Below the pieces are notes generated by a model, which saw nothing but the letters and a program-made list of their open reading frames with translations, was not told the DNA's origin and searched no databases. 64,000 bases of DNA from Pseudactinotalea sp. HY158 (GTDB lineage: Bacteria; Actinomycetota; Actinomycetes; Actinomycetales; Beutenbergiaceae): positions 1,178,001 to 1,242,000 of the forward strand of contig NZ_CP045920.1 of assembly GCF_009660225.1 (NCBI RefSeq). The letters are read 5' to 3'. Positions 1 to 64,000 of this stretch are shown piece by piece. Positions within the stretch are counted from its first letter, which is position 1. Each line of letters opens with the position of its first letter. The translations under genes were made by a program, and so were the position numbers.

Positions 1-1261
1 GCGTGAGGGCGCGCTCGGCCCGGTCGTGGGTGGGCGCCCCGCCCCGGGCGGGCGGGCTCGCCTGGGCCGCCCGCTTCGCCCGGATCCCGGCCGCGAGCCC
101 GGTGAGGATGAACACGAGCGTGCTCGCGAGCGCCACGAGGGTCACGGCCGAGAGCACGACCCGCACGAGGCTCGGCACGGGCAGCAGGCACGCGGCGAGG
201 CCGAGGTTGACCACGACCACCCGCCACGTGCCCCACCGCTCCATGCCCTTCATCGTCGCCCGCAGCACCGACGGGCCGCCGCCGAGCACGACGGGCAGCA
301 GGTAGCTGAGCGCCCCGAAGAGCACCTGGAGGGCGAAACCCACGAGGAAGATCACGGTGAGATTGCCGTAGGAGCCGGCGAGCGCCGTCCATCCGCGGCC
401 GAGCAGGGCCACGCCCATGGTCACGAGGCCGATCGGCAGCCAGAGCAGGCCCGCGCCGACCGAGAGCGTGGGGAACGCGTACGGGGGCCGGTTGCGGGCG
501 GCGACCAGGATCGGCCAGTAGACGACGAGCGCGCCGGCCAGGTAGCACGCGATCCCGGCCGCGGCGAGCGGCTCGAGACCCACGAGCGGGCCGGCGATCA
601 CGGCGGCGAGCCCGACGAGCAGCACCGGCAGCGCGCGGCGGGAGGTCCGCTCCGAGCCCTCGGCCATGCGGGTGCGCAGCATCGTGGGCCACAGCGTGAC
701 GAGCGTGCCGAGGATGCTCAGCCCGATCCAGCCGAGCAGGTTCGTCATCGTGTGCGCCACGAGGAGCCGGCCGTGCCACGGGTCCCCCAGCCCCCGGGCG
801 AGCAACACCCCGAACGTGGCCCCGACCGGCAGCATCGCCGCGGCCGCGACGTAGTAGCGCACCGTGATGCGGAACCGCCCGGGCAGGGCGACCCGCAGGC
901 GCCGCACGAGCATGACCCCGTGCCAGGCCACGGCGACGCTGATGGCCGCGGCCCCGGCGATCGTCAGCGGCCACAGCGTCAGCGGCACCCCGGCGAACAC
1001 GGCGACGGCTCCGACGTGGAACAGCCCCAGGCGCAGCGACTGTCTCCGGCGCGGCTCGATCGACTTGGTCTTGAGCAGCGCGTCGGCGAAGTGCACGCTC
1101 CAGACCATGACCGAATGGGTGAGCGCGCCCAGGGCCACGAGGTGCACCATGAGCCACCGGGAGTCGGCGAAGAACGGGTGGACGAGGCTGACGAGCACCG
1201 CCACGAACAGCCAGATGACGACGGGCCGGTCACGCATGAACCACGTGCCACGAGTACTCAC
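1..1261 (-). CDS. Membrane domain of a multicopper oxidase / NnrS-like protein (partial, runs off the left edge)
   Basis: A continuous minus-strand reading frame of about 420 codons starts at GTG 1261 and has no stop before the window edge. It is almost entirely hydrophobic helices, with histidine-bearing segments such as LTHSVMVWSVHFADALL near residue 50 and a VAHTMTNLLGWIG segment near residue 165. These resemble the NnrS-like membrane domain found at the N terminus of actinobacterial membrane-anchored multicopper oxidases or copper nitrite reductases. The last visible residues are hydrophilic, as expected just before a soluble cupredoxin part, which would lie outside the window. The GTG overlaps the TGA of the preceding gene by 4 nt, so the two are translationally coupled. 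The family call is from recognition; the oxidase domain itself is not seen. Confidence 0.65.
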   Translation of the reverse strand, partial: MSTRGTWFMRDRPVVIWLFVAVLVSLVHPFFADSRWLMVHLVALGALTHSVMVWSVHFADALLKTKSIEPRRRQSLRLGLFHVGAVAVFAGVPLTLWPLTIAGAAAISVAVAWHGVMLVRRLRVALPGRFRITVRYYVAAAAMLPVGATFGVLLARGLGDPWHGRLLVAHTMTNLLGWIGLSILGTLVTLWPTMLRTRMAEGSERTSRRALPVLLVGLAAVIAGPLVGLEPLAAAGIACYLAGALVVYWPILVAARNRPPYAFPTLSVGAGLLWLPIGLVTMGVALLGRGWTALAGSYGNLTVIFLVGFALQVLFGALSYLLPVVLGGGPSVLRATMKGMERWGTWRVVVVNLGLAACLLPVPSLVRVVLSAVTLVALASTLVFILTGLAAGIRAKRAAQASPPARGGAPTHDRAERALT

Positions 1262-2430
1262 GAATCACTCCGGGGGATGGACGACGTCGGGTCGGGTGGG
1301 GCGGGCCGGCTCACCTGTGCTCGGGTCGCCCGGGCTCGGGGTGCCGGTTCGGGGCGGGCGCGCGGGCCGAGCAGGCTCGAGGTGGCGGCCACGCCCACGA
1401 ACAGCAGCAGCGCGATGACGTTGACGACCGAGCCGGCGCGCCAGGCCGCGGTGATCCCGGCGAGGTCACCGGCGGCGACCCGCACGACCAGCCCCGCGTG
1501 CAGGAGCGCGAGCGGGGCCCACATGACCGCCCGGTAGGGCAGCGGCCGGCGGAGCACGGCGGGCAGGATGATCGGGGCGTGCGCCATGACCATCGAGATC
1601 GCGAAGCCGAGCATGACCGAGTGCACCACGAGGTCGTAGAGCGCGCCGGAGCGCTGATCGCCGGCGACGAGCCAGGCCGCAGCGGCCACGAGCAGCCACG
1701 CGTAGCCGGCCAGGAGCGCGGCGGCGCTGAAGCGGGGCAGCCCCGAGGACCGCACGAGGGTCCGGGCGAGATCGTGGCGCACGAGCCAGATCACGAAGAG
1801 CCCGAGCACGAGCCCGGTGGCGCGCGCGCCCCACGCGGGCCAGGGGAGCGTGGCGGTGATCGTCAGGGTCAGGGCGGTGGCCGCGAGCACGAGGGTGCGC
1901 CCGCCCGTGGCGGGCATCGCCAGCCGCGCGAGCTCCACGCGCTCGGCCCCGATCGTGAGCACGAGGAAGCCCACGAGCCAGGGCATGATCCACGGCAGCG
2001 GCAGCCAGATCCACAGCGTGAGCGGGATGAGCAGGTGCACGGCGCCGAGGAGCTGCACGAGCACGACGTCGTCGTGATTGCGTCGCCACAGCGCCAGGTA
2101 GATCGCGATGAATCCGATCACCCCCTCGACGAGGAAGAGCTGCCCGAGCAGCGCCGGGAGTGGGGTGAGCAGCAGGAGTGCCCCGACGCCGAGGAGCGCC
2201 GGGGCGCAGAACGCCCAGGCCTGCCGCAGCGCCACGGCCCGCTCGAGGCAGATGAGCGTGCCGAGGAAGCCGCCGACCATGAGGATGCCGTGCAGGTCGG
2301 CCCACGCCGGCGCCTGCACCGGGGCCGGGACGCCGAGCAGCAGGAGCGCCGCGTTCAGACCCGCGAGCATGGCGAGCCCGGCGGGGACGAGGAAGGCCAG
2401 GCGGAGCATGGGGGTACCTGGGCGAGACAC
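1258..2430 (-). CDS. NnrS-like polytopic membrane protein
   Basis: 390 residues with about ten hydrophobic segments and a Pro/Arg-rich hydrophilic tail of about 40 residues. The segment VMLGFAISMVMAHAPIILPAVL and the early LHGILMVGGFLGTLICLER recall NnrS-type heme/copper membrane proteins and the small membrane partners found next to actinobacterial copper nitrite reductases. Its stop overlaps the start of the downstream multicopper-oxidase-like gene by 4 nt, so the two are co-translated and probably act together in copper or nitrogen-oxide metabolism. A TAAAGT element lies 6 nt before the GTG start, consistent with a leaderless mRNA. The exact biochemical role is not known. Confidence 0.6.
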   Translation of the reverse strand: MSRPGTPMLRLAFLVPAGLAMLAGLNAALLLLGVPAPVQAPAWADLHGILMVGGFLGTLICLERAVALRQAWAFCAPALLGVGALLLLTPLPALLGQLFLVEGVIGFIAIYLALWRRNHDDVVLVQLLGAVHLLIPLTLWIWLPLPWIMPWLVGFLVLTIGAERVELARLAMPATGGRTLVLAATALTLTITATLPWPAWGARATGLVLGLFVIWLVRHDLARTLVRSSGLPRFSAAALLAGYAWLLVAAAAWLVAGDQRSGALYDLVVHSVMLGFAISMVMAHAPIILPAVLRRPLPYRAVMWAPLALLHAGLVVRVAAGDLAGITAAWRAGSVVNVIALLLFVGVAATSSLLGPRARPEPAPRARATRAQVSRPAPPDPTSSIPRSDS

Positions 2431-2436
2431 GCCCCC

Positions 2437-2442
2437 ACTTTA
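2437..2442 (-). promoter_or_regulatory. -10 element for a leaderless transcript
   Basis: Reads TAAAGT on the minus strand and ends 6 nt before the GTG start of the NnrS-like gene. That spacing places transcription start on or beside the start codon. Confidence 0.45.
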
Positions 2443-2480
2443 CGGGAGGGTCGAGTTTCGTAATTGGGACCTTCGGCGGA

Positions 2481-3530
2481 TCACGGGGTGAGCGGAACGC
2501 TACGTCGCTGCGGGCGCGGTCCCGCCAGCGCAGCTACGAGCCGTTCGAGCGGGCCCTGCCCGAGCCAGGCCGTCCAGGCGGTCGCGGCCACGAGGGTCAC
2601 GACGACGAGCCACAGCAGCGGCGCCTGGGACTGCGGGAACCACACGGCGTCGGAACCGAGCACGGCGATATAGACGATGTGGGCGCTGTAGACCGAGAGG
2701 GAGAGCCGGCCCGTGGCGGCGATCGGGCCGAGCAGCACCCGCCCGGGGGCCGCCCGCGCCGCGAGCAGCGCCAGCGCGATCACCGCCACGCCGGCGCCGG
2801 CGTTGCCGAGCAGCTCCGGCGCCGAGTCGGTGTGCGGGGCGGGACTGAGGAGCGCCGCGGCGAAGCCGCCTTGATCGGGCGCGAACACCCGCATCGCGAG
2901 CAGGCCGCCCCCGTAGCCCGCGACCGCCGCGGCCGCCCCCGCGGCGAGCAGCCGCAGCTGCACGGCCAGGCGCGTCAGGTCGAGGCGCACGACGGCCAGC
3001 CCGACGAGCAGGTAGGCGATCCAGGCGAGCGCCGGGTAGTAGCCGGTGGCGAGTTCGAAGAGCACGGGCGGCCCGTAGGCGGAGGCCGGCTCGCCGTTGA
3101 CCCACAGCCGCAGCCCGGCCACGACCGGGGGAGCGAGCACCATGACGGCCCCCGCACAGCCCAGGAGCACCCCCGGCCGGTACCGCAGGAATCCGATCAT
3201 GAGCGCGAACATCACCGCGTAGGAGCCGAGGATCACCACGACCGGGGTGCCGAGCAGCATGAGCACCGCCCCGGCGCCGTACAGTGCCGCGGACCGCCGG
3301 AGGATCCGCCCCCGCTCGGCGCGCAGGGCGACCACCTCGACGTCCCCGCCCCGGTAGGCCCGGGCGGTCATGAACCCCAGGCCCGTGCCCGCGAGCATCG
3401 CGAACAGCGCCGAGGGGCGCCCGTCCGCGAGCCACCCGCCGGGCATGGGCATGGCCAGATGCGCGACGAACATCCCGAGGATCGCGAGGCCGCGTGCCAC
3501 GTCGATGCCGACCACACGGATGTTCCTCAC
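2481..3530 (-). CDS. DUF418/DUF1624-type membrane protein (YeiB-like, acyltransferase-like)
   Basis: 349 residues, about ten membrane helices. The N terminus VVGIDVARGLAILGMFVAHLAMP is the hallmark of the DUF1624/DUF418 family (YeiB-like, related to heparan-alpha-glucosaminide acetyltransferase), and the C-terminal RLSLSVYSAHIVYIAVLG segment fits the DUF418 end. The function in bacteria is mostly unknown; a role in transferring acyl groups across the membrane is inferred from the superfamily. It starts at GTG 3530 and is divergent from the methyltransferase gene, sharing an upstream region of about 80 bp. Confidence 0.75.
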   Translation of the reverse strand: MRNIRVVGIDVARGLAILGMFVAHLAMPMPGGWLADGRPSALFAMLAGTGLGFMTARAYRGGDVEVVALRAERGRILRRSAALYGAGAVLMLLGTPVVVILGSYAVMFALMIGFLRYRPGVLLGCAGAVMVLAPPVVAGLRLWVNGEPASAYGPPVLFELATGYYPALAWIAYLLVGLAVVRLDLTRLAVQLRLLAAGAAAAVAGYGGGLLAMRVFAPDQGGFAAALLSPAPHTDSAPELLGNAGAGVAVIALALLAARAAPGRVLLGPIAATGRLSLSVYSAHIVYIAVLGSDAVWFPQSQAPLLWLVVVTLVAATAWTAWLGQGPLERLVAALAGPRPQRRSVPLTP

Positions 3531-3600
3531 GGGCTCGGACCCCCTGGATCCAGATCGGGAAACCGCGGGCGGTTTCTTAGATAAACCTGCGCAACGGTAC

Positions 3601-3606
3601 TACCGT
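3601..3606 (+). promoter_or_regulatory. -10 element for a leaderless transcript
   Basis: TACCGT ending 6 nt before ATG 3613 of the methyltransferase. The spacing suggests transcription starts at or next to the initiation codon. Confidence 0.4.
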
Positions 3607-3612
3607 GAGCAG

Positions 3613-4410
3613 ATGAGCGAGCAATATCTGCACGGATATCACGCCAGCGTGCTGGCCTCGCACGCATGGCGCACCGCCGAGAACTCCGCAGCCTACCTGC
3701 TGGAGTATCTGGAGCCGGGTATGGACGTGCTCGACGTCGGCTGCGGGGTGGGCACGATCACGACCGACCTGGCCACCCACGTGCCGGGCGGGCGGGTGCT
3801 CGGGATCGATCGGGCCGCCGAGGTGCTCGACCGCGCCGCCGACCTCGCGGTGGCCCGCGGCGTGGAGAACGTGCAGTTCGAGCAGGCCGACGTGTACTCG
3901 CTGCCGTACGCGGACGGCTCCTTCGACGTGGTCCACGCCCACCAGGTGCTCCAGCACCTCAAGGATCCCGTCGCCGCGATCACCGAGATGCGCCGGGTGC
4001 TGCGCCGGGGCGCGCTCCTGGCCGTGCGCGATGCGGACTACGGCGCGATGACCTGGTATCCCGAGGCGGGGCTCACCGGCTGGCGCGACCTGTACCAGCA
4101 GGTCTCGGCCGCCCACGGCGCCCAGGCGCAGGCGGGCCGGCGGCTGCTCGCCTGGGTGCGCGCGGCCGGCTTCGGCCAGGTCGAGGCCGGGGCCTCCACC
4201 TGGTGCTTCTCCGATCCGGAGGAGCGGGCCTACTGGGCCCGCACGTGGTCCGAGCGGATGCAGCACTCCGGGGTGGCCGAGAAGGCGATCCGCACCGGCC
4301 TGGTCGACCAGGCCGAACTCGACCGGATCTCCGCGGCCTGGCAGGACTGGGCGGCCGACGACGACGGCTGGTTCGTGGTCGTGCACGGGGAGGTCCTGGC
4401 CCGCGCCTGA
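3613..4410 (+). CDS. Class I SAM-dependent methyltransferase
   Basis: 265 residues. Motif I VLDVGCGVGTITTDLA (near residue 40) binds S-adenosylmethionine, GIDRAAEVLDRA supplies the acidic motif II, and FDVVHAHQVLQHLKDP is the UbiE/Coq5-like post-motif. This places it in the Methyltransf_11/25 group; the substrate cannot be read from the sequence. The open frame extends 5' to 3370, but ATG 3613 is preferred because the region before it is divergent promoter sequence and a TACCGT element sits 6 nt upstream. Confidence 0.8.
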   Translation: MSEQYLHGYHASVLASHAWRTAENSAAYLLEYLEPGMDVLDVGCGVGTITTDLATHVPGGRVLGIDRAAEVLDRAADLAVARGVENVQFEQADVYSLPYADGSFDVVHAHQVLQHLKDPVAAITEMRRVLRRGALLAVRDADYGAMTWYPEAGLTGWRDLYQQVSAAHGAQAQAGRRLLAWVRAAGFGQVEAGASTWCFSDPEERAYWARTWSERMQHSGVAEKAIRTGLVDQAELDRISAAWQDWAADDDGWFVVVHGEVLARA

Positions 4411-4414
4411 GCGC

Positions 4415-4420
4415 TACCGT
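4415..4420 (+). promoter_or_regulatory. -10 element for a leaderless transcript
   Basis: TACCGT followed by 6 nt and then ATG 4427 of the FAH-family hydrolase gene; same layout as before coaD, recG and others in this window. Confidence 0.4.
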
Positions 4421-4426
4421 AGGGGC

Positions 4427-5206
4427 ATGCGCATCGCCCGTTTCGCCCATGGTTCCGACCCCGCCTACGGCCTCCTCGACGAGGCCGCCGGAGAACTCGT
4501 CGTGCTGCGGGGCGACCCGCTCCACACCGCGCCCGAGCCGACGGGCGCGCGGGTGCGTGTGGACGACGTCCGCCTCCTCGCGCCGGTCATCCCGCGTTCG
4601 AAGGTGGTCGGCGTGGGGCGCAACTACGCCGCGCATGCGGCCGAACTCGGCAACGAGGTGCCGGCCGAGCCGGTGCTCTTCCTCAAGCCGAACACCGCGG
4701 TCGCCGGCCCCGACGATCCGATCGTGCTGCCCGCCTACGCGGACCGGGTCGACTACGAGGCCGAGCTGGCCGTCGTCATCTCGCGGGTCTGCAAGAACCT
4801 CACGCCCGAGCAGGCCCCCGCGGCGATCCTCGGATACACCGCCGCCTGCGACTACACGGCGCGCGAGGCGCAGCGCGCCGATGCGACGTGGACCCGCGGC
4901 AAGGCGTGGGACACCTCCTGCCCGCTCGGCCCGTACCTGGTCCTGGACGACGGCTCCTTCGACCCGGGGCGGGTGGGCGTGCGCTCCTACGTCGACGGTC
5001 AGCTGCGCCAGGACGGCACCACCGCCGACATGGTGCGCTCGGTGACGGAACTGGTGGCCTACGCCTCGAGCGTGTTCACGCTCCTGCCGGGCGACGTCGT
5101 CCTCACGGGCACGCCGGCGGGCGTGGGGCCGGCCGAGGCGGGCCGGCGGGTCGACATCGAGATCGACGGCATCGGCCGCTTCGGGAACCCGATCGTGCGC
5201 CGGTAG
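4427..5206 (+). CDS. Fumarylacetoacetate hydrolase (FAH) family protein
   Basis: 259 residues. The start MRIARFAHGSDPAYG, the VGRNYAAHAAELGNEVP segment, the metal-binding YEAELAVVI and the DYTAREAQR...GKAWDTSCPLGP segment are typical of FAH-family acylpyruvases and 2-oxo-hept-3-ene-dioate-type hydrolases, which use a divalent metal to cleave or hydrate carbon-carbon bonds. A gene of this family commonly precedes gltX in actinobacteria, as here apart from the inserted MFS, DoxX and TetR genes. The exact substrate is unknown. Confidence 0.85.
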   Translation: MRIARFAHGSDPAYGLLDEAAGELVVLRGDPLHTAPEPTGARVRVDDVRLLAPVIPRSKVVGVGRNYAAHAAELGNEVPAEPVLFLKPNTAVAGPDDPIVLPAYADRVDYEAELAVVISRVCKNLTPEQAPAAILGYTAACDYTAREAQRADATWTRGKAWDTSCPLGPYLVLDDGSFDPGRVGVRSYVDGQLRQDGTTADMVRSVTELVAYASSVFTLLPGDVVLTGTPAGVGPAEAGRRVDIEIDGIGRFGNPIVRR

Positions 5207-5212
5207 CCTCCC

Positions 5213-6484
5213 TCAGGCTCCCCGCAGCCGCCCCGGGCGGGTCGACCGGATCGCGATCGTGACCCCGGCGGCGACGAGCGTCAGGGCCACGGCGTTGATG
5301 AGGGTGAATCCGCCCAGTTCGAGCAGCGGCCCGGCGGCCGCGGCGAACACGGCCGCGCCCACGTTCATCGCCGCGTCCGCCGTGCCCTGGATCGGCACCC
5401 GGTGCTCCTCGGGGATCGAGGCGGTGAGCAGGCTCGAGCCCGCGATGAAGCAGGCCGACCAGCCGAGCCCGAGCAGCACGAGCGCGGCCGTGATCCGCGG
5501 GGTCGAGGAGCCGGCGACGTCGTCCACGAGCCCGAGGGTCGCGGCGAGGACGAGGATCGCGAACCCGGCCCAGATGACCCGCGTCGCGCCGTAGCGGTCG
5601 CTCAGCCAGCCGTACACCGGCGAGAGCGCGTACATGCCGAGGATGTGCAGCGAGATGACCAGGCCGATGATCGTGATCGAGTCGCCGTGGTGATCCATGT
5701 GCACCGGGGTCATGACCATGACCGAGACCATGACCGTGTGGCCGAGCACGACGGCCGCGAAGCCGAGCAGCGCCCGCGGGGCGGCGACCACCTCCCGCAG
5801 GCCCTCGGCCACGCCGATGGTCCGCGTGCCGGTCGGTGTCGACGCGGGTGCGTGCCCCGGTGAGCGCAGCCGGAGCGTCGTGAGCGAGGCGAGGAGGAAG
5901 ACGACCGCGGAGACCACGAACGGCCCGCCGAGCTCGCCCACCCCGAGCGCCCGGCCGAGCCGCCCGGCCGGGCCGGCCAGGTTCGGGCCCGCGACCGATC
6001 CGAGGGTCGTCGCCCAGACGACGATCGAGAGGGCGACGGCCCGCCGGTGCACGGGCGCGTCGTCCGTGGCCGCGTAGCGCGCCTGGAACCCGGCGGCGGT
6101 CGAGGAGCCGAACGCGAGCATCCCGACGAAGAAGACCGGCGCCGACCCGGTGCCGGCCCCGACGAGCACGAGGATCGACCCGGCCAGCGCGATGCCGAAT
6201 CCGGTCGTCAGCGCCCGGCGGCGGGAGGTGCGCTGGGCCAGCCGGGCCAGCGGGATGGCGAGCGTGGCCGCGCCGAGGATCGAGGCCGTCTGGGCGAATC
6301 CGGCGTACGCCGCGCTCCCGGTCAGGTGCTCGGCGAGCAGCCCGCCGACGGCGAAGCCGACCGCGATCCCGACCCCGGAGAGCAGCTGGGCGACCGAGAG
6401 CGTCGCCTGATTCCGGCCGAACGTGGGACGCGGGCGGGGCGCGGGCGAGTCGGCGCTCGCGTCGATCAGGTGGCCATCGGTCAT
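5213..6484 (-). CDS. MFS transporter
   Basis: 423 residues with 12 predicted membrane helices. After a short hydrophilic N terminus the first helix starts at LSVAQLLSGVGIAVGFAVGG. The loop between helices 2 and 3 reads LARLAQRTSRRRALT, a variant of the MFS motif A, and GWLSDRYGATRVI in the second half is the repeated motif A. It probably exports a drug or metabolite; the substrate is unknown. It converges with the FAH-family gene, leaving 6 bp between the two stops. Confidence 0.8.
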   Translation of the reverse strand: MTDGHLIDASADSPAPRPRPTFGRNQATLSVAQLLSGVGIAVGFAVGGLLAEHLTGSAAYAGFAQTASILGAATLAIPLARLAQRTSRRRALTTGFGIALAGSILVLVGAGTGSAPVFFVGMLAFGSSTAAGFQARYAATDDAPVHRRAVALSIVVWATTLGSVAGPNLAGPAGRLGRALGVGELGGPFVVSAVVFLLASLTTLRLRSPGHAPASTPTGTRTIGVAEGLREVVAAPRALLGFAAVVLGHTVMVSVMVMTPVHMDHHGDSITIIGLVISLHILGMYALSPVYGWLSDRYGATRVIWAGFAILVLAATLGLVDDVAGSSTPRITAALVLLGLGWSACFIAGSSLLTASIPEEHRVPIQGTADAAMNVGAAVFAAAAGPLLELGGFTLINAVALTLVAAGVTIAIRSTRPGRLRGA

Positions 6485-6559
6485 GAGTGGCGCTCCGGTC
6501 CGCGCATCCGGGTCCCTTTCGGCGAAGTCGTTCGGTGATCCGCCCCCATGGTAGGCGGG

Positions 6560-7021
6560 CTACACGGCCGTGACCGTCACGGCCACGGCGGCCGCCAGGT
6601 ACAGCAGTTGCACGAGGGCCCGGCGACCCAGGGGCGTGGTCGGCGCGCTCGGGTGGCGGCGCCGGCCCGCGGCGTAGACGTTGGCGGGGAACATCGCGAG
6701 CATGAGCATGCCGAGGCAGACGGCGGCGACCGGTCGGATCCACGCGGCCGACGCCGGGGGGACGAGCAGCCCGACGGCCCCCGCCAGCTCCAGGACTCCG
6801 GTGACCGTGACCGCCAGCGCCGGGAAGGGGACGGCCGGCGGAACGATCGCGATCAGTCCGGCCCGGCGCGGCTGGAACAGGTGGGCGCTCGCGGTCAGCA
6901 GGAACAGCGCCGCCAGCCCCGCGGCGAGCGCCTGCGGCCAGGTGTCGAGGTAGTCGACACCCAGCCGGCCGAGGAGCCGGCCGACGAGGGTGACGCCCAC
7001 GAGAGCGAGAAGTGGAGCCAT
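6560..7021 (-). CDS. DoxX-like membrane protein
   Basis: 153 residues, four hydrophobic segments. The pattern GLAALFLLTASAHLFQPRRAGL followed by VTVTGVLELAGAVGLLVPP is characteristic of the DoxX/DoxX-like superfamily, small membrane proteins often tied to redox stress or quinone chemistry. It starts at ATG 7021 with GGAAGG upstream. It is divergent from a TetR gene with two matching operator-like repeats between them, so that regulator probably represses it. Confidence 0.75.
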   Translation of the reverse strand: MAPLLALVGVTLVGRLLGRLGVDYLDTWPQALAAGLAALFLLTASAHLFQPRRAGLIAIVPPAVPFPALAVTVTGVLELAGAVGLLVPPASAAWIRPVAAVCLGMLMLAMFPANVYAAGRRRHPSAPTTPLGRRALVQLLYLAAAVAVTVTAV

Positions 7022-7047
7022 GGCGGGCCTTCCGGGAGATCGAGGTA

Positions 7048-7104
7048 TCTTGTCGGTGGCTAGATTACGGCGCGGGCCTCGGGCCTGTCTAGGCGGTGAC
7101 TAGA
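7048..7104. promoter_or_regulatory. Paired TetR operators in the doxX-tetR intergenic region
   Basis: Two 17-bp sites of the same form: TCTTGTCGGTGGCTAGA (7048-7064) and TCTAGGCGGTGACTAGA (7088-7104). Each has arms TCT[TA]G and CTAGA around a 7-bp centre reading NCGGTGR, and the starts are exactly 40 bp apart, about four helical turns. The shared non-palindromic core also makes them direct repeats. Their place between the divergent genes fits autorepression plus control of the DoxX gene. Confidence 0.6.
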
Positions 7105-7123
7105 TTGGTTTAGGGTGGCGCGT

Positions 7124-7711
7124 ATGGAACGGCCCTACCACCACGGAGATCTGCGTGCGCGCGTCCTGGCCATCGCCGCCGAGGTCGTGGCCGAGTCGGG
7201 GGTCGACGCGCTGTCGTTGCGCGAGCTCGCGCGCCGCGCCGGCGTCTCCCACGCCGCACCGGCCCATCATTTCGGCAACCGGCGCGGGCTGGTCACGGCG
7301 TTGGCGACCGAGGGCTTCCACCTCCTCGCCGCCACCCTGGAACCCTCGGTCGCCGCGGGCGAGTTCGATCGCACCGCGGTGGCATATGTCCGCTTCGCGC
7401 TCTCCCATCCCGGCCACTACGGCGTCATGTTCCGCTCCGACCTGCTCGCGACGACGGACGACGCGCTGGCGGACGCCCGCCGCCGGACGACCGCTCTCCT
7501 GGACTCGGGGCTCGCATCCGTGCCGGGCGACCGACTGCTCGTGGGCCCCACCCAGGCGCGCCAGTGCGCCTGGGCCCTCGTGCACGGGCTGGCCACGCTC
7601 TGGCTCGGCGGCGCGTTGCCGGGCACCGATCCGGAACGCCTGACGCTCGCCGCCGCCCATCAGCTGTTCGGTGATGCGACGGCCGGAACCGAGGCCGGCC
7701 GCGCCCAGTAG
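7124..7711 (+). CDS. TetR/AcrR family transcriptional regulator
   Basis: 195 residues. The N-terminal helix-turn-helix reads [32 protein letters not shown], the TetR signature with the His-His-Phe end common in actinobacterial members. The rest is the helical ligand-binding and dimerisation domain, ending with a TetR_C-type segment around [19 protein letters not shown] 7124 is chosen over GTG 7115 because GGTGG lies at a sensible distance before it. It probably controls the divergent DoxX gene and itself through the two 17-bp repeats upstream. Confidence 0.8.
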
Positions 7712-7724
7712 TCTGGTGGGCATC

Positions 7725-9206
7725 ATGAGCACAATTCGCCTGCGTTTCTGCCCCTCGCCCACCGGTACTCCCCACGTCGGCCTCATCCGCACGGCCCTGT
7801 TCAATTGGGCCTATGCCCGCCACACCGGCGGCACCCTGGTCTTTCGGATCGAGGACACCGACGCCGCCCGCGACTCCGAGGAGTCCTATCGGCAGCTGCT
7901 CGACGCGCTGGACTGGCTCGGCCTCGACTGGGACGAGGGCGTCGAGGTCGGCGGCCCGCACGGGCCGTACCGGCAGAGCGAGCGGATGGAGATCTACGCC
8001 GACGTCGCCGCCCGGCTCCTCGCCGCCGGGCACGCCTACGAGTCGTTCTCGACGCCCGAGGAGATCGAGGCCCGTCACCGGGCCGCGGGCCGCGATCCGA
8101 AGCTCGGCTACGACGGCCACGACCGCGACCTGAGCGAGGAGCAGAAGGTCGCCTACCGGGCCGAGGGCCGCGCCCCCGTGCTGCGGCTGCGGATGCCGGC
8201 CGAGGACCTGTCCTTCACCGACCTCGTGCGCGGGCAGGTGACCTTCAAGGCCGGCTCGGTACCCGACTTCGTCATCGTGCGGGGCAACGGTCAGCCGCTG
8301 TACACGCTCGTCAACCCGGTCGACGACGCGCTCATGCAGATCACCCACGTGCTCCGCGGGGAGGACATCCTCTCCTCCACGCCGCGCCAGATCGCGCTCT
8401 ACCGGGCCCTGCTCGACATCGGCGTGGCCACCGTCATGCCGGAGTTCGGCCACCTGCCCTACGTCATGGGGGAGGGGAACAGGAAGCTGTCCAAGCGCGA
8501 TCCCGAGTCGAACCTCTTCCTGCACCGCGACCGCGGCTTCATCCCCGAGGGCCTGCTCAACTACCTCGCCCTGCTCGGCTGGTCGATCTCCCCGGACAAC
8601 GACATCTTCTCCCGCGAGGAGATGGTCGCCGCGTTCGACGTGGCCAGCGTCAACCCGAATCCGGCGCGCTTCGACGTGAAGAAGGCCGAGGCGATCAACG
8701 CGACCCACCTGCGGATGCTCGCCCCGGAGGACTTCCGCGGCCGGCTCGTGCCGTACCTGCACGCTGCGGGCGCCGTCTCGGCGCCGGAGTACGCGGGCCT
8801 GGGCGAGCGGGAGCGGGAGATCCTGCGCGAAGCGGCCCCCCTCGTGCAGGAGCGCATGACCCTCCTCGGGGAGGCGCCGGGCATGCTCGGCTTCCTGTTC
8901 ACGGCCGACGCGGACCTGATCGTCGAGGACGACGCCCGCGGCAAGCTGCGGCCCGAGGCCGCCGAGGTGCTCGACCGATCGATCGAGGTGCTGGCCGGGC
9001 TCGCGGACTTCGGCGCCGAATCGCAGCAGGAGGCGCTCAAGGTGGTGCTCGTCGACGAGCTCGGCATCAAGCCTCGGTTCGCGTTCGCGCCGCTGCGCAC
9101 GGCGGTGACGGGCCGGCGGGTCTCGCCGCCGCTGTTCGAGTCGATGGAGATCCTCGGGCGGGACTCGAGCCTCGCGCGGCTGCGCGCGCTGCGGGCGAGC
9201 CTGTGA
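7725..9206 (+). CDS. gltX: Glutamyl-tRNA synthetase
   Basis: 493 residues, usual bacterial size. It charges tRNA-Glu with glutamate in the cytoplasm. The class I HIGH-type motif is [19 protein letters not shown] at the N terminus, and the second signature is KLSKRDPE (KMSKS variant, near residue 257). The zinc-less insert and the C-terminal anticodon-binding helices follow. In actinobacteria this enzyme usually also mischarges tRNA-Gln, later amidated by GatCAB; that is family knowledge, not shown here. The stop overlaps the next gene by 4 nt, and both glutamine and glutamate tRNA genes lie about 0.9 kb downstream. Confidence 0.95.
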
Positions 9207-9937
9207 GCCGGGCCGTCGTCTTCGACCTCGACGACACCCTCGTGGACACCCGCACGGCGTTCGCGGCGGCGATCGATGCGGCCACCCGGCTGCTCGACCC
9301 GGACCTCACCCCGGAGCGGTCCGCCGTGGCCCTGGCGAGCTGGCGACAGGATCTGGGCGGACACTACCGCGCCTACACCCGCGGCACGGTCGGCTATTGG
9401 GAACAGCGGGAGGCCCGGCTGCGCGAGATCGGACGCGCCCTCGGCCTGCCCGGACTCGGCGCGGACGACGTCGAGGCGTGGAACGAGGCGTTCGACCTCG
9501 CCTTCGCGGGCGCCTGGGCCCCGTTCCCCGACGCCCGCCCGACGGTCGACCGGCTCCGGGAGGACGGCTACGAGATCGGCGTCGTCACGAACGCCCAGAC
9601 GCGCGTGCAGGAGCTCAAGCTCGCCGCGACCGGGCTGGACGATCTGCCGCTGCTCGTCACGATGGACACGTTCGGGGTCGGCAAGCCGGCCCCCGAGGTC
9701 TTCCTCGAGGCGTGCCGGCTGCTCGGCGTCGAGCCGGCGGAGACGGCCTACGTCGGCGACGAGCTCGACACGGACGCCCGCGGGGCGATGAACGCCGGCC
9801 TGCGGGGCATGTGGCTGGCGCGTCCGGGGCGCCGCCGGGGTGGTCACCACGACGAGGACCCGGAGGGTGCCCGGGCCTCCGGTGTGGCGGTCCTCACCTC
9901 GCTGACGGAGCTTCCGGACCTGCTCGGGGCTCTCTGA
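9203..9937 (+). CDS. HAD-superfamily hydrolase
   Basis: 244 residues, GTG start overlapping the gltX stop (GTGA). Motif I is [12 protein letters not shown] at the very N terminus, with the nucleophile Asp and acid Asp two residues apart. Motif II is VVTNAQ, motif III the Lys in [10 protein letters not shown], and motif [17 protein letters not shown]. The helical cap lies between motifs I and II, as in phosphoglycolate-phosphatase-like enzymes. The likely activity is phosphatase on a small phosphorylated metabolite; the substrate is unknown. Co-translation with gltX is conserved in many actinobacteria. Confidence 0.85.
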
Positions 9938-9979
9938 TGCGGATTGTGCACAGGTGTGGGCTTGCTCACGGCTCTCGTT

Positions 9980-10008
9980 TTGGTTCGCGGCCCCCGCTCC
10001 GGTAGAGT
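9980..10008 (+). promoter_or_regulatory. Predicted sigma70-type promoter for the tRNA pair
   Basis: TTGGTT (9980-9985) and TAGAGT (10003-10008) separated by 17 bp, about 65 bp before the first tRNA. It is the best -35/-10 match in the gap between the HAD gene and the tRNAs. Confidence 0.45.
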
Positions 10009-10073
10009 CATCCGGCGGTAGGACGTTTGGATCACGGCGCCTCGCGGCGTCCGATCCGGACCGAATACTCCGA

Positions 10074-10145
10074 TGGGGTATGGTGTAATCGGCAGCACGA
10101 CTGTTTCTGGTACAGTTAGTCTAGGTTCGAGTCCTGGTACCCCAG
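10074..10145 (+). tRNA. tRNA-Gln (CTG anticodon)
   Basis: 72 nt. The acceptor stem TGGGGTA pairs with TACCCCA, followed by discriminator G. The anticodon stem ACTGT/ACAGT encloses loop TTCTGGT with anticodon CTG, and the T arm has GGTTCGAGTCC. CCA is not encoded. It lies just downstream of gltX, the usual actinobacterial position. Confidence 0.95.
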
Positions 10146-10198
10146 CGCGTGAAGAGTGCTCCGTCAGGTAGCATTCCGAAGGCAAGAAGAAATTGCAT

Positions 10199-10271
10199 GG
10201 CCCCGTCGTCTAGCGGCCTAGGACACCGCCCTCTCACGGCGGCGGCGCCGGTTCGAATCCGGTCGGGGCTG
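10199..10271 (+). tRNA. tRNA-Glu (CTC anticodon)
   Basis: 73 nt. The acceptor stem GGCCCCG pairs with CGGGGCT (one G-T pair), discriminator G. The anticodon stem CCGCC/GGCGG encloses CTCTCAC with anticodon CTC, and the T arm has GGTTCGAATCC. It follows tRNA-Gln by 53 nt and shares its terminator, so the two are probably one transcript. Confidence 0.95.
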
Positions 10272-10276
10272 CAAAC

Positions 10277-10320
10277 AAGGCACAGGATCTCTGCTGAGCA
10301 GGGATCCTGTGCCTTTCTTC
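10277..10320 (+). terminator. Rho-independent terminator of the tRNA operon
   Basis: A perfect 13-bp stem pairs AAGGCACAGGATC (10277-10289) with GATCCTGTGCCTT (10303-10315), followed by a T-rich stretch TTCTTC. It is the clearest intrinsic terminator in the window and begins 6 nt after tRNA-Glu. Confidence 0.9.
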
Positions 10321-10411
10321 GTTGACGGGAGACTCGGGTCACGAGAATCGGCCCCGCCGCGGCGGTATCGTGAAGCCGTTGACGTGACCGTCCGAGATCG
10401 GAGGGTGCCCG

Positions 10412-12121
10412 ATGAAGTCCCTCCCCGTTCCGCCGCTGGCGCAGACCCTGGAGCGCTATCTCACCGCGCTGGGGCCGCTCCAGACCGCGCACGAACGAGC
10501 GGTCACGGGCGCGGCCGTGACCGAGTTCGCGAACGCCGACGGTCCGGCCTGCCAGGAGGAGCTCGAGCGATTCGCCCGCGCCGAGCACCGGCGGGGGCGC
10601 AGCTGGCTGACTCGTGCATGGCAGGACACCTACCTCGAGCAGCGATCCCCCCTGCCGCTGGCCGGCAACGTCGCGTTCCAGCTCGCGTGGGACCGGACCA
10701 GGCGCGGGGTCGACCTCGCGGCCGACGTCGCCCATCGACTGGCCGCCGTCCACCTGCGTCACCTGCGGGGCGAGGCCCGGCCCGAGGTGAGCCCGCGCGG
10801 GGAGCCGCTCACGCCCACGCAGTGGCGCTACCTCGCCGGCGGGATCCGTGATCCGCGTCCCGGCACGGACGGCTTCCTCGAGGGCCACCCGTCACCGGCG
10901 CACCGCGAGATCGTCGTGCTCCGACACAACCGCGCCCATGCCCTGGCGGTGTCCGATGCCGCCGGGCGGCCCCTGCCGCGCCCCGCCCTCGCCGCGGCGA
11001 TGACGCAGATCCTGCGCTCGGTCGCGACGCCGGGCACGTTCACCGACCCCTCCCTCCTCGGCAGCGAGCACGCCGCGGCCGTCCTCGATCGACTGCGCGC
11101 CGAACCGGCCGGCGCCGAGACCTACCGCCGGCTGCGCGAGGCCCTGTTCGTGCTCGACCTCGGCGACGAGGGCGAGACCGGCGGCACCGCCGAGGCGCTG
11201 CGGCGGGTGGCGTTCGATCCGGGAGCTGCGTGGGTGTACAAGCCGCTGAGCGTCGAGGTCGGATTGGTCGACGGCTTCGTCGCCGTCCACGTCGAGCATT
11301 CGATCCTCGACGGGGCGACGCTCGCCGCGCACGTCGCGCAGGCGCACCTCGTGCAGCCCGACGACCGGGTGGTCGAGGCGCCGGCGGCGGGGCGGCCGAC
11401 GGAGCTGGTCTGGCCGGTCGATGCCCGGCTCCGGGGCGAGATCGACGCAGCCCTGCAGGCGTATCGCGCCGAGGCCGGCCGGTATCGGGTCCGCGTGGTC
11501 ACCGTGCCGTTCACCGCACCGGCGGGCCTGCGGTTCAGCCACGACGGCGCGATGCAGTGGATCATGCTCGTCGCCCAGCGCGCCACGTGGGGGCGGGTCC
11601 GCAGCACCTACGAGGCCGTGGACATGCGCGAGTACCTCGCCGGACGGACCGAGTGCCTGCGACCGAACACGCCCGAGGCGGTGGCCCTCGCGGGCGCGCT
11701 CCTCGACGGCGATGCCACGCCGGAACAGCTCGAGGCCGCCCGCGGGGCGCATTCGGCCCTCGTCAAGGCGTGCAAGAGCGGCAACGGGATCGACCGGCAC
11801 CTGTTCGGGTTGCGGGCCATGGCCTCCCGGCTCGGGCTCACCCCGCGGATCTTCGCCGACGACGGCTACCGGCTGCTGACCACCGATGTGCTCTCGACCA
11901 CCTCGATCGGCGGCCGGGGCGAGATCGTCCGGCTCGCCTTCGCCCCGACCGCGGACGGGGGAGTGGGCGTGAACTACACGGCCGACCCGGGTGCATACGA
12001 GTTCTGCCTCACGTGGCGCGCCGATGAGATCGGCGAGATCGACGCCTTCGTCTCCCACCTGCGGGCGGGTGCGCGGGCGCTCGAGGAGGGGGCGCGCCGG
12101 GCGGGGCCGACGGCGCCCTAG
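10412..12121 (+). CDS. Choline/carnitine O-acyltransferase family protein
   Basis: 569 residues, close to eukaryotic carnitine acetyltransferase (about 600). The catalytic histidine lies in VHVEHSILDGAT near residue 295. YLAGRTECLRPNT matches the family GRTE(T) carnitine-site segment, SGNGIDRHLFGL matches the conserved GxGxDRHLLGL block, and VLSTTSIGG (near residue 494) is the STS-like substrate motif. The family moves acyl groups between CoA and carnitine or choline. ATG 12-13 nt after GGAGG is a good start. The gene converges on the IclR gene so closely that both stop codons share a CTAG. The substrate is not determinable; such enzymes are uncommon in bacteria. Confidence 0.8.
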   Translation: MKSLPVPPLAQTLERYLTALGPLQTAHERAVTGAAVTEFANADGPACQEELERFARAEHRRGRSWLTRAWQDTYLEQRSPLPLAGNVAFQLAWDRTRRGVDLAADVAHRLAAVHLRHLRGEARPEVSPRGEPLTPTQWRYLAGGIRDPRPGTDGFLEGHPSPAHREIVVLRHNRAHALAVSDAAGRPLPRPALAAAMTQILRSVATPGTFTDPSLLGSEHAAAVLDRLRAEPAGAETYRRLREALFVLDLGDEGETGGTAEALRRVAFDPGAAWVYKPLSVEVGLVDGFVAVHVEHSILDGATLAAHVAQAHLVQPDDRVVEAPAAGRPTELVWPVDARLRGEIDAALQAYRAEAGRYRVRVVTVPFTAPAGLRFSHDGAMQWIMLVAQRATWGRVRSTYEAVDMREYLAGRTECLRPNTPEAVALAGALLDGDATPEQLEAARGAHSALVKACKSGNGIDRHLFGLRAMASRLGLTPRIFADDGYRLLTTDVLSTTSIGGRGEIVRLAFAPTADGGVGVNYTADPGAYEFCLTWRADEIGEIDAFVSHLRAGARALEEGARRAGPTAP

Positions 12122-12843
12122 AGTCCCTCGTCGGCCTTGCGCAGCACCTCGGTCAGCCGGTTCGCGGCGGCCACGACGGAGGCGGCATGCAGCCGGCCGG
12201 GCTGTCGGCTCATGCGCTCGACGGGGCCGGAGACGGAGACGGCGGCGATGACCCGACCCGACGGCCCGCGCACGGGGGCCGAGACCGAGGCCACGCCGAC
12301 CTCGCGCTCGCTGATCGACTGGGACCAGCCGCGCCGGCGCACCCCCGAGAGGATCGTGGCTGTGAACTTCGCGCCGTGCAGCCCGCGGTGCAGCCGGTCC
12401 GGCTCCTCCCAGGCGAGCAGGATCTGCGCGGCGGAGCCGGCGAGCATCGTGAGCGTGGCGCCCACGGGGATGGAGTCGCGCAGGCCCATCTGCTTCTCGG
12501 CCGCGGCCACGCAGATGCGCTGATCGCCCTGGCGGCGGTAGAGCTGGGCGCTCTCGCCGGTGTGGTCGCGTAGCGCCACGAGCACCGAGCCCGCGGCGGC
12601 GAGCAGTCGGTCCTCGCCCGCGGCGGAGGCGAGTTCGGCCAGGCGCGGCCCGAGCACGAACCGCCCCTGCATGTCGCGGGAGACGAGCCGGTGGTGCTCG
12701 AGGGCGACGGCGAGCCGATGCGCGGTCGGGCGTGCCAGGTGGGTGCTGGCCACCAGCTGTGCCAGGGTCGCCGGACCCGCTTCCAGGGCGCCCAGAACGA
12801 TCGCGGCCTTGTCAAGAACGCCGACTCCGCTAGAGTTGTCCAT
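12118..12843 (-). CDS. ndgR: IclR-family regulator, NdgR-like (amino-acid biosynthesis)
   Basis: 241 residues: an N-terminal winged helix ([32 protein letters not shown]) and a C-terminal IclR effector domain ([41 protein letters not shown]). Its position divergent from leuCD matches NdgR of Streptomyces and other actinobacteria, which controls leucine and related amino-acid genes. ATG 12843 is used; an open frame extends much further upstream across leuC, but only as an antisense shadow. An inverted repeat in the shared upstream region is a candidate site. Confidence 0.85.
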
Positions 12844-12856
12844 AAGTCGATATTGC

Positions 12857-12875
12857 CGTCTCGGAAGATGAGACG
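12857..12875. promoter_or_regulatory. Inverted repeat in the iclR-leuC divergent region
   Basis: CGTCTC (12857-12862), 7-bp spacer, GAGACG (12870-12875), flanked by TTG on the left and CAA on the right. It lies 14 bp from the IclR start codon and about 75 bp before leuC, the place expected for an IclR-type operator acting on both genes. Confidence 0.45.
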
Positions 12876-12948
12876 CAAGTTCGACGGTGAAACCCGGAGT
12901 GTCGCAAGGCCCTCCGTCAGCACACGGATCAAGGAAGTTGGACGCGTC

Positions 12949-14358
12949 ATGGGTAGGACGTTGGCGGAGAAGGTATGGGCGGACCATATTGTCCGCAGAG
13001 GTGAGGACGGCGCGCCCGACCTCCTCTACATCGATCTCCACCTCGTGCACGAGGTCACGAGCCCGCAGGCCTTCGAGGGGCTGCGCCTCGCCGGGCGTCC
13101 CGTGCGTCGTCCAGACCTGACGATCGCCACCGAGGACCACAACACCCCGACCCTCGACATCGACCTGCCGATCGCCGACAAGACCTCGCGCAAGCAGATC
13201 GACACGCTGCGGGCCAACGTCGAGGACTTCGGCGTGCGGATCCACTCCCTCGGCGACGCCGATCAGGGGATCGTCCACGTCGTGGGGCCCCAGCTCGGCC
13301 TGACCATGCCCGGCCTGACCGTCGTGTGCGGCGACTCCCACACCTCGACCCACGGGGCCTTCGGCGCGCTCGCATTCGGCATCGGCACCTCCGAGGTGGA
13401 GCACGTGCTCGCCACCCAGACCCTGCCGCTCGCCCCGTTCAAGACCATGGCGATCACGGTGAACGGCACGCTGCGCGAGGGCACGACCGCCAAGGACATC
13501 ATCCTCGCCGTCATCGCCAAGATCGGCACCGGCGGCGGCCAGGGCTACGTGCTCGAGTACCGCGGCGAGGCCATCGAGGCGCTGTCGATGGAAGCGCGCA
13601 TGACGATCTGCAACATGTCGATCGAGGCCGGGGCGCGCGCCGGCATGATCGCCCCGGACGAGACCACCTTCGCCTATCTCAAGGGCCGCCCGCACGCCCC
13701 CGAGGGGGAGGACTGGGACGCCGCCGTCGAGTACTGGCGCACGCTGCGCACCGACTCGGATGCGACCTTCGACGCCGAGGTCACCCTCGACGCGAACGAC
13801 CTCGAACCCTTCGTCACCTGGGGCACGAACCCGGGCCAGGGCCTGCCGCTGTCGGGCCGGGTCCCGAACCCGGAGGAGATCAACGAGGAGAACGAGCGCG
13901 TGGCCGCCGAGCGGGCGCTCGAGTACATGGACCTCGCGCCGGGACTGCCGCTGCGCGACATCCACGTCGACACGGTCTTCATCGGGTCGTGCACGAACGG
14001 CCGGATCGAGGACCTGCGCGCCGTGGTCGACGTCATCGCCGGCCGGAAGAAGGCCGACGACGTGCGCGTGCTCGTCGTGCCGGGATCGGCGCGGGTGCGA
14101 CTCCAGGCCGAGGCCGAGGGGCTCGACCAGGTCTTCCTCGCCTTCGGCGCCGAGTGGCGCAACGCCGGCTGCTCGATGTGCCTGGGCATGAACCCCGATC
14201 AGCTCAAGCCCGGGGAACGGGCCGCCTCCACCTCGAACCGCAACTTCGAGGGCCGGCAGGGCAAGGGTGGACGCACCCACCTCGTCTCCCCGCTCGTCGC
14301 GGCCGCCACGGCCATCCGCGGCACCCTCTCGTCCCCCGCCGACCTCGTGAACGCCTGA
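12949..14358 (+). CDS. leuC: 3-isopropylmalate dehydratase large subunit
   Basis: 469 residues. With LeuD it isomerises 2-isopropylmalate to 3-isopropylmalate in leucine synthesis. The aconitase fold is clear: [14 protein letters not shown] start, [28 protein letters not shown], and cysteine ligands of the [4Fe-4S] cluster in FIGSCTNGR and [14 protein letters not shown] 12949 gives the standard N terminus; the open frame before it runs through the IclR promoter region. leuD follows 13 nt after the stop. Confidence 0.97.
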
Positions 14359-14371
14359 GGAGGCCGCCACC

Positions 14372-15037
14372 ATGGAGAAATTCACCACGCACACCGGCGT
14401 CGGCATCCCGCTGCGCCGCAGCAACGTCGACACCGACCAGATCATCCCGGCCGTCTACCTCAAGCGGGTCTCCCGCACCGGCTTCGAGGACGCGCTCTTC
14501 GCCGCCTGGCGGTCCGACCCGGAGTTCATCCTCAACCAGGAGCCGTACAAGACGGCCTCGGTGCTCGTCGCCGGCCCGGACTTCGGCACCGGCTCCTCCC
14601 GTGAGCACGCCGTCTGGGCGCTCAAGGACTACGGCTTCAAGGTCGTGCTCGCGAGCCGCTTCGCCGACATCTTCCGCGGCAACTCCGGCAAGCAGGGTCT
14701 CGTCGCCGGGATCCTCGCGCAGGAGGACGTCGAGCTCATCTGGAAGGCGCTCGAGTCCAACCCCGGCCAGGAGATCACGGTCGACCTCGTGAACCGGCAG
14801 GTGACCTGCGGTGACATCGTCGCCACCTTCGAGATCGACGACTACACCCGCTGGCGCCTCATGGAGGGCCTCGACGACATCGGCCTCACGCTCAACCACG
14901 AGGCCGACATCACGGCCTACGAACAGTCGCGCGCCGCCTGGCGTCCCACGACTCTGCCGGCCAAGACCCTCCCGCCCGTCGAGATCGTAGCCGCCCGCCC
15001 GGTCACGGTGCCGACCCAGAACGAGTCGCTCAGCTGA
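14372..15037 (+). CDS. leuD: 3-isopropylmalate dehydratase small subunit
   Basis: 221 residues. The start [31 protein letters not shown] and the [23 protein letters not shown] swivel segment are diagnostic for LeuD. It forms the active dehydratase with LeuC. It is preceded by GAGGAGG-like sequence 9 nt before ATG 14372 and followed by a terminator hairpin, so leuCD is a two-gene operon. Confidence 0.97.
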
Positions 15038-15060
15038 CCCCGCGAAGCCGGTAGCACGCG

Positions 15061-15099
15061 CGAACGCCGCTCCACCCGGGGCGGCGTTCGTCGTCTCGT
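15061..15099 (+). terminator. Terminator hairpin after leuCD
   Basis: CGAACGCCGC (15061-15070) pairs perfectly with GCGGCGTTCG (15081-15090) around a 10-nt loop, then TCGTCTCGT. The stem is 10 bp and lies 23 nt after the leuD stop. Confidence 0.8.
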
Positions 15100-15124
15100 A
15101 TGGACGGCGCCCGGCCGGCTCCGA

Positions 15125-15796
15125 TCAGAACGTCGCCTCGAGCGCGGCCCGGTAGCGCCCCGGCTCGGCGCGGGCGCCGGCCGAGACGAGCAGGCGGTGC
15201 CGCCCGAGCCGCTCCGCGTGATCCCCGGCGACGGGGAGGGAGATGACGCCTCGTAGGCCCCGCGACCACGCCCGGGCCACGGCGCCGGCGCAGCGGTCCT
15301 CGGGAGAGCCGCCGGGCGGCGGCAGCGCCTCGATCGGCAGGGCGTAGTACCACGCGTCCAGGGCCTCGCGGTCGATGCCCACGTCTCCGTATCGGTGCTG
15401 CCAGAGCAGTGGTGGGAACTCGGGCGGGTTGGTTCGCGTGGGCGGGTGCGGCGCGGGCGTCTGGTCGCGGAACCACTGCAGGGTCTCCTGCCAGCAGCCG
15501 AGCCAGCGGTCCTCCCACTCCGGCACCCCAGGATCCGGCGGGCGCGAGCGGTCCCGCGGTGGCGGCGGGTCGAGCGGCGGGAGGTCGATCTGGGGGTGCA
15601 GATCCCAGCGGTCCCGGATGTACAGGAGTTCCAATAGGCTCCGGGCGCGTGGCGTGACCCCGAGCGTGAAGCCGGCGGGCCACCGTGGTCCTTCGGGAAG
15701 GCCGTGTCGGTGTAGGAACCTGGGCATCGTGACCATCAACTCCAGTGGAGTGGCATCGTGCTGCAGCGACCAGCGTATCCGGCCGATCCACCTCAT
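15125..15796 (-). CDS. Hypothetical protein, proline/arginine-rich
   Basis: 223 residues, not recognised. It is soluble, with no signal peptide or membrane helix. A central Pro/Asp/Arg-rich stretch (LPPLDPPPPRDRSRPPDPGVPEW, residues about 90-115) is followed by tryptophan-rich sequence (WEDRWLGCWQETLQWF) and a C-terminal part around WYYALPIEALPPPGGSPEDRCAGAVARAWSRGLRGV. The frame has good GC3 bias, which supports real coding. It sits between the leuD terminator and a tandem duplication. It may be a lineage-restricted gene. Confidence 0.6.
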   Translation of the reverse strand: MRWIGRIRWSLQHDATPLELMVTMPRFLHRHGLPEGPRWPAGFTLGVTPRARSLLELLYIRDRWDLHPQIDLPPLDPPPPRDRSRPPDPGVPEWEDRWLGCWQETLQWFRDQTPAPHPPTRTNPPEFPPLLWQHRYGDVGIDREALDAWYYALPIEALPPPGGSPEDRCAGAVARAWSRGLRGVISLPVAGDHAERLGRHRLLVSAGARAEPGRYRAALEATF

Positions 15797-15862
15797 GGCC
15801 TGGTGGCGGGGTCGCTCACCCCGCGGTCGAGCAGGGCGTAGCCCGGGGATTCTGCTGGGATT

Positions 15863-15921
15863 TCCGGGGTTCGGCCCTGGTCGGCCGGTGGATCCGGGGT
15901 TCGGCCCTGGTCGGCCGGTGG
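15863..15921. repeat. 30-bp tandem duplication upstream of murA
   Basis: Two copies of a 30-bp unit (15863-15892 and 15893-15921) agree at 29 positions; each ends in GGTCGGCCGGTGG. A third, partial copy (GGGGTTCGGCCC) starts near 15927. The array fills the gap between the hypothetical gene and murA. No promoter is obvious inside it. Confidence 0.8.
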
Positions 15922-16006
15922 CGCGAGGGGTTCGGCCCGGTCACATCCCGCCGCGACGGGGACGCGCGCGGGCGTGGCCTATCCTGGGGCGAGAAGGGAC
16001 GGTCAC

Positions 16007-17323
16007 ATGACGATTCTGCGAGTGCACGGGGGAGTTCCGCTCACCGGTGACATCACGGTCCGGGGCGCGAAGAACTTCGTCTCCAAGGCGATGGTCGCGG
16101 CGGTGCTGGGGGAGACCCCCTCGGTGCTGCGCAACGTCCCCGACATCAAGGACGTCCAGGTCGTGGGCGGGCTGCTCTCGCTCCACGGCGTGCAGGTCGA
16201 CTGGGACTCCGCCGCCGGCACGGTCGCCATGGACCCGTCCCGGGTCGAGGTCGCGGGCCGCGCCGACATCGACACCCACGCCGGTTCGAGCCGGATCCCG
16301 ATCCTCATGTGCGGTCCGCTGCTGCACCGCCTCGGCGAGGCATTCATCCCCGACCTCGGCGGCTGCCACATCGGCGACCGCCCGATCGATTACCACCTGA
16401 GCATCCTGCGCCAGTTCGGCGCCGAGATCGACAAGCTCGAATCCGGCATCTGGATCAAGGCCCCCGCCCGCGGGCTCCAGGGAACCCAGGTCGAGCTGCC
16501 ATATCCGAGCGTCGGCGCGACCGAGCAGCTCCTGCTCACCGCCGTGCGCGCGAACGGCGTGACCGAACTGCGCAATGCCGCGATCGAGCCGGAGATCCTC
16601 GCGCTCATCGACGTGCTGCAGCGGATGGGCGCGATCATCTCCGTGGACACCGACCGGGTCATCCGGATCGAGGGGGTGGACGCCCTGCGCGGCTACACCT
16701 ACACGGCCCTGCCGGACCGGATCGAGACGGCCTCGTGGGCCTCGGCCGCGCTCGCCACCCACGGCGACATCTACGTGCGCGGCGCCGAGCAGTCGGCGAT
16801 GGGCACATTCCTCAACACCTATCGCAAGGTCGGCGGCGACTTCGACATCGACGACGAGGGCATCCGGTTCCGCCACCCCGGCAGGGACCTGCGGTCCATC
16901 GTGCTCGAGACCGACGTCCACCCCGGCTTCATGACCGACTGGCAGCAGCCCCTCGTCGTCGCCCTCACCCAGGCGACCGGCCTGTCGATCGTGCACGAGA
17001 CCGTCTACGAGAACAGGTTCGGGTTCACGGACGCGCTGCGGCGCATGGGAGCGAAGATCCAGGTCTACCGCGAATGCCTCGGCGGCAAGGACTGCCGGTT
17101 CGGGCAGCGGAACTTCTTCCACTCCGCCGTCATCTCCGGGCCCACCCCGTTGCAGGCCGCCGACATCGAGGTGCCCGACCTGCGCGGCGGCTTCTCCCAC
17201 CTCATCGCCGCGCTCGCCGCGGAGGGCACCTCGAACGTGCGCGGGATCGAGCTCATCTACCGCGGCTACGAGAATTTCATGGCCAAGCTCACCGCCCTCG
17301 GTGCCAAGGTCGAGCAGGTCTGA
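16007..17323 (+). CDS. murA: UDP-N-acetylglucosamine 1-carboxyvinyltransferase
   Basis: 438 residues. It catalyses the first committed step of peptidoglycan synthesis, moving enolpyruvate from PEP to UDP-GlcNAc. Motifs: GDITVRGAKNFVSKAM at the N terminus (the AKN lysine) and PDLGGCHIGDRPIDYH with the catalytic Cys at about residue 120. The Cys is retained, unlike the Asp of mycobacterial MurA. LRGGFSHLIAALAAEGTSNVRGIELIYRGYEN closes the fold. ATG 16007 has GAAGGGA upstream; the frame also opens earlier at 15974 without a good site. Confidence 0.95.
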   Translation: MTILRVHGGVPLTGDITVRGAKNFVSKAMVAAVLGETPSVLRNVPDIKDVQVVGGLLSLHGVQVDWDSAAGTVAMDPSRVEVAGRADIDTHAGSSRIPILMCGPLLHRLGEAFIPDLGGCHIGDRPIDYHLSILRQFGAEIDKLESGIWIKAPARGLQGTQVELPYPSVGATEQLLLTAVRANGVTELRNAAIEPEILALIDVLQRMGAIISVDTDRVIRIEGVDALRGYTYTALPDRIETASWASAALATHGDIYVRGAEQSAMGTFLNTYRKVGGDFDIDDEGIRFRHPGRDLRSIVLETDVHPGFMTDWQQPLVVALTQATGLSIVHETVYENRFGFTDALRRMGAKIQVYRECLGGKDCRFGQRNFFHSAVISGPTPLQAADIEVPDLRGGFSHLIAALAAEGTSNVRGIELIYRGYENFMAKLTALGAKVEQV

Positions 17324-17358
17324 GCCGCCGCCGGATCCGAGTCTCCGCCCCATCCGAG

Positions 17359-18213
17359 TCACAGTGCGGGCAGGTCCTCCGCGTCCCGGAACGGCACGAT
17401 GAGCGTCGCGGCCGCGCACGCGAATGCACCGAGCACGAGCGCGGCCGGGATCGTGCCCAGCCACGGCCACGCGATCGTCAGCTCGGCGGCGACCCTGACC
17501 GTTGCGACGAGCACGAGCAGGGACGCCACCACCTCGCCCGTGCGGCCGAGCCGCGCCTGCAGCCAGCGGCCGGCGAAGACCAGCGCGAGGACGACGCCCA
17601 CGGCCACCGCCGGGACCACCACCACGACGACGATTGTCGAGAGGATCGGCAGCCCCCAGGTCGCACCCGCCTCGGCCACGCGGGCGACCGGGGAGGGCAG
17701 GTCGGGCAGCGTGGCCGCGATCCCCGCGGCGACCGCGAGCACGTGGGCCAGCGGCCGGCGCGCCCAGCCGTGCAGGACCGCCCACACGAGCACCCCGACC
17801 GCGAGCCCGGTGGCCACGCCGCCGGCGCGGTGCCACCAGGTGGCCTCGGCGATCGTCGCGGCGAGGACGGCGGCACTCGCGACAAGCGCGACCGTCAGGC
17901 CCGAGCGGTCGCGGGCCCCGGCGGGATCGACCCGGCCCACCGCCCGGTGCGACCCGAGCGCCCACACGAGGATTGCGGCGAGCACGACGACGACGTCGAA
18001 CCACGTGGCCGCGGCGAGGACCTCCTGCACCCGGGTGAGCCGGGGCAGCGGCCGGCCGCCACCCCGCCACAGGTCGGCCACCACGACGAGCAGGACGATC
18101 ACGAGGAGCACGACCCGGGCCGACCGGGCCCGGCGCGTCGCGCGGACGACCCGCCGGCACAGCGCTGTGCGGCCTCTCCGGAGTTCTCGGCCCGGGCGGC
18201 CAGCGAGCGCCAC
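17359..18213 (-). CDS. Membrane region, probable displaced C terminus of the patatin-like gene
   Basis: 284 codons in a third minus-strand frame, with about seven hydrophobic helices starting at RVVLLVIVLLVVVADLW. It may be a separate membrane protein starting at GTG 18213. However, the preceding frame (patatin second part) is also becoming membrane-helical and loses coding character exactly where this frame begins, and the overlap needs only a -1 shift. I therefore think it is the end of the same large DUF3376 protein, cut off by a second frameshift near 18100-18200. No independent ribosome-binding site stands out. Confidence 0.5.
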   Translation of the reverse strand: MALAGRPGRELRRGRTALCRRVVRATRRARSARVVLLVIVLLVVVADLWRGGGRPLPRLTRVQEVLAAATWFDVVVVLAAILVWALGSHRAVGRVDPAGARDRSGLTVALVASAAVLAATIAEATWWHRAGGVATGLAVGVLVWAVLHGWARRPLAHVLAVAAGIAATLPDLPSPVARVAEAGATWGLPILSTIVVVVVVPAVAVGVVLALVFAGRWLQARLGRTGEVVASLLVLVATVRVAAELTIAWPWLGTIPAALVLGAFACAAATLIVPFRDAEDLPAL

Positions 18214-20992
18214 GTGCGCATCCGGCCGGTGGCGGAGGCCACGCCGAGGGCGAGCACGACGGCGGCCGGCCCGCCCGCGAGCGCGAGGGTCCCCGGCTCG
18301 AGCGTGCCGATCGCCTCAGGTACCGGTGACGCGTGGGTGGACACCGCCGCCGCGACCGCCACGGCCGTGAGCACCGCGGGCCGCAGCACGAGCGGCGCGA
18401 GCACGAGCAACGGCCGCAGCACCGTGAGGATCGCCGCCACCATGAAGCCTCGCACGCTGCTGCCGAGTACCGGCCACAGCGCTCGCTGCAGCCCGAGCCC
18501 GAGGCGCGCGCCGAGGGCGTACCTGCGCTCCGCCGTCAGATCGCCCAGGCGCCCGGGCCGGCCCTCGAGGCCCTCGTACGCAGCGGCCAGGTGCTCCCGC
18601 GCGGCGGCCGCGGCCCGGGCGACCTCGGCCGCGTCGAGCGGGTCGCGCTCCCGCTCCCGAAGCGAGGGCGCCGCGTCCATGGCCGTGAGCGTGCGCACGA
18701 GGCCGGCCCCGGCGTCCACCCGGCCCCACCGCCAGTCGTGGCCGCGCCAGTCCTGGGCGAGGAAGCCACCGAAATTGCCGAGTTGGCTGCCGGAGAGCTT
18801 GGCGCCGGCGTGGACGGCCCCGCTCGGCCAGGGGGACACGCGCTCCGGGTGGGCCGCCTGCCGGTCGAGCCGGCGCGCCTCGGACTGCAGGGTCACGCCG
18901 GCGAGGGGCACGAGCGGCTCCTCGTCGCCGCTGAGCGTGTCGAAGTCGGGGATCGCGGTGGTGCCGAGCCGGCCGATGACGCACGTCGCCCGGGCAACCA
19001 GGCGTTGGAGCTCGGCCACGGTCGGGCGCCGGCGACCTCGGCCGGCAGCCGGCTGCGCTGAACGTCGCCGACCGCCGCGCACAGCACCCGCCACCCGGCC
19101 GCGATCGGGTCGGTGAGTGCCGACTCGGGTGGTGCGTGGGGCCCGCCTCGGTCGGCACCCTCCGCCCAGGCCTCGAGGCCCCGCCACAGCGCGGCCTCGT
19201 CGTCCAGGTCGATCGGCGGGACCGCGGGCGGTGCCGCCGGCCACAGCGCGAGTGCGACCGCCGGCAGCGCCGCGAGGATCGAGCCACCGCCGCGGCGCGG
19301 CGACCCACCAGCCTCACCCGGCCCATTCCATGCACCCAGGGCGATACGCACGGCCGCGGCGTCACCGCGCTGCCCGGCGTACTGGGCGAGCGTGCGCACG
19401 CGATACAGCGACCCCTTCGCGCCGGCGAGCGCCGCCGTCAGTTCGCCGTTGCGGGCGGTCTCTGGATCGTCCTGCTGGATGCGCAGCCACGCGATGAAGA
19501 AGTCAGCGGCCTCGGCCAGCGCCGCCGCATCCTCGTGGCACGCGAACCCCGCCCGGCCCGCCAGCGCCGCCTCGAGGTCGGTGCGCACCGCCCCGGCCTC
19601 GTCCATCCCGAGCCCGGCCGCGACGGCGGGTGGGGTGGTGAGCGTCTGCAGGAACCCCTCGCCGGGATGGGTGAGCAGGCGCGTGAACCGGTCCGCGTCG
19701 GTGCGCACCCGGAAGTCGCGATAGGAGTCGAGGAGGGTCCGGAGAACGCTCGGATCGAGGTCGCGCAGACCGCCGAGCAGGTCCGGCGGCAGCGAGCCGA
19801 GGAACTGCTTGCGCCGGAACTCCTGATCCGTGCCGCGCGCGGCCAGGTCCGCCAGGTCGGCCAGGTCGTCCCACGAGCTCTCGGTCGTCACCTTGTAGCG
19901 CAGCGCCGTGACCACCGAGCGCAGGAACCGCACCCGCCGGGGCCGCACCTCGCCCGCACCCGCCGCGGGGGCGTGCGGCGGCGCCGCCGGCTCGGGTGGC
20001 CGCGGGTCGAGGTAGAGCAGTACGCGCCGGGTGCGGCCGGTCGCGGGGGAGTCGGTGATCGCGTGGAGTGCCCGCGCGATCGGGATGTTGTCGAACACCC
20101 CGCCGTCCATGACGTCGAACGCGGTGCCCGGATCCCCGAGGACGTCGGAGAACACCCCGGCCATGTTCTCGGGCCGATCGTCGCCCTCGCCCCGGGGGCG
20201 GCGGACCGGCCCGCCCTCCCACGCGTGGATCGTCGCCGGCTCGAACGCTCCCGGGAAGGAACTCGTGCTGCGGGCGGCGTAGGCGAGGCGCCGGCGTGCC
20301 TCCTCGTCGGCGCCAGGGTCCGAGCCGTTGCCGGGCAGGTCGTCGAACGGCCCGCCGGGCCGCCCCGGCGTGTGCTGGAACCGGAAATGGGCCGCCCGGG
20401 GGCGGATGTCGGTGCCCGTCGTCGTCGCGGGCAGCGGCGGGCCCGCCTGCAGGGTCGCCGACAGGTCGATCGTGAGGAAATCGGACCGAAGCCGCTCGCT
20501 CGTGCCGGCCGAGGCCGCCCGCAGCGCCTCGAGCAGCGGCCGATAGAAATTCGAGTCCGCGTCGAAGACCGCCTCCGTGCGGTAGTGCCGACCCGGCGCC
20601 CACTGCGGGTGGAACAGCCGCCACAGGTCGCCCTGGCGCTGCCACACCGCCAGCAGCCACTCCAGGTCCGTGCCGATCGACTGCGCGAACCCGTAGATCA
20701 CGGCGTTGAGGCCACCCGCGCTCGCGCCGGCGAGCACGTCGAACCGGATCGAGGTGTAGCCGAGCGCGGTGAGCAGGTCGGCGTAGGCCCGCCCGCGCTC
20801 CCGCTCCGGGCCGGTGTTGCGCTCGAGCGAGTCCGGGTCCGCCAACGCCCGCCGGGCCAGGTCGAGCTCGGCGACGGCGCCCCCGATCCACACCGCGAGC
20901 GAGACTCCGCCGCGCATCGCGAGGGCGACGCGCAGTTCCCGGCCGTCGTCCGGCCCGGATCCCATCGCGCCCGCCCGGGGCTGCTCCGCCAT
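18099..20992 (-). pseudogene. Patatin-like phospholipase with DUF3376-type tail, frameshifted
   Basis: The first frame (ATG 20992, GGAGG upstream, to about 19030) holds a complete patatin domain: oxyanion loop RGGVSLAVWIGGAVAEL, nucleophile elbow LAGASAGGLN (GxSxG) and catalytic Asp in MDGGVFDNIP. These form the Ser-Asp dyad of a lipid acyl hydrolase. Near 19024-19026 the coding signal moves by -1 into another frame, which continues with DUF3376-like sequence (ATCVIGRLGTTAIPDFDTL, KLSGSQLGNFGGFLAQDWRGHDWRWGR) and then membrane helices. One extra C in the CCC run would restore the frame. It may be a true mutation or an assembly error. The family usually runs above 1000 residues, which fits the combined length. 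Confidence 0.7.
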
Positions 20993-21150
20993 GACGCCTC
21001 CGATCGGCCGGAGCGCCGGTGCCCGTACCGAGGAGCCAATCATCGTGGAGCGCGGGGGGAACTGTCCATACCCGGCCGAGGTCACCGCCCATCGAGGCGA
21101 GCGGCGGGAACCGCGGGCTCGAACAGCTCGACCGGATCGCGGTGCTTCAC

Positions 21151-21175
21151 CTAGTTATATAACGTAGTAAACTAG
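21151..21175. promoter_or_regulatory. MarR operator and -10 region
   Basis: CTAGTT (21151) and AACTAG (ending 21175) bracket a 25-bp site. Inside it GTTATATAAC (21154-21163) is a perfect 10-bp palindrome typical of MarR-family operators. The right arm overlaps TAAACT (21168-21173), which lies 6 nt before the GTG start of the MarR gene, so binding would block a leaderless promoter. Confidence 0.6.
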
Positions 21176-21179
21176 TGCC

Positions 21180-21602
21180 GTGCCCGAATCCACCGGAGTA
21201 GTCCTCGCCAAGCTGATCTCGGTCGTCCACCGCTGTTCCCGGACGGCGACGCTGCGGCTCCCCGAGGCGCTCTCGCCGTCGGCCTACCGCACCCTGGCCC
21301 TCGCCCGCGACCGGGGCCCCGTGCGCCTGGGCGAGTTGGCCGAGCTCGTGCGGGTCTCCCAGCCCGGGATGACCAAGATCGTCGCCGCGCTCAGCGCCGA
21401 CGGCCTGCTCACCCGGATCGCCGACCCCGAGGACCTGCGGGCACGCACCGTCTCGATCACCGCGACCGGAATCGAGTTCCTCGGCGACTACGCCCGGGAG
21501 CTCGGCGCCGCCCTGACCGAGGAGTTCGCCGACCTGAGCCCGGACGAGCTCACCGCGCTGGCGAACGCGACCGACATCCTTCTCTCACGTCTGGACCGCT
21601 AG
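21180..21602 (+). CDS. MarR-family transcriptional regulator
   Basis: 140 residues. The winged helix is VRLGELAELVRVSQPGMTKIVAALSADGLLTRIADPEDLRARTVSITATG, with the MarR D-x-R wing motif (DPEDLRAR). Helices at both ends form the dimer. It starts at GTG 21180 directly after a palindromic site that it probably binds itself. An MFS gene starts 5 nt after its stop, a common repressor-efflux pair in which the regulator senses the pump substrate. Confidence 0.85.
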   Translation: MPESTGVVLAKLISVVHRCSRTATLRLPEALSPSAYRTLALARDRGPVRLGELAELVRVSQPGMTKIVAALSADGLLTRIADPEDLRARTVSITATGIEFLGDYARELGAALTEEFADLSPDELTALANATDILLSRLDR

Positions 21603-21606
21603 CCTC

Positions 21607-22815
21607 GTGCGCACTCAACCCACATCCGTCTGGGCCGTCGCCCTCACCGCCATGATCGCCTTCATGGGCCTCGGGCTCGTCGACCCCATCCTGCCCTCGA
21701 TCAGCGCCGAGCTCGGCGCGACGACGACCCAGACCTCGCTGCTGTTCACCTCCTACCTCGTCGTCACCGCGGTGGGGATGTTCTTCACCTCCGCCATCTC
21801 CAGCCGGCTCGGTTCGCGCACGACCCTGCTGCTCGGCCTCGGCGTCATCGTGCTCGGCGCCGCCGGGGCCGGCGCGAGCGGGTCGATCGGGGAGATCATC
21901 GCCTTCCGTGCCGTCTGGGGACTGGGCAACGCCCTGTTCATCTCGACGGCGCTGGCCACGATCATCAACGAGGCCCGCGGCAGTTCCGCCGGGGCGATCA
22001 TCATGTACGAGGCGGCCCTCGGGCTCGGCCTGGCGGTCGGCCCGCTGCTCGGCGGCGTCCTCGGCGGGATCAGCTGGCGCGGCCCGTTCTTCGGCACCGC
22101 CGCGCTCATGACGATCGGCGCGGTCCTGCTTGCGGTCCTGCTCCGCTCCCCGGGCCGCCCGCCCCGGCCCTCGCCGGTGCTCGCCGCCTTCGGGGCGCTG
22201 CGCCACCGGGCCCTGCGCGTCATGGCGATCGTCGCCCTCTTCTACAACATGGGCTTCTTCGTGCTCATGTCCTTCACCCCCTATCCGCTCGGGCTGCCCG
22301 CCATGGGGATCGGCCTCGTCTTCGCCGGCTGGGGGCTCTCGCTGGCCATCACGTCGGTGTTCGTGGCCCCGGCCCTCACCCGCCGCTGGCCGCCCGTGCG
22401 CGTGCTCACCGTGACCCTCGTGCTCCTCACCGCGACGATGGCCGGCTTCGCCCTCGTGATCGACCACCTGGCCCTGCTCGTCGTGGGGATGGTGCTCGCC
22501 GGCCTCGAACTGGGCATCATGAACACCGTCATGACCGAGGTGGTCATGGGCGCCACCGACGTCCCCCGCCAGGTCGCCTCGAGCGCCTATTCCGGCGTGC
22601 GGTTCCTCGGCGGCGCGATCGCCCCGCCGCTGGCCACCGGGCTCGCCGCGAGCGTCGCTATGTCCACCCCGTACTGGTTCGCCGCCGGTGCGCTGGCCGT
22701 CGCGGCCGGCCTGCTCGTCGTCCTGCGCCGCCACCTCCACCGACGCGAGCCGGAGCTACCCAAGCCGGCTCAGCCGGCTCTGCCGGCTCAGCCGGCGGAC
22801 GCCGTCGCGAACTGA
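21607..22815 (+). CDS. MFS efflux transporter
   Basis: 402 residues, 12 helices. MIAFMGLGLVDPILPSISAELGATTTQTSLLFTSYLV opens the first helix pair and SSRLGSRTTLLLGLGVIVLGA is motif A. RGSSAGAIIMYEAALGLGLAVGPLLGG (motif C like, helix 5) indicates a drug-proton antiporter. It is expressed with the MarR gene just upstream. The last residues are encoded by short CCGGCTCAG/CCGGCTCTG repeats giving a KPAQPALPAQPA tail. Confidence 0.85.
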   Translation: MRTQPTSVWAVALTAMIAFMGLGLVDPILPSISAELGATTTQTSLLFTSYLVVTAVGMFFTSAISSRLGSRTTLLLGLGVIVLGAAGAGASGSIGEIIAFRAVWGLGNALFISTALATIINEARGSSAGAIIMYEAALGLGLAVGPLLGGVLGGISWRGPFFGTAALMTIGAVLLAVLLRSPGRPPRPSPVLAAFGALRHRALRVMAIVALFYNMGFFVLMSFTPYPLGLPAMGIGLVFAGWGLSLAITSVFVAPALTRRWPPVRVLTVTLVLLTATMAGFALVIDHLALLVVGMVLAGLELGIMNTVMTEVVMGATDVPRQVASSAYSGVRFLGGAIAPPLATGLAASVAMSTPYWFAAGALAVAAGLLVVLRRHLHRREPELPKPAQPALPAQPADAVAN

Positions 22816-22990
22816 CGCCCGCCCGCCTACCGAGCCGAACGTCGTCCTCACTCGGCTCGAACGTCTTCCGCTCCCTTCACCCCCGGTTTTAAACTGGCGA
22901 CTAGTCAGTAAGCGTCGATCTCCAGACCGACCCACCTACGGGCGCGAACCTCGCACATCAACGGTTCGGGACAACTCAAGGAGCGACAAG

Positions 22991-24208
22991 ATGACCCGAC
23001 GTAGAATTCTGGAATCACTGACGACGGTCGCAGCCGTGGGCCTCCTGCTCACCGCCTGCGGATCGTCATCCGGCTCGGGAACCGAGACCCCGAGCTCGCA
23101 GAACTCGACCACGTCCGAGGTCCCGCAGGTGGACGCCGGTTCCTTCACCGCGGACTTCTCGGTCATGAAGCAGCTGACCGACCTCGCAGCCCAGGGCAAG
23201 GGCATGATCGGGGTGCTGCTTCCCGACACGACGACCTCGACCCGGTACGTGCAATACGACAAGCCCTATCTCACGCAGGCGTTCGAGGCCGCCGGACTCA
23301 CGTCCGACGACTTCAAGATCGACAACGCCGACGGCAGTGCCGCCACGATGCAGACCCAGGCCGAGGCGGACATCAACGCCGGCGCCTCCGTGCTGCTCGT
23401 GGATCCACTCGATGCGGGCAGCGGGGCGGCGATCGAGGCCAAGGCCGAGGCCGCCGGCCTCGCCGTCATCGACTACGACCGGCTCGTCACCGGTGGCCCC
23501 GAGAACCGCTATTACGTGAGCTTCGACAACGTCAAGGTCGGCAAGCTCATGGGGGAGGGCCTCGTGCAGTGCATCAAGGACTGGAACGTCTCCGACCCCA
23601 ACGTGCTCATCATGGACGGCGATCCGACCGACCACAACGCGTCGATGTTCGCCGAGGGCTATAAGAGCGTGCTCAAGCCGCTCTTCGACGACGGCACCTA
23701 CACGAAGGTCGGGGAGCCGGCCGGAACGTGGGACCCGCAGCAGGCGGCGACCACCTTCCAGCAGCAGCTGACCGCCCACCCCGAGATGAACGCGGCGATC
23801 ACCCCGAACGACGACAACGCCAACGCCGTCATCTCGATCCTCAAGAGCAACGGCGTCGACTCGAAGACGTTCCCCACCACGGGCCAGGACGCCTCGCTGC
23901 CGGGCCTGAAGAACATCCTCACCGGGTACCAGTGCGGAACCGTGTACAAGCCGATCTATCTCGAGGCGCAGGCGGCGGCGGCGCTGGCCATCTACCTCCG
24001 CGCGGGCGTCACGCCTCCCGACACGCTGGTCAACGCCACGACGAAGGACACGGAGATCGGTGCGGACATCCCGTCCGTGTACACCACGCCGATCTGGGTG
24101 ACGACGGAGAACATGGCCAAGACGGTCGTGGCCGACAAGACGGTCACGGTCGACGACCTGTGCTCCGGGGACGCGGCCTCGGCGTGTGACGAGGCGGGGA
24201 TCGGCTGA
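22991..24208 (+). CDS. Sugar ABC transporter substrate-binding lipoprotein (XylF-like)
   Basis: 405 residues. A type II signal peptide (TRRRILESLTTVAAVGLLLTACGS) has lipobox LTAC, so the mature protein is anchored to the outer face of the membrane. The body is a periplasmic-binding fold of the xylose/ribose type: IGVLLPDTTTSTRYVQYDKPY, ADINAGASVLLVDPLDAGSGAAIEAKAEAAGLAVIDYDRL, then DGDPTDHNASMFAEGYKS. The XylF-like assignment rests on these blocks; the sugar is inferred only. About 175 bp of leader precede it, and ATG 22991 follows AAGGAGCGACAAG. It heads a three-gene operon. Confidence 0.85.
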   Translation: MTRRRILESLTTVAAVGLLLTACGSSSGSGTETPSSQNSTTSEVPQVDAGSFTADFSVMKQLTDLAAQGKGMIGVLLPDTTTSTRYVQYDKPYLTQAFEAAGLTSDDFKIDNADGSAATMQTQAEADINAGASVLLVDPLDAGSGAAIEAKAEAAGLAVIDYDRLVTGGPENRYYVSFDNVKVGKLMGEGLVQCIKDWNVSDPNVLIMDGDPTDHNASMFAEGYKSVLKPLFDDGTYTKVGEPAGTWDPQQAATTFQQQLTAHPEMNAAITPNDDNANAVISILKSNGVDSKTFPTTGQDASLPGLKNILTGYQCGTVYKPIYLEAQAAAALAIYLRAGVTPPDTLVNATTKDTEIGADIPSVYTTPIWVTTENMAKTVVADKTVTVDDLCSGDAASACDEAGIG

Positions 24209-24210
24209 CC

Positions 24211-24984
24211 ATGCCCGCCTCCGGGGACGCGTCGGCACTGCTCGGACTGTCCGGCGTGTCCAAGGCGTTCGGACCGGTCCAGGCGCTCACCGACGTCACC
24301 CTCGATGTCCCGGCCGGCGCGGTCACCGCGCTGGTCGGGGACAACGGGGCGGGCAAGTCGACCCTGATCAAATGCATCTCGGGTATCAGTCCCCCCGATG
24401 CGGGGACGATCTCGTGGAAGGGGGAACCCGCCCGCGTCGAGAGCCCGATCGCGGCGAACGAGCTGGGGATCCAGACCGTCTACCAGGACCTCGCGCTGTG
24501 CGACAACCTCGACATCGTGCAGAACATGTTCCTCGGCCGGGAGCGCCTGCGCCGCGGCCAGCTCAACGAGGTGTCGATGGAGCGGGCCGCCGCCCAGACC
24601 CTGAGTGATCTGGCCGTCACGACCGTGCGATCGGTGCGCCAGCTCGTCGCCTCCCTCTCCGGCGGGCAGCGCCAGTCCGTCGCGATCGCCAAGGCGGTGC
24701 TCTGGAAGTCCGAGCTGGTGATCATGGACGAGCCGACCGCCGCGCTCGGCGTGGCGCAGACCCGGATGGTGCTCGATCTCGTGCGCACCCTCGTCGACCG
24801 CGGCCAGGCCGTGCTGCTCGTCTCCCACAACATGATCGACGTGTTCGAGGTGGCCGACCGGATCGCGGTCATGCGTCACGGCCACCTGGTCGACGTGCGC
24901 CCGGCGAGCCGGATGAGCCAGGCCATCGTGGTCGATCTCATGACCACGGGGGAGACCACCCGGACCGTGGAGGAGACGGCATGA
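24211..24984 (+). CDS. Sugar ABC transporter ATP-binding protein (single module)
   Basis: 257 residues with one complete ATPase module: Walker A GDNGAGKST, Q-loop TVYQDLALCDNLD, signature LSGGQRQ, Walker B LVIMDEPTAAL and switch His in LLVSHNM. Ribose/xylose-type systems normally use a two-module protein of about 500 residues; this one is half that size and must work as a homodimer. It starts 2 nt after the binding-protein stop and overlaps the permease by 4 nt. Confidence 0.9.
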   Translation: MPASGDASALLGLSGVSKAFGPVQALTDVTLDVPAGAVTALVGDNGAGKSTLIKCISGISPPDAGTISWKGEPARVESPIAANELGIQTVYQDLALCDNLDIVQNMFLGRERLRRGQLNEVSMERAAAQTLSDLAVTTVRSVRQLVASLSGGQRQSVAIAKAVLWKSELVIMDEPTAALGVAQTRMVLDLVRTLVDRGQAVLLVSHNMIDVFEVADRIAVMRHGHLVDVRPASRMSQAIVVDLMTTGETTRTVEETA

Positions 24985-26219
24985 GCGCGCACATCGAGTC
25001 GAGCGATCAGACCGATCGGACCGATCAGCTCGGCACGCGGGAGTACACGAGCCTCGCCTGGCAGCGGATCAAGGGCGGCGAGACCGGGATCCTGCCGGTT
25101 CTCGGCGGGTTCATCCTCGTCTCCGTCATCTTCCAGATCCTCGATCAGCATTACTTCACGGCGGGCAACCTGGTCAACCTCATGGTCCAGGCCGCGGTGT
25201 TCACGCTCCTGGGGATGGCCGAGGTGCTCGTGCTGCTGCTCGGTGAGATCGACCTCTCGGTCGGGTTCGTCGCCGGGGTCTCGGCCGTCGTGGTCGCCTG
25301 GTTGGCGCAGCCGCAGGTGGGCTGGCCGTGGTGGGCGGCGATCCTGGCGGCGCTCGTGGCCACGGCGATCATCGGGCTGCTGCAGGGCTCGCTCGTCACC
25401 CGGATCGGGCTGCCCTCGTTCGTCGTCACGCTCGGCGGGCTGCTGTTCTGGAACGGCGTCATGCTGTTCGTGCTGGGCAACGGCGGCGCCATCCTCATCC
25501 ACGACGACGTGCTCGTCCAGATCTCCTCGGGCACCCTCAACCGGCCGCTCGGCTGGATCGTCATGGCGGTGACGGTCGCGGTCTGGTCGATGATCATGTG
25601 GCGCCGGGACGCCCGCCGGCGCGGCTCCGGCCTGGCGGCGCCCCCCATCACGCTCACGGTCGCGAAGATCGTGGCCGCGTTCGCCGGGGGCTCGGGCCTC
25701 ATCCTGCTCGCCAATGCCGACCGCGGCATCCTCGCTCCCGTGTTCGGGCTCCCGTGGGTCGTGCTCGTCGTCATCGCGGTGCTGCTCGTGTGGTCGTTCC
25801 TGCTCGGGCGCCGCCGCTTCGGCCTCTACGTGTACGCCGTCGGCGGCAACGCCGAGGCGGCCCGGCGCGCCGGGATCAACCTCGCCCGGATCCGCACGAC
25901 CGGCTTCGTGCTGTGTTCCATGACCGCCGGCATCGCCGGGATCGTCTACGCCTCGCGGCTGCGTTCGATCTCCACGTCCATGGACGGCGGCACGCTCGTG
26001 CTGTACGCGGTCGCCGCCGCGGTCATCGGGGGAACGAGCCTGTTCGGCGGTCGCGGTAAGGCCCTCCACGGGGTGCTCGGGGGCATCGTCATCGCCGCGA
26101 TCAACAACGGCATGGGCCTGCTCGGGTTCAGCGCCGCCGCCAAATACATCGTCACCGCCGTCGTGCTCATCGTGGCCGTGACGATCGACGCCCTCGCCCG
26201 GCGCCGCCAGGGCGGCTGA
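24981..26219 (+). CDS. Sugar ABC transporter permease (XylH/RbsC family)
   Basis: 412 residues with about ten helices. VLVLLLGEIDLSVGFVAGVSAVVVAW is the BPD_transp_2 signature, and GLYVYAVGGNAEAARRAGINLARIRTTGFVLCSMTAGIAGIVYASRL is the conserved cytoplasmic coupling loop. The family imports pentoses and related sugars with the two genes upstream. Its stop converges with the RND gene; the perfect palindrome GGCTGAGACTCAGCC (26214-26228) spans both stop codons. Confidence 0.9.
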   Translation: MSAHIESSDQTDRTDQLGTREYTSLAWQRIKGGETGILPVLGGFILVSVIFQILDQHYFTAGNLVNLMVQAAVFTLLGMAEVLVLLLGEIDLSVGFVAGVSAVVVAWLAQPQVGWPWWAAILAALVATAIIGLLQGSLVTRIGLPSFVVTLGGLLFWNGVMLFVLGNGGAILIHDDVLVQISSGTLNRPLGWIVMAVTVAVWSMIMWRRDARRRGSGLAAPPITLTVAKIVAAFAGGSGLILLANADRGILAPVFGLPWVVLVVIAVLLVWSFLLGRRRFGLYVYAVGGNAEAARRAGINLARIRTTGFVLCSMTAGIAGIVYASRLRSISTSMDGGTLVLYAVAAAVIGGTSLFGGRGKALHGVLGGIVIAAINNGMGLLGFSAAAKYIVTAVVLIVAVTIDALARRRQGG

Positions 26220-26222
26220 GAC

Positions 26223-29200
26223 TCAGCCCTCCGCGTCGGCCACCCGGGTGCGGCCCCGCGTCCCGATCGACTCCACCAGGTGGTAGAGCGCCGGGAGCAC
26301 GAGCAGCGTCATGAAGGTCGAGGAGAACAGTCCGCCGATCACCACGATCGCCAGCGGCTGGGAGATGAATCCGCCGTGGCCGGTGATCCCGATCCCCATC
26401 GGCGCGAGCGCGAGCATCGTGGCCACCGCGGTCATGATGATCGGCCGCACGCGGTGGACGGCCCCGCGCCGCAGCGCCTCGGTCATCGGCTCCCCCTGGT
26501 CGCGATACTGCTTGACCAGGTCGATGAGCACGATCGCGTTCGTGACCACGATGCCGATGAGCATGAGCACCCCGATGAGCGAGGGCACCCCGAGCGGGAT
26601 CCCGGTGGCGACCTGCAGCAGGATCGCGCCCGTGGCCGCGAACGGGATCGAGACGAGCAGCAGCAGCGGGTGCAGCAGCGAGCGGAACGTGGCCACCATG
26701 ACCACGTAGACGATGAGGATCGCCACGAGCATCGCGAGGCCGAGCTGGGAGAATGCCTCGGTCTGCTCGGCCGTGACGCCGCCGACCTCGGCGCTCACGC
26801 CGTCCGGCAGGTCGAGCCCGTCGAGTGTGGCCGTCACCGCCGTGGCCGCCTGGCCGAGGTCGTCGGCGTCCGGGGTCACGGTCACGACCTGGTTGCGCAC
26901 GCCGTTGGAGCTGGTGACCGACACGGGCCCGTCGACGACCCGGGCGTCGGCGAGGTCGCCGACCGTCACGACGCCCGCCGCCGTCGGCACGGGCAGCTCG
27001 CTGATCGCCTCGACGGTCTCCGGGGGATCGGTCGGGGTGAGGTACACGCTCACGGCCGCGCCGTCGAGGGTGACCGACCCGACCTGCTGCGGGGTGAGCA
27101 TCCCCGCGATCATCTGCGACAGCGCGCCCTCGCTCAGCCCGGCCCGGGCCGCGGCCTCCCGTTCGATCGTGATCGCGACCGTCGGCTCGGCCTCGGTCAG
27201 GCTCGTGGCGACCTGCCGGGATTCGGGCAGGTCGCGCATCGCGTCCGCGATCAGGGTGCCGGCCGAGGCCACCTCGCCCGCGTCCGGGCCGGTGATCGAG
27301 ATCTCCACGTCGTTGCTCATGCCCATGCCCGCGAACGGGGAGATCGTCACGTCCTCGGCGGGAACGAGCGCCGTGATCGCCGCGCGCACGTCGGCCTGGA
27401 TCTGCTGCTGATCGCCGTCCTCGGCGGTCGTGAGGGAGTAGCCGACCGTGTTGGCCGAGCCCGCGAACTGGGCCTGGTCGGAGGAGCCGATCGTGATCGC
27501 GACGGTCTCCACGCCCGGCACCTCGCGCAGCGCGGCGCCCGCCTCCTCGGCCTGGTCGAGCTGGGCCTGCAGGCTCGTGCCCGGGGCGACCCGCTGGGTG
27601 ATCCCGAGCGAGTTCTGCCCCATGTCACCCAGGAAGTTGGTCTTGAGCTGCCCCGAGAGCCCCACCGTGCCCACGAGCACGAGCGCCGCCACCGCCAGCG
27701 TGGTCCAGCGCCGCTGCAGCACCGAGTCGAGCACGCGCGCGTAGCCGCGCTGCAGCCGGCCCTGCGGTTCGAGCGTGTGGACGACGTCGCTCGCCGCCGC
27801 TGTCGCCTCGCCCGTCGCGGGGGTCGGCGCGGGGGCGCCGGCCCGGTGGTGCCCGCGCCAGCGCAGGAACCAGTAGGCGAGCACGGGCACGATCGTCAGC
27901 GCCACGAGGAGTGAGGCGCCCATCGCCACGGCCACCGTGAAGGCGAACGGCTGGAAGAGTACCCCGCTCATCCCGCCGACGAGGGCGATCGGCAGGAACA
28001 CCGCGACCGTCGTGATCGTCGAGGCGGTGATCGCCCCGCCGACCTCGCGGACGGCGTCGATGATCGTTCGGTATCTCGACTTGCCCAGGTGCATATGTCG
28101 CTCGACGTTCTCGATCACGACGATCGAGTCGTCGACGATGCGCCCGATCGCGATCGTCAGGCCGCCGAGGCTGAGGATGTTGAGCGTGTAGCCCGCGGCC
28201 TGCATCCCCACGAAGGCGATGAGCAGGGAGATCGGGATCGACACGGCCGTCACGAGGGTCGCGCGGCCCGAGCGCAGGAACACCAGGATTACGATGACGG
28301 CCATGAGAAGGCCGAGGAGCCCCTCCGAGGTGAGCGCGGAGATCGAGTCCTCGATGAACGGCGCCTGGTCGATGAGCACGGTGAACGTGGCGCCGGCCAC
28401 GAGGGTCTCCAGGTTCGGCAGCTCGTCGCGCACCGCCTGGGACACGTCGACCGTGTTGGCGTCGGGGAGCTTGGTGATCGACAGTGTGAGGGCCCGCTCC
28501 CCGTCGACGAGGGAGTAGGAGCTGGTCGGATCGGTCGTCAGCTCCACGGCGGCCACGTCGCCGAGGGTCACGCCGGCACCGGGCAGGGGCAGGGCCGCGA
28601 TCTCGTCGACGGAGGTGAGCCGCTCACCGACCTGCACGGCCATGGTGGCGCCGTCCTCGTCGATCGTGCCCGCGGGCATGAGGGTGCCGTTGGTCGTGAG
28701 CAGGGCGGCGACGTCCTGCGTGCTCACGCCCGCGCGGGCGAGCTCGGCGGGATCCGGCGTGATCGCGACCCGCTGCCCGGGTGCGCCGATGACGGAGGCC
28801 GAGGCGACGCCGTCCAGACGCTCGAGATCCGGCACGACGGTCTCGGTGAGACGATCGGCGAGCTGCGCGGTGCCCTCGCTCCCGCCGTTCGAGACGGCGA
28901 CCTGGATGACGGGGAAGTCGTCGAGGCTGATGGCCAGCACGTTCGGATCGGTGCCCTCGGGCAGCACGCTGCGGATCCGGCCGATCGCCTGGGTCATCTT
29001 CTGCTCGATCCGGGCGGTGTCCGTGCCGAAGTCGAATTCGGCCATGACGATCGAGACGCCCGTGGACGAGGTCGAGGTCGTGCCCTGGAGGCCGGGCACG
29101 GTCTGCAGCGCCTGCTCGATCGGGGTGGACACGTCGTGGGCGACCACCTCCGCCGAGGCCCCCGGGTGTGCGGTGACGACCGCCAGCTGCGGCACCTCGA

Positions 29201-29321
29201 TCGAGGGGATGAGCTCCTGCTTGAGCGAGGTGAAGGAGAGTGCGCCGAAGACGGCGACGACCACCGTGACGAGCACGATGAGGGCCCGGTTCTTCAGGCT
29301 GAGCGCGGAGAGCTGGTGCAC
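26223..29321 (-). CDS. RND-family efflux permease (HAE1/AcrB-like)
   Basis: 1032 residues, full RND length. The start NRALIVLVTVVVAVFGALSFTSLKQELIPSIEVPQL is typical of HAE1 members. Two large extracytoplasmic loops follow TM1 and TM7, and the TM4 proton-relay region reads GGLTIAIGRIVDDSIVVIENVERH. The final helix block contains MLIGIVVTNAIVLIDLVKQYRDQG and RPIIMTAVATMLALAPM. It pumps hydrophobic compounds using the proton gradient; no membrane-fusion partner is adjacent. GTG 29321 directly abuts the TAG of the TetR gene upstream (TAGGTG), indicating coupled translation. Confidence 0.9.
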   Translation of the reverse strand: MHQLSALSLKNRALIVLVTVVVAVFGALSFTSLKQELIPSIEVPQLAVVTAHPGASAEVVAHDVSTPIEQALQTVPGLQGTTSTSSTGVSIVMAEFDFGTDTARIEQKMTQAIGRIRSVLPEGTDPNVLAISLDDFPVIQVAVSNGGSEGTAQLADRLTETVVPDLERLDGVASASVIGAPGQRVAITPDPAELARAGVSTQDVAALLTTNGTLMPAGTIDEDGATMAVQVGERLTSVDEIAALPLPGAGVTLGDVAAVELTTDPTSSYSLVDGERALTLSITKLPDANTVDVSQAVRDELPNLETLVAGATFTVLIDQAPFIEDSISALTSEGLLGLLMAVIVILVFLRSGRATLVTAVSIPISLLIAFVGMQAAGYTLNILSLGGLTIAIGRIVDDSIVVIENVERHMHLGKSRYRTIIDAVREVGGAITASTITTVAVFLPIALVGGMSGVLFQPFAFTVAVAMGASLLVALTIVPVLAYWFLRWRGHHRAGAPAPTPATGEATAAASDVVHTLEPQGRLQRGYARVLDSVLQRRWTTLAVAALVLVGTVGLSGQLKTNFLGDMGQNSLGITQRVAPGTSLQAQLDQAEEAGAALREVPGVETVAITIGSSDQAQFAGSANTVGYSLTTAEDGDQQQIQADVRAAITALVPAEDVTISPFAGMGMSNDVEISITGPDAGEVASAGTLIADAMRDLPESRQVATSLTEAEPTVAITIEREAAARAGLSEGALSQMIAGMLTPQQVGSVTLDGAAVSVYLTPTDPPETVEAISELPVPTAAGVVTVGDLADARVVDGPVSVTSSNGVRNQVVTVTPDADDLGQAATAVTATLDGLDLPDGVSAEVGGVTAEQTEAFSQLGLAMLVAILIVYVVMVATFRSLLHPLLLLVSIPFAATGAILLQVATGIPLGVPSLIGVLMLIGIVVTNAIVLIDLVKQYRDQGEPMTEALRRGAVHRVRPIIMTAVATMLALAPMGIGITGHGGFISQPLAIVVIGGLFSSTFMTLLVLPALYHLVESIGTRGRTRVADAEG

Positions 29322-30044
29322 CTAGTGGTCCTGTTCTGTCGTGACTGAGGGGCGATCCGGGCGCGCGGCGAAACCGTGACGCACGTAGTCGAACGCGCGC
29401 CCGATCATGGCCAGGGCCTCGTCGAGCTGGGCGGTGGGAATTGGATCGAGGGGGGCCGGGGGAGCGGGCCGGGGGGAATCCGGGTCGGCGGGCGTGCGCG
29501 CGGGCAGCCGGCGCGGAATCGCCAGGGGGCCGAGGACGAACTCGACCACCACGGACAGGCTGCCGGCGACGGCCCCGAAGAACATCGACACGCGGGCCGG
29601 TCCGAACGCCTCCTCGAGGGCGCGCTGGTGGCGGCCGTGCTTGAAGGAGAGCACCGCGGCGTGCACGTAGGGCTCGAGCGCGTCGTGCTCGTGCACCATG
29701 CGCGCGAACGTGCGGATCTCCGCCACGTTCGGCCCGGTGAGCAGGCCCGTGACGACGCCCTGGGTCTGGTCGATGACCGCCTCGAAGGTCGCGGGCGGGG
29801 CGGCCTCGGCGGCCTCCTCGCTCGTGCGCCGCCCCCGCAGGCCGATCCGCAGGAGGAAGCCGTCGACGATTGCCTCCTGCTTGCAGGTGTAGTAGTTGGC
29901 GAACGTGCGCCGGGAATAGCCCGCCCGGGTCGTCACCTCATCGGTCGTGACCTCGGCGCAGCCGACCTGGCGCGCCAGGTCGTAGGCCGCCGTCGCCAGA
30001 TCGCGGGCGGTGGCGCGCTTCTTCTGCTCGCGGAGGGAGGGCAC
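29322..30044 (-). CDS. TetR-family regulator of the RND pump
   Basis: 240 residues from GTG 30044. The helix-turn-helix is TTDEVTTRAGYSRRTFANYYTCKQEAIVDGF, with the C-terminal ligand domain behind it and a Pro-rich linker (residues about 185-210) before a final helix. The ORF can be read further upstream, but that part lies across the operator array and has no start signal. It is co-translated with the RND gene and sits directly downstream of two matching 15-bp inverted repeats, so autorepression and pump control are likely. Confidence 0.8.
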   Translation of the reverse strand: MPSLREQKKRATARDLATAAYDLARQVGCAEVTTDEVTTRAGYSRRTFANYYTCKQEAIVDGFLLRIGLRGRRTSEEAAEAAPPATFEAVIDQTQGVVTGLLTGPNVAEIRTFARMVHEHDALEPYVHAAVLSFKHGRHQRALEEAFGPARVSMFFGAVAGSLSVVVEFVLGPLAIPRRLPARTPADPDSPRPAPPAPLDPIPTAQLDEALAMIGRAFDYVRHGFAARPDRPSVTTEQDH

Positions 30045-30065
30045 CCGGTCACGGTAGAGGCTTGA

Positions 30066-30097
30066 TTGCCCAGTGGGCAACTTTGCGCAATGGGCAA
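30066..30097. promoter_or_regulatory. Two TetR operators upstream of the tetR-RND operon
   Basis: TTGCCCAGTGGGCAA (30066-30080) is a perfect 15-bp inverted repeat. TTGCGCAATGGGCAA (30083-30097) is a second copy with one mismatched pair. Centres are 17 bp apart, and the first ends 22 bp from the GTG start of the TetR gene. The form is typical for TetR dimers. Confidence 0.7.
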
Positions 30098-30150
30098 TGA
30101 GTGGTCGCTCTGGGCGATGAGTGGTCGCTCCGGGCGATGAGTGGCCGCTC
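30091..30150. repeat. Three 20-bp tandem repeats next to the TetR operators
   Basis: Units at 30091-30110, 30111-30130 and 30131-30150 share the frame NGGGCRATGAGTGGYCGCTC. The first unit contains the right arm of the second operator (TGGGCAATGA). The last unit runs into the stop codon of the neighbouring membrane-protein gene. Confidence 0.85.
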
Positions 30151-30616
30151 AGCGGCCCGCGAGCACGTTCCCGATCGGGATGCTCACGGCGAGCACGACG
30201 ACGATGCCGGTGAACGCCCAGCGCACCCAGCTGGGTGCGCCGTGGCCGAGGCGCGGCCGCGTGCCCCACGCGACGCCCGCGAGCGCGAGCACGAGCAGCC
30301 CGCTGCCGACCACGAGCAGCGGGCCGATCTCCGCCAGGGTCGACCACAGCACGAGCGCGTTGCCGACCACCCACGTGGCCAGTTCCACGCCGAGCCGGGT
30401 TCCGGAGGGTGCTCCCCGGGACAGCAGGGCGCGGCCGAGGGCCAGGCCGATCGTGCCCATGCCGCACACGAGCACGAGGTAGGCCGCCGCCCAGCTCGCC
30501 GGCCGGCTCGCCGCATGTGCGCTCGCCGCGGAGACCACGCCGCCGGCGATCGTGGCGAGCAGCCCGAGCACGAGAGCCGGGGCGATGGTTCGGATCGTGG
30601 GGGTCGCTCGGTCCAT
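30149..30616 (-). CDS. Small membrane protein of unknown function
   Basis: 155 residues from ATG 30616 (GGGAGAG upstream), with four hydrophobic helices: APALVLGLLATIAGGVVSA, WAAAYLVLVCGMGTIGLALG, GPLLVVGSGLLVLALAGVAW and WAFTGIVVVLAVSIPIGNVLA. No family recognised. The frame opens further upstream to 30676 but that part is arginine-only and has no start signal. Its stop lies inside the 20-bp repeat array that precedes the TetR gene. It is on the same strand as the pump operon, so read-through into tetR is possible. Confidence 0.6.
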   Translation of the reverse strand: MDRATPTIRTIAPALVLGLLATIAGGVVSAASAHAASRPASWAAAYLVLVCGMGTIGLALGRALLSRGAPSGTRLGVELATWVVGNALVLWSTLAEIGPLLVVGSGLLVLALAGVAWGTRPRLGHGAPSWVRWAFTGIVVVLAVSIPIGNVLAGR

Positions 30617-30886
30617 GTCTCTCCCGCGCTCGTGCGTGCGGCGCCGTGGTCGTCGGCGCCGTCTCGATGCCGCCAATCTACGCTCTACGCCGCGCCGCGC
30701 TCCCCGGTGTGGGGTGCCTCACCGGTGTGGGGTCGCGGGATGCTCCGCGGCTCCGGCCGGCCCGTGTTCGCGCGCGGTCTGCCCGCCGTGTGCCCGATCT
30801 CGTGAGTCGGCTGAACCGCGCGGCCGGTCGAACCTGCGTGCCGGTCGAACCTCGTGTGGCCCGCGGCGGTGCGGGAGACTGAAGCC

Positions 30887-31624
30887 GTGACCCACGACCC
30901 GGCGACCCGGCCCCGCCCGCCTCGCGCGTACCTCGTGCTCAAGTGGGTGCTCGGCCCCGTCGTGCGGGTGATGACCCGGCGCGAGTGGTCCGGTGGCGAG
31001 CGCCTGCCGCACGGGGGATTCATCGCCGTCGCCAATCACCTGAGCGACGCCGACCCGTTCACGTTCGGCCTCTTCCTCGTGGATCACGGCATCTACCCGC
31101 GGATCCTGGCCAAGGACAGCCTGTTCCGGGTGCCGGTCGTGGGCCGGGTCCTGCGCTCGGCGGGCATCATCCCGGTGGAGCGGGGCCGGGCGAGCGCGGC
31201 CGCCTCGCTCGAGGAGGCGCGCGCGGCGCTGGCGGCGGGGGAGTGCGTGGCGATCTACCCCGAGGGCACGCACACCTTCGATCCCGACCTGTGGCCGATG
31301 ACCGCCAAGACCGGGGCCGCCCGGCTCGCCCTCACCACCCGGGCGCCCGTCGTGCCCGTCGCGCAGTGGGGCCCGCAGGAGTTCCGCCCGCCGCACTCCC
31401 GGCGGATCAACGTGCGCGCGCTCCCGTTCCCCGCGCGGGTGCGGGCGGGCGGGCCGGTCGATCTGAGTGATCTGTACGACGACGCCCCCTCGCCCTCCGC
31501 CGGGGCGGTCGCGGCCGCGACCGGGCGAATCATGGCGGCGCTCACCGCGGAGCTGGCGATCCTGCGCGGGATGGAGCCGCCGGCGCAGCCGTACGACCGA
31601 TCGCGGGGTCCGGCCGGGCCGTGA
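30887..31624 (+). CDS. plsC: 1-acyl-sn-glycerol-3-phosphate acyltransferase family protein
   Basis: 245 residues. The acyltransferase motif HX4D appears in VANHLSDADPF, motif II in FRVPVVGRVLRSAGIIPVERG and motif III in AIYPEGTHTF. The enzyme adds the second acyl chain to lysophosphatidate at the membrane in phospholipid synthesis. Start GTG 30887 is chosen because the family N terminus (LKWVLGPVVRVMTRREWSGGERLP) begins soon after. In many actinobacteria plsC is followed by gpsA and then ddl; here gpsA is missing. Confidence 0.85.
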   Translation: MTHDPATRPRPPRAYLVLKWVLGPVVRVMTRREWSGGERLPHGGFIAVANHLSDADPFTFGLFLVDHGIYPRILAKDSLFRVPVVGRVLRSAGIIPVERGRASAAASLEEARAALAAGECVAIYPEGTHTFDPDLWPMTAKTGAARLALTTRAPVVPVAQWGPQEFRPPHSRRINVRALPFPARVRAGGPVDLSDLYDDAPSPSAGAVAAATGRIMAALTAELAILRGMEPPAQPYDRSRGPAGP

Positions 31625-31687
31625 GGAACCGGCGCGAGCCGGGCCCGCGCGCCGGGTCCGGTCCCGGTACCCGGGGCTCCCGCGCGA

Positions 31688-31693
31688 TATCCT
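31688..31693 (+). promoter_or_regulatory. -10 element for leaderless ddl mRNA
   Basis: TATCCT ends 7 nt before the ATG of ddl. No ribosome-binding site is visible between them. Confidence 0.4.
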
Positions 31694-31700
31694 GGCCCGG

Positions 31701-32804
31701 ATGACACACCTTCCCCGCGCCCGCGTCGCGGTGCTTTTCGGCGGCCAGTCGAGCGAGCACGCGATCAGTTGCGCCACCGCCGCCGGCGTGCTCACCGCCA
31801 TCGACCGCGACCGCTTCGACGTGATCCCCGTGGGCATCACCCGCGCCGGCCACTGGCTGCTCCTGCCCGACGATCCGGAACGGCTGCAGCTCGGTCCCGG
31901 GCACGTGCCCGCGGTCGAGGAGGGCGACGGGCCCCGGGTCACGCTCACGGGCGACCGTCGGCTCATCGCCACCGGCGGCGCGGACATCGACGATCAGGGC
32001 ATCGACGTCGTGCTCCCGCTGCTGCACGGACCCTACGGGGAGGACGGCACCATCCAGGGGCTCCTCGAACTCGCCTGGATGCCGTACGTCGGCTCCGGCG
32101 TGCTCGCCTCCGCGGTCGGGATGGACAAGCAGTACATGAAGGCCGTGCTCGCGGCCGCCGACCTGCCGATCGGCCCGCACGAGGTGATCACGAACCGGCA
32201 GTGGCAGACGAACCGGGAGCGGTCCGTGGCCCGGGTCGCGGAGCTCGGGCTGCCGCTCTTCGTCAAGCCGTGCCGGGCCGGCTCCTCGATCGGCATCACG
32301 AAGGTCACCCGGGTCGAGGAGCTCGAGGCCGCCATCGAGGCCGCCCGCGAGCACGACCCCAAGGTCATGGTCGAGGCCGCCATCGACGGCCGCGAGATCG
32401 AGGTGGCGGTGCTCGAGGGGCGCGACTACGGGCCCCCGCGGGTGACCGCCCCGGGTGAGATCGCCGTCGTCGGCGACTACGATTTCTACGACTATCAGGC
32501 CAAGTACTTCGACTCGGGTTCGGCCGCCCTGAGCTTCCCCGCGGAGCTGCCGGGGCTCATCACCGAGCGCGCCAAGGGCCTGGCGGCCCGGGCCTTCGAC
32601 GCGGTCGGCGGCGAGGGGCTGGCGCGAGTCGACCTGTTCTACACGACCGCGGGCGAGCTGATCGTCAACGAGATCAACACGATGCCCGGCTTCACCCCGA
32701 TCTCGATGTACCCGATGATGTGGCAGCGCTCCGGCATGCCCTACGCGGCGCTCATCACCGAGCTGATCGACCTCGCCCTCGCGCGCAGCCCGGGGCTGCG
32801 GTGA
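31701..32804 (+). CDS. ddl: D-alanine--D-alanine ligase
   Basis: 367 residues. It makes the D-Ala-D-Ala dipeptide for peptidoglycan using ATP. The N-terminal VAVLFGGQSSEHAISCATA and LPLLHGPYGEDGTIQGLLE bind the first D-Ala. The ATP-grasp part has LPLFVKPCRAGSSIGITKV and EVAVLEGRDYG, and the metal site is in RVDLFYTTAGELIVNEINTMPGFTPISMYP. The D-Ala rather than D-lactate type is likely. ATG 31701 is the normal family start. The stop overlaps the next gene by 4 nt. Confidence 0.95.
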   Translation: MTHLPRARVAVLFGGQSSEHAISCATAAGVLTAIDRDRFDVIPVGITRAGHWLLLPDDPERLQLGPGHVPAVEEGDGPRVTLTGDRRLIATGGADIDDQGIDVVLPLLHGPYGEDGTIQGLLELAWMPYVGSGVLASAVGMDKQYMKAVLAAADLPIGPHEVITNRQWQTNRERSVARVAELGLPLFVKPCRAGSSIGITKVTRVEELEAAIEAAREHDPKVMVEAAIDGREIEVAVLEGRDYGPPRVTAPGEIAVVGDYDFYDYQAKYFDSGSAALSFPAELPGLITERAKGLAARAFDAVGGEGLARVDLFYTTAGELIVNEINTMPGFTPISMYPMMWQRSGMPYAALITELIDLALARSPGLR

Positions 32805-33283
32805 GGGCCGGGCCGGCGACCGCGGGACCCGCGATCGTCGTCGCCGGGGTGCTCGCGCTCTCGGCGTGCGCCTCCCCGGTCCCGCTCGACCCCGCGCCGA
32901 CCGCGAGCGACCCGGCGTGCGCCGAGGTGCTCATGGCGCTGCCGGACGAGGTCGCCGGCGCGCAGAGCCGCTCCACCACCTCCCAGTCCTCCCGCGCCTG
33001 GGGCGACCCGCCCATCACGATGCGCTGCGGGGTCACCCCGCCGGGCCCCACGACCGACCGATGCCTGCCGATCACGAGCGGCGACGTGACGGTCGACTGG
33101 ATCATGACCGAGATCGGCGACGAGTCCGTGGCCGAGAACAGCTGGCAGTTCACCACGTTCGGCCGTGAGCCCGCGATCCAGGTCGTCGTGCCCGTGAACT
33201 ACGCCGGCGAGGACGTCTCCGGCGTGCTCGGCGTCTTCGGTGGTGCCATCGGGCAGCTCCCGGTCAGCCGGGCGTGCCTGTGA
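32801..33283 (+). CDS. DUF3515 lipoprotein
   Basis: 160 residues from a GTG that overlaps the ddl stop (GTGA). A signal peptide with lipobox LSAC (GPAIVVAGVLALSACASP) marks an exported lipoprotein. The body has the DUF3515 pattern: ADPSCAxVLxALPxxV-type beginning (SDPACAEVLMALPDEVAG), WGDPPITMRCGVTPPGPT and a C-terminal YAGEDVSGVLGVFGGAI. It is conserved between ddl and thiL in actinobacteria; its function is unknown. Confidence 0.85.
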   Translation: MRAGPATAGPAIVVAGVLALSACASPVPLDPAPTASDPACAEVLMALPDEVAGAQSRSTTSQSSRAWGDPPITMRCGVTPPGPTTDRCLPITSGDVTVDWIMTEIGDESVAENSWQFTTFGREPAIQVVVPVNYAGEDVSGVLGVFGGAIGQLPVSRACL

Positions 33284-34260
33284 ACGTGAGCGAGGTCGAC
33301 GAGGGAGAGCTGCTCGGACGGATCTTTCCGCGGCTGCCGACCGGCGCGTCGACGCTGCTCGGCCCGGGGGACGACGCCGCGATCGTGGCCGCCCCGGACG
33401 GGCGGGTCGTCGTCTCGACCGACGTGCTCGTGGCCGGGCGACACTTCCGCCTCGACTGGTCCACGGGTGCCGACGTCGGCTACCGGGCCGCGTCGCAGAA
33501 CCTCGCCGACATCGCCGCCATGGGGGCGCGCCCGACCGCGATCGTCGTGGGGCTCGTGCTGCCCGCCGCCACGCCGGTGGCCTGGGTCGAGGACCTCGCC
33601 GACGGGCTCGCGCTGGCCTGCTCACCCCTCGGGGTCGGCGTCGTCGGGGGAGACCTCGTGGGCGGGCGCGAGCTCGTGGTGTCGGTGACCGTGCACGGGG
33701 ACTGCCGGGGCCGCGCGCCGGTGACCCGGGCCGGCGCGCGCCCCGGTCACGTGATCGGGCTGTGCGGCACGCTCGGCCGCTCGGCCGCCGGGTGGGCCGC
33801 GCTGGAACGATTCGGCCCGGACGCGGGTCGGGATCCCGCCCTCGTCGGGCACGGCGTGTTCCGGCGGCCCGTGCCGCCCCTGCCCGCGGGCGTGCGCGCC
33901 GCCGAGGCCGGGGCGAGCGCGATGATGGACGTCTCCGACGGACTGCTCAAGGACGGCGCCCGGCTGGCTCTCGCCTCGGGGGTGACCCTCGCGCTGGACT
34001 CGGCCGCGCTCGCGGCGGACCTGGCGGACCTGGCTCCCGCCGGGGCCCTCCTCGGGGTCGACCCGTGGACCTGGCTGCTCGGCGGCGGGGAAGACCATGC
34101 GCTGCTCGCCGTCTTCCCCGATGCCGGCAGGGCCGAGGTGGCGGGATTCCGCGTCGTCGGGGCGGTGGTCGAGGCGCGGGAGGACGGGCCGGTGCTGCTC
34201 GACGGTCACGCGCCGGGTCGGCGCCGGCTGCGCACCGGCTGGGACCACTTCCGCGCATGA
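33280..34260 (+). CDS. thiL: Thiamine-monophosphate kinase
   Basis: 326 residues if started at GTG 33280, which gives the GTGA overlap seen between neighbours here; GTG 33274 would add two residues. It phosphorylates thiamine monophosphate to the diphosphate cofactor. Diagnostic blocks: LLGPGDDAAIV, VVVSTDVLVAGRHFRLDW, SQNLADIAAMGARPTAIVVGL, GVVGGDLVGG and the C-terminal DVSDGLLKDGARLA and LLGGGEDHALLAVF. The membership is clear. Confidence 0.93.
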   Translation: MNVSEVDEGELLGRIFPRLPTGASTLLGPGDDAAIVAAPDGRVVVSTDVLVAGRHFRLDWSTGADVGYRAASQNLADIAAMGARPTAIVVGLVLPAATPVAWVEDLADGLALACSPLGVGVVGGDLVGGRELVVSVTVHGDCRGRAPVTRAGARPGHVIGLCGTLGRSAAGWAALERFGPDAGRDPALVGHGVFRRPVPPLPAGVRAAEAGASAMMDVSDGLLKDGARLALASGVTLALDSAALAADLADLAPAGALLGVDPWTWLLGGGEDHALLAVFPDAGRAEVAGFRVVGAVVEAREDGPVLLDGHAPGRRRLRTGWDHFRA

Positions 34261-34376
34261 CGGCCGCCGACCCCGCGGACCGGCGACCGATCGTCGCGGC
34301 CCTCGCGAACCCCCACACCCGCCGGCTCTTCGCCTGCGCCCGCCTCGCTCAGGCGTCGGCCGACCCCTCGCGGTAG
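34257..34376 (+). pseudogene. Short ORF overlapping the thiL stop, possible 5' remnant of a DUF2087-like gene
   Basis: 39 codons starting with an ATG that overlaps the thiL stop (ATGA). The peptide contains RPIVAALANPHTRRLFACARL, which resembles the start of small ArsR/DUF2087-type regulators. It then reads into the end of the convergent NTF2-like gene and stops. The ATGA coupling and the familiar opening suggest a gene whose body was lost. A chance ORF is possible. Confidence 0.3.
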
Positions 34377-34696
34377 ATCTTCGCCCGGGAGATGAGCCCG
34401 CCGGCGAGGTCGAAGACGGCGAGGAGTGCGGCGCTCCTGTCCGCACCGTCGTGGTTCCAACGCTCGATCATCTCGACCGCGACGACGGCGCCGCCGTCGA
34501 TCACCCGCACGAGCTCGAGTCGCGGCGTGATCGAGGCCATCGCGGTCTCGAAGAATTCGCGCAGTTCGCCGCCGGGCACCGTGTAGTCGCCGGTGACCCA
34601 CGTCGCCCCCGGGGCGAAGTCGGCGAGGAGGGCGGCGGCGTCCCCGGCATTGAAGGCATCGAGGTGGCGGCGGACGAGGTCGGCGGTGGAGGTCAC
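34349..34696 (-). CDS. SnoaL/NTF2-like protein
   Basis: 115 residues. The fold signature is clear: N-terminal helix LVRRHLDAFNAGDAAALLADFAPGATWV, then a beta-sheet cone ending in LLAVFDLAGGLISRAKIYREG. SnoaL-like proteins act as isomerases, hydrolases or binding proteins; the function here is unknown. It converges on thiL. Its start is 43 bp from a 62-bp repeat array, so its upstream region is that array. Confidence 0.75.
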   Translation of the reverse strand: MTSTADLVRRHLDAFNAGDAAALLADFAPGATWVTGDYTVPGGELREFFETAMASITPRLELVRVIDGGAVVAVEMIERWNHDGADRSAALLAVFDLAGGLISRAKIYREGSADA

Positions 34697-34738
34697 CGGT
34701 CGATCCTAGAGGTCACCGGGTCTTGAGTGTGCCAGGCC

Positions 34739-34924
34739 GTGACTGGGTCGGTTCGACCACGTCATGGGTAGTCCGGGGCACCCACATACCCGGGCGAGGT
34801 GGGACTGGGGCGATTCGACCACGTCCTGGGTAGTCCGGGGCACCCACATGCCCGGGCGGGGTGTGACTGGGTTGGTTCGACCACGTCATGGGTGGTCCGG
34901 GGCACCCACATGCCCGGGCGGGGT
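34739..34924. repeat. Three tandem 62-bp repeats with paired hairpins
   Basis: Units 34739-34800, 34801-34862 and 34863-34924. Each contains GACCAC / GT[AG]GTC arms around a 7-nt loop and, just after, GGGCA / TRCCC arms around a 6-nt loop. Units 2 and 3 differ at only a few positions. Substitutions inside the stems keep pairing (as G-U) in minus-strand RNA but not in plus-strand RNA. The array lies between the NTF2-like gene start and the rpmB terminator. Confidence 0.85.
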
Positions 34925-34936
34925 GTGTGCACACGC

Positions 34937-34973
34937 AAAATCGGCCGCCCACCCGCAGGTGGACGGCCGATTC
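34937..34973 (-). terminator. Terminator of rpmB
   Basis: On the minus strand AATCGGCCGTCCACC pairs with GGTGGGCGGCCGATT around a 4-nt loop with one mismatch, followed by a short T run (TTTTGCG). It starts 13 nt after the rpmB stop. Confidence 0.85.
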
Positions 34974-34986
34974 GATGCCGAGGCCC

Positions 34987-35178
34987 TCAGTTGGCGCGGG
35001 TGACCTTGCCGGCCTTGAGGCAGGAGGTGCACACGTTCATGCGCTTCGGCGTGCCGTTCGTGACGGTGCGAACCTTCTGGATGTTCGGGTTCCAGCGACG
35101 CTTGGTGCGCCGGTGGGAGTGCGAGATGCTGTGGCCGAAGCTCGGGGCCTTGGCGCAGACGTCACACGTAGCAGCCAC
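34987..35178 (-). CDS. rpmB: 50S ribosomal protein L28
   Basis: 63 residues, standard size. The start [36 protein letters not shown] is diagnostic for L28. It has two CxxC pairs (CDVC, CTSC), so this is a zinc-binding C+ form. Monocistronic, with its own terminator, and divergent from recG. In many relatives a DAK-phosphatase gene follows recG upstream; none is here. Confidence 0.97.
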
Positions 35179-35386
35179 GGTGTCTCCTTAGTCGTTGCTC
35201 GCCACACGGTATCTAGCGGCGGATCGTATGGTCGGGCGGTCGCGTCAGCGGCGCATACCCGGCCAGAATGAGGTCATAGCCTGCGAACAGGCAACCGGTC
35301 CATCGTAGCGGACGCCCGCTCCATCCCCAACTTCCCGGGGGCCCGCGGCGTGTGAAGCACCTCACCGGCGTGTCCCCACCAGCCAC

Positions 35387-35392
35387 TACCAT
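35387..35392 (+). promoter_or_regulatory. -10 element for leaderless recG mRNA
   Basis: TACCAT ends 7 nt before the ATG at 35400; no Shine-Dalgarno sequence fits in the gap. Confidence 0.4.
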
Positions 35393-35399
35393 CGAGGAT

Positions 35400-37742
35400 A
35401 TGCCCGCGGCCAAGGATCCAGCGCTCAACTCCGAGCGCTCCGAGCTCGAGCGCCTCTTCGGCAAGCGCCTCGCCGCCGACCTCGCCACCCTCGACCTGCA
35501 CACGGTCGACGGCCTCCTCCATCACTACCCGCGCCGCTACGTCGAGCACGAGCAGGTGACCCCGCTCAGCCGGGGCCGGATCGATGAGGACGTCACCTAC
35601 GTCGCCCGCGTGAGCTCCAAGGAGGGCCGGGTGGTCCGCGGCGGCACGATGTATCTGACGACCATCGTGTTCACCGACGGCACGACCGACGTCGGCGCCA
35701 CGTTCTTCTCCAAGACCGAACACAAGGTGAACAAGTACGTCAAGGAGCTCAAGGTCGGCCAGTACGCGATGGTCGCGGGCAAGCTGAGCCGCAGCAAGTT
35801 CGCCGGCGGGCCCGCCCGCGAACTCGTCCACCCCGACGTGCGGCCGCTTCCCACGCCCGCCGCGGGCTCCACCGAGGCCGCCAAGCCCGTGCCGATCTAC
35901 CCGGCCACGAAGAAGTGCCCGAGCTGGAAGACCGAGCACGCCCTGCGCACGATCATCGACCCGCTCCAACCCGGCGACGTCGCCGACCCCATCCCGGGCG
36001 AGCTGCGCGCCGAGCACGGCCTCATGAGCCTGCACGACGCGCTGCGCCACGTGCACCAACCCGCCACGATCAACCACGCCCACCAGGCCCGCCACACCCT
36101 GCGCTTCCACGAGGCCTTCGTGCTGCAGACGGCGCTCGCCCGCCGCCGCCTCGACGCGCGCCGATTCGACGCCGACCCCCGCCCGCCCGTGGCCGGTGGC
36201 CTGCTCGACGCCCTCGACGCCCAGCTGCCGTTCACGCTCACCGCCGCGCAGCGCGAGGTCGCCGCCGAACTGGGCGACGATCTCGCCGGGGCCCATCCGA
36301 TGCAGCGGCTCCTCCAGGGGGAGGTCGGCTCCGGCAAGACCGTCGTCGCGCTGCGGGCGATGCTGCAGGTGGTCGACGCCGGGGGACAGGCCGCGCTGCT
36401 CGCCCCGACCGAGGTGCTCGCCCAGCAGCACGCCCGCTCGATCGAGGCCCTGCTCGGGCCGCTCGCCGACCCGATGGCGGCCGGCCTCCTGCGACCCGAT
36501 GCACCCCGCACCCGGGTGGCGCTGCTCACCGGCTCGATGGGCGCGGCACCCCGCCGAGCCGCGCTCCTGGCGGCGGCCTCGGGAGAGGCGGGGATCGTCG
36601 TCGGTACGCATGCCCTGCTCGGAGAGCACGTGCAGTTCGCCGACCTCGGCCTCGTGGTCGTGGACGAGCAGCACCGGTTCGGCGTGGAGCAGCGCGACGT
36701 GCTGCGCACCAAGGCCGCGAAGGTGCCGCACACGCTCGTCATGACCGCCACCCCCATCCCGCGCTCGGTCGCGATGACCGTCTTCGGCGACGTCGACACC
36801 TCGACCATGCGCGAGCTTCCGGCCGGCCGGGCGCCGGTGGCCACCCACGTCGTCTCGCAGAACCGGCCCGGCTGGATGGAGCGCGTGTGGGCCCGGGTGG
36901 CCGAGGCGGTCGCGGCCGGCGGCCGGGCGTACGTCGTGGCCCCGCGCATCGGCGAGGACGGCGGCGGGCCTGCCGGGTCCGCCGGGGCCGCTGGGTCGGC
37001 CGGGGCCGCTGGGTCAACTGGGGCCGCCGGGTCGACTAGGGCCGCCGGCTCCACTCGATCGGCTGGGTCGGCCGGCGACACCGACGGCGTCGACCTCGTG
37101 ACCGAGGAGGGCGCGGAGAAGGCGGCGAGCGACCTCATCGCCGTGCTCGAGCTCGCCCCGCAGCTGGCCGCCGAGCCGGCGCTCGCCGGGATCGGGATCG
37201 GCATCCTGCACGGCCGCCTCGCACCCGAGGAGAAGAACCGGGCGATGGCCGACTTCTCCTCCGGGACGGTGCCCATCCTCGTGTCGACCACCGTGATCGA
37301 GGTCGGGGTGGACGTGCCGGAGGCGACCGTCATGGTCGTCATGGACGCGAACTTCTTCGGCCTGTCACAGCTGCACCAGCTGCGGGGCCGGATCGGCCGG
37401 GGAGATCGCGGCGGCACGTGCTTCGTGGTCGCCCGCTCCGGGGGGCAGGTCTCGAAGCAGCGCCTCGACACGTTCGCGGGCACGAACGACGGGTTCGCGC
37501 TCGCGGAGGCCGACCTCGCCTATCGTGGCGAGGGGGATGTGCTCGGCCGCTCCCAGTCCGGCCGGGACAGCTCGCTCAAGCTCCTGCGCGTGATCGAGGA
37601 TGCCGACCTCATCGAGGCGGCCCGCGTGGCCGCCTGGGCGATCATCGAGTCCGATCCCGACCTGGCGGCCCACCCGGCGCTCGCCCGGGCCACCCTCACC
37701 CTGATCGACCCCGACAAGGAGGAGTTCCTCGATCGTGCCTGA
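35400..37742 (+). CDS. recG: ATP-dependent DNA helicase RecG
   Basis: 780 residues. RecG remodels stalled forks and Holliday junctions. The N-terminal wedge and OB domain include LDLHTVDGLLHHYPRRYVEHE and VTYVARVSS. Helicase motifs: Walker A LLQGEVGSGKTVVALRAM (near residue 307), DEQHRFGVEQR (DExH), VMTATPIPRS, then TTVIEVGVDVPEATVMV and QLHQLRGRIGRGDR. Between the two helicase halves lies an unusual Gly/Ala/Ser/Thr stretch of about 36 residues coded by 18-bp repeats. ATG 35400 gives the family start; an in-frame GTG lies 48 nt upstream. It overlaps the following ATPase gene by 8 nt. Confidence 0.95.
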   Translation: MPAAKDPALNSERSELERLFGKRLAADLATLDLHTVDGLLHHYPRRYVEHEQVTPLSRGRIDEDVTYVARVSSKEGRVVRGGTMYLTTIVFTDGTTDVGATFFSKTEHKVNKYVKELKVGQYAMVAGKLSRSKFAGGPARELVHPDVRPLPTPAAGSTEAAKPVPIYPATKKCPSWKTEHALRTIIDPLQPGDVADPIPGELRAEHGLMSLHDALRHVHQPATINHAHQARHTLRFHEAFVLQTALARRRLDARRFDADPRPPVAGGLLDALDAQLPFTLTAAQREVAAELGDDLAGAHPMQRLLQGEVGSGKTVVALRAMLQVVDAGGQAALLAPTEVLAQQHARSIEALLGPLADPMAAGLLRPDAPRTRVALLTGSMGAAPRRAALLAAASGEAGIVVGTHALLGEHVQFADLGLVVVDEQHRFGVEQRDVLRTKAAKVPHTLVMTATPIPRSVAMTVFGDVDTSTMRELPAGRAPVATHVVSQNRPGWMERVWARVAEAVAAGGRAYVVAPRIGEDGGGPAGSAGAAGSAGAAGSTGAAGSTRAAGSTRSAGSAGDTDGVDLVTEEGAEKAASDLIAVLELAPQLAAEPALAGIGIGILHGRLAPEEKNRAMADFSSGTVPILVSTTVIEVGVDVPEATVMVVMDANFFGLSQLHQLRGRIGRGDRGGTCFVVARSGGQVSKQRLDTFAGTNDGFALAEADLAYRGEGDVLGRSQSGRDSSLKLLRVIEDADLIEAARVAAWAIIESDPDLAAHPALARATLTLIDPDKEEFLDRA
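36975..37082 (+). repeat. 18-bp tandem repeats inside recG
   Basis: Six in-frame copies of an 18-bp unit (start GGGTCSGCCGGGGCCGCT, decaying to the right) encode GSAGAA, GSTGAA, GSTRAA and similar. They sit between helicase domains 1 and 2. Because 18 is a multiple of three, copy number can change without breaking the frame. Confidence 0.85.
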
Positions 37743-38433
37743 GAAGAAGAAGCGGACCGCGCCGCTCATCGCCGCCCACGACGTGCTCGTGGGCTACGGA
37801 TCGACCACCGAGTCCGCCGTCTGCCCGCCGATCAGCGTGACGGTGCGCGAGCGACGCTCGCTCGCGATCGTCGGCGCGAACGGCACCGGCAAGTCCACGT
37901 TCCTGCGGGCCCTCGCCGGGCAGCTGGCCGTGCTCGCCGGGCGCATCGAGGTGTTCGACCGGGCCATCGACGAACGCAGCGCCGAGTTCCGCCGGGACGT
38001 GGCCATCGTGCTCGACGACGACTCCTACCTGCCGGCCCTCACCGTGCGCGAGCACCTCCTGCTCACCGCTCGGGGCCACGGGGTCGAATCGGCGAGCGCG
38101 CTCGTGACCGAACTGCTCGAGGACTTCGGCCTCACCCCGCGCCAGCACGCCCTGCCGACCGCGCTCTCCTCGGGGCAGCGGCGCCGGCTGCTGCTCGCGG
38201 CCGGATTCGTGCGCCCGCGCCACCTGCTCGTGCTCGACGAGCCGGAGCAGCGCCTCGACGCCGGCATGCGCGACCGGCTGACCGAGCGGCTCGCCGGGGA
38301 GACCGCCGTGTTCGCCACCCACGACCCGGTGCTCGTGCGCGGCGCCGCCTCCGCCGCCCTCATCCTCGCCGAGGACGAGGTGCGCGTGGTCGACCCGGAG
38401 ACGGGGGCGGCAGCCATCGAGGAGCTGCGGTGA
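37735..38433 (+). CDS. ABC transporter ATP-binding protein
   Basis: 232 residues, GTG start inside the end of recG. Walker A is VGANGTGKSTFLRALAG, the signature is the variant LSSGQRRRLLLAAGF, Walker B HLLVLDEPEQRLD and switch His in VFATHDPVLVRG. The N-terminal MPEKKKRTAP is basic. It overlaps the DUF6297 membrane gene by 4 nt, so the two form an export-type ABC pair with unknown cargo. Confidence 0.85.
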   Translation: MPEKKKRTAPLIAAHDVLVGYGSTTESAVCPPISVTVRERRSLAIVGANGTGKSTFLRALAGQLAVLAGRIEVFDRAIDERSAEFRRDVAIVLDDDSYLPALTVREHLLLTARGHGVESASALVTELLEDFGLTPRQHALPTALSSGQRRRLLLAAGFVRPRHLLVLDEPEQRLDAGMRDRLTERLAGETAVFATHDPVLVRGAASAALILAEDEVRVVDPETGAAAIEELR

Positions 38434-39926
38434 GCGTCACCGGCGCGCACATCCGCGGGCTCACCCGGGCGGCCACGAAGGCCCACGGCGGCGGCAAGTC
38501 CTCCGACCTGTTCGGCGACGTGTACGTCATCGCCATCAACATCGCCATCGCCCTCGGCATGGCCGTCGGGCTCCTCAACTATCTCAACGCGACCATCCGC
38601 AGCCACGACGCCGCGGCCGGGATGAACCCGCTGTGGTTCACGCTCAGCCTGGCCGTCGCGTTCCTCGGGGCCGCGATCGGGCTGGCGGCCCGGCTCGGGC
38701 CCGTCAACCTGAGCGGCGGACAGGCCGCCTGGTGGTTGCCGATGCCGGTCGACCGCGGCGGCCTCGTGCGGCCCCGGTTCTTCCTCGTACTCGCCCTCGG
38801 CGCCGCGCTCGGCGCCCTCGGCGGCGTTCTGTTGTCGGCGCTCGCCTCCGGCACGGTCGTGTGGGGCCTCGTCGCGGCCGCCGCGCTCGTGCTGCTGCTC
38901 GCCGTCACCGCCACCGCGGGCGCGCAGACCCGCCCGCGGACGCACCGCCGCCCCGGCGCGATCGTGATCGGCGACGTGCTCATGGCGATCTCGCCGGTGC
39001 CGGTGCTCCTCGCGGTGGTGCTGACCGCGGAGCCCCGGATCCCCGGCATCGCCGGCGGGTGGCCGGCGCTCGCCGTGCTCGCCGCCCTGACACTCGCGAG
39101 CATCGTGGCGGTCACGCGCCGACTCGGGCGGATCAGCGGCAACGACCTGCGTGAACGCGGCGCGGTAAGCAGCTATGCCGGCGGGGCCGTCACCTCCCTC
39201 GACACCCGCGAGCTCGGCCGGGCGCTCAACGCCGCCACCGCGCCCGACCGGCGCCGCCGCTCCCTCGGCTTCGACTGGGTGCACGGCCCCGTCGCCGCCG
39301 TCGTCACCGCGGATGCGCTCCTGCTGCTGCGGTCCGGCCGGGCCATCATCCAGATCCTCGTGGCCGCGCTCATCCCGCTCACCGTGGCCTGGTCCGGGTG
39401 GCCCGTGTGGGCCGTCATCGTCGCCGTTCTCCTCGGCGGACTGCTCGCCGCCTCCGCGACCGGGGAGGGGGCCCGCCGGGCGGAGATGGCCCCCGTGCTC
39501 GATGCGGTCTTCCCCCTGTCCGCGGCCACGATGAGGCGCGCGCGGTTCGTCGTCCCGGTGATCGTGTCGACGGCGTGGCTGCTGCTCGTGATCGGGCTCG
39601 GCTGGGCCTGGGCGGAGCCGCCGCTCGCCGGCTGGCTCGTGCTCGCTCTCGTGGCCGGGCCGCTGTACGGGGCGGGAGCGCTGCGCTCGGCCTACCGCAA
39701 GCCCGTCGACTGGTCGAAGCCGCTCGTGCACACTCCCGGCGGCATGGCGATCCCGCCCGGGGTGTTCGGGGCGGTCTCGGCCGGGCCCGACGTGGTCGTG
39801 CTCTGCGGCCTGCCGCTCTGGCTCGCGATCGGGGCGTTCGGGCCGAGCCCCGTCGTGATCATGTTCCAGCTGGCCGCCACCCTCATCGCGTACGCGATCG
39901 GCACGCACGTGAAGAAGAAGGACTGA
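38430..39926 (+). CDS. DUF6297-type membrane protein (ABC partner)
   Basis: 498 residues, about ten to twelve helices, beginning with soluble sequence (HIRGLTRAATKAHGGGKSSDLFGDVYV). The GPVNLSGGQAAWWLPMPVDRGGLVRPRF segment and the late DWSKPLVHTPGGMAIPPGVFGAV match the DUF6297 family as I remember it. It is translated with the ATPase gene upstream and probably is its membrane subunit. It has no relation in function to recG or rsmD that can be read here. Confidence 0.75.
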   Translation: MSVTGAHIRGLTRAATKAHGGGKSSDLFGDVYVIAINIAIALGMAVGLLNYLNATIRSHDAAAGMNPLWFTLSLAVAFLGAAIGLAARLGPVNLSGGQAAWWLPMPVDRGGLVRPRFFLVLALGAALGALGGVLLSALASGTVVWGLVAAAALVLLLAVTATAGAQTRPRTHRRPGAIVIGDVLMAISPVPVLLAVVLTAEPRIPGIAGGWPALAVLAALTLASIVAVTRRLGRISGNDLRERGAVSSYAGGAVTSLDTRELGRALNAATAPDRRRRSLGFDWVHGPVAAVVTADALLLLRSGRAIIQILVAALIPLTVAWSGWPVWAVIVAVLLGGLLAASATGEGARRAEMAPVLDAVFPLSAATMRRARFVVPVIVSTAWLLLVIGLGWAWAEPPLAGWLVLALVAGPLYGAGALRSAYRKPVDWSKPLVHTPGGMAIPPGVFGAVSAGPDVVVLCGLPLWLAIGAFGPSPVVIMFQLAATLIAYAIGTHVKKKD

Positions 39927-39935
39927 GGAGGGGCC

Positions 39936-40364
39936 GTGGCCACGAGAGAACCGGCGATGTCGCCGTCCGACCTGCCGGTCGAACAGGTGCTCGACCGCGC
40001 GACGGGCCCGCGGCGCGCCGAGGCCGATGAACTACTCGCGATCCACGCCGAGATCACGGGCGAGGGGCCCGTCGTGTGGGCCGGGCGGATCCTCGGCTTC
40101 GGTGAGGTCTCCTACCGCTATGACAGCGGGCACGACGGGCGGATGCCGCTGCTCGCCTTCGCGTCGGGGCCGAGGCAGCACACGGTCTACTTGGTCGAGG
40201 ACTTCGCACAGCGGTGGCCCGAATTGCTCGAGCGGCTCGGCGCACACCGGGCGAGCAAGGCGTGCCTCTACTTCACGCGCCTGGCGGGCGTCGATCGCGA
40301 CGTGCTCCGGGAACTGCTCGAGCGCTCGCTGGACGAGACCCGTGCCCAGTGGTCGGCGCCATGA
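39936..40364 (+). CDS. DUF1801 domain protein
   Basis: 142 residues. The pattern DELLAIHAEITGEGPVVWAGRILGFGEVSYRYDSGHDGRMPLLAFASGPRQHTVYL, then HRASKACLYFTRLAGVDRDVLRELLERSL, is the DUF1801/YdhG fold (double-psi type, function unknown). GAGGAGG precedes GTG 39936. Its stop overlaps the rsmD start by 4 nt. Confidence 0.8.
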   Translation: MATREPAMSPSDLPVEQVLDRATGPRRAEADELLAIHAEITGEGPVVWAGRILGFGEVSYRYDSGHDGRMPLLAFASGPRQHTVYLVEDFAQRWPELLERLGAHRASKACLYFTRLAGVDRDVLRELLERSLDETRAQWSAP

Positions 40365-40909
40365 CCCGCATCATCGCCGGGGACGCCGGCGGCCAGCGGC
40401 TCGAGGTACCCGCCCACGGCACCCGACCCACGAGCGACCGGGTGCGGGAGGCGATCTTCTCCCGGCTCGAGCACGTCGACGCGATCTCGCGGGCGCGGGT
40501 GCTCGACCTGTACGCGGGCTCGGGGGCCCTCGGGCTCGAGGCGCTCTCGCGCGGGTCCGAGAGCGTGGTGTTCGTCGAGGCGAACCGGGCCGCAGCGGAG
40601 GTGATCCGCCGGAACGTGGCGCGCCTGGGCTACGGCAGCCGCGCACGCGTCGTCCATACGAGCGTGGCGAGCTTCCTCGCCGGCACGGCCGGGGAGCCGT
40701 TCCACACGGTGCTCGCCGACCCGCCCTACGACCTGGACGAGGCGCCGGCCGTGCTCACCGCCCTCGAGCCGTGGCTCGGACCCGAGTCGGTCGTGCTGTG
40801 GGAGCAGTCCGGGCGTGCCCGCCCGCCCGCCTGGCCCGACGGGTTCGTCGACCTCGGCGCGCGCCGCTACGGGGAGACGACCGTGCACCTGGCCGAGGTG
40901 CCCGGCTGA
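40361..40909 (+). CDS. rsmD: 16S rRNA (guanine(966)-N(2))-methyltransferase
   Basis: 182 residues. It methylates G966 of 16S rRNA. The N terminus MTRIIAGDAGGQRLEVPAHGTRPTSDRVREAIFSRLEH is diagnostic, motif I is VLDLYAGSGALGLEALSRG, and the catalytic loop is DPPYDL. ATG 40361 overlaps the previous stop (ATGA). In relatives coaD follows immediately; here three genes intervene. Confidence 0.93.
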   Translation: MTRIIAGDAGGQRLEVPAHGTRPTSDRVREAIFSRLEHVDAISRARVLDLYAGSGALGLEALSRGSESVVFVEANRAAAEVIRRNVARLGYGSRARVVHTSVASFLAGTAGEPFHTVLADPPYDLDEAPAVLTALEPWLGPESVVLWEQSGRARPPAWPDGFVDLGARRYGETTVHLAEVPG

Positions 40910-40912
40910 GGT

Positions 40913-41497
40913 TCACTCGCCGGTGACGAGCGGCACGAACACGTACCGGCCGGTCCTCGCCACGACCACCGCCCGGCCGCCGCGGCGCTCGACCACGGTC
41001 ATCGTCCCCCGCACGGGAAGCACGAGCCGGCCGCCCTCGCGCAGCTGAGCAACGAGCCCGCCCGGAACCCGCGGGGCGTCGGCCGAGACGAGGATCCGGT
41101 CGTACGGCGCCTGCTCCGGCCAGCCGAGCACGTCGATCGCCCGGTGCACACGCGCCCGCCGCCAGCCCGCGGCGGCGACGTTCGCCCCGCCCCAGCGCGC
41201 CAGGTCCGCACGCACCTCCACCCCGTCGACCCGGCCGGTCGGGCCGACGAGCGCCGCGAGCAGCGCCGTGGTCCACCCCGAGCCACTGCCCACGTCGAGC
41301 ACCCGGTCCCCGACCGACACCTCGAGCAGGAGGAGCATGGCCCGCACGGTCGAGGGCTGGGAGCAGGTCTGCCCGCCCGTGAGCACGAGCGGCTCGTCGA
41401 GTCCGGCGAACGGGCGGGCCGGGGAGGGGAGGAAGTCCGCGCGCGGCGCGGCGGCCATCGCCGCCTCGACCCGCGCGGCCGGCGTGGACACCGCCAC
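40913..41497 (-). CDS. Protein-L-isoaspartate O-methyltransferase-like protein
   Basis: 194 residues. TGGQTCSQPSTVRAMLLLLEVSVGDRVLDVGSGSGWTTALLAALVG contains the PCMT-specific SQPS active-site segment followed by SAM motif I; DRILVSADAPRVPGGLVAQLREGGRLVLPV is the later methyltransferase block. PCMTs repair isoaspartyl residues in aged proteins. GTG 41497 is the only suitable start. It converges with rsmD, 3 bp apart. Confidence 0.85.
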   Translation of the reverse strand: MAVSTPAARVEAAMAAAPRADFLPSPARPFAGLDEPLVLTGGQTCSQPSTVRAMLLLLEVSVGDRVLDVGSGSGWTTALLAALVGPTGRVDGVEVRADLARWGGANVAAAGWRRARVHRAIDVLGWPEQAPYDRILVSADAPRVPGGLVAQLREGGRLVLPVRGTMTVVERRGGRAVVVARTGRYVFVPLVTGE

Positions 41498-41753
41498 TCA
41501 CCCCGATTCGGATCGGAATCACGCTCGAAATGCGTCGGTCCCGATCCTACGCGGGCCCCGGACGCAGCGGGAGAGGTCCGCGGTCCCCGCGTCGAATGCG
41601 GGAACATGTGCGCACACCCGGGCGACGTGCTAGCTTGGCCGGAATTGATTCATGGAATTCGCGGAGGCAACGGAGCACTGCCGCCTGCGGCTATGACGCC
41701 GACCAGGCCCGGAGATCGACGCCATCGCCTTCGAGTACTCGGAAAGTTGATAC

Positions 41754-42224
41754 ATGACAGCATCACGGCACGAATCGATTCCCCCTGCCCTCGAGGTCCC
41801 TGCCCTCGAGGCCGAGGCGATCGGCTCGACGCTCATGACCGTGTTGACCGCGTTCAGCACCGGCACCGCGGCGGGCATCTCGGCCCACTACACCGCGGAT
41901 GCGGACTGGACGAACGCGTTCGGCACCCGGCTCAGCGGCGGCGCCGCGGTGGAGGACTACCTGGTCGGCCTGTTCGCGAACGAGCGGTTCGCGGCCGGTG
42001 AACTGGCCGGCCCGCCGGAGGTGAGCATCCAGGCACTCGCCGACGGGGTCGCGGTCGCGCACATCGTGACCGTGATCGAGGGCCAGCAGGTCCACGACGG
42101 TTCACAACTCGGTACCCGCACCACGAATTCACTGCATATTCTCCTGCGGCAGGAGTCGGGTGACTGGAAGATCGCGACCCAGATATTCGCCGATGCACGC
42201 ACCGAGACGACTCACGTCGCCTGA
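41754..42224 (+). CDS. SnoaL/DUF4440-like protein
   Basis: 156 residues. LMTVLTAFSTGTAAGISAHYTADADWTNAFGTRLSGGAAVEDYLVGLF followed by a sheet ending in NSLHILLRQESGDWKIATQIFADAR matches the SgcJ/EcaC-type NTF2-like family. The function is unknown. The gene and its 250-bp upstream region have more A+T than their neighbours (for example near 41630-41660), hinting at acquisition. A membrane gene follows after 29 nt. Confidence 0.7.
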   Translation: MTASRHESIPPALEVPALEAEAIGSTLMTVLTAFSTGTAAGISAHYTADADWTNAFGTRLSGGAAVEDYLVGLFANERFAAGELAGPPEVSIQALADGVAVAHIVTVIEGQQVHDGSQLGTRTTNSLHILLRQESGDWKIATQIFADARTETTHVA

Positions 42225-42253
42225 CCCGACCGTTCAGCGAGAGCCGAGAAAAC

Positions 42254-42793
42254 ATGTATATCGTGACGATCCTGTCATTCTTCGTCGTGCTTCCCACGGT
42301 GAGCATCCTGATCGAGTGGGCCGTGCGTCCGCAGCGCCGCGACCTGCTCCTCCTCATCGGCCGGTGGATCGTGTTCTGGGCGGTCGGCATTCGACTGTTC
42401 ACCGCGGGCCTGAGCCAGGCGATGCGACCGGAATACACCGCCGAGGTCATCTTCGACGTGACCAGCCCCGTCGTGCTCCCGTTCATCCAGGAACTGGGCT
42501 TCGCCAACCTCGCCCTCGGCCTCGTGGCCATCGTGAGCGTGCTCAAGCGTGAGTGGGTGGCGCCGGCGGCGCTCGCCGGTGCGATGTTCTTCGGCCTGGC
42601 CGGGCTGCGTCACGCGCTCGTGGCCGAGGACGCGACCGGCACCCGGATCGTCGCCCTGGCCTCCGACCTGTTCATCTTCGCGGTGCTCACCGGCTACCTG
42701 CTGCGCCGCGGCATCCGCTCACGGTCCCGAGCGCGAGGCGAGCGACGTCGTCCCCACGCGGACGAACCGGCACCGTCCGCCTCGGGCTCCTGA
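42254..42793 (+). CDS. Small membrane protein, DUF6790-like
   Basis: 179 residues with four to five helices: YIVTILSFFVVLPTVSIL, LLLIGRWIVFWAVGIRLFTAGLSQ, LGFANLALGLVAIVSVL, APAALAGAMFFGLAGL and a last one near LASDLFIFAVLTGYLL. The GRWIVFWAVGIRLF block resembles DUF6790; the assignment is from memory and tentative. It is downstream of, and likely co-transcribed with, the DUF4440-like gene. Function unknown. The C terminus is Arg-rich. Confidence 0.55.
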   Translation: MYIVTILSFFVVLPTVSILIEWAVRPQRRDLLLLIGRWIVFWAVGIRLFTAGLSQAMRPEYTAEVIFDVTSPVVLPFIQELGFANLALGLVAIVSVLKREWVAPAALAGAMFFGLAGLRHALVAEDATGTRIVALASDLFIFAVLTGYLLRRGIRSRSRARGERRRPHADEPAPSASGS

Positions 42794-42845
42794 GCGGGGC
42801 CCGGGCGCTGCCCCGCGGTGCCCCGGGCGGAGGCCGCCGGCAGGG

Positions 42846-42851
42846 TACCGT
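42846..42851 (+). promoter_or_regulatory. -10 element for leaderless coaD mRNA
   Basis: TACCGT ends 6 nt before GTG 42858 of coaD. Confidence 0.4.
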
Positions 42852-42857
42852 GGACCC

Positions 42858-43355
42858 GTGATCAACCGCATCGCCGTCTGTCCGGGCTCCTTCGACCCGG
42901 TCACCCTGGGGCACGTCGATCTCGTGCGCCGTGCCACCGCGCTCGCCGACGAGGTGGTCGTGGCCGTCGGCACCGGCTACGGAAAGAACGCCCTGCTCGC
43001 CCCGGAGCAGCGCCGCGACCTGTTCGCCGCCGCCGTGGCCGACCTGCCCGGCGTCCGGGTGGAGCTCATGCCCGGCCTGCTCGTGGACCTGTGCCGCGAG
43101 GTCGGCGCGCGCGCCGTGATCAAGGGGATCCGCGGGGGAGCCGACTACGACCACGAGCAGCCGATGGCGCTCATGAACCGTCACCTGGCCGGGATCGAGA
43201 CCGTGTTCCTGCCCGCCGACCCGACGGTCGCCCACATCTCCTCGACCATGGTGCGCGACGTCGCCCGCTACGGCGGCCCGATCGCCGACCTCGTGCCCGC
43301 CGGCGTCGAGGACGCCGTGCGCGCCGCCCTCGCCGACCGCAAGGAGCAGCGATGA
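42858..43355 (+). CDS. coaD: Pantetheine-phosphate adenylyltransferase
   Basis: 165 residues. It transfers AMP from ATP to 4'-phosphopantetheine in coenzyme A synthesis. N-terminal CPGSFDPVTLGHVDLVRRA holds the T/HxGH nucleotidyl-transferase motif, with KGIRGGADYDHEQPMALMN and ISSTMVR as the second signature. It starts a tightly overlapping operon (coaD, coiled-coil gene, DUF177, rnc, mutM) in which each stop overlaps the next start by 1-4 nt. Confidence 0.95.
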   Translation: MINRIAVCPGSFDPVTLGHVDLVRRATALADEVVVAVGTGYGKNALLAPEQRRDLFAAAVADLPGVRVELMPGLLVDLCREVGARAVIKGIRGGADYDHEQPMALMNRHLAGIETVFLPADPTVAHISSTMVRDVARYGGPIADLVPAGVEDAVRAALADRKEQR

Positions 43356-43870
43356 CAGACCAGCCCGACCGGCCCACGCCGGCCGAACGCGACGGCGACT
43401 CCCTCCTGGCCGTGCTCGACCAGCTGAACGAGCTCGTCTCCACCGCCCGGGCGATGCCGATGTCGGCCTCCGCGCTCGTCAACCGGGCCGAGGTGCTCGA
43501 CCTGCTCGCCTCCGCCCGGGGCGTCGTGCCCGACCAGATCACCCGGGCCGACCGGCTCGTGGCCGACGCCGACGCTGTCCTGGCCGGGGCCCGCGCCGAG
43601 GCCGACCGCATCCTGGCCGAGGCGCAGGCCCGGGCCGGGGTACTCGTCTCCTCCGAGGCCGTCCTGCGGGAGGCCGAACGGCGCTCGGGCGAGCTCGTCG
43701 CCCAGGCCGAGGCCACGGCGGAGAAGCTCGCCCGCGACGCCGACGACTACTGCGACCGCCAACTCGCCCAGTTCGAGATCGACCTCGGCTCGATCGGCGC
43801 CCAGGTCGCGGCCGGGCGCGCCCGCCTGGCCGACCGCTCCCTGCCCGCCACCGACGAAGGAACCCCGTGA
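43352..43870 (+). CDS. Coiled-coil protein (DivIVA/ATP-synthase-b-like helix)
   Basis: 172 residues. The N-terminal part has a helical segment LLAVLDQLNELVSTARAMPMSASALVNRAEVLDLL. Residues about 75-150 form a long Ala/Glu/Arg coiled coil (RADRLVADADAVLAGARAEADRILAEAQARAG and on). No catalytic motif is visible. A protein of this form is conserved between coaD and DUF177 in actinobacteria, with possible links to cell division or membrane scaffolding; function unproven. Confidence 0.7.
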   Translation: MTDQPDRPTPAERDGDSLLAVLDQLNELVSTARAMPMSASALVNRAEVLDLLASARGVVPDQITRADRLVADADAVLAGARAEADRILAEAQARAGVLVSSEAVLREAERRSGELVAQAEATAEKLARDADDYCDRQLAQFEIDLGSIGAQVAAGRARLADRSLPATDEGTP

Positions 43871-44430
43871 CCACCTCACCGTTCGTGATCGACACCCATG
43901 ACCTGGGCCGGCGTGCGGGCTCGATGCGCACGGAGCGCCGGGTCGTGCCCAGCCACGCACCCCTCGGCACCGAGGTCATCGGCATGCCCGAGGGCACCCC
44001 GATCGAGATCGACGTGCGCCTCGAGGCCGTGATGGAGGGCGTGCTCGTGACCGGCACGGCCACCGTCACCGCGACCGGGGTGTGCGGGCGCTGTCTGCGG
44101 CCGTTGACCGAGGAGATCACGGTCGACGTGAGCGAGCTCTACGCCTACCCCGACCGCGCCACGCACCACGGCGAGGTCGCCGACGAGGACGAGGATCCGC
44201 TCCCGGTGCTCGTCGGGGAGAGCCTCGATCTCGAGGGCCCGCTCGTGGATGCGCTCGTGCCCGCGCTTCCGTTCCAGCCGCTGTGCCGGCCCGACTGCGC
44301 GGGACTGTGCCCCGAGTGCGGCGTGCGGCTCGACGAGGCCGAACCCGGCCACGCCCACGCCGAGCCGATCGACCCGCGCTGGGCCGCGCTCACGGCGCTG
44401 AGCGAACCCGACGAGGACCGGGAGAAGTGA
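43867..44430 (+). CDS. DUF177 (YceD) family protein
   Basis: 187 residues, GTG start. The family core is TVTATGVCGRCLRPLTEEITVDVSELYAYP, followed by LDLEGPLVDALVPALPFQPLCRPDCAGLCPECG with four cysteines that may bind zinc. YceD/DUF177 proteins are linked to 23S rRNA/ribosome assembly and normally precede rpmF (L32). Here the next gene is rnc, with a 4-nt overlap, and no rpmF lies between. Confidence 0.88.
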   Translation: MTTSPFVIDTHDLGRRAGSMRTERRVVPSHAPLGTEVIGMPEGTPIEIDVRLEAVMEGVLVTGTATVTATGVCGRCLRPLTEEITVDVSELYAYPDRATHHGEVADEDEDPLPVLVGESLDLEGPLVDALVPALPFQPLCRPDCAGLCPECGVRLDEAEPGHAHAEPIDPRWAALTALSEPDEDREK

Positions 44431-45116
44431 CCGCGGCGCCCGAGCTCGCCGCGGCCCTGGGAATCGAGCTCGACCCCGACCTGCTCGTGCTCGCCCTGAC
44501 CCACCGCAGTTTCGCCCACGAGGCCGGCGGCATCCCCACGAACGAGCGCCTCGAGTTCCTCGGCGACTCCGTGCTGGGCCTCATCGCGACCGAACGCCTC
44601 TACCGCGACAACCCCGACCTCGACGAGGGCGAGCTCGCCAAGATGCGCGCGGCGTCCGTCTCCCAGCACTCGCTCGCCGCGATCGCCCGCGGCCTCGGCC
44701 TCGGCGGCTACGTGCTCCTCGGCAAGGGGGAGTTGACCACCGGCGGCCGCGACAAGGACTCCATCCTGTGCGACACGCTCGAGGCGGTCTTCGGAGCCGT
44801 CTACCTGTGCCACGGCCTCGAGGAGACCCGCCGCGTGATCGAGGGGCTGATCGCCGAGACGCTCGCCCGCGCCGGCCGCCTCGGCGCCGGCCTCGACTGG
44901 AAGACCAGCGTGCAGGAGCTCGCCGCCCGCCGGAACCTCGGCGCCCCCACCTACGAGGTCGAGGGCAGCGGCCCCGACCACGACCGCCGCTACACCGCCC
45001 GCCTCCTCATCGCAGGCCAGAGCCACGGCGCCGGCGAGGGCACGAGCAAGAAGGCGGCCGAACAGCGCGCCGCCGAGGCCGCCTACGTGAGCCTGACCAC
45101 GCCCGAGCGGGACTGA
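44427..45116 (+). CDS. rnc: Ribonuclease III
   Basis: 229 residues. It cuts double-stranded RNA in rRNA processing. THRSFAHEAGGIPTNERLEFLGDSVLGLIATERLY is the RNase III signature with the metal-binding acidic residues, DTLEAVFGAVYLCHGLE is the second acidic block, and the C-terminal dsRNA-binding domain spans about residues 150-225 (WKTSVQELAARRNLGAPTYEV through GEGTSKKAAEQRAAEAAY). It overlaps DUF177 by 4 nt and mutM by 1 nt (TGATG). Confidence 0.95.
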   Translation: MTAAPELAAALGIELDPDLLVLALTHRSFAHEAGGIPTNERLEFLGDSVLGLIATERLYRDNPDLDEGELAKMRAASVSQHSLAAIARGLGLGGYVLLGKGELTTGGRDKDSILCDTLEAVFGAVYLCHGLEETRRVIEGLIAETLARAGRLGAGLDWKTSVQELAARRNLGAPTYEVEGSGPDHDRRYTARLLIAGQSHGAGEGTSKKAAEQRAAEAAYVSLTTPERD

Positions 45117-46015
45117 TGCCCGAGCTGCCCGAGGTCGAGACGATCCGCGCCGGGATCGCCGATCACGCCGTCGGCGGGCGGATCGAGTCGGTCGAGGTGT
45201 TCTCCGATCGCGCGATGCGCCGCCAGCAGGGTGGCCGCGACGAGTTCGCCGCGCTGCTGGCCGGCCGCACGCTCACCGGCGCCCGCCGCCGCGGGAAGTT
45301 CCTGTGGCTCACCCTCGACCACGAGGGGGAGGAGGCCCTCCTCATCCACCTCGGCATGAGCGGGCAGGTGCTCGTGCGAGAGCGTACGGACGACGCAGCT
45401 CACCTTCCCGCGCATGCGCGGGTGCGTCTCACGCTCGCCGGTGGCCCCGGTAACACAGGTGTCCCCGGTAGGACAGTGGAGCTGCTGTTCGTCGACCAGC
45501 GCACGTTCGGCTACATGTGGGCCGGGCCGCTGACGCCCGAGGGCCTGCCCGAGCCCGTCGCCCACATCGGCCGCGACCTGCTCGACCCGGCACTCGCCGC
45601 CGGCACGGCTGACTATTCGGAGCTCGTGCGCGCGATCCGTGGCACCGGCCGCGGGATCAAGACCGTGCTGCTCGATCAGCGGGTCCTCTCCGGCATCGGC
45701 AACATCTACGCCGACGAGGCGCTGTGGCGGGCCCGGCTGCACTACGCCACCCCGGCGGAGCGGCTGCGACCGATCCGGGCGGGTGAACTGCTCGAGTCCG
45801 CCCGGGACGTGCTGACCGAGGCGCTCGCGGCGGGCGGCACGAGTTTCGATGCGCTCTACGTCGACGTCGCCGGCGATTCCGGCTACTTCGAACGGGAACT
45901 GGCCGTCTACGGGCGCGAGGGCCTGCCGTGCGGACGGTGCGGGCGTGCCATCGTGCGCGAGCCGTGGGCCAACCGCTCCTCCTTCCGGTGCCCCGCCTGC
46001 CAGCGGAAACGTTAG
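45116..46015 (+). CDS. mutM: Formamidopyrimidine-DNA glycosylase
   Basis: 299 residues. It removes oxidised purines (8-oxoG, FapyG). The N-terminal MPELPEVETIRAGI holds the catalytic Pro and Glu. GMSGQVLVRER, the H2TH segment LLDQRVLSGIGNIYADEALWRARLHY and the C-terminal zinc finger C-x2-C...C-x2-C (CGRCGRAIV...FRCPACQ) are complete. There is a small extra Gly-rich loop (AGGPGNTGVPGR). After mutM, smc and ftsY are usual in relatives; instead the gene is followed by toxin-related remnants. Confidence 0.94.
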   Translation: MPELPEVETIRAGIADHAVGGRIESVEVFSDRAMRRQQGGRDEFAALLAGRTLTGARRRGKFLWLTLDHEGEEALLIHLGMSGQVLVRERTDDAAHLPAHARVRLTLAGGPGNTGVPGRTVELLFVDQRTFGYMWAGPLTPEGLPEPVAHIGRDLLDPALAAGTADYSELVRAIRGTGRGIKTVLLDQRVLSGIGNIYADEALWRARLHYATPAERLRPIRAGELLESARDVLTEALAAGGTSFDALYVDVAGDSGYFERELAVYGREGLPCGRCGRAIVREPWANRSSFRCPACQRKR

Positions 46016-46026
46016 TCGACGCCTGA

Positions 46027-46252
46027 CTGATCGTTGGTGCTGACGACAGCTCGACCCGTCCATACGAGATTCGGGCGGCGGTGGAACGGATAGGGGCGGA
46101 CTCGGGCCGCGGGCGCGCCTGCGACGAGATCCGCGAAGGGTACCGGCGCTACGGCATCGGCAGCCATCTCGTGTTCTACGTCGAGATGGCCGACAACGTC
46201 GACATCGTGCGGCATCCTGCACCGGCGCATGGGCCCGACGCGACACATGTAG
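46027..46252 (+). pseudogene. Decayed ParE/RelE-type toxin
   Basis: The frame from 46027 reads EIRAAVERIGADSGRGRACDEIREGYRRYGIGSHLVFYVEMADNVDIVR, the C-terminal half of a ParE-type toxin (the RxCDDIRxGYRRxxxGSHxIFY motif). At 46213 one extra C breaks the frame; removing it gives ILHRRMGPTRHM and a TAG at 46250, the usual ParE end. The N-terminal part is missing against the mutM end. So the gene is truncated and frameshifted, and no antitoxin is beside it. Confidence 0.6.
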
Positions 46253-46541
46253 GCCGGCGTCGATGACGAGCCCGGTCTCCCTCGGGACACGATTCCCGTG
46301 GTCGGCGAACCGTGCCGCGGCGGCGCGACCGCACGACCTCCGCGACGAAGAAGCGTGAGAACGCGCGGTGCGCGGCGCTGTGCGGGAGGATGCAGAGTTC
46401 GCCCTGGGCGGCGCCCGTTCCCGGATGTCCGCGAGCGAGAGGGTGCCCGCATCCGTGCCCGGCCGTGATGGTCGAGTTCGAGCCTGCCGGTTCGGCGTCG
46501 TGGCCCATCGACTCGGACACTCGTAGAAGCGTGGCGACAAA
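46253..46541. other. About 290 bp without a recognisable gene
   Basis: Between the ParE remnant and the hipB upstream region. Minus-strand frames give patches such as GELCILPHSAAHRAFSRFFVAEVV and RFADHGNRVPRETGLVIDAG in different frames, which looks like a decayed gene, but I could not identify it. No tRNA or repeat seen. Confidence 0.4.
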
Positions 46542-46582
46542 GGTCGTCATAACGACCATATATGGCTGCTATCTTAGCCATA
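46542..46582. promoter_or_regulatory. hipBA operator-promoter region with two inverted repeats
   Basis: GGTCGT-CATA-ACGACC (46542-46557) is a perfect 6-4-6 inverted repeat. TATGGCT (46561-46567), 8 bp, then AGCCATA (46576-46582) is a perfect 7-bp repeat, close in form to the E. coli HipB site TATCC-N8-GGATA. It lies 20 bp before the hipB start; the antitoxin should bind here. Confidence 0.6.
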
Positions 46583-46602
46583 AGCGACGGAGGGAGTGTG
46601 TC

Positions 46603-46890
46603 ATGGGTGGGTACCGGATCGGCCGTGAGCTAGCCGAGTTCGGCGAGCATGTGCGTGGCTGGCGCATGGTCCTCGGACTCACCGCGCAGCAGGTGGCCGA
46701 GCGCGCCGGCATCACGCGAGACACGCTGCGCAAGGTCGAGTCGGGAGACCCCGGTGTGGGTTTCGGGAACGTCGCGCAGGTGCTGCGCGCCCTCGGTGTG
46801 CTCGATCGGACGGTCCAGGCGGTCGACCCGCTCGGCAGCGACATCGGGCGTCTGCGGGCCGGAAAACTCGCGAAGAGACGCGCACGATGA
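46603..46890 (+). CDS. hipB: HipB-like antitoxin, XRE-family DNA-binding protein
   Basis: 95 residues. The helix-turn-helix is MVLGLTAQQVAERAGITRDTLRKVESGDPGVGFGNVAQVLRALGVLD, the Xre/HipB fold. The GGAGGGAG site 6 nt upstream decides the start at ATG 46603. Its stop overlaps the hipA start (ATGA), as usual for hipBA pairs. It should neutralise HipA and repress the operon through the inverted repeats upstream. Confidence 0.85.
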   Translation: MGGYRIGRELAEFGEHVRGWRMVLGLTAQQVAERAGITRDTLRKVESGDPGVGFGNVAQVLRALGVLDRTVQAVDPLGSDIGRLRAGKLAKRRAR

Positions 46891-48128
46891 CCACGGTCGA
46901 CGTCGTGATCGACCGGGCCGGAGAGTCGATCCTGGTGGGGCAGGCGCATTTCACCAGGGAGCGTAGCCGGATCTCCACCACGTTCCTCTACGACCCGAGC
47001 TACCTGGCCGGCGACGGGATGAGTATCGACCCTGCGCTGCCGCTCGTCTCGGGGGCGCAGCATCAGCCCGGTCTCGTGCGGGCCTTCGCCGACAGCGCTC
47101 CCGACCGCTGGGGCAGGAATCTCATCGAGAAGGCAGAGCGCGCCCGTGCCCGCGAAGAGGGCCGAGCCTCGCGCCGACTGGACGACCTCGACTTCCTCCT
47201 GGGTGTCAGCGACGACGCGCGTCAGGGAGCCCTGCGATACCGGATCGCCGGCACCTCGACGTTCGTCGGCAACGCGTCGCACGTCCCACAGTTGGTCTCA
47301 CTCCCGGCGCTGCTGCATGCCTCCGACGACGTCGCCGCGGACGACGATCCCCGTGAAGCCGTCAAGCAACTGCTCGACACAGGCACGACCGGGCTGGGCG
47401 GTGCGCGTCCGAAGGCGTCTGTTCGCCTCGAAGACGGTGCGTTGGCCATCGCCAAGTTCCCCCACTCCGGCGACCGGTGGGACGTCATGGCGTGGGAGGC
47501 GACAGCGCTGGATCTACTGGAGTCGGCGGCCATCCGAACACCCACCCGGCGGCTGACACGAGTGGGCGAGCGCAGCGTGCTCATCCTGCGACGATTCGAC
47601 CGCACCGACGACGGGCACAGAGTCGGCTACATCAGCGCGATGACCGCGCTCGGCGCCTCCGACGGCGACCAGCGCGACTATGCCGAGATCGCCGAGGCGA
47701 TCCGAGACCTCTCGCTCTCCCCGAAGGCGGACCACCGAGCGCTCTTCGATCGTGCGGTCGCATCCATCGTTCTGGGGAATACCGATGACCACCTCCGCAA
47801 CCACGGCTTCCTCGCAGATCGCGGCTCATGGACGCTCAGCCCGGCCTTCGACGTGAATCCCAACCCGGATCCGTGGAAGGCGCGCTCGACGGCGATCTTG
47901 GGGGCCTACGCGCTCCCCGACGAAGCTGAGGCATTGCTGCCGCTGGCCGAGGAATGCGCCCTGAGCGCCGACGAGGCGCGCGCCAGGATGCTCCGCATCC
48001 TGGCGGTGACGGCCGACTGGCGCGGCGCAGCGCGGAGGAACGGCATTCCCGAGCGGGAGATCGAGATGATGGCGGAGTCGATCGACACTCGATCGGCGGC
48101 CGTGGCCGGCGCGGCGGGAGCGGCCTGA
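46887..48128 (+). CDS. hipA: HipA-type Ser/Thr kinase toxin
   Basis: 413 residues, close to E. coli HipA (440). The HipA_C domain has GGARPKASVRLEDGALAIAKFPHSGD (nucleotide-binding lobe), then NTDDHLRNHGFLADRGSWTLSPAFDVNPNP with the catalytic Asp and the DFG-like Asp (about residues 296-322). HipA phosphorylates a target such as GltX, leading to growth arrest; gltX is present in this window but the target here is unproven. Codon third positions are less strictly G/C than in neighbours, suggesting later acquisition. Confidence 0.87.
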   Translation: MTTVDVVIDRAGESILVGQAHFTRERSRISTTFLYDPSYLAGDGMSIDPALPLVSGAQHQPGLVRAFADSAPDRWGRNLIEKAERARAREEGRASRRLDDLDFLLGVSDDARQGALRYRIAGTSTFVGNASHVPQLVSLPALLHASDDVAADDDPREAVKQLLDTGTTGLGGARPKASVRLEDGALAIAKFPHSGDRWDVMAWEATALDLLESAAIRTPTRRLTRVGERSVLILRRFDRTDDGHRVGYISAMTALGASDGDQRDYAEIAEAIRDLSLSPKADHRALFDRAVASIVLGNTDDHLRNHGFLADRGSWTLSPAFDVNPNPDPWKARSTAILGAYALPDEAEALLPLAEECALSADEARARMLRILAVTADWRGAARRNGIPEREIEMMAESIDTRSAAVAGAAGAA

Positions 48129-48225
48129 CAGTGGTGCGACCGCTCGTCGTCCACGCGAGCCGAACGGGGTGGAGGGTTCGACAGGCCGTCGCCGCGCGAA
48201 TCGGGACGAGGGGCCGCGGTCCCGG

Positions 48226-48798
48226 TCACAGCTGCGAATTCCATCGCGACAGGGCCCGCCCGCCCTTGTAGGGGGCGAGCACGCTCACCGTCCCGGTCGC
48301 CAACGGGAACGAGTCGCCCAAGCCGAAGTCGAGCCCGAGCCAGCACAGGGTCATCGCCCGCAGGCCGTGACCGTGGCCGAAGCAGAGCACGCGGTCCAGA
48401 CCCGACCCGGCGGCGCGGTCGATCACCCGGGTGAGGCGGGCGCGCACCTGCTCCGCCGTCTCGCCCCCGGGAACGTCGCCGGTCCAGATGGTCCAGCCCG
48501 GCCTCTCGGCGCGGATGTCGGCGCTTGTCACCCCCTCGTAGTCGCCGTAGTCCCATTCGACGAGGTCCTCGCAGAGCTCGACCCGGTCGGCGGAGAATCC
48601 GGCGAGCTCGGCCGTGCGCCGGGCACGCAGCCGCGGACTCGAGAGCACCAGGTCGAACGCGGCGGGATCGAGCCGGCCCTTGAGCGACTCGGCCTGCCGC
48701 ACCCCGATCTCGGTCAGGTCCAGGTCGGTGACCGAGGTGTGCCGCCCGCTGCGGCTCCACGCGGTCTCGCCATGACGAATCAGGTAGATCTCTGTCAT
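48226..48798 (-). CDS. Histidine phosphatase family protein (phosphoglycerate-mutase-like)
   Basis: 190 residues. The phospho-His motif is YLIRHGETAWSRSGRHT at the N terminus, the second His lies in LCFGHGHGLRAMTL, and the acidic segment is VEWDYGDYEG. Size and motifs suggest a phosphatase of the cofactor-independent GpmB/CobC sort, substrate unknown. ATG 48798 has GAGGAG upstream; the long open frame beyond it is antisense to the M20 gene. It is divergent from the response regulator. Confidence 0.88.
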   Translation of the reverse strand: MTEIYLIRHGETAWSRSGRHTSVTDLDLTEIGVRQAESLKGRLDPAAFDLVLSSPRLRARRTAELAGFSADRVELCEDLVEWDYGDYEGVTSADIRAERPGWTIWTGDVPGGETAEQVRARLTRVIDRAAGSGLDRVLCFGHGHGLRAMTLCWLGLDFGLGDSFPLATGTVSVLAPYKGGRALSRWNSQL

Positions 48799-48918
48799 CG
48801 GGGACTCCTCGTGCGCGCTCTCATCGGCCTGTTCCAGAGCACCACGGTCGCGGCCTCGGCGACAAGGGTGTCGCCGGGCCGGAATCGGCCGACGCCCGCC
48901 CGGCGGGGCGCGGGCGGA

Positions 48919-48924
48919 TAGGCT
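48919..48924 (+). promoter_or_regulatory. -10 element for leaderless response-regulator mRNA
   Basis: TAGGCT ends 7 nt before GTG 48932; no ribosome-binding site seen. Confidence 0.4.
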
Positions 48925-48931
48925 GAGCGCC

Positions 48932-49591
48932 GTGACCAACCAGATGCCCGGGAGCACCGACATCCCGGTGATGATCGTCGACGACCACGAGGTCGTCCGC
49001 CGCGGGATCGCCGAGGTGATCGACCGCTCCGACGGCCTGCAGGTCGTCGGCGAGGCCGGCTCCGTGGCCGAGGCCGTCCGGCGGATGATGCTCGTGCGCC
49101 CGGCGGTGCTACTCGTCGACCTGCAACTGCCCGACGGCACCGGCATCGACATCATCAACGCCGCCACGCGCGACCTGCCCGAGGCCCGCAGCATCGTGCT
49201 CACCTCCTTCGACGACGACGAGGCGGTGAGCGAGGCCCTGACCGCCGGCGCCAAGGCCTTCCTGCTCAAGAGCGTGCGCGGGGCCGAGATCGCCGAGGTG
49301 GTCCGGGCCGTGGCCGCGGGCCGGGTGCTGCTCGACCACCGCACGATCACCCGCCACCAGAGCGAGGACGACCCGACCGCCGACCTGACCAAGTCCGAGC
49401 GGCGGGTGCTCGAGCTCATCGCCGAGGGGCTGACGAACCGCGAGATCGCCGACCGGCTCGGCGTCGCCGAGAAGACCGTGAAGAACCACATCACCTCGCT
49501 CCTGTCCAAGATGGGACTCGAGCGGCGCACCCAGGTCGTCGCCTGGGTGGCCGGGCGCCGCGGCGGTGCCTGGCGACGGAGGGACTCATGA
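48932..49591 (+). CDS. NarL/LuxR-family response regulator, DevR/DosR-like
   Basis: 219 residues. The receiver domain begins VMIVDDHEVVRRGIAEVI and carries the phosphoryl Asp in LLVDLQLPDGTGID (about D63), with the Thr/Lys switch in VLTSFDDDEA and FLLKSVRG. The C-terminal LuxR helix-turn-helix is LTKSERRVLELIAEGLTNREIADRLGVAEKTVKNHITSLLSKMGLERRTQ. GEAGSVAEAVRR, RxLLDHR and VKNHITSLLSKMGLERRTQ closely resemble M. tuberculosis DosR. No kinase is adjacent, but a DosS-type kinase lies about 5 kb downstream. It is translationally coupled to the M20 peptidase gene. Confidence 0.88.
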   Translation: MTNQMPGSTDIPVMIVDDHEVVRRGIAEVIDRSDGLQVVGEAGSVAEAVRRMMLVRPAVLLVDLQLPDGTGIDIINAATRDLPEARSIVLTSFDDDEAVSEALTAGAKAFLLKSVRGAEIAEVVRAVAAGRVLLDHRTITRHQSEDDPTADLTKSERRVLELIAEGLTNREIADRLGVAEKTVKNHITSLLSKMGLERRTQVVAWVAGRRGGAWRRRDS

Positions 49592-50955
49592 CCGACCCGC
49601 TTCAGGACCGGCTGCGCGCGGAGGTCGCCGGCCTCATGCCCCGTGCCCTGGACGAACTGCGCGCCCTCGTGGCGCTGCGGTCCGTGGCGGACGCGCAGGT
49701 CGAGGATCCACGTGAGCTCGAGCTCGCGGCCCGCTGGGTCCGAGACTCGCTGGCCGCCGAGGGGCTCGAGGCTCGGCTCGCCCGCACTCCCGACGGCACG
49801 GACGCCGTCATCGCGACCTACGACGGCCCGCCCGACTCCCCGCGGGTGCTGCTCTACGCCCACTACGACGTCCAGCCCGCCCACGCCGAGGAGTGGACGA
49901 GCGACCCGTGGGACCTGACCGAACGGGACGGGCGCCACTACGGCCGCGGCGCCGCCGACTGCAAGGGCAACATCCTCGCCCACCTCACGGCCCTGCGCGC
50001 GTGCCGGGCGCTGAGCGGCGACGGCTACCCGTGCTCCCTCACCGTCGTGGTCGAGGGCTCCGAGGAACAGGGCACCGGCGGCCTCGAGGACTACGTGCGC
50101 GACCACCCGGAGGAGTTCGCGGCCGAGATCGTCATCATCGGGGACGTCGGCAACATCGCCGTCGGAGTGCCGACGCTCACGGTCGCCCTGCGCGGGATGG
50201 CCGACACGATCGTGCGCGTGCGCACCGGCAGCGGACAACTCCATTCGGGAGCGTTCGGCGGCGCCGCCCCCGACGCGCTCGCGGCCCTCATCGCCATGCT
50301 CGCGAGCCTGCGCGACGCCGACGGGAACACGACCATCGACGGGCTCGCCGCCGACGGCGTCTGGGAGGGCACGCAATACGACGAGGAGACCTTCCGCGCC
50401 GATGCGGGCATCCTGCCCGGGGTGCGCCGGATCGGCAGCGGGACGATCTCCGACCACCTGTGGGCCCGTCCCGCGGTCACCGTGCTCGGAATCGACGCCC
50501 CCGCCGTGATCGGCTCGGTGCCGTCGGTGCAGCCCGCCGCCGCGGCCCGCGTCAGCCTGCGCGTGCCACCCGGGATGGACCCGGGGCGGGCACAGGAGGC
50601 GCTCGTCGAACACCTGCGAGGGGCCGCGCCCGGGGGCGTGCACGTCGAGTTCGAGCGGGTCGGCCTCGGTCGCCCCTTCTCCGCCCGACAGGACACCCGC
50701 GCGTTCGAGCTGCTCGCCGGCGCGATGGCCGACGCCTTCGACGCGCCCACGCAGACCTCCGGCCAGGGCGGATCGATCCCGCTCACCGCGGCCCTCGCCG
50801 ACGCCCACCCGGAGGCCTCGATCGTCCTCGTCGGGGTGGCCGAGCCGGCGAGCCGCATGCACGCCGAGGACGAGTCGGTCCACCCCGACGAGATCTCCCA
50901 CCTCGCGCTCGCGGAGGCGCTCTTCCTGCACCGTCTCGCCGCTCACGCCGGCTGA
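49588..50955 (+). CDS. M20 family metallopeptidase (dipeptidase)
   Basis: 455 residues. Zinc ligands and catalytic residues appear in LLYAHYDVQPAHAEEW (His and Asp), RGAADCKGNILAHL (Asp), VVEGSEEQGTGG (Glu-Glu) and the dimerisation-domain TGSGQLHSGAFGG. The final His ligand lies in a C-terminal ASRMHAEDESVHPDE block. It probably cleaves dipeptides or removes acyl groups from amino acids in the cytoplasm. ATG 49588 overlaps the response-regulator stop, which suggests shared expression. Confidence 0.9.
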   Translation: MTDPLQDRLRAEVAGLMPRALDELRALVALRSVADAQVEDPRELELAARWVRDSLAAEGLEARLARTPDGTDAVIATYDGPPDSPRVLLYAHYDVQPAHAEEWTSDPWDLTERDGRHYGRGAADCKGNILAHLTALRACRALSGDGYPCSLTVVVEGSEEQGTGGLEDYVRDHPEEFAAEIVIIGDVGNIAVGVPTLTVALRGMADTIVRVRTGSGQLHSGAFGGAAPDALAALIAMLASLRDADGNTTIDGLAADGVWEGTQYDEETFRADAGILPGVRRIGSGTISDHLWARPAVTVLGIDAPAVIGSVPSVQPAAAARVSLRVPPGMDPGRAQEALVEHLRGAAPGGVHVEFERVGLGRPFSARQDTRAFELLAGAMADAFDAPTQTSGQGGSIPLTAALADAHPEASIVLVGVAEPASRMHAEDESVHPDEISHLALAEALFLHRLAAHAG

Positions 50956-50986
50956 CCGGGCCGATTGCGGGCGGCCCGGGCCCGCC

Positions 50987-50992
50987 TACCGT
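50987..50992 (+). promoter_or_regulatory. -10 element for leaderless hydrolase mRNA
   Basis: TACCGT ends 7 nt before the ATG at 51000. Confidence 0.4.
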
Positions 50993-50999
50993 GGATCGG

Positions 51000-51824
51000 A
51001 TGGAGGCGAGGATCGCCGGGTCGGCCGTGCACTACATCGAGCACGGAGACGGCATGCCGATCCTCGTGCTGCACGGCGCGGGGGTCGATCATCGCGAGAT
51101 CGCGGTGGCGCTCGAGCCCGCGTTCGCCGCGGCCCCGCGCGATCATCGGCGCCTGTACCCCGACCTGCCGGGGATGGGGAAGACGCCGATGCCCGCGGCG
51201 GTCATGAGCAACGACGACGTCCTCGACCTCCTCATCGGATTCGCCGGCGAGGTCATCGGTGACCACCCGTACCTCGTCGTGGGCCATTCGTACGGTGCGT
51301 ACCTCGCCCGGGCGCTCGCCGACGCCGAGCCGGACCGAGTGGCCGGCCTGGCGCTCATCGCCCCGGTCGGTGCGGGCACCGAACAGGCGGCTCCGCGCCC
51401 GCAGCATCGTGCGCTGGTCTCGACGGTCGACGCCGAGCGGGAGCTGGCAGCGGACCTCGCCGAGACCTACCGCACCTATTTCGTGCTGCAGACCCCGCAG
51501 ACCCTCGAGCGTCACCGCCGGTACATCGCTCCGTCGGCGGCGCTGGTCGACTGGGCCGGCCTGACGAGGGTGTTCGCGAACTGGACGCTGCGCGACCGGC
51601 GGAGGGCGCCGGCATCCGACGACCGACCGGTCCTCATCCTCGCCGGCCGGCAGGACTCGATCGCCGGCAGCGCCCACGCGCAGTCCCTCGCCGACCACTA
51701 CGCCCGCGCGACCGTCGGCGTGCTCGACCGCGCGGGCCACGCCCTGCTGCACGAGCAGCCCGGCCTCGCCGCGGCGCTCCTGCTCGACTGGCTCGATCGC
51801 TGCGACGGGTTGCCGACTACGTGA
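51000..51824 (+). CDS. Alpha/beta hydrolase
   Basis: 274 residues. Strand and oxyanion segment ILVLHGAGVDHREI, nucleophile elbow VVGHSYGAYLARALA (GHSYG), catalytic Asp in LILAGRQDSIAG and His in VLDRAGHALLHEQP are all in place. The cap region lies at residues about 125-195. The likely activity is esterase or similar; substrate unknown. It overlaps the convergent sulfatase by 8 bp. Confidence 0.88.
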   Translation: MEARIAGSAVHYIEHGDGMPILVLHGAGVDHREIAVALEPAFAAAPRDHRRLYPDLPGMGKTPMPAAVMSNDDVLDLLIGFAGEVIGDHPYLVVGHSYGAYLARALADAEPDRVAGLALIAPVGAGTEQAAPRPQHRALVSTVDAERELAADLAETYRTYFVLQTPQTLERHRRYIAPSAALVDWAGLTRVFANWTLRDRRRAPASDDRPVLILAGRQDSIAGSAHAQSLADHYARATVGVLDRAGHALLHEQPGLAAALLLDWLDRCDGLPTT

Positions 51825-53463
51825 GGTGCGCTGCGCCGTCCGTACGCTCGTGCGGCCCGCCGCCGAACGTATGGACGCCGGTGCTCCAGTCGGGCCGCGG
51901 GGTGTCCGGCCCCGCATAGGGCCGGTCGCCGTAGCGGGCCTGGAGGCGCGTCAGCTCGGCGCGCAGGTCGGCGAGGATGTCCGCGTAGGCCGGATCGCCT
52001 GCGACGTTCGTCAGTTCCTCGGGATCGGCTCCGAGGTCGTACAGCTCGTACTCCTGCTCGAAGCGCCGGTCCGAGGAGCCGGGGGAGCCGAGCCCGTCGC
52101 CGTAGTAGTGGATGTACTTGTACCGGTCGGTGCGCACGCCGTAGTGGGCGGGGGCGTGATGGACCGGGTCGTCGTGCTCCCAGTACCGGTAGTACATCGA
52201 CGTGGGCCAGTCCTCGACCTGCTCCCCGCGCAGGATCGGGCGGAAGCTGCGGCCCTGGGAGGTCGGCAGCACCTGCGACGGGTCGAGCCCGCACGCGTCG
52301 AGGAACGTGGCGGCGAAGTCGACGTTCGTGATGATCTCCTCGCGGCGGGTGCCGGCGGGGATCTCGGCGGGCCAGCGCAGCAGCATCGGCATCTGCAGCG
52401 ACTGGTCGAACATGAGCCGCTTGTCGAACCAGCCGTGGTCGCCGAGGAAGAAGCCCTGGTCGGAGGTGTAGACCACGATCGTGTCCTCGGCCAGGCCCGC
52501 CTCGTCGAGGTGGTCGAGCAGCGCCCCCACGCCGTCGTCGACCGCCTGCACGGTCTGCAGGTAGTCGCGCAGGTAGCGCTGGTACGTCCAGCTGGTGCGC
52601 GCCCGGGTGTTCTCGGGCCCGAGGAGCTCGGGGGGCACGTCCTCCTTGATGTCGTCGCGGGTGAGGTCGTCCGCGATCGACATCCGCACGTCCCGCACGG
52701 CCCGACTCATGGTGGAGTGGTCGTCGAAGAGGGTGGCCGGCTCGGGCAGGTCTCCGTCGGCGTACAGGTGGCCGTGCCGGGGGTGGGGGATCCACGGGCG
52801 GTGCGGGGCCTTGTGGTGGACCATGAGGCAGAACGGCCGATCGCCGTCGAGTGAGCGCAGCCACTCCAGGCTCAGGTCGGTCACGATGTCCGTCGCGTAT
52901 CCGGGCACGTCCACGGGGCCGGCGGCGGTGACCATCTCCGGATCGACGTAGTCCCCCTGGTCGGGGAACACCTGCCAGGAGTCGAAGCCGCGGGGCCGGG
53001 ACGCCGCCGACTCCCCGAGGTGCCACTTGCCGAAGATCGCCGTCGCGTACCCGGTCGCCTGCAGGGCCTCGACGAAGGTGGGAACGCGGTAGTCGAACTC
53101 GGAGTAGATCGACGGGGAGCCGTTGACGTGGCTGTAGGTGCCCGTGAGGATGCTCGCCCGCGACGGTGTGCACAGGGAGTTCGTGCAGTACACCGACCCC
53201 ATGAGCACGCCCTCGGTGGCGATCCGGTCGAGGTTCGGGGTCCGGTTCACCCGGCCGCCGTACGCCGAGATCGCGTGCGCGGCGTGATCGTCCGACATGA
53301 CGAAGACCAGGTTGGGTCGGCGCCGCGGAGTCGCCGTCATGTCGTCCGAGTGGGTCTCGGCCGGCAGTGCGGAGGTCCGCTCGGCGTTGAGCCGGGCCTG
53401 TTCCCGCAACGCGCCGATCCGGCGGCGCACCTCATCGAGTGCATCCAAGGGATCGCTCGTCAT
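51817..53463 (-). CDS. Sulfatase (arylsulfatase family)
   Basis: 548 residues. LVFVMSDDHAAHAISAYGG gives the metal-binding Asp pair, CTPSRASILTG is the CxPxR site whose Cys becomes formylglycine, and KWHLGES, HHKAPHRPW and YTSDQGFFLGDHGWFDK are later active-site blocks. There is no signal peptide, so it is probably cytoplasmic. It hydrolyses sulfate esters after activation by a formylglycine-generating enzyme, which is not in this window. The N-terminal 45 residues are an extra helical stretch. An N-terminal Met at residue 42 is a possible alternative start. Confidence 0.9.
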   Translation of the reverse strand: MTSDPLDALDEVRRRIGALREQARLNAERTSALPAETHSDDMTATPRRRPNLVFVMSDDHAAHAISAYGGRVNRTPNLDRIATEGVLMGSVYCTNSLCTPSRASILTGTYSHVNGSPSIYSEFDYRVPTFVEALQATGYATAIFGKWHLGESAASRPRGFDSWQVFPDQGDYVDPEMVTAAGPVDVPGYATDIVTDLSLEWLRSLDGDRPFCLMVHHKAPHRPWIPHPRHGHLYADGDLPEPATLFDDHSTMSRAVRDVRMSIADDLTRDDIKEDVPPELLGPENTRARTSWTYQRYLRDYLQTVQAVDDGVGALLDHLDEAGLAEDTIVVYTSDQGFFLGDHGWFDKRLMFDQSLQMPMLLRWPAEIPAGTRREEIITNVDFAATFLDACGLDPSQVLPTSQGRSFRPILRGEQVEDWPTSMYYRYWEHDDPVHHAPAHYGVRTDRYKYIHYYGDGLGSPGSSDRRFEQEYELYDLGADPEELTNVAGDPAYADILADLRAELTRLQARYGDRPYAGPDTPRPDWSTGVHTFGGGPHERTDGAAHLT

Positions 53464-53518
53464 CGGATGTCCTTCCGGTTCGACTGCTGGGCGGGGTGGC
53501 CCCGCTCAGGGCATGGGT

Positions 53519-54127
53519 TCAGGGGCGGCGGGTGATGAGCCCGTCGGGGGTGGCGGGCACCGGACCGGGCCAGGTGCCGAGCCGGTCCAGGTTCTCCCGG
53601 GCCCCGAGCCCGGAGTCGGCGCGCACGCCGTCGTGTCCCGGCAGCCACACCTCGGTCACGGAGTAGCCCGTCTCGGGATTGAAGCGACCGAGATCGCCGC
53701 CTGCCGGAAGCCAGCCGGCCGCCCGCGCGGCGGCGGGACCATCGAACGGATCCTCGGGCGAACTGCGCACCGCGATCGTGATCGCCGCATTCGGCATATA
53801 GCCCTGCCGCACGGACCAGGCCGACTCCACGAGGTAGGTGATGAGCGCGGGGCCGCGGCTGACCGTGTATCCGGCCGCGAGCGAGAAGCGGAGGGCGACC
53901 CCCACGTTTCCCTTGGTATTGGGCTCCCAGCCGCTGATCGACACGTCCTCGATGCCCGGCAGCGCCCGGATCGCCGACTCCATATCGGCGCGGGCCCACC
54001 CGCCCGAGGGGGCGTCATGCGGCAGGTCGGCGTTGCTCCACGTGCCGTCCGGCCCGCCACAGCCCGCCAGGCCCAGCACCATGATCCCGGCCAGGCTCGC
54101 GCGCAGGAACGAACGTCGGCTACCCAT
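53519..54127 (-). CDS. Tat-type lipoprotein of unknown function
   Basis: 202 residues from ATG 54127. The N terminus MGSRRSFLRASLAGIMVLGLAGC combines a twin-arginine motif (SRRSFLR) with a lipobox (LAGC), so it is exported folded and lipid-anchored. The mature part has no recognised domain; it contains ADMESAIRALPGIEDVSISGWEP and later AAGYTVSRGPALITYLVESAWSV, which look like an alpha/beta fold. The open frame continues upstream without a start signal. It is on the same strand as the sulfatase, which starts 55 bp after its stop. Confidence 0.7.
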   Translation of the reverse strand: MGSRRSFLRASLAGIMVLGLAGCGGPDGTWSNADLPHDAPSGGWARADMESAIRALPGIEDVSISGWEPNTKGNVGVALRFSLAAGYTVSRGPALITYLVESAWSVRQGYMPNAAITIAVRSSPEDPFDGPAAARAAGWLPAGGDLGRFNPETGYSVTEVWLPGHDGVRADSGLGARENLDRLGTWPGPVPATPDGLITRRP

Positions 54128-54314
54128 AGCGCACCGTGTCTCGGAAACGGAACGACACGTCCTCCCAGATCGCCTTGTCGGAGATGAGGGCATTGTCGTC
54201 AACCATCCTCACCTCGCCGCTCGTGCGGTCCCGCCGGTCGCAGCGTCCTGAAGGGCACGGTGCTCATATTAACGGTGCTCACATGAGGGGAACGGTCGCG
54301 GCCCGGGGCGGTCC

Positions 54315-55910
54315 TCATCCCAGCCGGGCGTCCCAGTGCAGAAGGCTGCCGCCGGTCTCGCCGGGGCCGAACATGAACGTGCCCCCGTGCCGGCGGGCCC
54401 GCGAGCCGAGGTTCGCCAGGCCGGAGGCGCGGGTGCGGGCGGGGTCGATGCCCACCCCGTCGTCGGCCACCTCGATCTGCACACTTCGGGGGCTGAGGTC
54501 CACCTGCACGTGCACCGAGGAGGCGCGCGCGTGCCGGGCCGCGTTGGCGAGCCCCTCACGCACGACCGCGACGATGTCGTCGGCCAGGTCGCCGCCCACG
54601 AGGGCGGCCAGCTCGTTCACGTCGTCGCGGGGGTCGGAGGGCGTGACCACGAGCGAGGGCGCGAAGCCCAGCCCCGTGCGGGCGAGCGAGGTCTCCCGCT
54701 GCAGCCGTTCGAGGATCGGGGCGGCCTCGTCGTCGCTGCGGATCGAGCGCACGATCGCCCGGATCTGGCGCACGGAGTCGTCCACGCCGTCGAGCGCCTC
54801 GGTGAGCGCCTGGTGCACGATCGAGTCGGTGACCGATTCGCGGGCCTTGCTCAGCTGCAGCCCCGTGGCGAACAGCTGCTGGATGGCCAGGTCGTGCAGG
54901 TCGCGCCCGATCCGGGCGCGCTCGTCGAGCAGCGTGGCCCGGTCCTTGGCCGCGCGGGCCTCGGCGAGCTTGAGCGCGAGGGCCGCTTGGCCCGCGATCG
55001 ACTCGGCGATCGTCAACTCGTCCTGCATGAACTCGGGTGCCCCGAGCCGGCGCAGCAGGGCGATGACGCCGAGCGCGTTCCCGTCGGCCAGGAGCGGGGC
55101 ATAGAGCGCCGGTCCGTAGCGCCCGAACTCGGGAACCCGCAGCGAGGGGGTGCGTGAGAACGAATCGACCACGAGCCCGGCACCGGAGGAGAGCACGCTG
55201 CGGGCCCGGCCCTCCGCCGGCATGACGATGCCGAGCAGGTCCGCCGTCTCCGGGCCGTCGACGATCTCGATCACCCAGTCCCCGCCGACCCCCGGCAGCA
55301 CGATGCAGGCCGCGTCCGCATCGGCCACCTGCCGAATCCGGGAGGCGATGAGCGCGAGGGCGTCCTCGGGATCGGGATCCTGCAGCAGGGCCGAGGTGAT
55401 GTCGTGGCCTGCCTGCAGCCACCGCTCCCGCGTGCGCACCGCCGTGTACAGGTCGCTGTTCTGCACGGCGACCGCGGCCGCGGAGGCGAGCAGGTGCATC
55501 GAGTCGGTGTCGGCCTCGGTGAAGCCGCCGTCCTTCTCCGCGACGTACAGGCGCCCGTAGGCCTCCCCGGCCACGTGGATCGGCACCCCGAGGAAGGTGT
55601 GCATGATCGGATGGTGCTCCGGGAATCCGCCGAAGTCCGGGTGGGTCGTCAGGTCCTCGAGCACGAGGTGGCCGTCCGGCGGGATCGCCGCGAGCACGCC
55701 CCGGCCCTCCGGATGCCGCAGGGTCGCGACGAGATCCGGGTCGAGGCCGTGGCTCACGAACGGATCGATCTGGCCGATCGAGTCGAGCACGCCGATCGCC
55801 GCGTACCGCGCGCCCGTCAGGTGACACGCCGCGGTCACGATCTCTCCCAGGACCTCGTTCAGGTCGAGGTGGGACGTGACGGTGAGCAGGGCGTCGATGA
55901 TGCGTTTCAC
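54315..55910 (-). CDS. GAF-domain sensor histidine kinase, DevS/DosS-like
   Basis: 531 residues from GTG 55910. Two GAF domains (about residues 15-155 and 170-315) precede a HisKA_3 dimer region with RIGRDLHDLAIQQLFATGLQL (phospho-His about 339) and an HATPase_c domain (VREGLANAARHARA, VADDGVGID, HGGTFMF). In GAF-A the run GFPEHHPIMHTFLGVPIHV has the His pair (99-100) at the position of the heme ligand of M. tuberculosis DosS. This suggests an oxygen, NO or redox sensor; heme binding is inferred. Upstream of the GTG the frame still looks coding for 19 codons up to a TAG, with no other start. Its partner regulator is probably at 48932-49591. Confidence 0.85.
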   Translation of the reverse strand: MKRIIDALLTVTSHLDLNEVLGEIVTAACHLTGARYAAIGVLDSIGQIDPFVSHGLDPDLVATLRHPEGRGVLAAIPPDGHLVLEDLTTHPDFGGFPEHHPIMHTFLGVPIHVAGEAYGRLYVAEKDGGFTEADTDSMHLLASAAAVAVQNSDLYTAVRTRERWLQAGHDITSALLQDPDPEDALALIASRIRQVADADAACIVLPGVGGDWVIEIVDGPETADLLGIVMPAEGRARSVLSSGAGLVVDSFSRTPSLRVPEFGRYGPALYAPLLADGNALGVIALLRRLGAPEFMQDELTIAESIAGQAALALKLAEARAAKDRATLLDERARIGRDLHDLAIQQLFATGLQLSKARESVTDSIVHQALTEALDGVDDSVRQIRAIVRSIRSDDEAAPILERLQRETSLARTGLGFAPSLVVTPSDPRDDVNELAALVGGDLADDIVAVVREGLANAARHARASSVHVQVDLSPRSVQIEVADDGVGIDPARTRASGLANLGSRARRHGGTFMFGPGETGGSLLHWDARLG

Positions 55911-56347
55911 GGCGGCGGCCTCACGGTCTGCAGGGGCGGGTCGCCGGTCGGCGGCCCGCTCCTATGACACCACGCCGGGCGCGGCGTGGTGTTGTGGAAC
56001 AAGCCTATGGACGACGGCCGCTCGCCTCACGCGGTCAGCTCCCGTGCGTATCGGCCCCGGTGTGCGATACTGGGTTCCGGTGATCCAGATGGCCATACCC
56101 GCTGGTGAACCCGGTGACTTCAGCTTGGTTGGGGTTCGCGTTGCCTGCGCGGTTCGATTGCCTGCGCACGACGATGGATCGACCGGCAGTGGGCCCACAT
56201 GGTCCGCGAAGGCACCGGCGGTGCCCAGACGCGCGAGTGCGCGAACGGGAGCCGCACAACACGACTTTCTCAGGCGCGACGGCGCCAACGACATCCCGAG
56301 TGCCGTAGGTGGGTATGGCTGGGGCACCGGGTGGGAGCACTCCCAAC
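55911..56347. other. Upstream region of rne, about 440 bp without a gene
   Basis: Divergent gap between the sensor kinase and rne. It contains an extended -10-like TGTGCGATACT around 56057-56067 and several hairpins, for example GGCACC-GGC-GGTGCC (56211-56225). A long 5' leader for rne mRNA, as in other bacteria that autoregulate RNase E, is plausible. No ORF with a convincing start is seen. Confidence 0.4.
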
Positions 56348-59300
56348 ATGACGACACCAATGAACACCCCTGAATCTGCTGAATCTGCTGAATCGGTGCA
56401 GGCGCCCCCCGCCCGCCGCCGTCCGCGCCGGGCCACGAGGCCCACGCTTCCGCCGGAGTCGGCCGCCGCCGAGGCGCAGCAGCCGGCCGCGGAGCCCGCC
56501 GCCCTGGCGAAGCCGACGCGTTCGACCCGCTCCAAGAAGTCCGCAGCCACCGATGCGCCCGCCCCGGCGGCCGACGCGACCCCGGAGAGCTCGGTGACTT
56601 CAGGGGCCCCAGAGAGCTCAGAGAACTCAGAGACCCCGGAGACCCCGAAGACCCCGAAGACACAGCGGCGCGCCACGACCGCCAAGGCCGCAGCCGCCAA
56701 GGCTCCGGCCGCCAAGGCCGCAACCACGAAGGCCACTGCTGCTGCAGCCACTGAGGCGGCCGAGGCTCCGGCTGCCAAGGGCGCCAAGGCCGCAACCACC
56801 AAGGCCACGAAGGCTGCGACCACCAAGACTGCGGCCACGAAGGCCGCGAAGGCCGTCGCAGGCGACGTCACCGCGCCGGACACAGCCCCGGCCACCGCGG
56901 CGGACACAGCCCCGGAAACTGGGGCCAGTGACGCCTCCGAGGCCTCCGAGTCCGCAGCGAAGGCCACGGAAGCGCCCAAGGCCGAGAAGGCGGCAGTGTC
57001 CACGAAGGCCACGAAGTCGGCAGTGTCCACGAAGTCCACGAAGGCCACGAAGACGGCGAAGTCCACGAAGTCGGCGGCCGCCCAGGCCGAGCCGGCCACG
57101 ACGACCAAGAAGTCCGCCCCGGCGCGTCAGGCGAAGGCCGCCGCCGCCGACCAGCCCCTCACCACGGATGTTCCGGCCGCGGCCGAGCAGCCGGCCGCCG
57201 AGCAGCCCCTCACCACGGATGTTCCGGCAGTGGCCGAGCAGCCGGTCGCCGCCGAGCGGCCCGCTGCGACTGCGCCCGCCAGGGCGACCCGGTCCCGTCG
57301 CTCGACCCGCTCGGCCGGGTCCGCGGCCCCGGTGGCCGACAAGCCCGCCGAGACCGCCGGGTCCGCTGAGACTGCTGGTTCGGCTGGTTCTGCTGGTTCC
57401 ATCGACGCCACGGCGCCGGTCGAGACCGCCGAGGCATCCGGCGGCGACCAGGCCGCACCGGCACGATCGGGCCGTTCCCGCGCGTCGGCGAAGACGACCA
57501 AGGCCGCCAACTCGACCAAGGCGACCAAGTCGAGTCGGTCGAGCGGTGCGCGCACGTCGGCCCCGACAGAATCCAACGAATCCAACGGATCCAACGAATC
57601 CGACGAATCCGCAGGCACCGCCGAGCAGGGGGCGGCCGGGCGGGCCGAGGCGAGCGCCTCGAACGCCGGGAGCGGAACGGGAGCGACGTCGTCCGCACGC
57701 TCCGCGCTCAACGTGCTGGCCGAATTCGGCCAGGGCGGCGAGGACGAGGATGAGGACGGAACGGACGCGGCGACCGCCACGAGCCTCGACGACCTGGTCA
57801 TCCCGGAGCGCGAACCCGCCGGTGACGACGCCCCGCGCCTTCCGGCCACCGCGCTGCTGTTCCAGGCGCCGGACCTCACCCCGCGCCGCAAGGGATCGAG
57901 CAAGCGCCGGGCGGCCGAGGAACGTGCCGAGGACACCCAGGTCGAGCGGGCCGAGAAGTCCGTGCAGGCCGACGAGTCCGAACGGGCCGACCGGCCCGGG
58001 CAGCCGGACCGGTCCGAGCAGTCCGACGAGTCCGGCGAGTCGGGCAGGTCGGGTCGGGGCATGCCCGGCGAGACGGGCGCGGACGGCGATCACGACGACT
58101 CGAAGCCGCGCCGTCGCCGGCGCCGCGGGGGCCGCGGCCGCCGCCGCTCGGGTGGTTCGAACGACGACTCCGGCTCCGCGGGCGGCGAGTCGGGCGAGGG
58201 GTCCACGGACTCGTCGGACTCCTCCGGCTCGTCGGGCTCGGACGCGGATTCACCGAAGCGTTCCGGCAAGGGCTCCGGGAAGGGTGACTCGAACGGGTCG
58301 CGTGCCGAGTCGAACGGCTCGAACGGCTCGAACGGCTCTGGAGGCCCTGGAGGCTCGGAGGCGTCGGGTAGCGACGACGACTCCGGGGACAACGCCTCCT
58401 CGAGTTCGCGCCGGCGCCGGCGTCGTTCCCGCTCCGGCCGCGGCAACGACGACGGCGGCGCCCAGGCCGCCCGCGACTCCGTCACGCCGCTCAAGGGCTC
58501 GACGCGCCTCGAGGCCAAGCGTCAGCGCCGCAAGGAGGGCCGCGACCCCCACCGTCGCCGGTCCATCATCACCGAGGCCGAGTTCCTCGCCCGCCGCGAG
58601 TCCGTCGAGCGCAAGATGATCGTGCGCGAGCAGGCCGGCCGCACCCAGGTCGCCGTGCTCGAGGACGACGTGCTCGTGGAGCACTATGTGGCGCAGAAGT
58701 CGCACAGCTCGATGGTCGGCAACGTCTACATCGGCCGCGTGCAGAACGTCCTGCCCTCGATGGAGGCCGCATTCGTCGACCTCGGTCGCGGTCGCAACGC
58801 CGTGCTCTACGCCGGCGAGGTGAATTGGGACCTGGCCGGCCTGAACGGCAAGCCGCGCAAGATCGAGAACGCGCTCTCCTCGGGCGACAGCGTGCTCGTG
58901 CAGGTGACGAAGGACCCGATCGGGCACAAGGGCGCCCGGCTCACCTCCCAGGTCACCCTCGCCGGCCGCTACCTCGTGCTCGTGCCCGGGGGCGGGATGA
59001 CCGGCATCTCCCGCAAGCTCCCGGAGACGGAGCGGAGCCGCCTCAAGAAGCTGCTCAACACGATCGTCCCCGACGGCCAGGGCGTCATCGTGCGCACCGC
59101 CGCCGAGGGCGCCTCGGAGGAGGAGCTGCGCGGCGACGTCGAGCGGCTCTCGGCCCAGTGGGCGGAGATCGAGAAGAAGTCGGCCAAGCCGTCCTCGGTG
59201 CCCGCCCTGCTCAAGGGTGAACCCGAGCTCGCCACCCGCGTGGTGCGCGACATCTTCAACGACGACTTCTCCGCGCTCGTCATCTCCGGGCCGAACGCCT

Positions 59301-60262
59301 GGAAGACGATCTCGGAGTACGTCAACTCCGTCGCCTCGGACCTGGCCGACCGGATGAGCCAGTGGACCGGGCCGGCCGACGTGTTCAGCGCCCATCGGGT
59401 GGACGAGCAGCTCGCCAAGGGGATGGACCGCAAGGTCTGGCTGCCCTCGGGTGGCTCGCTCGTGATCGACCGCACCGAGGCGATGACCGTCGTGGACGTC
59501 AACACGGGCAAGTTCACGGGCTCGGGCGGCACGCTCGAGGAGACCGTCACGAAGAACAACCTCGAGGCGGCCGAGGAGGTCGTGCGTCAGCTGCGGCTGC
59601 GCGACATCGGCGGGATCATCGTGATCGACTTCATCGACATGGTGCTCGAGTCCAACCGGGATCTCGTGCTGCGCCGGCTCGTCGAGTGCCTGGGCCGGGA
59701 CCGCACCCGCCACCAGGTCGCCGAGGTCACCTCGCTCGGGCTCGTGCAGATGACCCGCAAGCGGGTCGGCCAGGGCCTCGTCGAGGCCTTCTCGACCACG
59801 TGCGAGTGCTGCAACGGGCGGGGCTACCACGTGACCTCCGACCCGGTCGAGGGCGAGTCCCAGACCGAGCCGGGTACCTCGGCCAGGGATGGCAAGGACG
59901 GCAGGGAGAAGGGCGGCTCGAAGTCCTCCGGCCGCTCCGGGGACTCGACGCGCTCGCGCAAGGGGCGCCGCAGCTCCTCCTCCCAGCCGGCCGCCCAGCC
60001 GGAGCCGGAGGCCGAGCCGGTGAACGAGGAGCAGCGCGAGCAGGTCAAGGCCACGCTCGCCGCGATCGCGGCGGCGGCCGCCCACGCCCACACGGGTGAG
60101 GACGGCGCAGCAACCGATCCCGGGTCGGCTGCGGTCGCGGGCGGCACGTCCGGGGGTGAGGCGGCCTCCGAGACGGAGGCTGCGTCGTCCGCAGGCGTGG
60201 GCGAGGCCGCCCCGGCGGGCGAGGGCTCCGAGCCCCCGGCGGCCGAGGTTCCGGCCGGCTGA
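56348..60262 (+). CDS. rne: RNase E/G family endoribonuclease with very long N-terminal extension
   Basis: 1304 residues. The catalytic part (about 740-1160) has SIITEAEFLARRESVERKMIVRE, the S1 domain (HSSMVGNVYIGRVQNVLPSMEAAFVDLG), the 5' sensor/RNase H region (VIDRTEAMTVVDVNTGKFTG, IGGIIVIDFIDM) and the Zn-link CECC of TTCECCNGRGYHV. Before it lie about 730 residues of Ala/Lys/Thr-rich, acidic, Ser/Gly-rich and Arg/Gly-rich sequence, probably disordered and RNA-binding. About 140 disordered residues follow. It cleaves mRNA and rRNA precursors and scaffolds the degradosome. ATG 56348 (GGGAGC upstream) is preferred; GTG 56309 and ATG 56315 are alternatives. Confidence 0.9.
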   Translation: MTTPMNTPESAESAESVQAPPARRRPRRATRPTLPPESAAAEAQQPAAEPAALAKPTRSTRSKKSAATDAPAPAADATPESSVTSGAPESSENSETPETPKTPKTQRRATTAKAAAAKAPAAKAATTKATAAAATEAAEAPAAKGAKAATTKATKAATTKTAATKAAKAVAGDVTAPDTAPATAADTAPETGASDASEASESAAKATEAPKAEKAAVSTKATKSAVSTKSTKATKTAKSTKSAAAQAEPATTTKKSAPARQAKAAAADQPLTTDVPAAAEQPAAEQPLTTDVPAVAEQPVAAERPAATAPARATRSRRSTRSAGSAAPVADKPAETAGSAETAGSAGSAGSIDATAPVETAEASGGDQAAPARSGRSRASAKTTKAANSTKATKSSRSSGARTSAPTESNESNGSNESDESAGTAEQGAAGRAEASASNAGSGTGATSSARSALNVLAEFGQGGEDEDEDGTDAATATSLDDLVIPEREPAGDDAPRLPATALLFQAPDLTPRRKGSSKRRAAEERAEDTQVERAEKSVQADESERADRPGQPDRSEQSDESGESGRSGRGMPGETGADGDHDDSKPRRRRRRGGRGRRRSGGSNDDSGSAGGESGEGSTDSSDSSGSSGSDADSPKRSGKGSGKGDSNGSRAESNGSNGSNGSGGPGGSEASGSDDDSGDNASSSSRRRRRRSRSGRGNDDGGAQAARDSVTPLKGSTRLEAKRQRRKEGRDPHRRRSIITEAEFLARRESVERKMIVREQAGRTQVAVLEDDVLVEHYVAQKSHSSMVGNVYIGRVQNVLPSMEAAFVDLGRGRNAVLYAGEVNWDLAGLNGKPRKIENALSSGDSVLVQVTKDPIGHKGARLTSQVTLAGRYLVLVPGGGMTGISRKLPETERSRLKKLLNTIVPDGQGVIVRTAAEGASEEELRGDVERLSAQWAEIEKKSAKPSSVPALLKGEPELATRVVRDIFNDDFSALVISGPNAWKTISEYVNSVASDLADRMSQWTGPADVFSAHRVDEQLAKGMDRKVWLPSGGSLVIDRTEAMTVVDVNTGKFTGSGGTLEETVTKNNLEAAEEVVRQLRLRDIGGIIVIDFIDMVLESNRDLVLRRLVECLGRDRTRHQVAEVTSLGLVQMTRKRVGQGLVEAFSTTCECCNGRGYHVTSDPVEGESQTEPGTSARDGKDGREKGGSKSSGRSGDSTRSRKGRRSSSSQPAAQPEPEAEPVNEEQREQVKATLAAIAAAAAHAHTGEDGAATDPGSAAVAGGTSGGEAASETEAASSAGVGEAAPAGEGSEPPAAEVPAG
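57152..57253 (+). repeat. 51-bp in-frame duplication in the rne extension
   Basis: CAGCCCCTCACCACGGATG begins at 57152 and again at 57203, each heading a unit that encodes QPLTTDVPAxAEQPxAAE. It is part of a wider set of short Lys/Ala/Thr repeats (56640-57130) coding KAATTKATKA-like sequence. Confidence 0.7.
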
Positions 60263-60273
60263 GCCGGTCACCG

Positions 60274-60329
60274 CGCGAGAGCGGTCTACGTCACAGTGGG
60301 CGCATTTGCCCTGCGTAGCCGCTCTCGCG
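60274..60329 (+). promoter_or_regulatory. Long hairpin between rne and rplU
   Basis: CGCGAGAGCGG (60274-60284), a bulged T, and CTACG (60286-60290) pair perfectly with CGTAG CCGCTCTCGCG (60314-60329). Inside, GGGC (60298-60301) pairs with GCCC (60308-60311). There is no U tract after it. It may terminate rne transcription or start a structured leader of rplU. Confidence 0.65.
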
Positions 60330-60344
60330 TAAAGTTGGGCGTCG

Positions 60345-60406
60345 GCGCACTCGCGTGCGCGGACGTGGTCAGATGAGCCAGGAGCCCAGTGCGCGATCCC
60401 TCGCGC
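60345..60406 (+). promoter_or_regulatory. Two further hairpins in the rplU leader
   Basis: GCGCAC-TCGC-GTGCGC (60345-60360) and GCGCGA-TCCC-TCGCGC (60391-60406) are perfect 6-4-6 stem-loops. With the larger hairpin upstream they form a structured region of about 130 nt before the rplU start. Ribosomal protein genes often use such leaders for autoregulation, which is inferred here. Confidence 0.45.
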
Positions 60407-60484
60407 GGGGCGGGCAGCAGCGTCGTGGCGGGTTCGCCCCGAGGTGCTGACGAGACATGTAGTTCGACAGAGATGAGCAGGAAC

Positions 60485-60793
60485 GTGGTGTACGCGATCG
60501 TCAAGGCCGGCGGCCGACAGGAGAAGGTGTCCGTCGGTGACGTCGTCGTCATGGACCGCATCAAGGGTGCGGCCGGGGAGACCATCGAGATGGTTCCGGT
60601 GCTGCTCGTCGACGGCGAGAAGGTCACCTCGGGTGCCGAGGACCTGGCCGGGGTGAAGGTGACCGCCGAGATCGTCCGGGACGAGCGCGGCAAGAAGATC
60701 ACGATCCTCAAGTACAAGAACAAGACCGGTTACCGGCGTCGGCAGGGGCACCGTCAGGACCTCACCCGCGTCAAGATCACCGGCATCAACTAA
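60485..60793 (+). CDS. rplU: 50S ribosomal protein L21
   Basis: 102 residues. The start [26 protein letters not shown] and the end [25 protein letters not shown] are diagnostic. GTG 60485 gives the canonical MVYAIV N terminus; ATG 60473 would add four residues (MSRN). rpmA follows 33 nt later, the normal rplU-rpmA operon. Confidence 0.96.
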
Positions 60794-60826
60794 GTCCGAC
60801 CTCACTGAAGGAAGCAGGTTCAGCTC

Positions 60827-61081
60827 ATGGCAAGCAAGAAGGGCGCCAGCTCTACCCGGAACGGTCGCGACTCGAACGCCCAGCGTCTCGGCGTCAAGCG
60901 TTTCGGCGGCCAGGATGTCAAGGCCGGCGAGATCCTCGTTCGCCAGCGGGGCACGAAGTTCCACCCGGGCGACAACGTTCGCAAGGGTCGCGACGACACC
61001 CTCTTCGCCGTCGAGGCGGGCACGGTGCAGTTCGCCAACCGCCGCGGCCGCAAGGTCGTGGAGATCGTCACGGCCTCCTGA
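60827..61081 (+). CDS. rpmA: 50S ribosomal protein L27
   Basis: 84 residues. The N terminus [29 protein letters not shown] is the mature L27 form, without the cleavable extension found in Firmicutes. GGAAGCAGG precedes ATG 60827. It is co-transcribed with rplU and followed by a strong hairpin before obgE. Confidence 0.97.
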
Positions 61082-61122
61082 GGTCGCATCACATCGCCCG
61101 GCCGGGCGGTCAGTAATCTTGA

Positions 61123-61160
61123 CGAAGGGCGGAGCGGCTAATGGGCCGTTCCGCCCTTCG
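61123..61160 (+). terminator. Hairpin between rpmA and obgE
   Basis: CGAAGGGCGGA (61123-61133) pairs with TCCGCCCTTCG (61150-61160); the 16-nt loop has its own CGGC/GCCG pairing. It has no U tract, so it may act as an attenuator or processing site, with some read-through to obgE. Confidence 0.6.
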
Positions 61161-61178
61161 CGCGTTGGAAGGACGCTC

Positions 61179-62684
61179 ATGGCAACGTTCGTGGATCGGG
61201 TCGTGCTGTTCGTCCGCGGCGGGGACGGCGGCCACGGCTGCGCCTCCGTGCACCGGGAGAAGTTCAAGCCGCTCGGCGGGCCCGACGGCGCCAACGGCGG
61301 CCGCGGGGGCAGCGTCGTTCTCGAGGTGGATCCCGATGTGACCACCCTGCTCGACTACCACCACTCGCCGCACCGGCGCGCCGAGAACGGCCGCCCGGGG
61401 GCCGGGAGCATGCGGCACGGCCGCAACGGCGCCGATCTCGTGCTGCCCGTTCCCAACGGCACCGTGGTCAAGACGCGCTCCGGGACGGTGCTGGCCGACC
61501 TCGTGGGGGCGGGCGCCCGCTACGTCGCCGCCGACGGCGGCCACGGGGGGCTCGGCAACGCCGCGCTCGCCTCGCCCAAGCGCAAGGCGCCCGGATTCGC
61601 GCTGCTCGGGGAGCCGGGCGACGAGGGTGAGCTCGTGGTGGAGCTCAAGACCGTCGCCGACGTGGCCCTCATCGGGTTCCCCTCGGCCGGGAAGTCCTCC
61701 CTCATCGCCGCCATGTCGGCAGCGCGCCCGAAGATCGCCGAATACCCGTTCACCACGCTCGTGCCGAACCTGGGCGTGGTGGAGGCGGGCGACGTGCGCT
61801 ACACCGTGGCCGACGTGCCCGGGCTCATTCCCGGTGCGTCCGAGGGGCGCGGCCTCGGGCTCGAGTTCCTGCGACACATCGAACGCTGTTCGGTGCTCGT
61901 GCACGTGCTCGACTGCGCGACGCTCGAGTCGGACCGGGATCCGTTGAGCGACCTCGACGTGATCGAGGCGGAGCTCGCCGCCTACCCGACCGACGAGCTC
62001 ACCGGCCGGCTCCCGCTGGCGGAGCGGCCCCGGCTCGTCGTCCTCAACAAGATCGACGTGCCCGAGGCCCGGGAACTCGCCGAGTTCGTGCGCGCCGATC
62101 TCGAGGCGCGCGGGCTGCGCACCCACCTCGTCTCCACCGCCTCGCACGAGGGGCTGCGCCCGCTCTCGTTCGCCCTCGCCGGGATCGTGGCGGAGACCCG
62201 CTCGATCGAACCCGAGGCCGAGCCCGCTCCGGCCGTGCTGCGGCCCCGGGCCGTGGACCGGTCCGAGCGCGCGGGCTTCACCGTGGCCCGGCGCCGCACC
62301 GACCACGACTACTTCCTCGTGCAGGGCACCAAGCCCGAGCGGTGGGTGCGCCAGACGGACTTCGCCAACGACGAGGCCGTGGGCTACCTGGCCGACCGGC
62401 TCGCCGCCCTCGGGGTGGAGAAGGAGCTCATCCGCGCCGGCGCCCAGGCGGGCGACGAGGTGGTCATCGGCGACGGGCCGAGTGGCGTCGTCTTCGACTG
62501 GGAGCCGACCATCTCCACCGGCCCGGAGCTGCTCGCCTCCCCGCGCGGCACCGACCTGCGCCTCGAGGACTCCCCGCGGCCGACGCGCTCCGAGAAGCGC
62601 GCCGAGTTCAAGGAGCGCATGGACGCGAAGGCCCGGGCCCGGGAGGAGCTGGCGGAGGAAGTGTGGACGGAGCGGGGCGAGTGA
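61179..62684 (+). CDS. obgE: GTPase ObgE/CgtA
   Basis: 501 residues. The Obg domain begins [34 protein letters not shown] with its glycine-rich loops. The G domain has [11 protein letters not shown] (G1), TTLVPNLG (G2), DVPGLI (G3), NKID (G4) and the C-terminal OCT domain near [19 protein letters not shown], with a charged tail. Obg binds the large ribosomal subunit and links assembly to growth and stress. ATG 61179 follows GGAAGGA. proB begins 4 nt after its stop. Confidence 0.95.
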
Positions 62685-62688
62685 GCGC

Positions 62689-63864
62689 ATGAGTCCGAGC
62701 GTGCTCGACCGGTCCCATCTGTCCGATCCGACCCGCGCCCACCGCGTCGTGGTCAAGGTCGGCTCCTCCTCGCTCACGGACGACGCCGGCCGCCTCGACG
62801 TGGACAAGCTCACTGCGCTGGTCGACGTGCTCGCCGCCCGGCGGGCGGCCGGCGGTGAGGTCGTGCTCGTCTCCTCGGGGGCGATCGCCGCCGCCCTGCC
62901 GATCCTCGGACTCCCGGGCCGGCCGCGGGACCTGGCCACGGCCCAGGCCGCGGCGAGCGTGGGGCAGGGGGCGCTCATCGCCCGCTACACCCGGGCGTTC
63001 CGCGCCCACGGACTGCGGGTGGGGCAGGTGCTGCTCACCGCGGAGGACGTGACCCGGCGCGGGCACTACAAGAACGCCCAGCGGGCGCTGACGAGGCTGC
63101 TCGCCCTCGGCGTGGTGCCGATCGTCAACGAGAACGACACCGTGGCCACGCGGGAGCTGCGCTTCGGCGACAACGACCGCCTCGCCGCGCTCGTGTCACA
63201 CCTGACGCACGCCGACGCGCTCGTGCTGCTCACCGACGTCGACGCCCTCTACGACGGGCCGCCGAGCCGGGCCGGCGCGAAGCGGATCCCCTTCGTGGGG
63301 GACCCGGCCGAGATCGCCGGGGTGGAGATCACCGCCCGGGGCAGCGCCGTGGGAACGGGCGGCATGGTGACCAAGGTCGAGGCCGCCGCGATCGCCTCGG
63401 CGGCCGGGGTTCCCGTCGTGCTCACCAGCGCCGAGAATGCCGCCGCGGCGCTCGACGGCGCCGACGTGGGCACGTGGTTCGCGCCCGCCCCGCGGCGGGT
63501 GCAGACCCGCCGGCTGTGGATCGCCCATGCCGCCGACGTGCGCGGCCGACTCACCCTCGACGACGGCGCGGTGCGCGCCATCACGGCCGGAAAGAAGTCG
63601 CTGCTCGCCGCCGGGGTCGTGGCGGTGGCCGGGGAGTTCGAGGCCGGGGACCCGGTGGAGCTGGCCGACCTCACCGGGCACGTCGTGGCCCGGGGACTCG
63701 TGGCCTATTCCTCCGAGGAGTTGCCCGACCGGCTCGGACGCACGAGCGAGCAACTGCGGGCCGCGTTCGGCGACGGCCACGACCGCGAGGTCGTGCACCG
63801 GGACGATCTCGTGGTGCTGCGCGGGCGCATGCGGCGGGCGGGCGGGGTCACCTCCGTCGGATGA
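62689..63864 (+). CDS. proB: Glutamate 5-kinase
   Basis: 391 residues. It makes glutamyl-5-phosphate from glutamate and ATP, the first step of proline synthesis. Kinase motifs: VVVKVGSSSLTDD, VLVSSGAIAAAL, VPIVNENDTVATREL, LLTDVDALYDG and GTGGMVTKVEAAAIA. A C-terminal PUA domain covers about residues 285-370. In this phylum proA normally follows; here the next frame is on the opposite strand. Confidence 0.95.
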   Translation: MSPSVLDRSHLSDPTRAHRVVVKVGSSSLTDDAGRLDVDKLTALVDVLAARRAAGGEVVLVSSGAIAAALPILGLPGRPRDLATAQAAASVGQGALIARYTRAFRAHGLRVGQVLLTAEDVTRRGHYKNAQRALTRLLALGVVPIVNENDTVATRELRFGDNDRLAALVSHLTHADALVLLTDVDALYDGPPSRAGAKRIPFVGDPAEIAGVEITARGSAVGTGGMVTKVEAAAIASAAGVPVVLTSAENAAAALDGADVGTWFAPAPRRVQTRRLWIAHAADVRGRLTLDDGAVRAITAGKKSLLAAGVVAVAGEFEAGDPVELADLTGHVVARGLVAYSSEELPDRLGRTSEQLRAAFGDGHDREVVHRDDLVVLRGRMRRAGGVTSVG

Positions 63865-63885
63865 TTTGCGGAGGTCGACGGAGGT
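63850..63885 (+). terminator. Hairpin over the proB stop
   Basis: ACCTCCGTCG (63850-63859) pairs with CGACGGAGGT (63876-63885), 10 bp, around a 16-nt loop that includes the proB TGA. It could terminate proB and, in the other direction, the convergent partial gene. Confidence 0.55.
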
Positions 63886-63911
63886 CGACTCCGAGGTCCA
63901 GATCCGCGGCT

Positions 63912-64000
63912 CTAGCCGCCGTTGGGGTGGTTGGCGGCGTCCTGGGCGCCGTCCTCCCATGTGACGGGCGGCTGCAGTCGCCCATCGGCGAGAAGGGCCT
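63912..64000 (-). CDS. C-terminal end of a minus-strand gene (partial)
   Basis: An open frame enters from the right edge and ends with a TAG at 63912-63914, reading LADGRLQPPVTWEDGAQDAA then NHPNGG. Codon use fits coding (G/C third positions). Too short to assign. It converges on proB. Confidence 0.35.
   Translation of the reverse strand, partial: ALLADGRLQPPVTWEDGAQDAANHPNGG

Follow-up and report, generated by a model that had tools for sequence, protein, structure and literature searches.

A DosS/DosR-type pair linked in relatives to the cytochrome bd operon, its probable target, which is deleted from the locus in Pseudactinotalea sp. HY158

The window, which is the whole stretch of 64,000 nucleotides analysed from Pseudactinotalea sp. 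HY158, holds genes for a DosR-like regulator and a DosS/DosT-like kinase, and the locus raises the questions of whether the two are partners and what they control. The layout given in the first-pass annotation, opposite orientation with M20, hydrolase, sulfatase and Tat lipoprotein genes in between, was confirmed:

48932..49591, + strand: DosR-like response regulator, receiver and LuxR-type HTH (PDB search, Pfam, tree)
49588..50955, + strand: M20 dipeptidase, start codon overlapping the regulator stop (family matches)
51000..51824, + strand: alpha/beta hydrolase, an insert not conserved at the locus (family matches)
51817..53463, - strand: sulfatase, insert (family matches)
53519..54202, - strand: Tat-like lipoprotein gene, start uncertain, insert (signal read by eye)
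54315..55910, - strand: DosS/DosT-like sensor histidine kinase, GAF-A/GAF-B/HisKA_3/HATPase (PDB search, Pfam, alignment)

The regulator consists of Pfam Response_reg and GerE domains, and its top PDB match is DevR/DosR (3c3w; E 6.4e-53, 183 bits), well above VraR with 137 bits. It is DosR-like at the coordinates first proposed, DosR being its closest solved relative. Alignment shows that the equivalents of DosR D8, D9, D54, T82 and K104 are all kept, as are those of the DNA-contact residues K179, K182 and N183. In the tree, the regulator falls within the DosR-containing group (support 99/99) but in a clade of its own (100/100), with M. tuberculosis DosR outside it; by this placement the family branches as a sister to DosR and is not its ortholog. 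One element lies directly before the gene:

48919..48924, + strand: -10 element TAGGCT, 7 nt upstream of the regulator GTG start

By sequence and position, this element is a predicted leaderless promoter of the regulator, kept in relatives: TANNNT occurs at -12/-13 in the window and in most relatives of the locus clade.

The kinase has two GAF domains, HisKA_3 and HATPase in its Pfam profile, which bears out the two-GAF DosS architecture proposed for it and matches that of DosS/DosT. The best PDB matches are DosS/DosT GAF-A for its first GAF domain (E about 1e-24) and DosT/DosS for its ATPase domain. Two features define the putative sensor:

55464..55865, - strand: GAF-A, residues 16-149, with G40, H100 and Y122 (PDB search, Pfam, alignment)
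55611..55613, - strand: H100 codon; the residue is the putative proximal ligand of the heme (computed from the gene coordinates; alignments)

The motif GFPEHHPIM, already placed at the heme-ligand position by the first-pass annotation, spans residues 95-103, and its second His, H100, does align with the ligand (DosS His149, DosT His147). Y122 aligns with the distal Tyr (Tyr171 in DosS, Tyr169 in DosT) and G40 with DosS Glu87/DosT Gly85, a DosT-like residue (PMC4082495 describes what His149, Tyr171 and Glu87/Gly85 do). The phosphoacceptor is H339 by alignment, and in both kinase and regulator every catalytic residue is present and the frame is intact. Structure prediction, suggested earlier as a check on GAF-A, upheld part of the picture: the AlphaFold model has a GAF fold with DosS/DosT as best Foldseek match, but it was built with 3 sequences and is unreliable at the ligand loop (residues 64-103, pLDDT <50). 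We infer that GAF-A binds heme b via H100. A different reading, in which GAF-A here is no heme sensor and the pair answers another ligand or works via GAF-B only, draws on the roughly six losses in the clade of the ligand His, or of all of GAF-A, with kinase and regulator persisting, and on the activity in all conditions of M. smegmatis DosS without GAF-A (PMC4082495). Because of these losses, heme sensing is dispensable to the pair in general; the window kinase, however, retains both H100 and Y122, position 40 is occupied by a small residue, and its GAF-A is closest to heme-bound DosS/DosT in sequence and fold, which leaves the non-heme alternative a minority possibility.

Closeness to DosR and DosS/DosT, the best solved relatives of the pair, might also suggest a true DosSR ortholog in charge of a dormancy regulon under hypoxia (Usp and others), the role of the Mycobacterium systems and of Streptomyces OsdKR, and the genome does encode Usp domains (n=8). 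Against this, relatives G005 and G019 carry a second, canonical pair that matches M. tuberculosis far better than the window pair does (regulator, 242 vs 183 bits; GAF-A, 181 vs 90 bits), and the tree sets DosR outside the window clade. The search for DosR-like palindromes proposed in the first-pass annotation showed the window, intervening genes included, to be free of DosR-type boxes at <=2 mismatches, and the genome to lack the full box TTSGGGACTWWAGTCCCSAA at <=3 mismatches. The half-site palindrome GGGACNNNNGTCCC with 1 mismatch stays at control level (159 sites vs 141), and the OsdR-type motif GGGCCNNNNGGCCC has 57 sites in this genome vs 100 in the control. Orthology is therefore unlikely, and the pair is better regarded as belonging to a separate branch.

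Regulator and kinase lie tail to tail in 98/98 related genomes that carry the two on the same contig, at distances from 15 bp to 27 kb. Since this neighbourhood is so conserved, the first question can be answered: that the two are partners, forming a cognate two-component system, is strongly supported. The pair had also been described as split, but the separation is nothing special, because a gap between convergent genes simply gathers variable inserts. It measures <=250 bp in 53 of the 98 genomes and differs in content in the rest, where an MFS transporter, fucosidase, GH76, GGDEF, GDPD, BTAD regulator or PTS may be found. The sulfatase has one weak match in relatives, in the gap of G021; the short lipoprotein gene, with its Tat-like signal MGSRRSFLRAS...LAGCGG (by eye), has neither a Pfam nor an NCBIfam match. 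Only the M20 peptidase recurs: within family f1 it stands beside the regulator in several genera, and it does so in f9 too; given this and its overlap with the regulator stop it is probably co-transcribed with the regulator. This is what speaks for the idea, raised at first, that the intervening genes are the regulon of the pair; set against gap contents that change from genome to genome, and a window free of DosR-type boxes, that idea is very improbable.

Relatives point to another target. The gene immediately upstream of the kinase is cydC in 43/47 members of the locus clade vs 0/5 canonical DosRS pairs, and wherever the region was read the kinase is the final gene of cydA-cydB-cydD-cydC-kinase (CydC, CydD and cydB by NCBIfam models scoring over cut-off; the two bd subunits, I and II, by Pfam). 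An apparent small leader ORF, conserved before the kinase, was rejected, as it proved to be the cydC 3' terminus. On the other side of the operon, rne adjoins cydA divergently in the 18 regions examined for this. Gene order across relatives shows the reconstructed ancestral arrangement to be mutM-regulator> <kinase-cydC-cydD-cydB-cydA / rne>, with the kinase closing the cytochrome bd operon. The DosR-type palindrome GGGACCWWSGTCCC is present at <=2 mismatches in 19/19 cydA promoters examined, and at <=1 mismatch the half-site palindrome GGGACNNNNGTCCC has 18 sites vs 0 for the reversed control. The likely target of the pair in relatives is cydABDC and not the gap genes.

The present genome keeps the convergent layout, with hipA-like and phosphatase genes between mutM and the regulator. 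On the other side of the kinase lie:

56051..56332, no strand assigned: what is left of the ancestral intergenic region between rne and cydA (alignment to relatives)
56309..60262, + strand: rne, ribonuclease E/G-like, the divergent neighbour of cydA in relatives

The kinase is not behind cydABDC at this locus and now sits behind the leftover intergenic sequence, which scores 74 against relative G001 (shuffled maximum 28) and shares a 21/21 block with G011; the deletion junction lies at about 56050, on the kinase side of the remnant. These alignments show a deletion, as read from the sequence, of cydABDC and box between rne and the kinase, with the sensor pair intact. Both the fusion of the family to the bd operon in relatives and its deletion here had escaped the first-pass annotation. 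No exact cyd-type box is left in the genome; among the nearest sites, 4 exact ones lie inside genes. Two intergenic near-box sites are probably due to chance, one at 975721, 440 bp from an amidohydrolase gene, and one at 144139, between siderophore-interacting protein and DUF6580 genes. As the locus has lost both operon and box, and the genome keeps no exact box, the pair might be a decaying relic without output, but the intact frames, the full set of catalytic residues and the retained leaderless promoter make decay rather doubtful.

An output other than cydABDC may be sought in sequences upstream of the two genes, a shared element among them:

48822..48846, + strand: 25-bp element CATCGGCCTGTTCCAGAGCACCACG upstream of the regulator, 21/25 shared with the kinase upstream region
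55985..56009, - strand: kinase-upstream 25-bp element CATAGGCTTGTTCCACAACACCACG, with a TAGGCT -10-like hexamer, the second member of the pair
55967..55992, no strand assigned: perfect 11-bp palindrome ACACCACGCCG-N4-CGGCGTGGTGT, the sole one in the genome

The element pair is unique in the genome, its two copies lying upstream of regulator and kinase, and in relatives it was found neither beside the sensor genes nor at the cydA promoters. A tentative, rather speculative scenario is that a DosSR-type sensor lost its dedicated bd operon by deletion and that the regulator was rewired to the 25-bp element, which would make the pair an orphan gas sensor under its own control, with a regulon that is new. 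That a binding site can change is shown by that of PolR, GTTCACnnnnnGTTCaC (PMC6754071).

The kinase shares with M. tuberculosis DosS/DosT (DevS) the GAF-A/GAF-B/HisKA_3/HATPase organization, proximal His and distal Tyr, but is without the N-terminal 60 residues; the regulator is of NarL type and has the K179/K182/N183 equivalents of DosR (DevR), whose GGGAC-N4-GTCCC box is found on this side in relatives. However, the regulator belongs to a separate clade, DosSR form a same-strand operon whereas the genes here are convergent, and DosR serves a dormancy regulon whereas the ancestral target here would be cydABDC. A non-mycobacterial host, considered notable at first, is not unusual, given OsdKR (PMC5069765) and PolSR (PMC6754071). 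Streptomyces coelicolor OsdK-OsdR is a DosSR-type pair with the same kind of box, but the box itself and the genes around osdR differ, and the available part of that report describes no comparable cyd link (PMC5069765). Microlunatus phosphovorus PolS-PolR also combines a two-GAF DevS-like kinase with a DevR-like regulator in a proposed oxygen response; unlike the present pair, PolR is reported to be 76% identical to DevR and controls polyphosphate and phosphate genes (PMC6754071). Corynebacterium glutamicum HrrSA likewise acts on cydABDC in an actinobacterium, but it is a different, heme-responsive system, not described as lying within the cyd operon in the accessible portion of the source (PMC7337898).

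The pair is probably a cognate DosS/DosR-type system of a separate, cytochrome bd-tied branch, a low-O2 switch in relatives; its presumed target operon was deleted from this locus. The kinase would hold heme b in GAF-A, with H100 proximal and Y122 distal; since the small G40 makes it DosT-like, O2 would keep it off, and loss of O2, or NO/CO, would switch it on. H339 would then pass its phosphate to the regulator at the D54-equivalent residue, and in relatives the phosphorylated regulator may activate cydABDC-kinase via the box. Such a feed-forward switch would bring in the high-affinity oxidase when O2 is low. Here the output would have to go elsewhere, possibly to the two sensor genes themselves via the shared 25-bp element.

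Cytochrome bd induction in actinobacteria is poorly known, and for C. glutamicum the available text of one report states that not much is known on terminal-oxidase regulation (PMC7337898). A literature search, with subscription journals mostly outside its reach, found no published account of a DosSR-cyd operon link. Across much of an order, the bd operon ends with the gene of a predicted heme sensor of DosSR type, and because a matching DosR-type box stands at the cydA promoter, sensor, target and site can be proposed together and are directly testable. The clade also supplies natural mutants, namely kinases without GAF-A, kinases without the ligand His and, as here, pairs whose presumed target operon has been deleted from the locus.

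The genes that the first-pass annotation described as a DosR/DosS-type pair are both present at the positions it assigned, and their proposed family membership is borne out.

48932-49591, forward strand: DosR-like response regulator
54315-55910, reverse strand: DosS/DosT-like sensor kinase, comprising
residues 16-149: GAF (GAF-A)
residues about 181-313: GAF
residues 330-394: HisKA_3, followed by HATPase

Among solved structures, the regulator best matches M. tuberculosis DevR/DosR (3c3w) at 183 bits, against 137 bits for VraR (5hev). The receiver residues are kept, as are K179, K182 and N183, the three DNA-contact residues of DosR. The two-GAF, DosS-like organization expected of the kinase was recovered, and the closest solved matches of its GAF-A and ATPase domains are those of DosS/DosT. 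The His pair of the GFPEHHPIM motif also falls where the annotation had put it, H100 (the second His), the predicted heme ligand, aligning with the proximal ligand. Y122 aligns with the distal Tyr of DosS/DosT and G40 with DosS Glu87/DosT Gly85; the functions of these positions in DosS/DosT have been described (PMC4082495).

Judged by its relatives, the genome is that of an actinobacterium, probably in the Actinomycetales/Micrococcales group. In the order, a kinase is present in 149 and a close regulator in 117 of 297 genomes (E 1e-60). When the 117 regulators were set against the 104 best-matching kinases of the same genomes, 98 pairs shared a contig and all were convergent (divergent 0, tandem 0), the remaining six lying on separate contigs. 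Because this tail-to-tail order is fixed across so many species, the regulator and kinase, whose partnership had been posed as a question, are a cognate pair. The gap between them ranges from 15 bp to 27 kb (<=250 bp in 53/98 same-contig pairs); more distant pairs, in genomes G024, G030 and G038, are arranged otherwise. The suggestion that the intervening genes form the regulon does not hold, since relatives' loci do not preserve the sulfatase, hydrolase or lipoprotein and contents vary among genomes. Within family f1, several genera have the M20 peptidase beside the regulator, as do two genomes of family f9; in the window the M20 start overlaps the regulator stop. Other inserts vary from one genome to the next. 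Rather than a regulon, the gap is a site that tolerates insertions.

In relatives, cydA, cydB, cydD and cydC (the cytochrome bd operon, cydABDC) lie upstream of the kinase on the same strand, as confirmed by Pfam and NCBIfam; about 50 of the 98 loci were examined for this link. The gene immediately upstream is cydC in 43/47 members of the locus clade (pairs at this locus), the exceptions being G008, G020, G022 and G167 (567 bp of sequence only), and in 0/5 canonical DosRS pairs, those closer to M. tuberculosis DosSR. In several genomes cydC runs into the kinase gene, its stop overlapping the kinase start, and the divergent neighbour of cydA is rne in 18/18 regions taken to check it. In the tree, the locus regulators form a single clade (100/100) that excludes M. 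tuberculosis DosR and is nested in a DosR-containing group (99/99). G005 and G019 carry a second, tandem pair (loci L114, L115), and this one is much nearer than the window pair to M. tuberculosis DosSR. These two findings make the window pair a DosSR-like sister branch, not an ortholog. The two branches occur side by side in G005 and G019.

The palindrome GGGACCWWSGTCCC is present with <=2 mismatches in 19/19 cydA promoters examined, mostly 67-92 bp upstream of the cydA start. In 300-bp upstream regions, GGGACNNNNGTCCC with <=1 mismatch gave 18 sites versus 0 for the reversed control. Only 13 exact box copies occur in 756 kb of (partly overlapping) relatives' loci, nine at cydA and the others in loci of canonical DosRS pairs. 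The box at the cydA promoters agrees with the M. tuberculosis box in its core. A search of the window found no DosR-type palindrome within two mismatches, and the four exact GGGACNNNNGTCCC sites in this genome are all intragenic and without the WWS centre.

No cyd genes were found in the 64-kb window. The rne-kinase interval (about 56051-56332) aligns with the relatives' rne-cydA intergenic region (270 bp against G001, score 74, shuffled maximum 28; an identical 21/21 block against G011), and therefore a deletion has removed cydABDC from between the kinase and the ancestral cydA promoter. The stretch of 140 bp nearest the kinase start gave no alignment with relatives; cyd is likewise missing at the locus in G008, G020 and G022. 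The ribonuclease E/G-like product of rne (56309-60262) has a very long N-terminal stretch, ~640 residues, of low-complexity sequence rich in Ser, Ala and Lys. On the other side, the locus has a second insertion in the window (46312-48800), which parts mutM (45110-46015) from the regulator; in most relatives the two are neighbours.

46887-48128: HipA-like gene (identity by eye), accompanied by an HTH gene
48241-48798, reverse strand: histidine phosphatase

In most relatives, and in the window (48919-48932), a TANNNT hexamer lies 12-13 nt upstream of the regulator start; this conserved -10 hexamer suggests that the mRNA is probably leaderless, with GTG at 48932 as the likely start. A 25-bp element is common to the upstream regions of the regulator (48822-48846) and kinase (55985-56009; 21/25 match), and its 21-bp core has no third site in the genome within 2 mismatches. 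The kinase-side copy adjoins a perfect 11-bp palindrome with a 4-nt loop (55967-55992), unique in the genome and predicted to form a strong RNA hairpin (z -3.1). Neither element nor palindrome was found in relatives, and they may be operators or rearrangement scars. The 25-bp copies stand one at each edge of the 7-kb region, in inverted orientation, and each adjoins a rearrangement point (left, the insertion; right, the cyd deletion).

The ligand His is kept in 40/54 aligned kinases, and on a tree from which GAF-A was left out parsimony counts six losses.

Kinases in which the ligand His is lost
Segment deletion: G020, G022, G023
GAF-A missing: G007, G012, G016; G106, G207, G248
Substitution: G060, G075, G167; G271
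Uncertain reading: G034

The phosphoacceptor His is retained in 53/54, that is, in every kinase read over that part. Where GAF-A is wholly lost (L101, L102 and L103 in G007, G016 and G012; L164, L169 and L170 in G248, G106 and G207), the regulator partner and upstream cydC are retained. These kinases are natural equivalents of the gas-blind DosS construct GAF-B-kinase. As M. smegmatis DosS without GAF-A is active in all conditions (PMC4082495), they may, by analogy, be permanently on. The pair, its locus, the box and the cyd deletion are shown by comparison; in the mechanism proposed, heme would be bound in the kinase GAF-A, O2 would be the off signal, and a phosphotransfer step would lead, in relatives, to activation of cydABDC-kinase.
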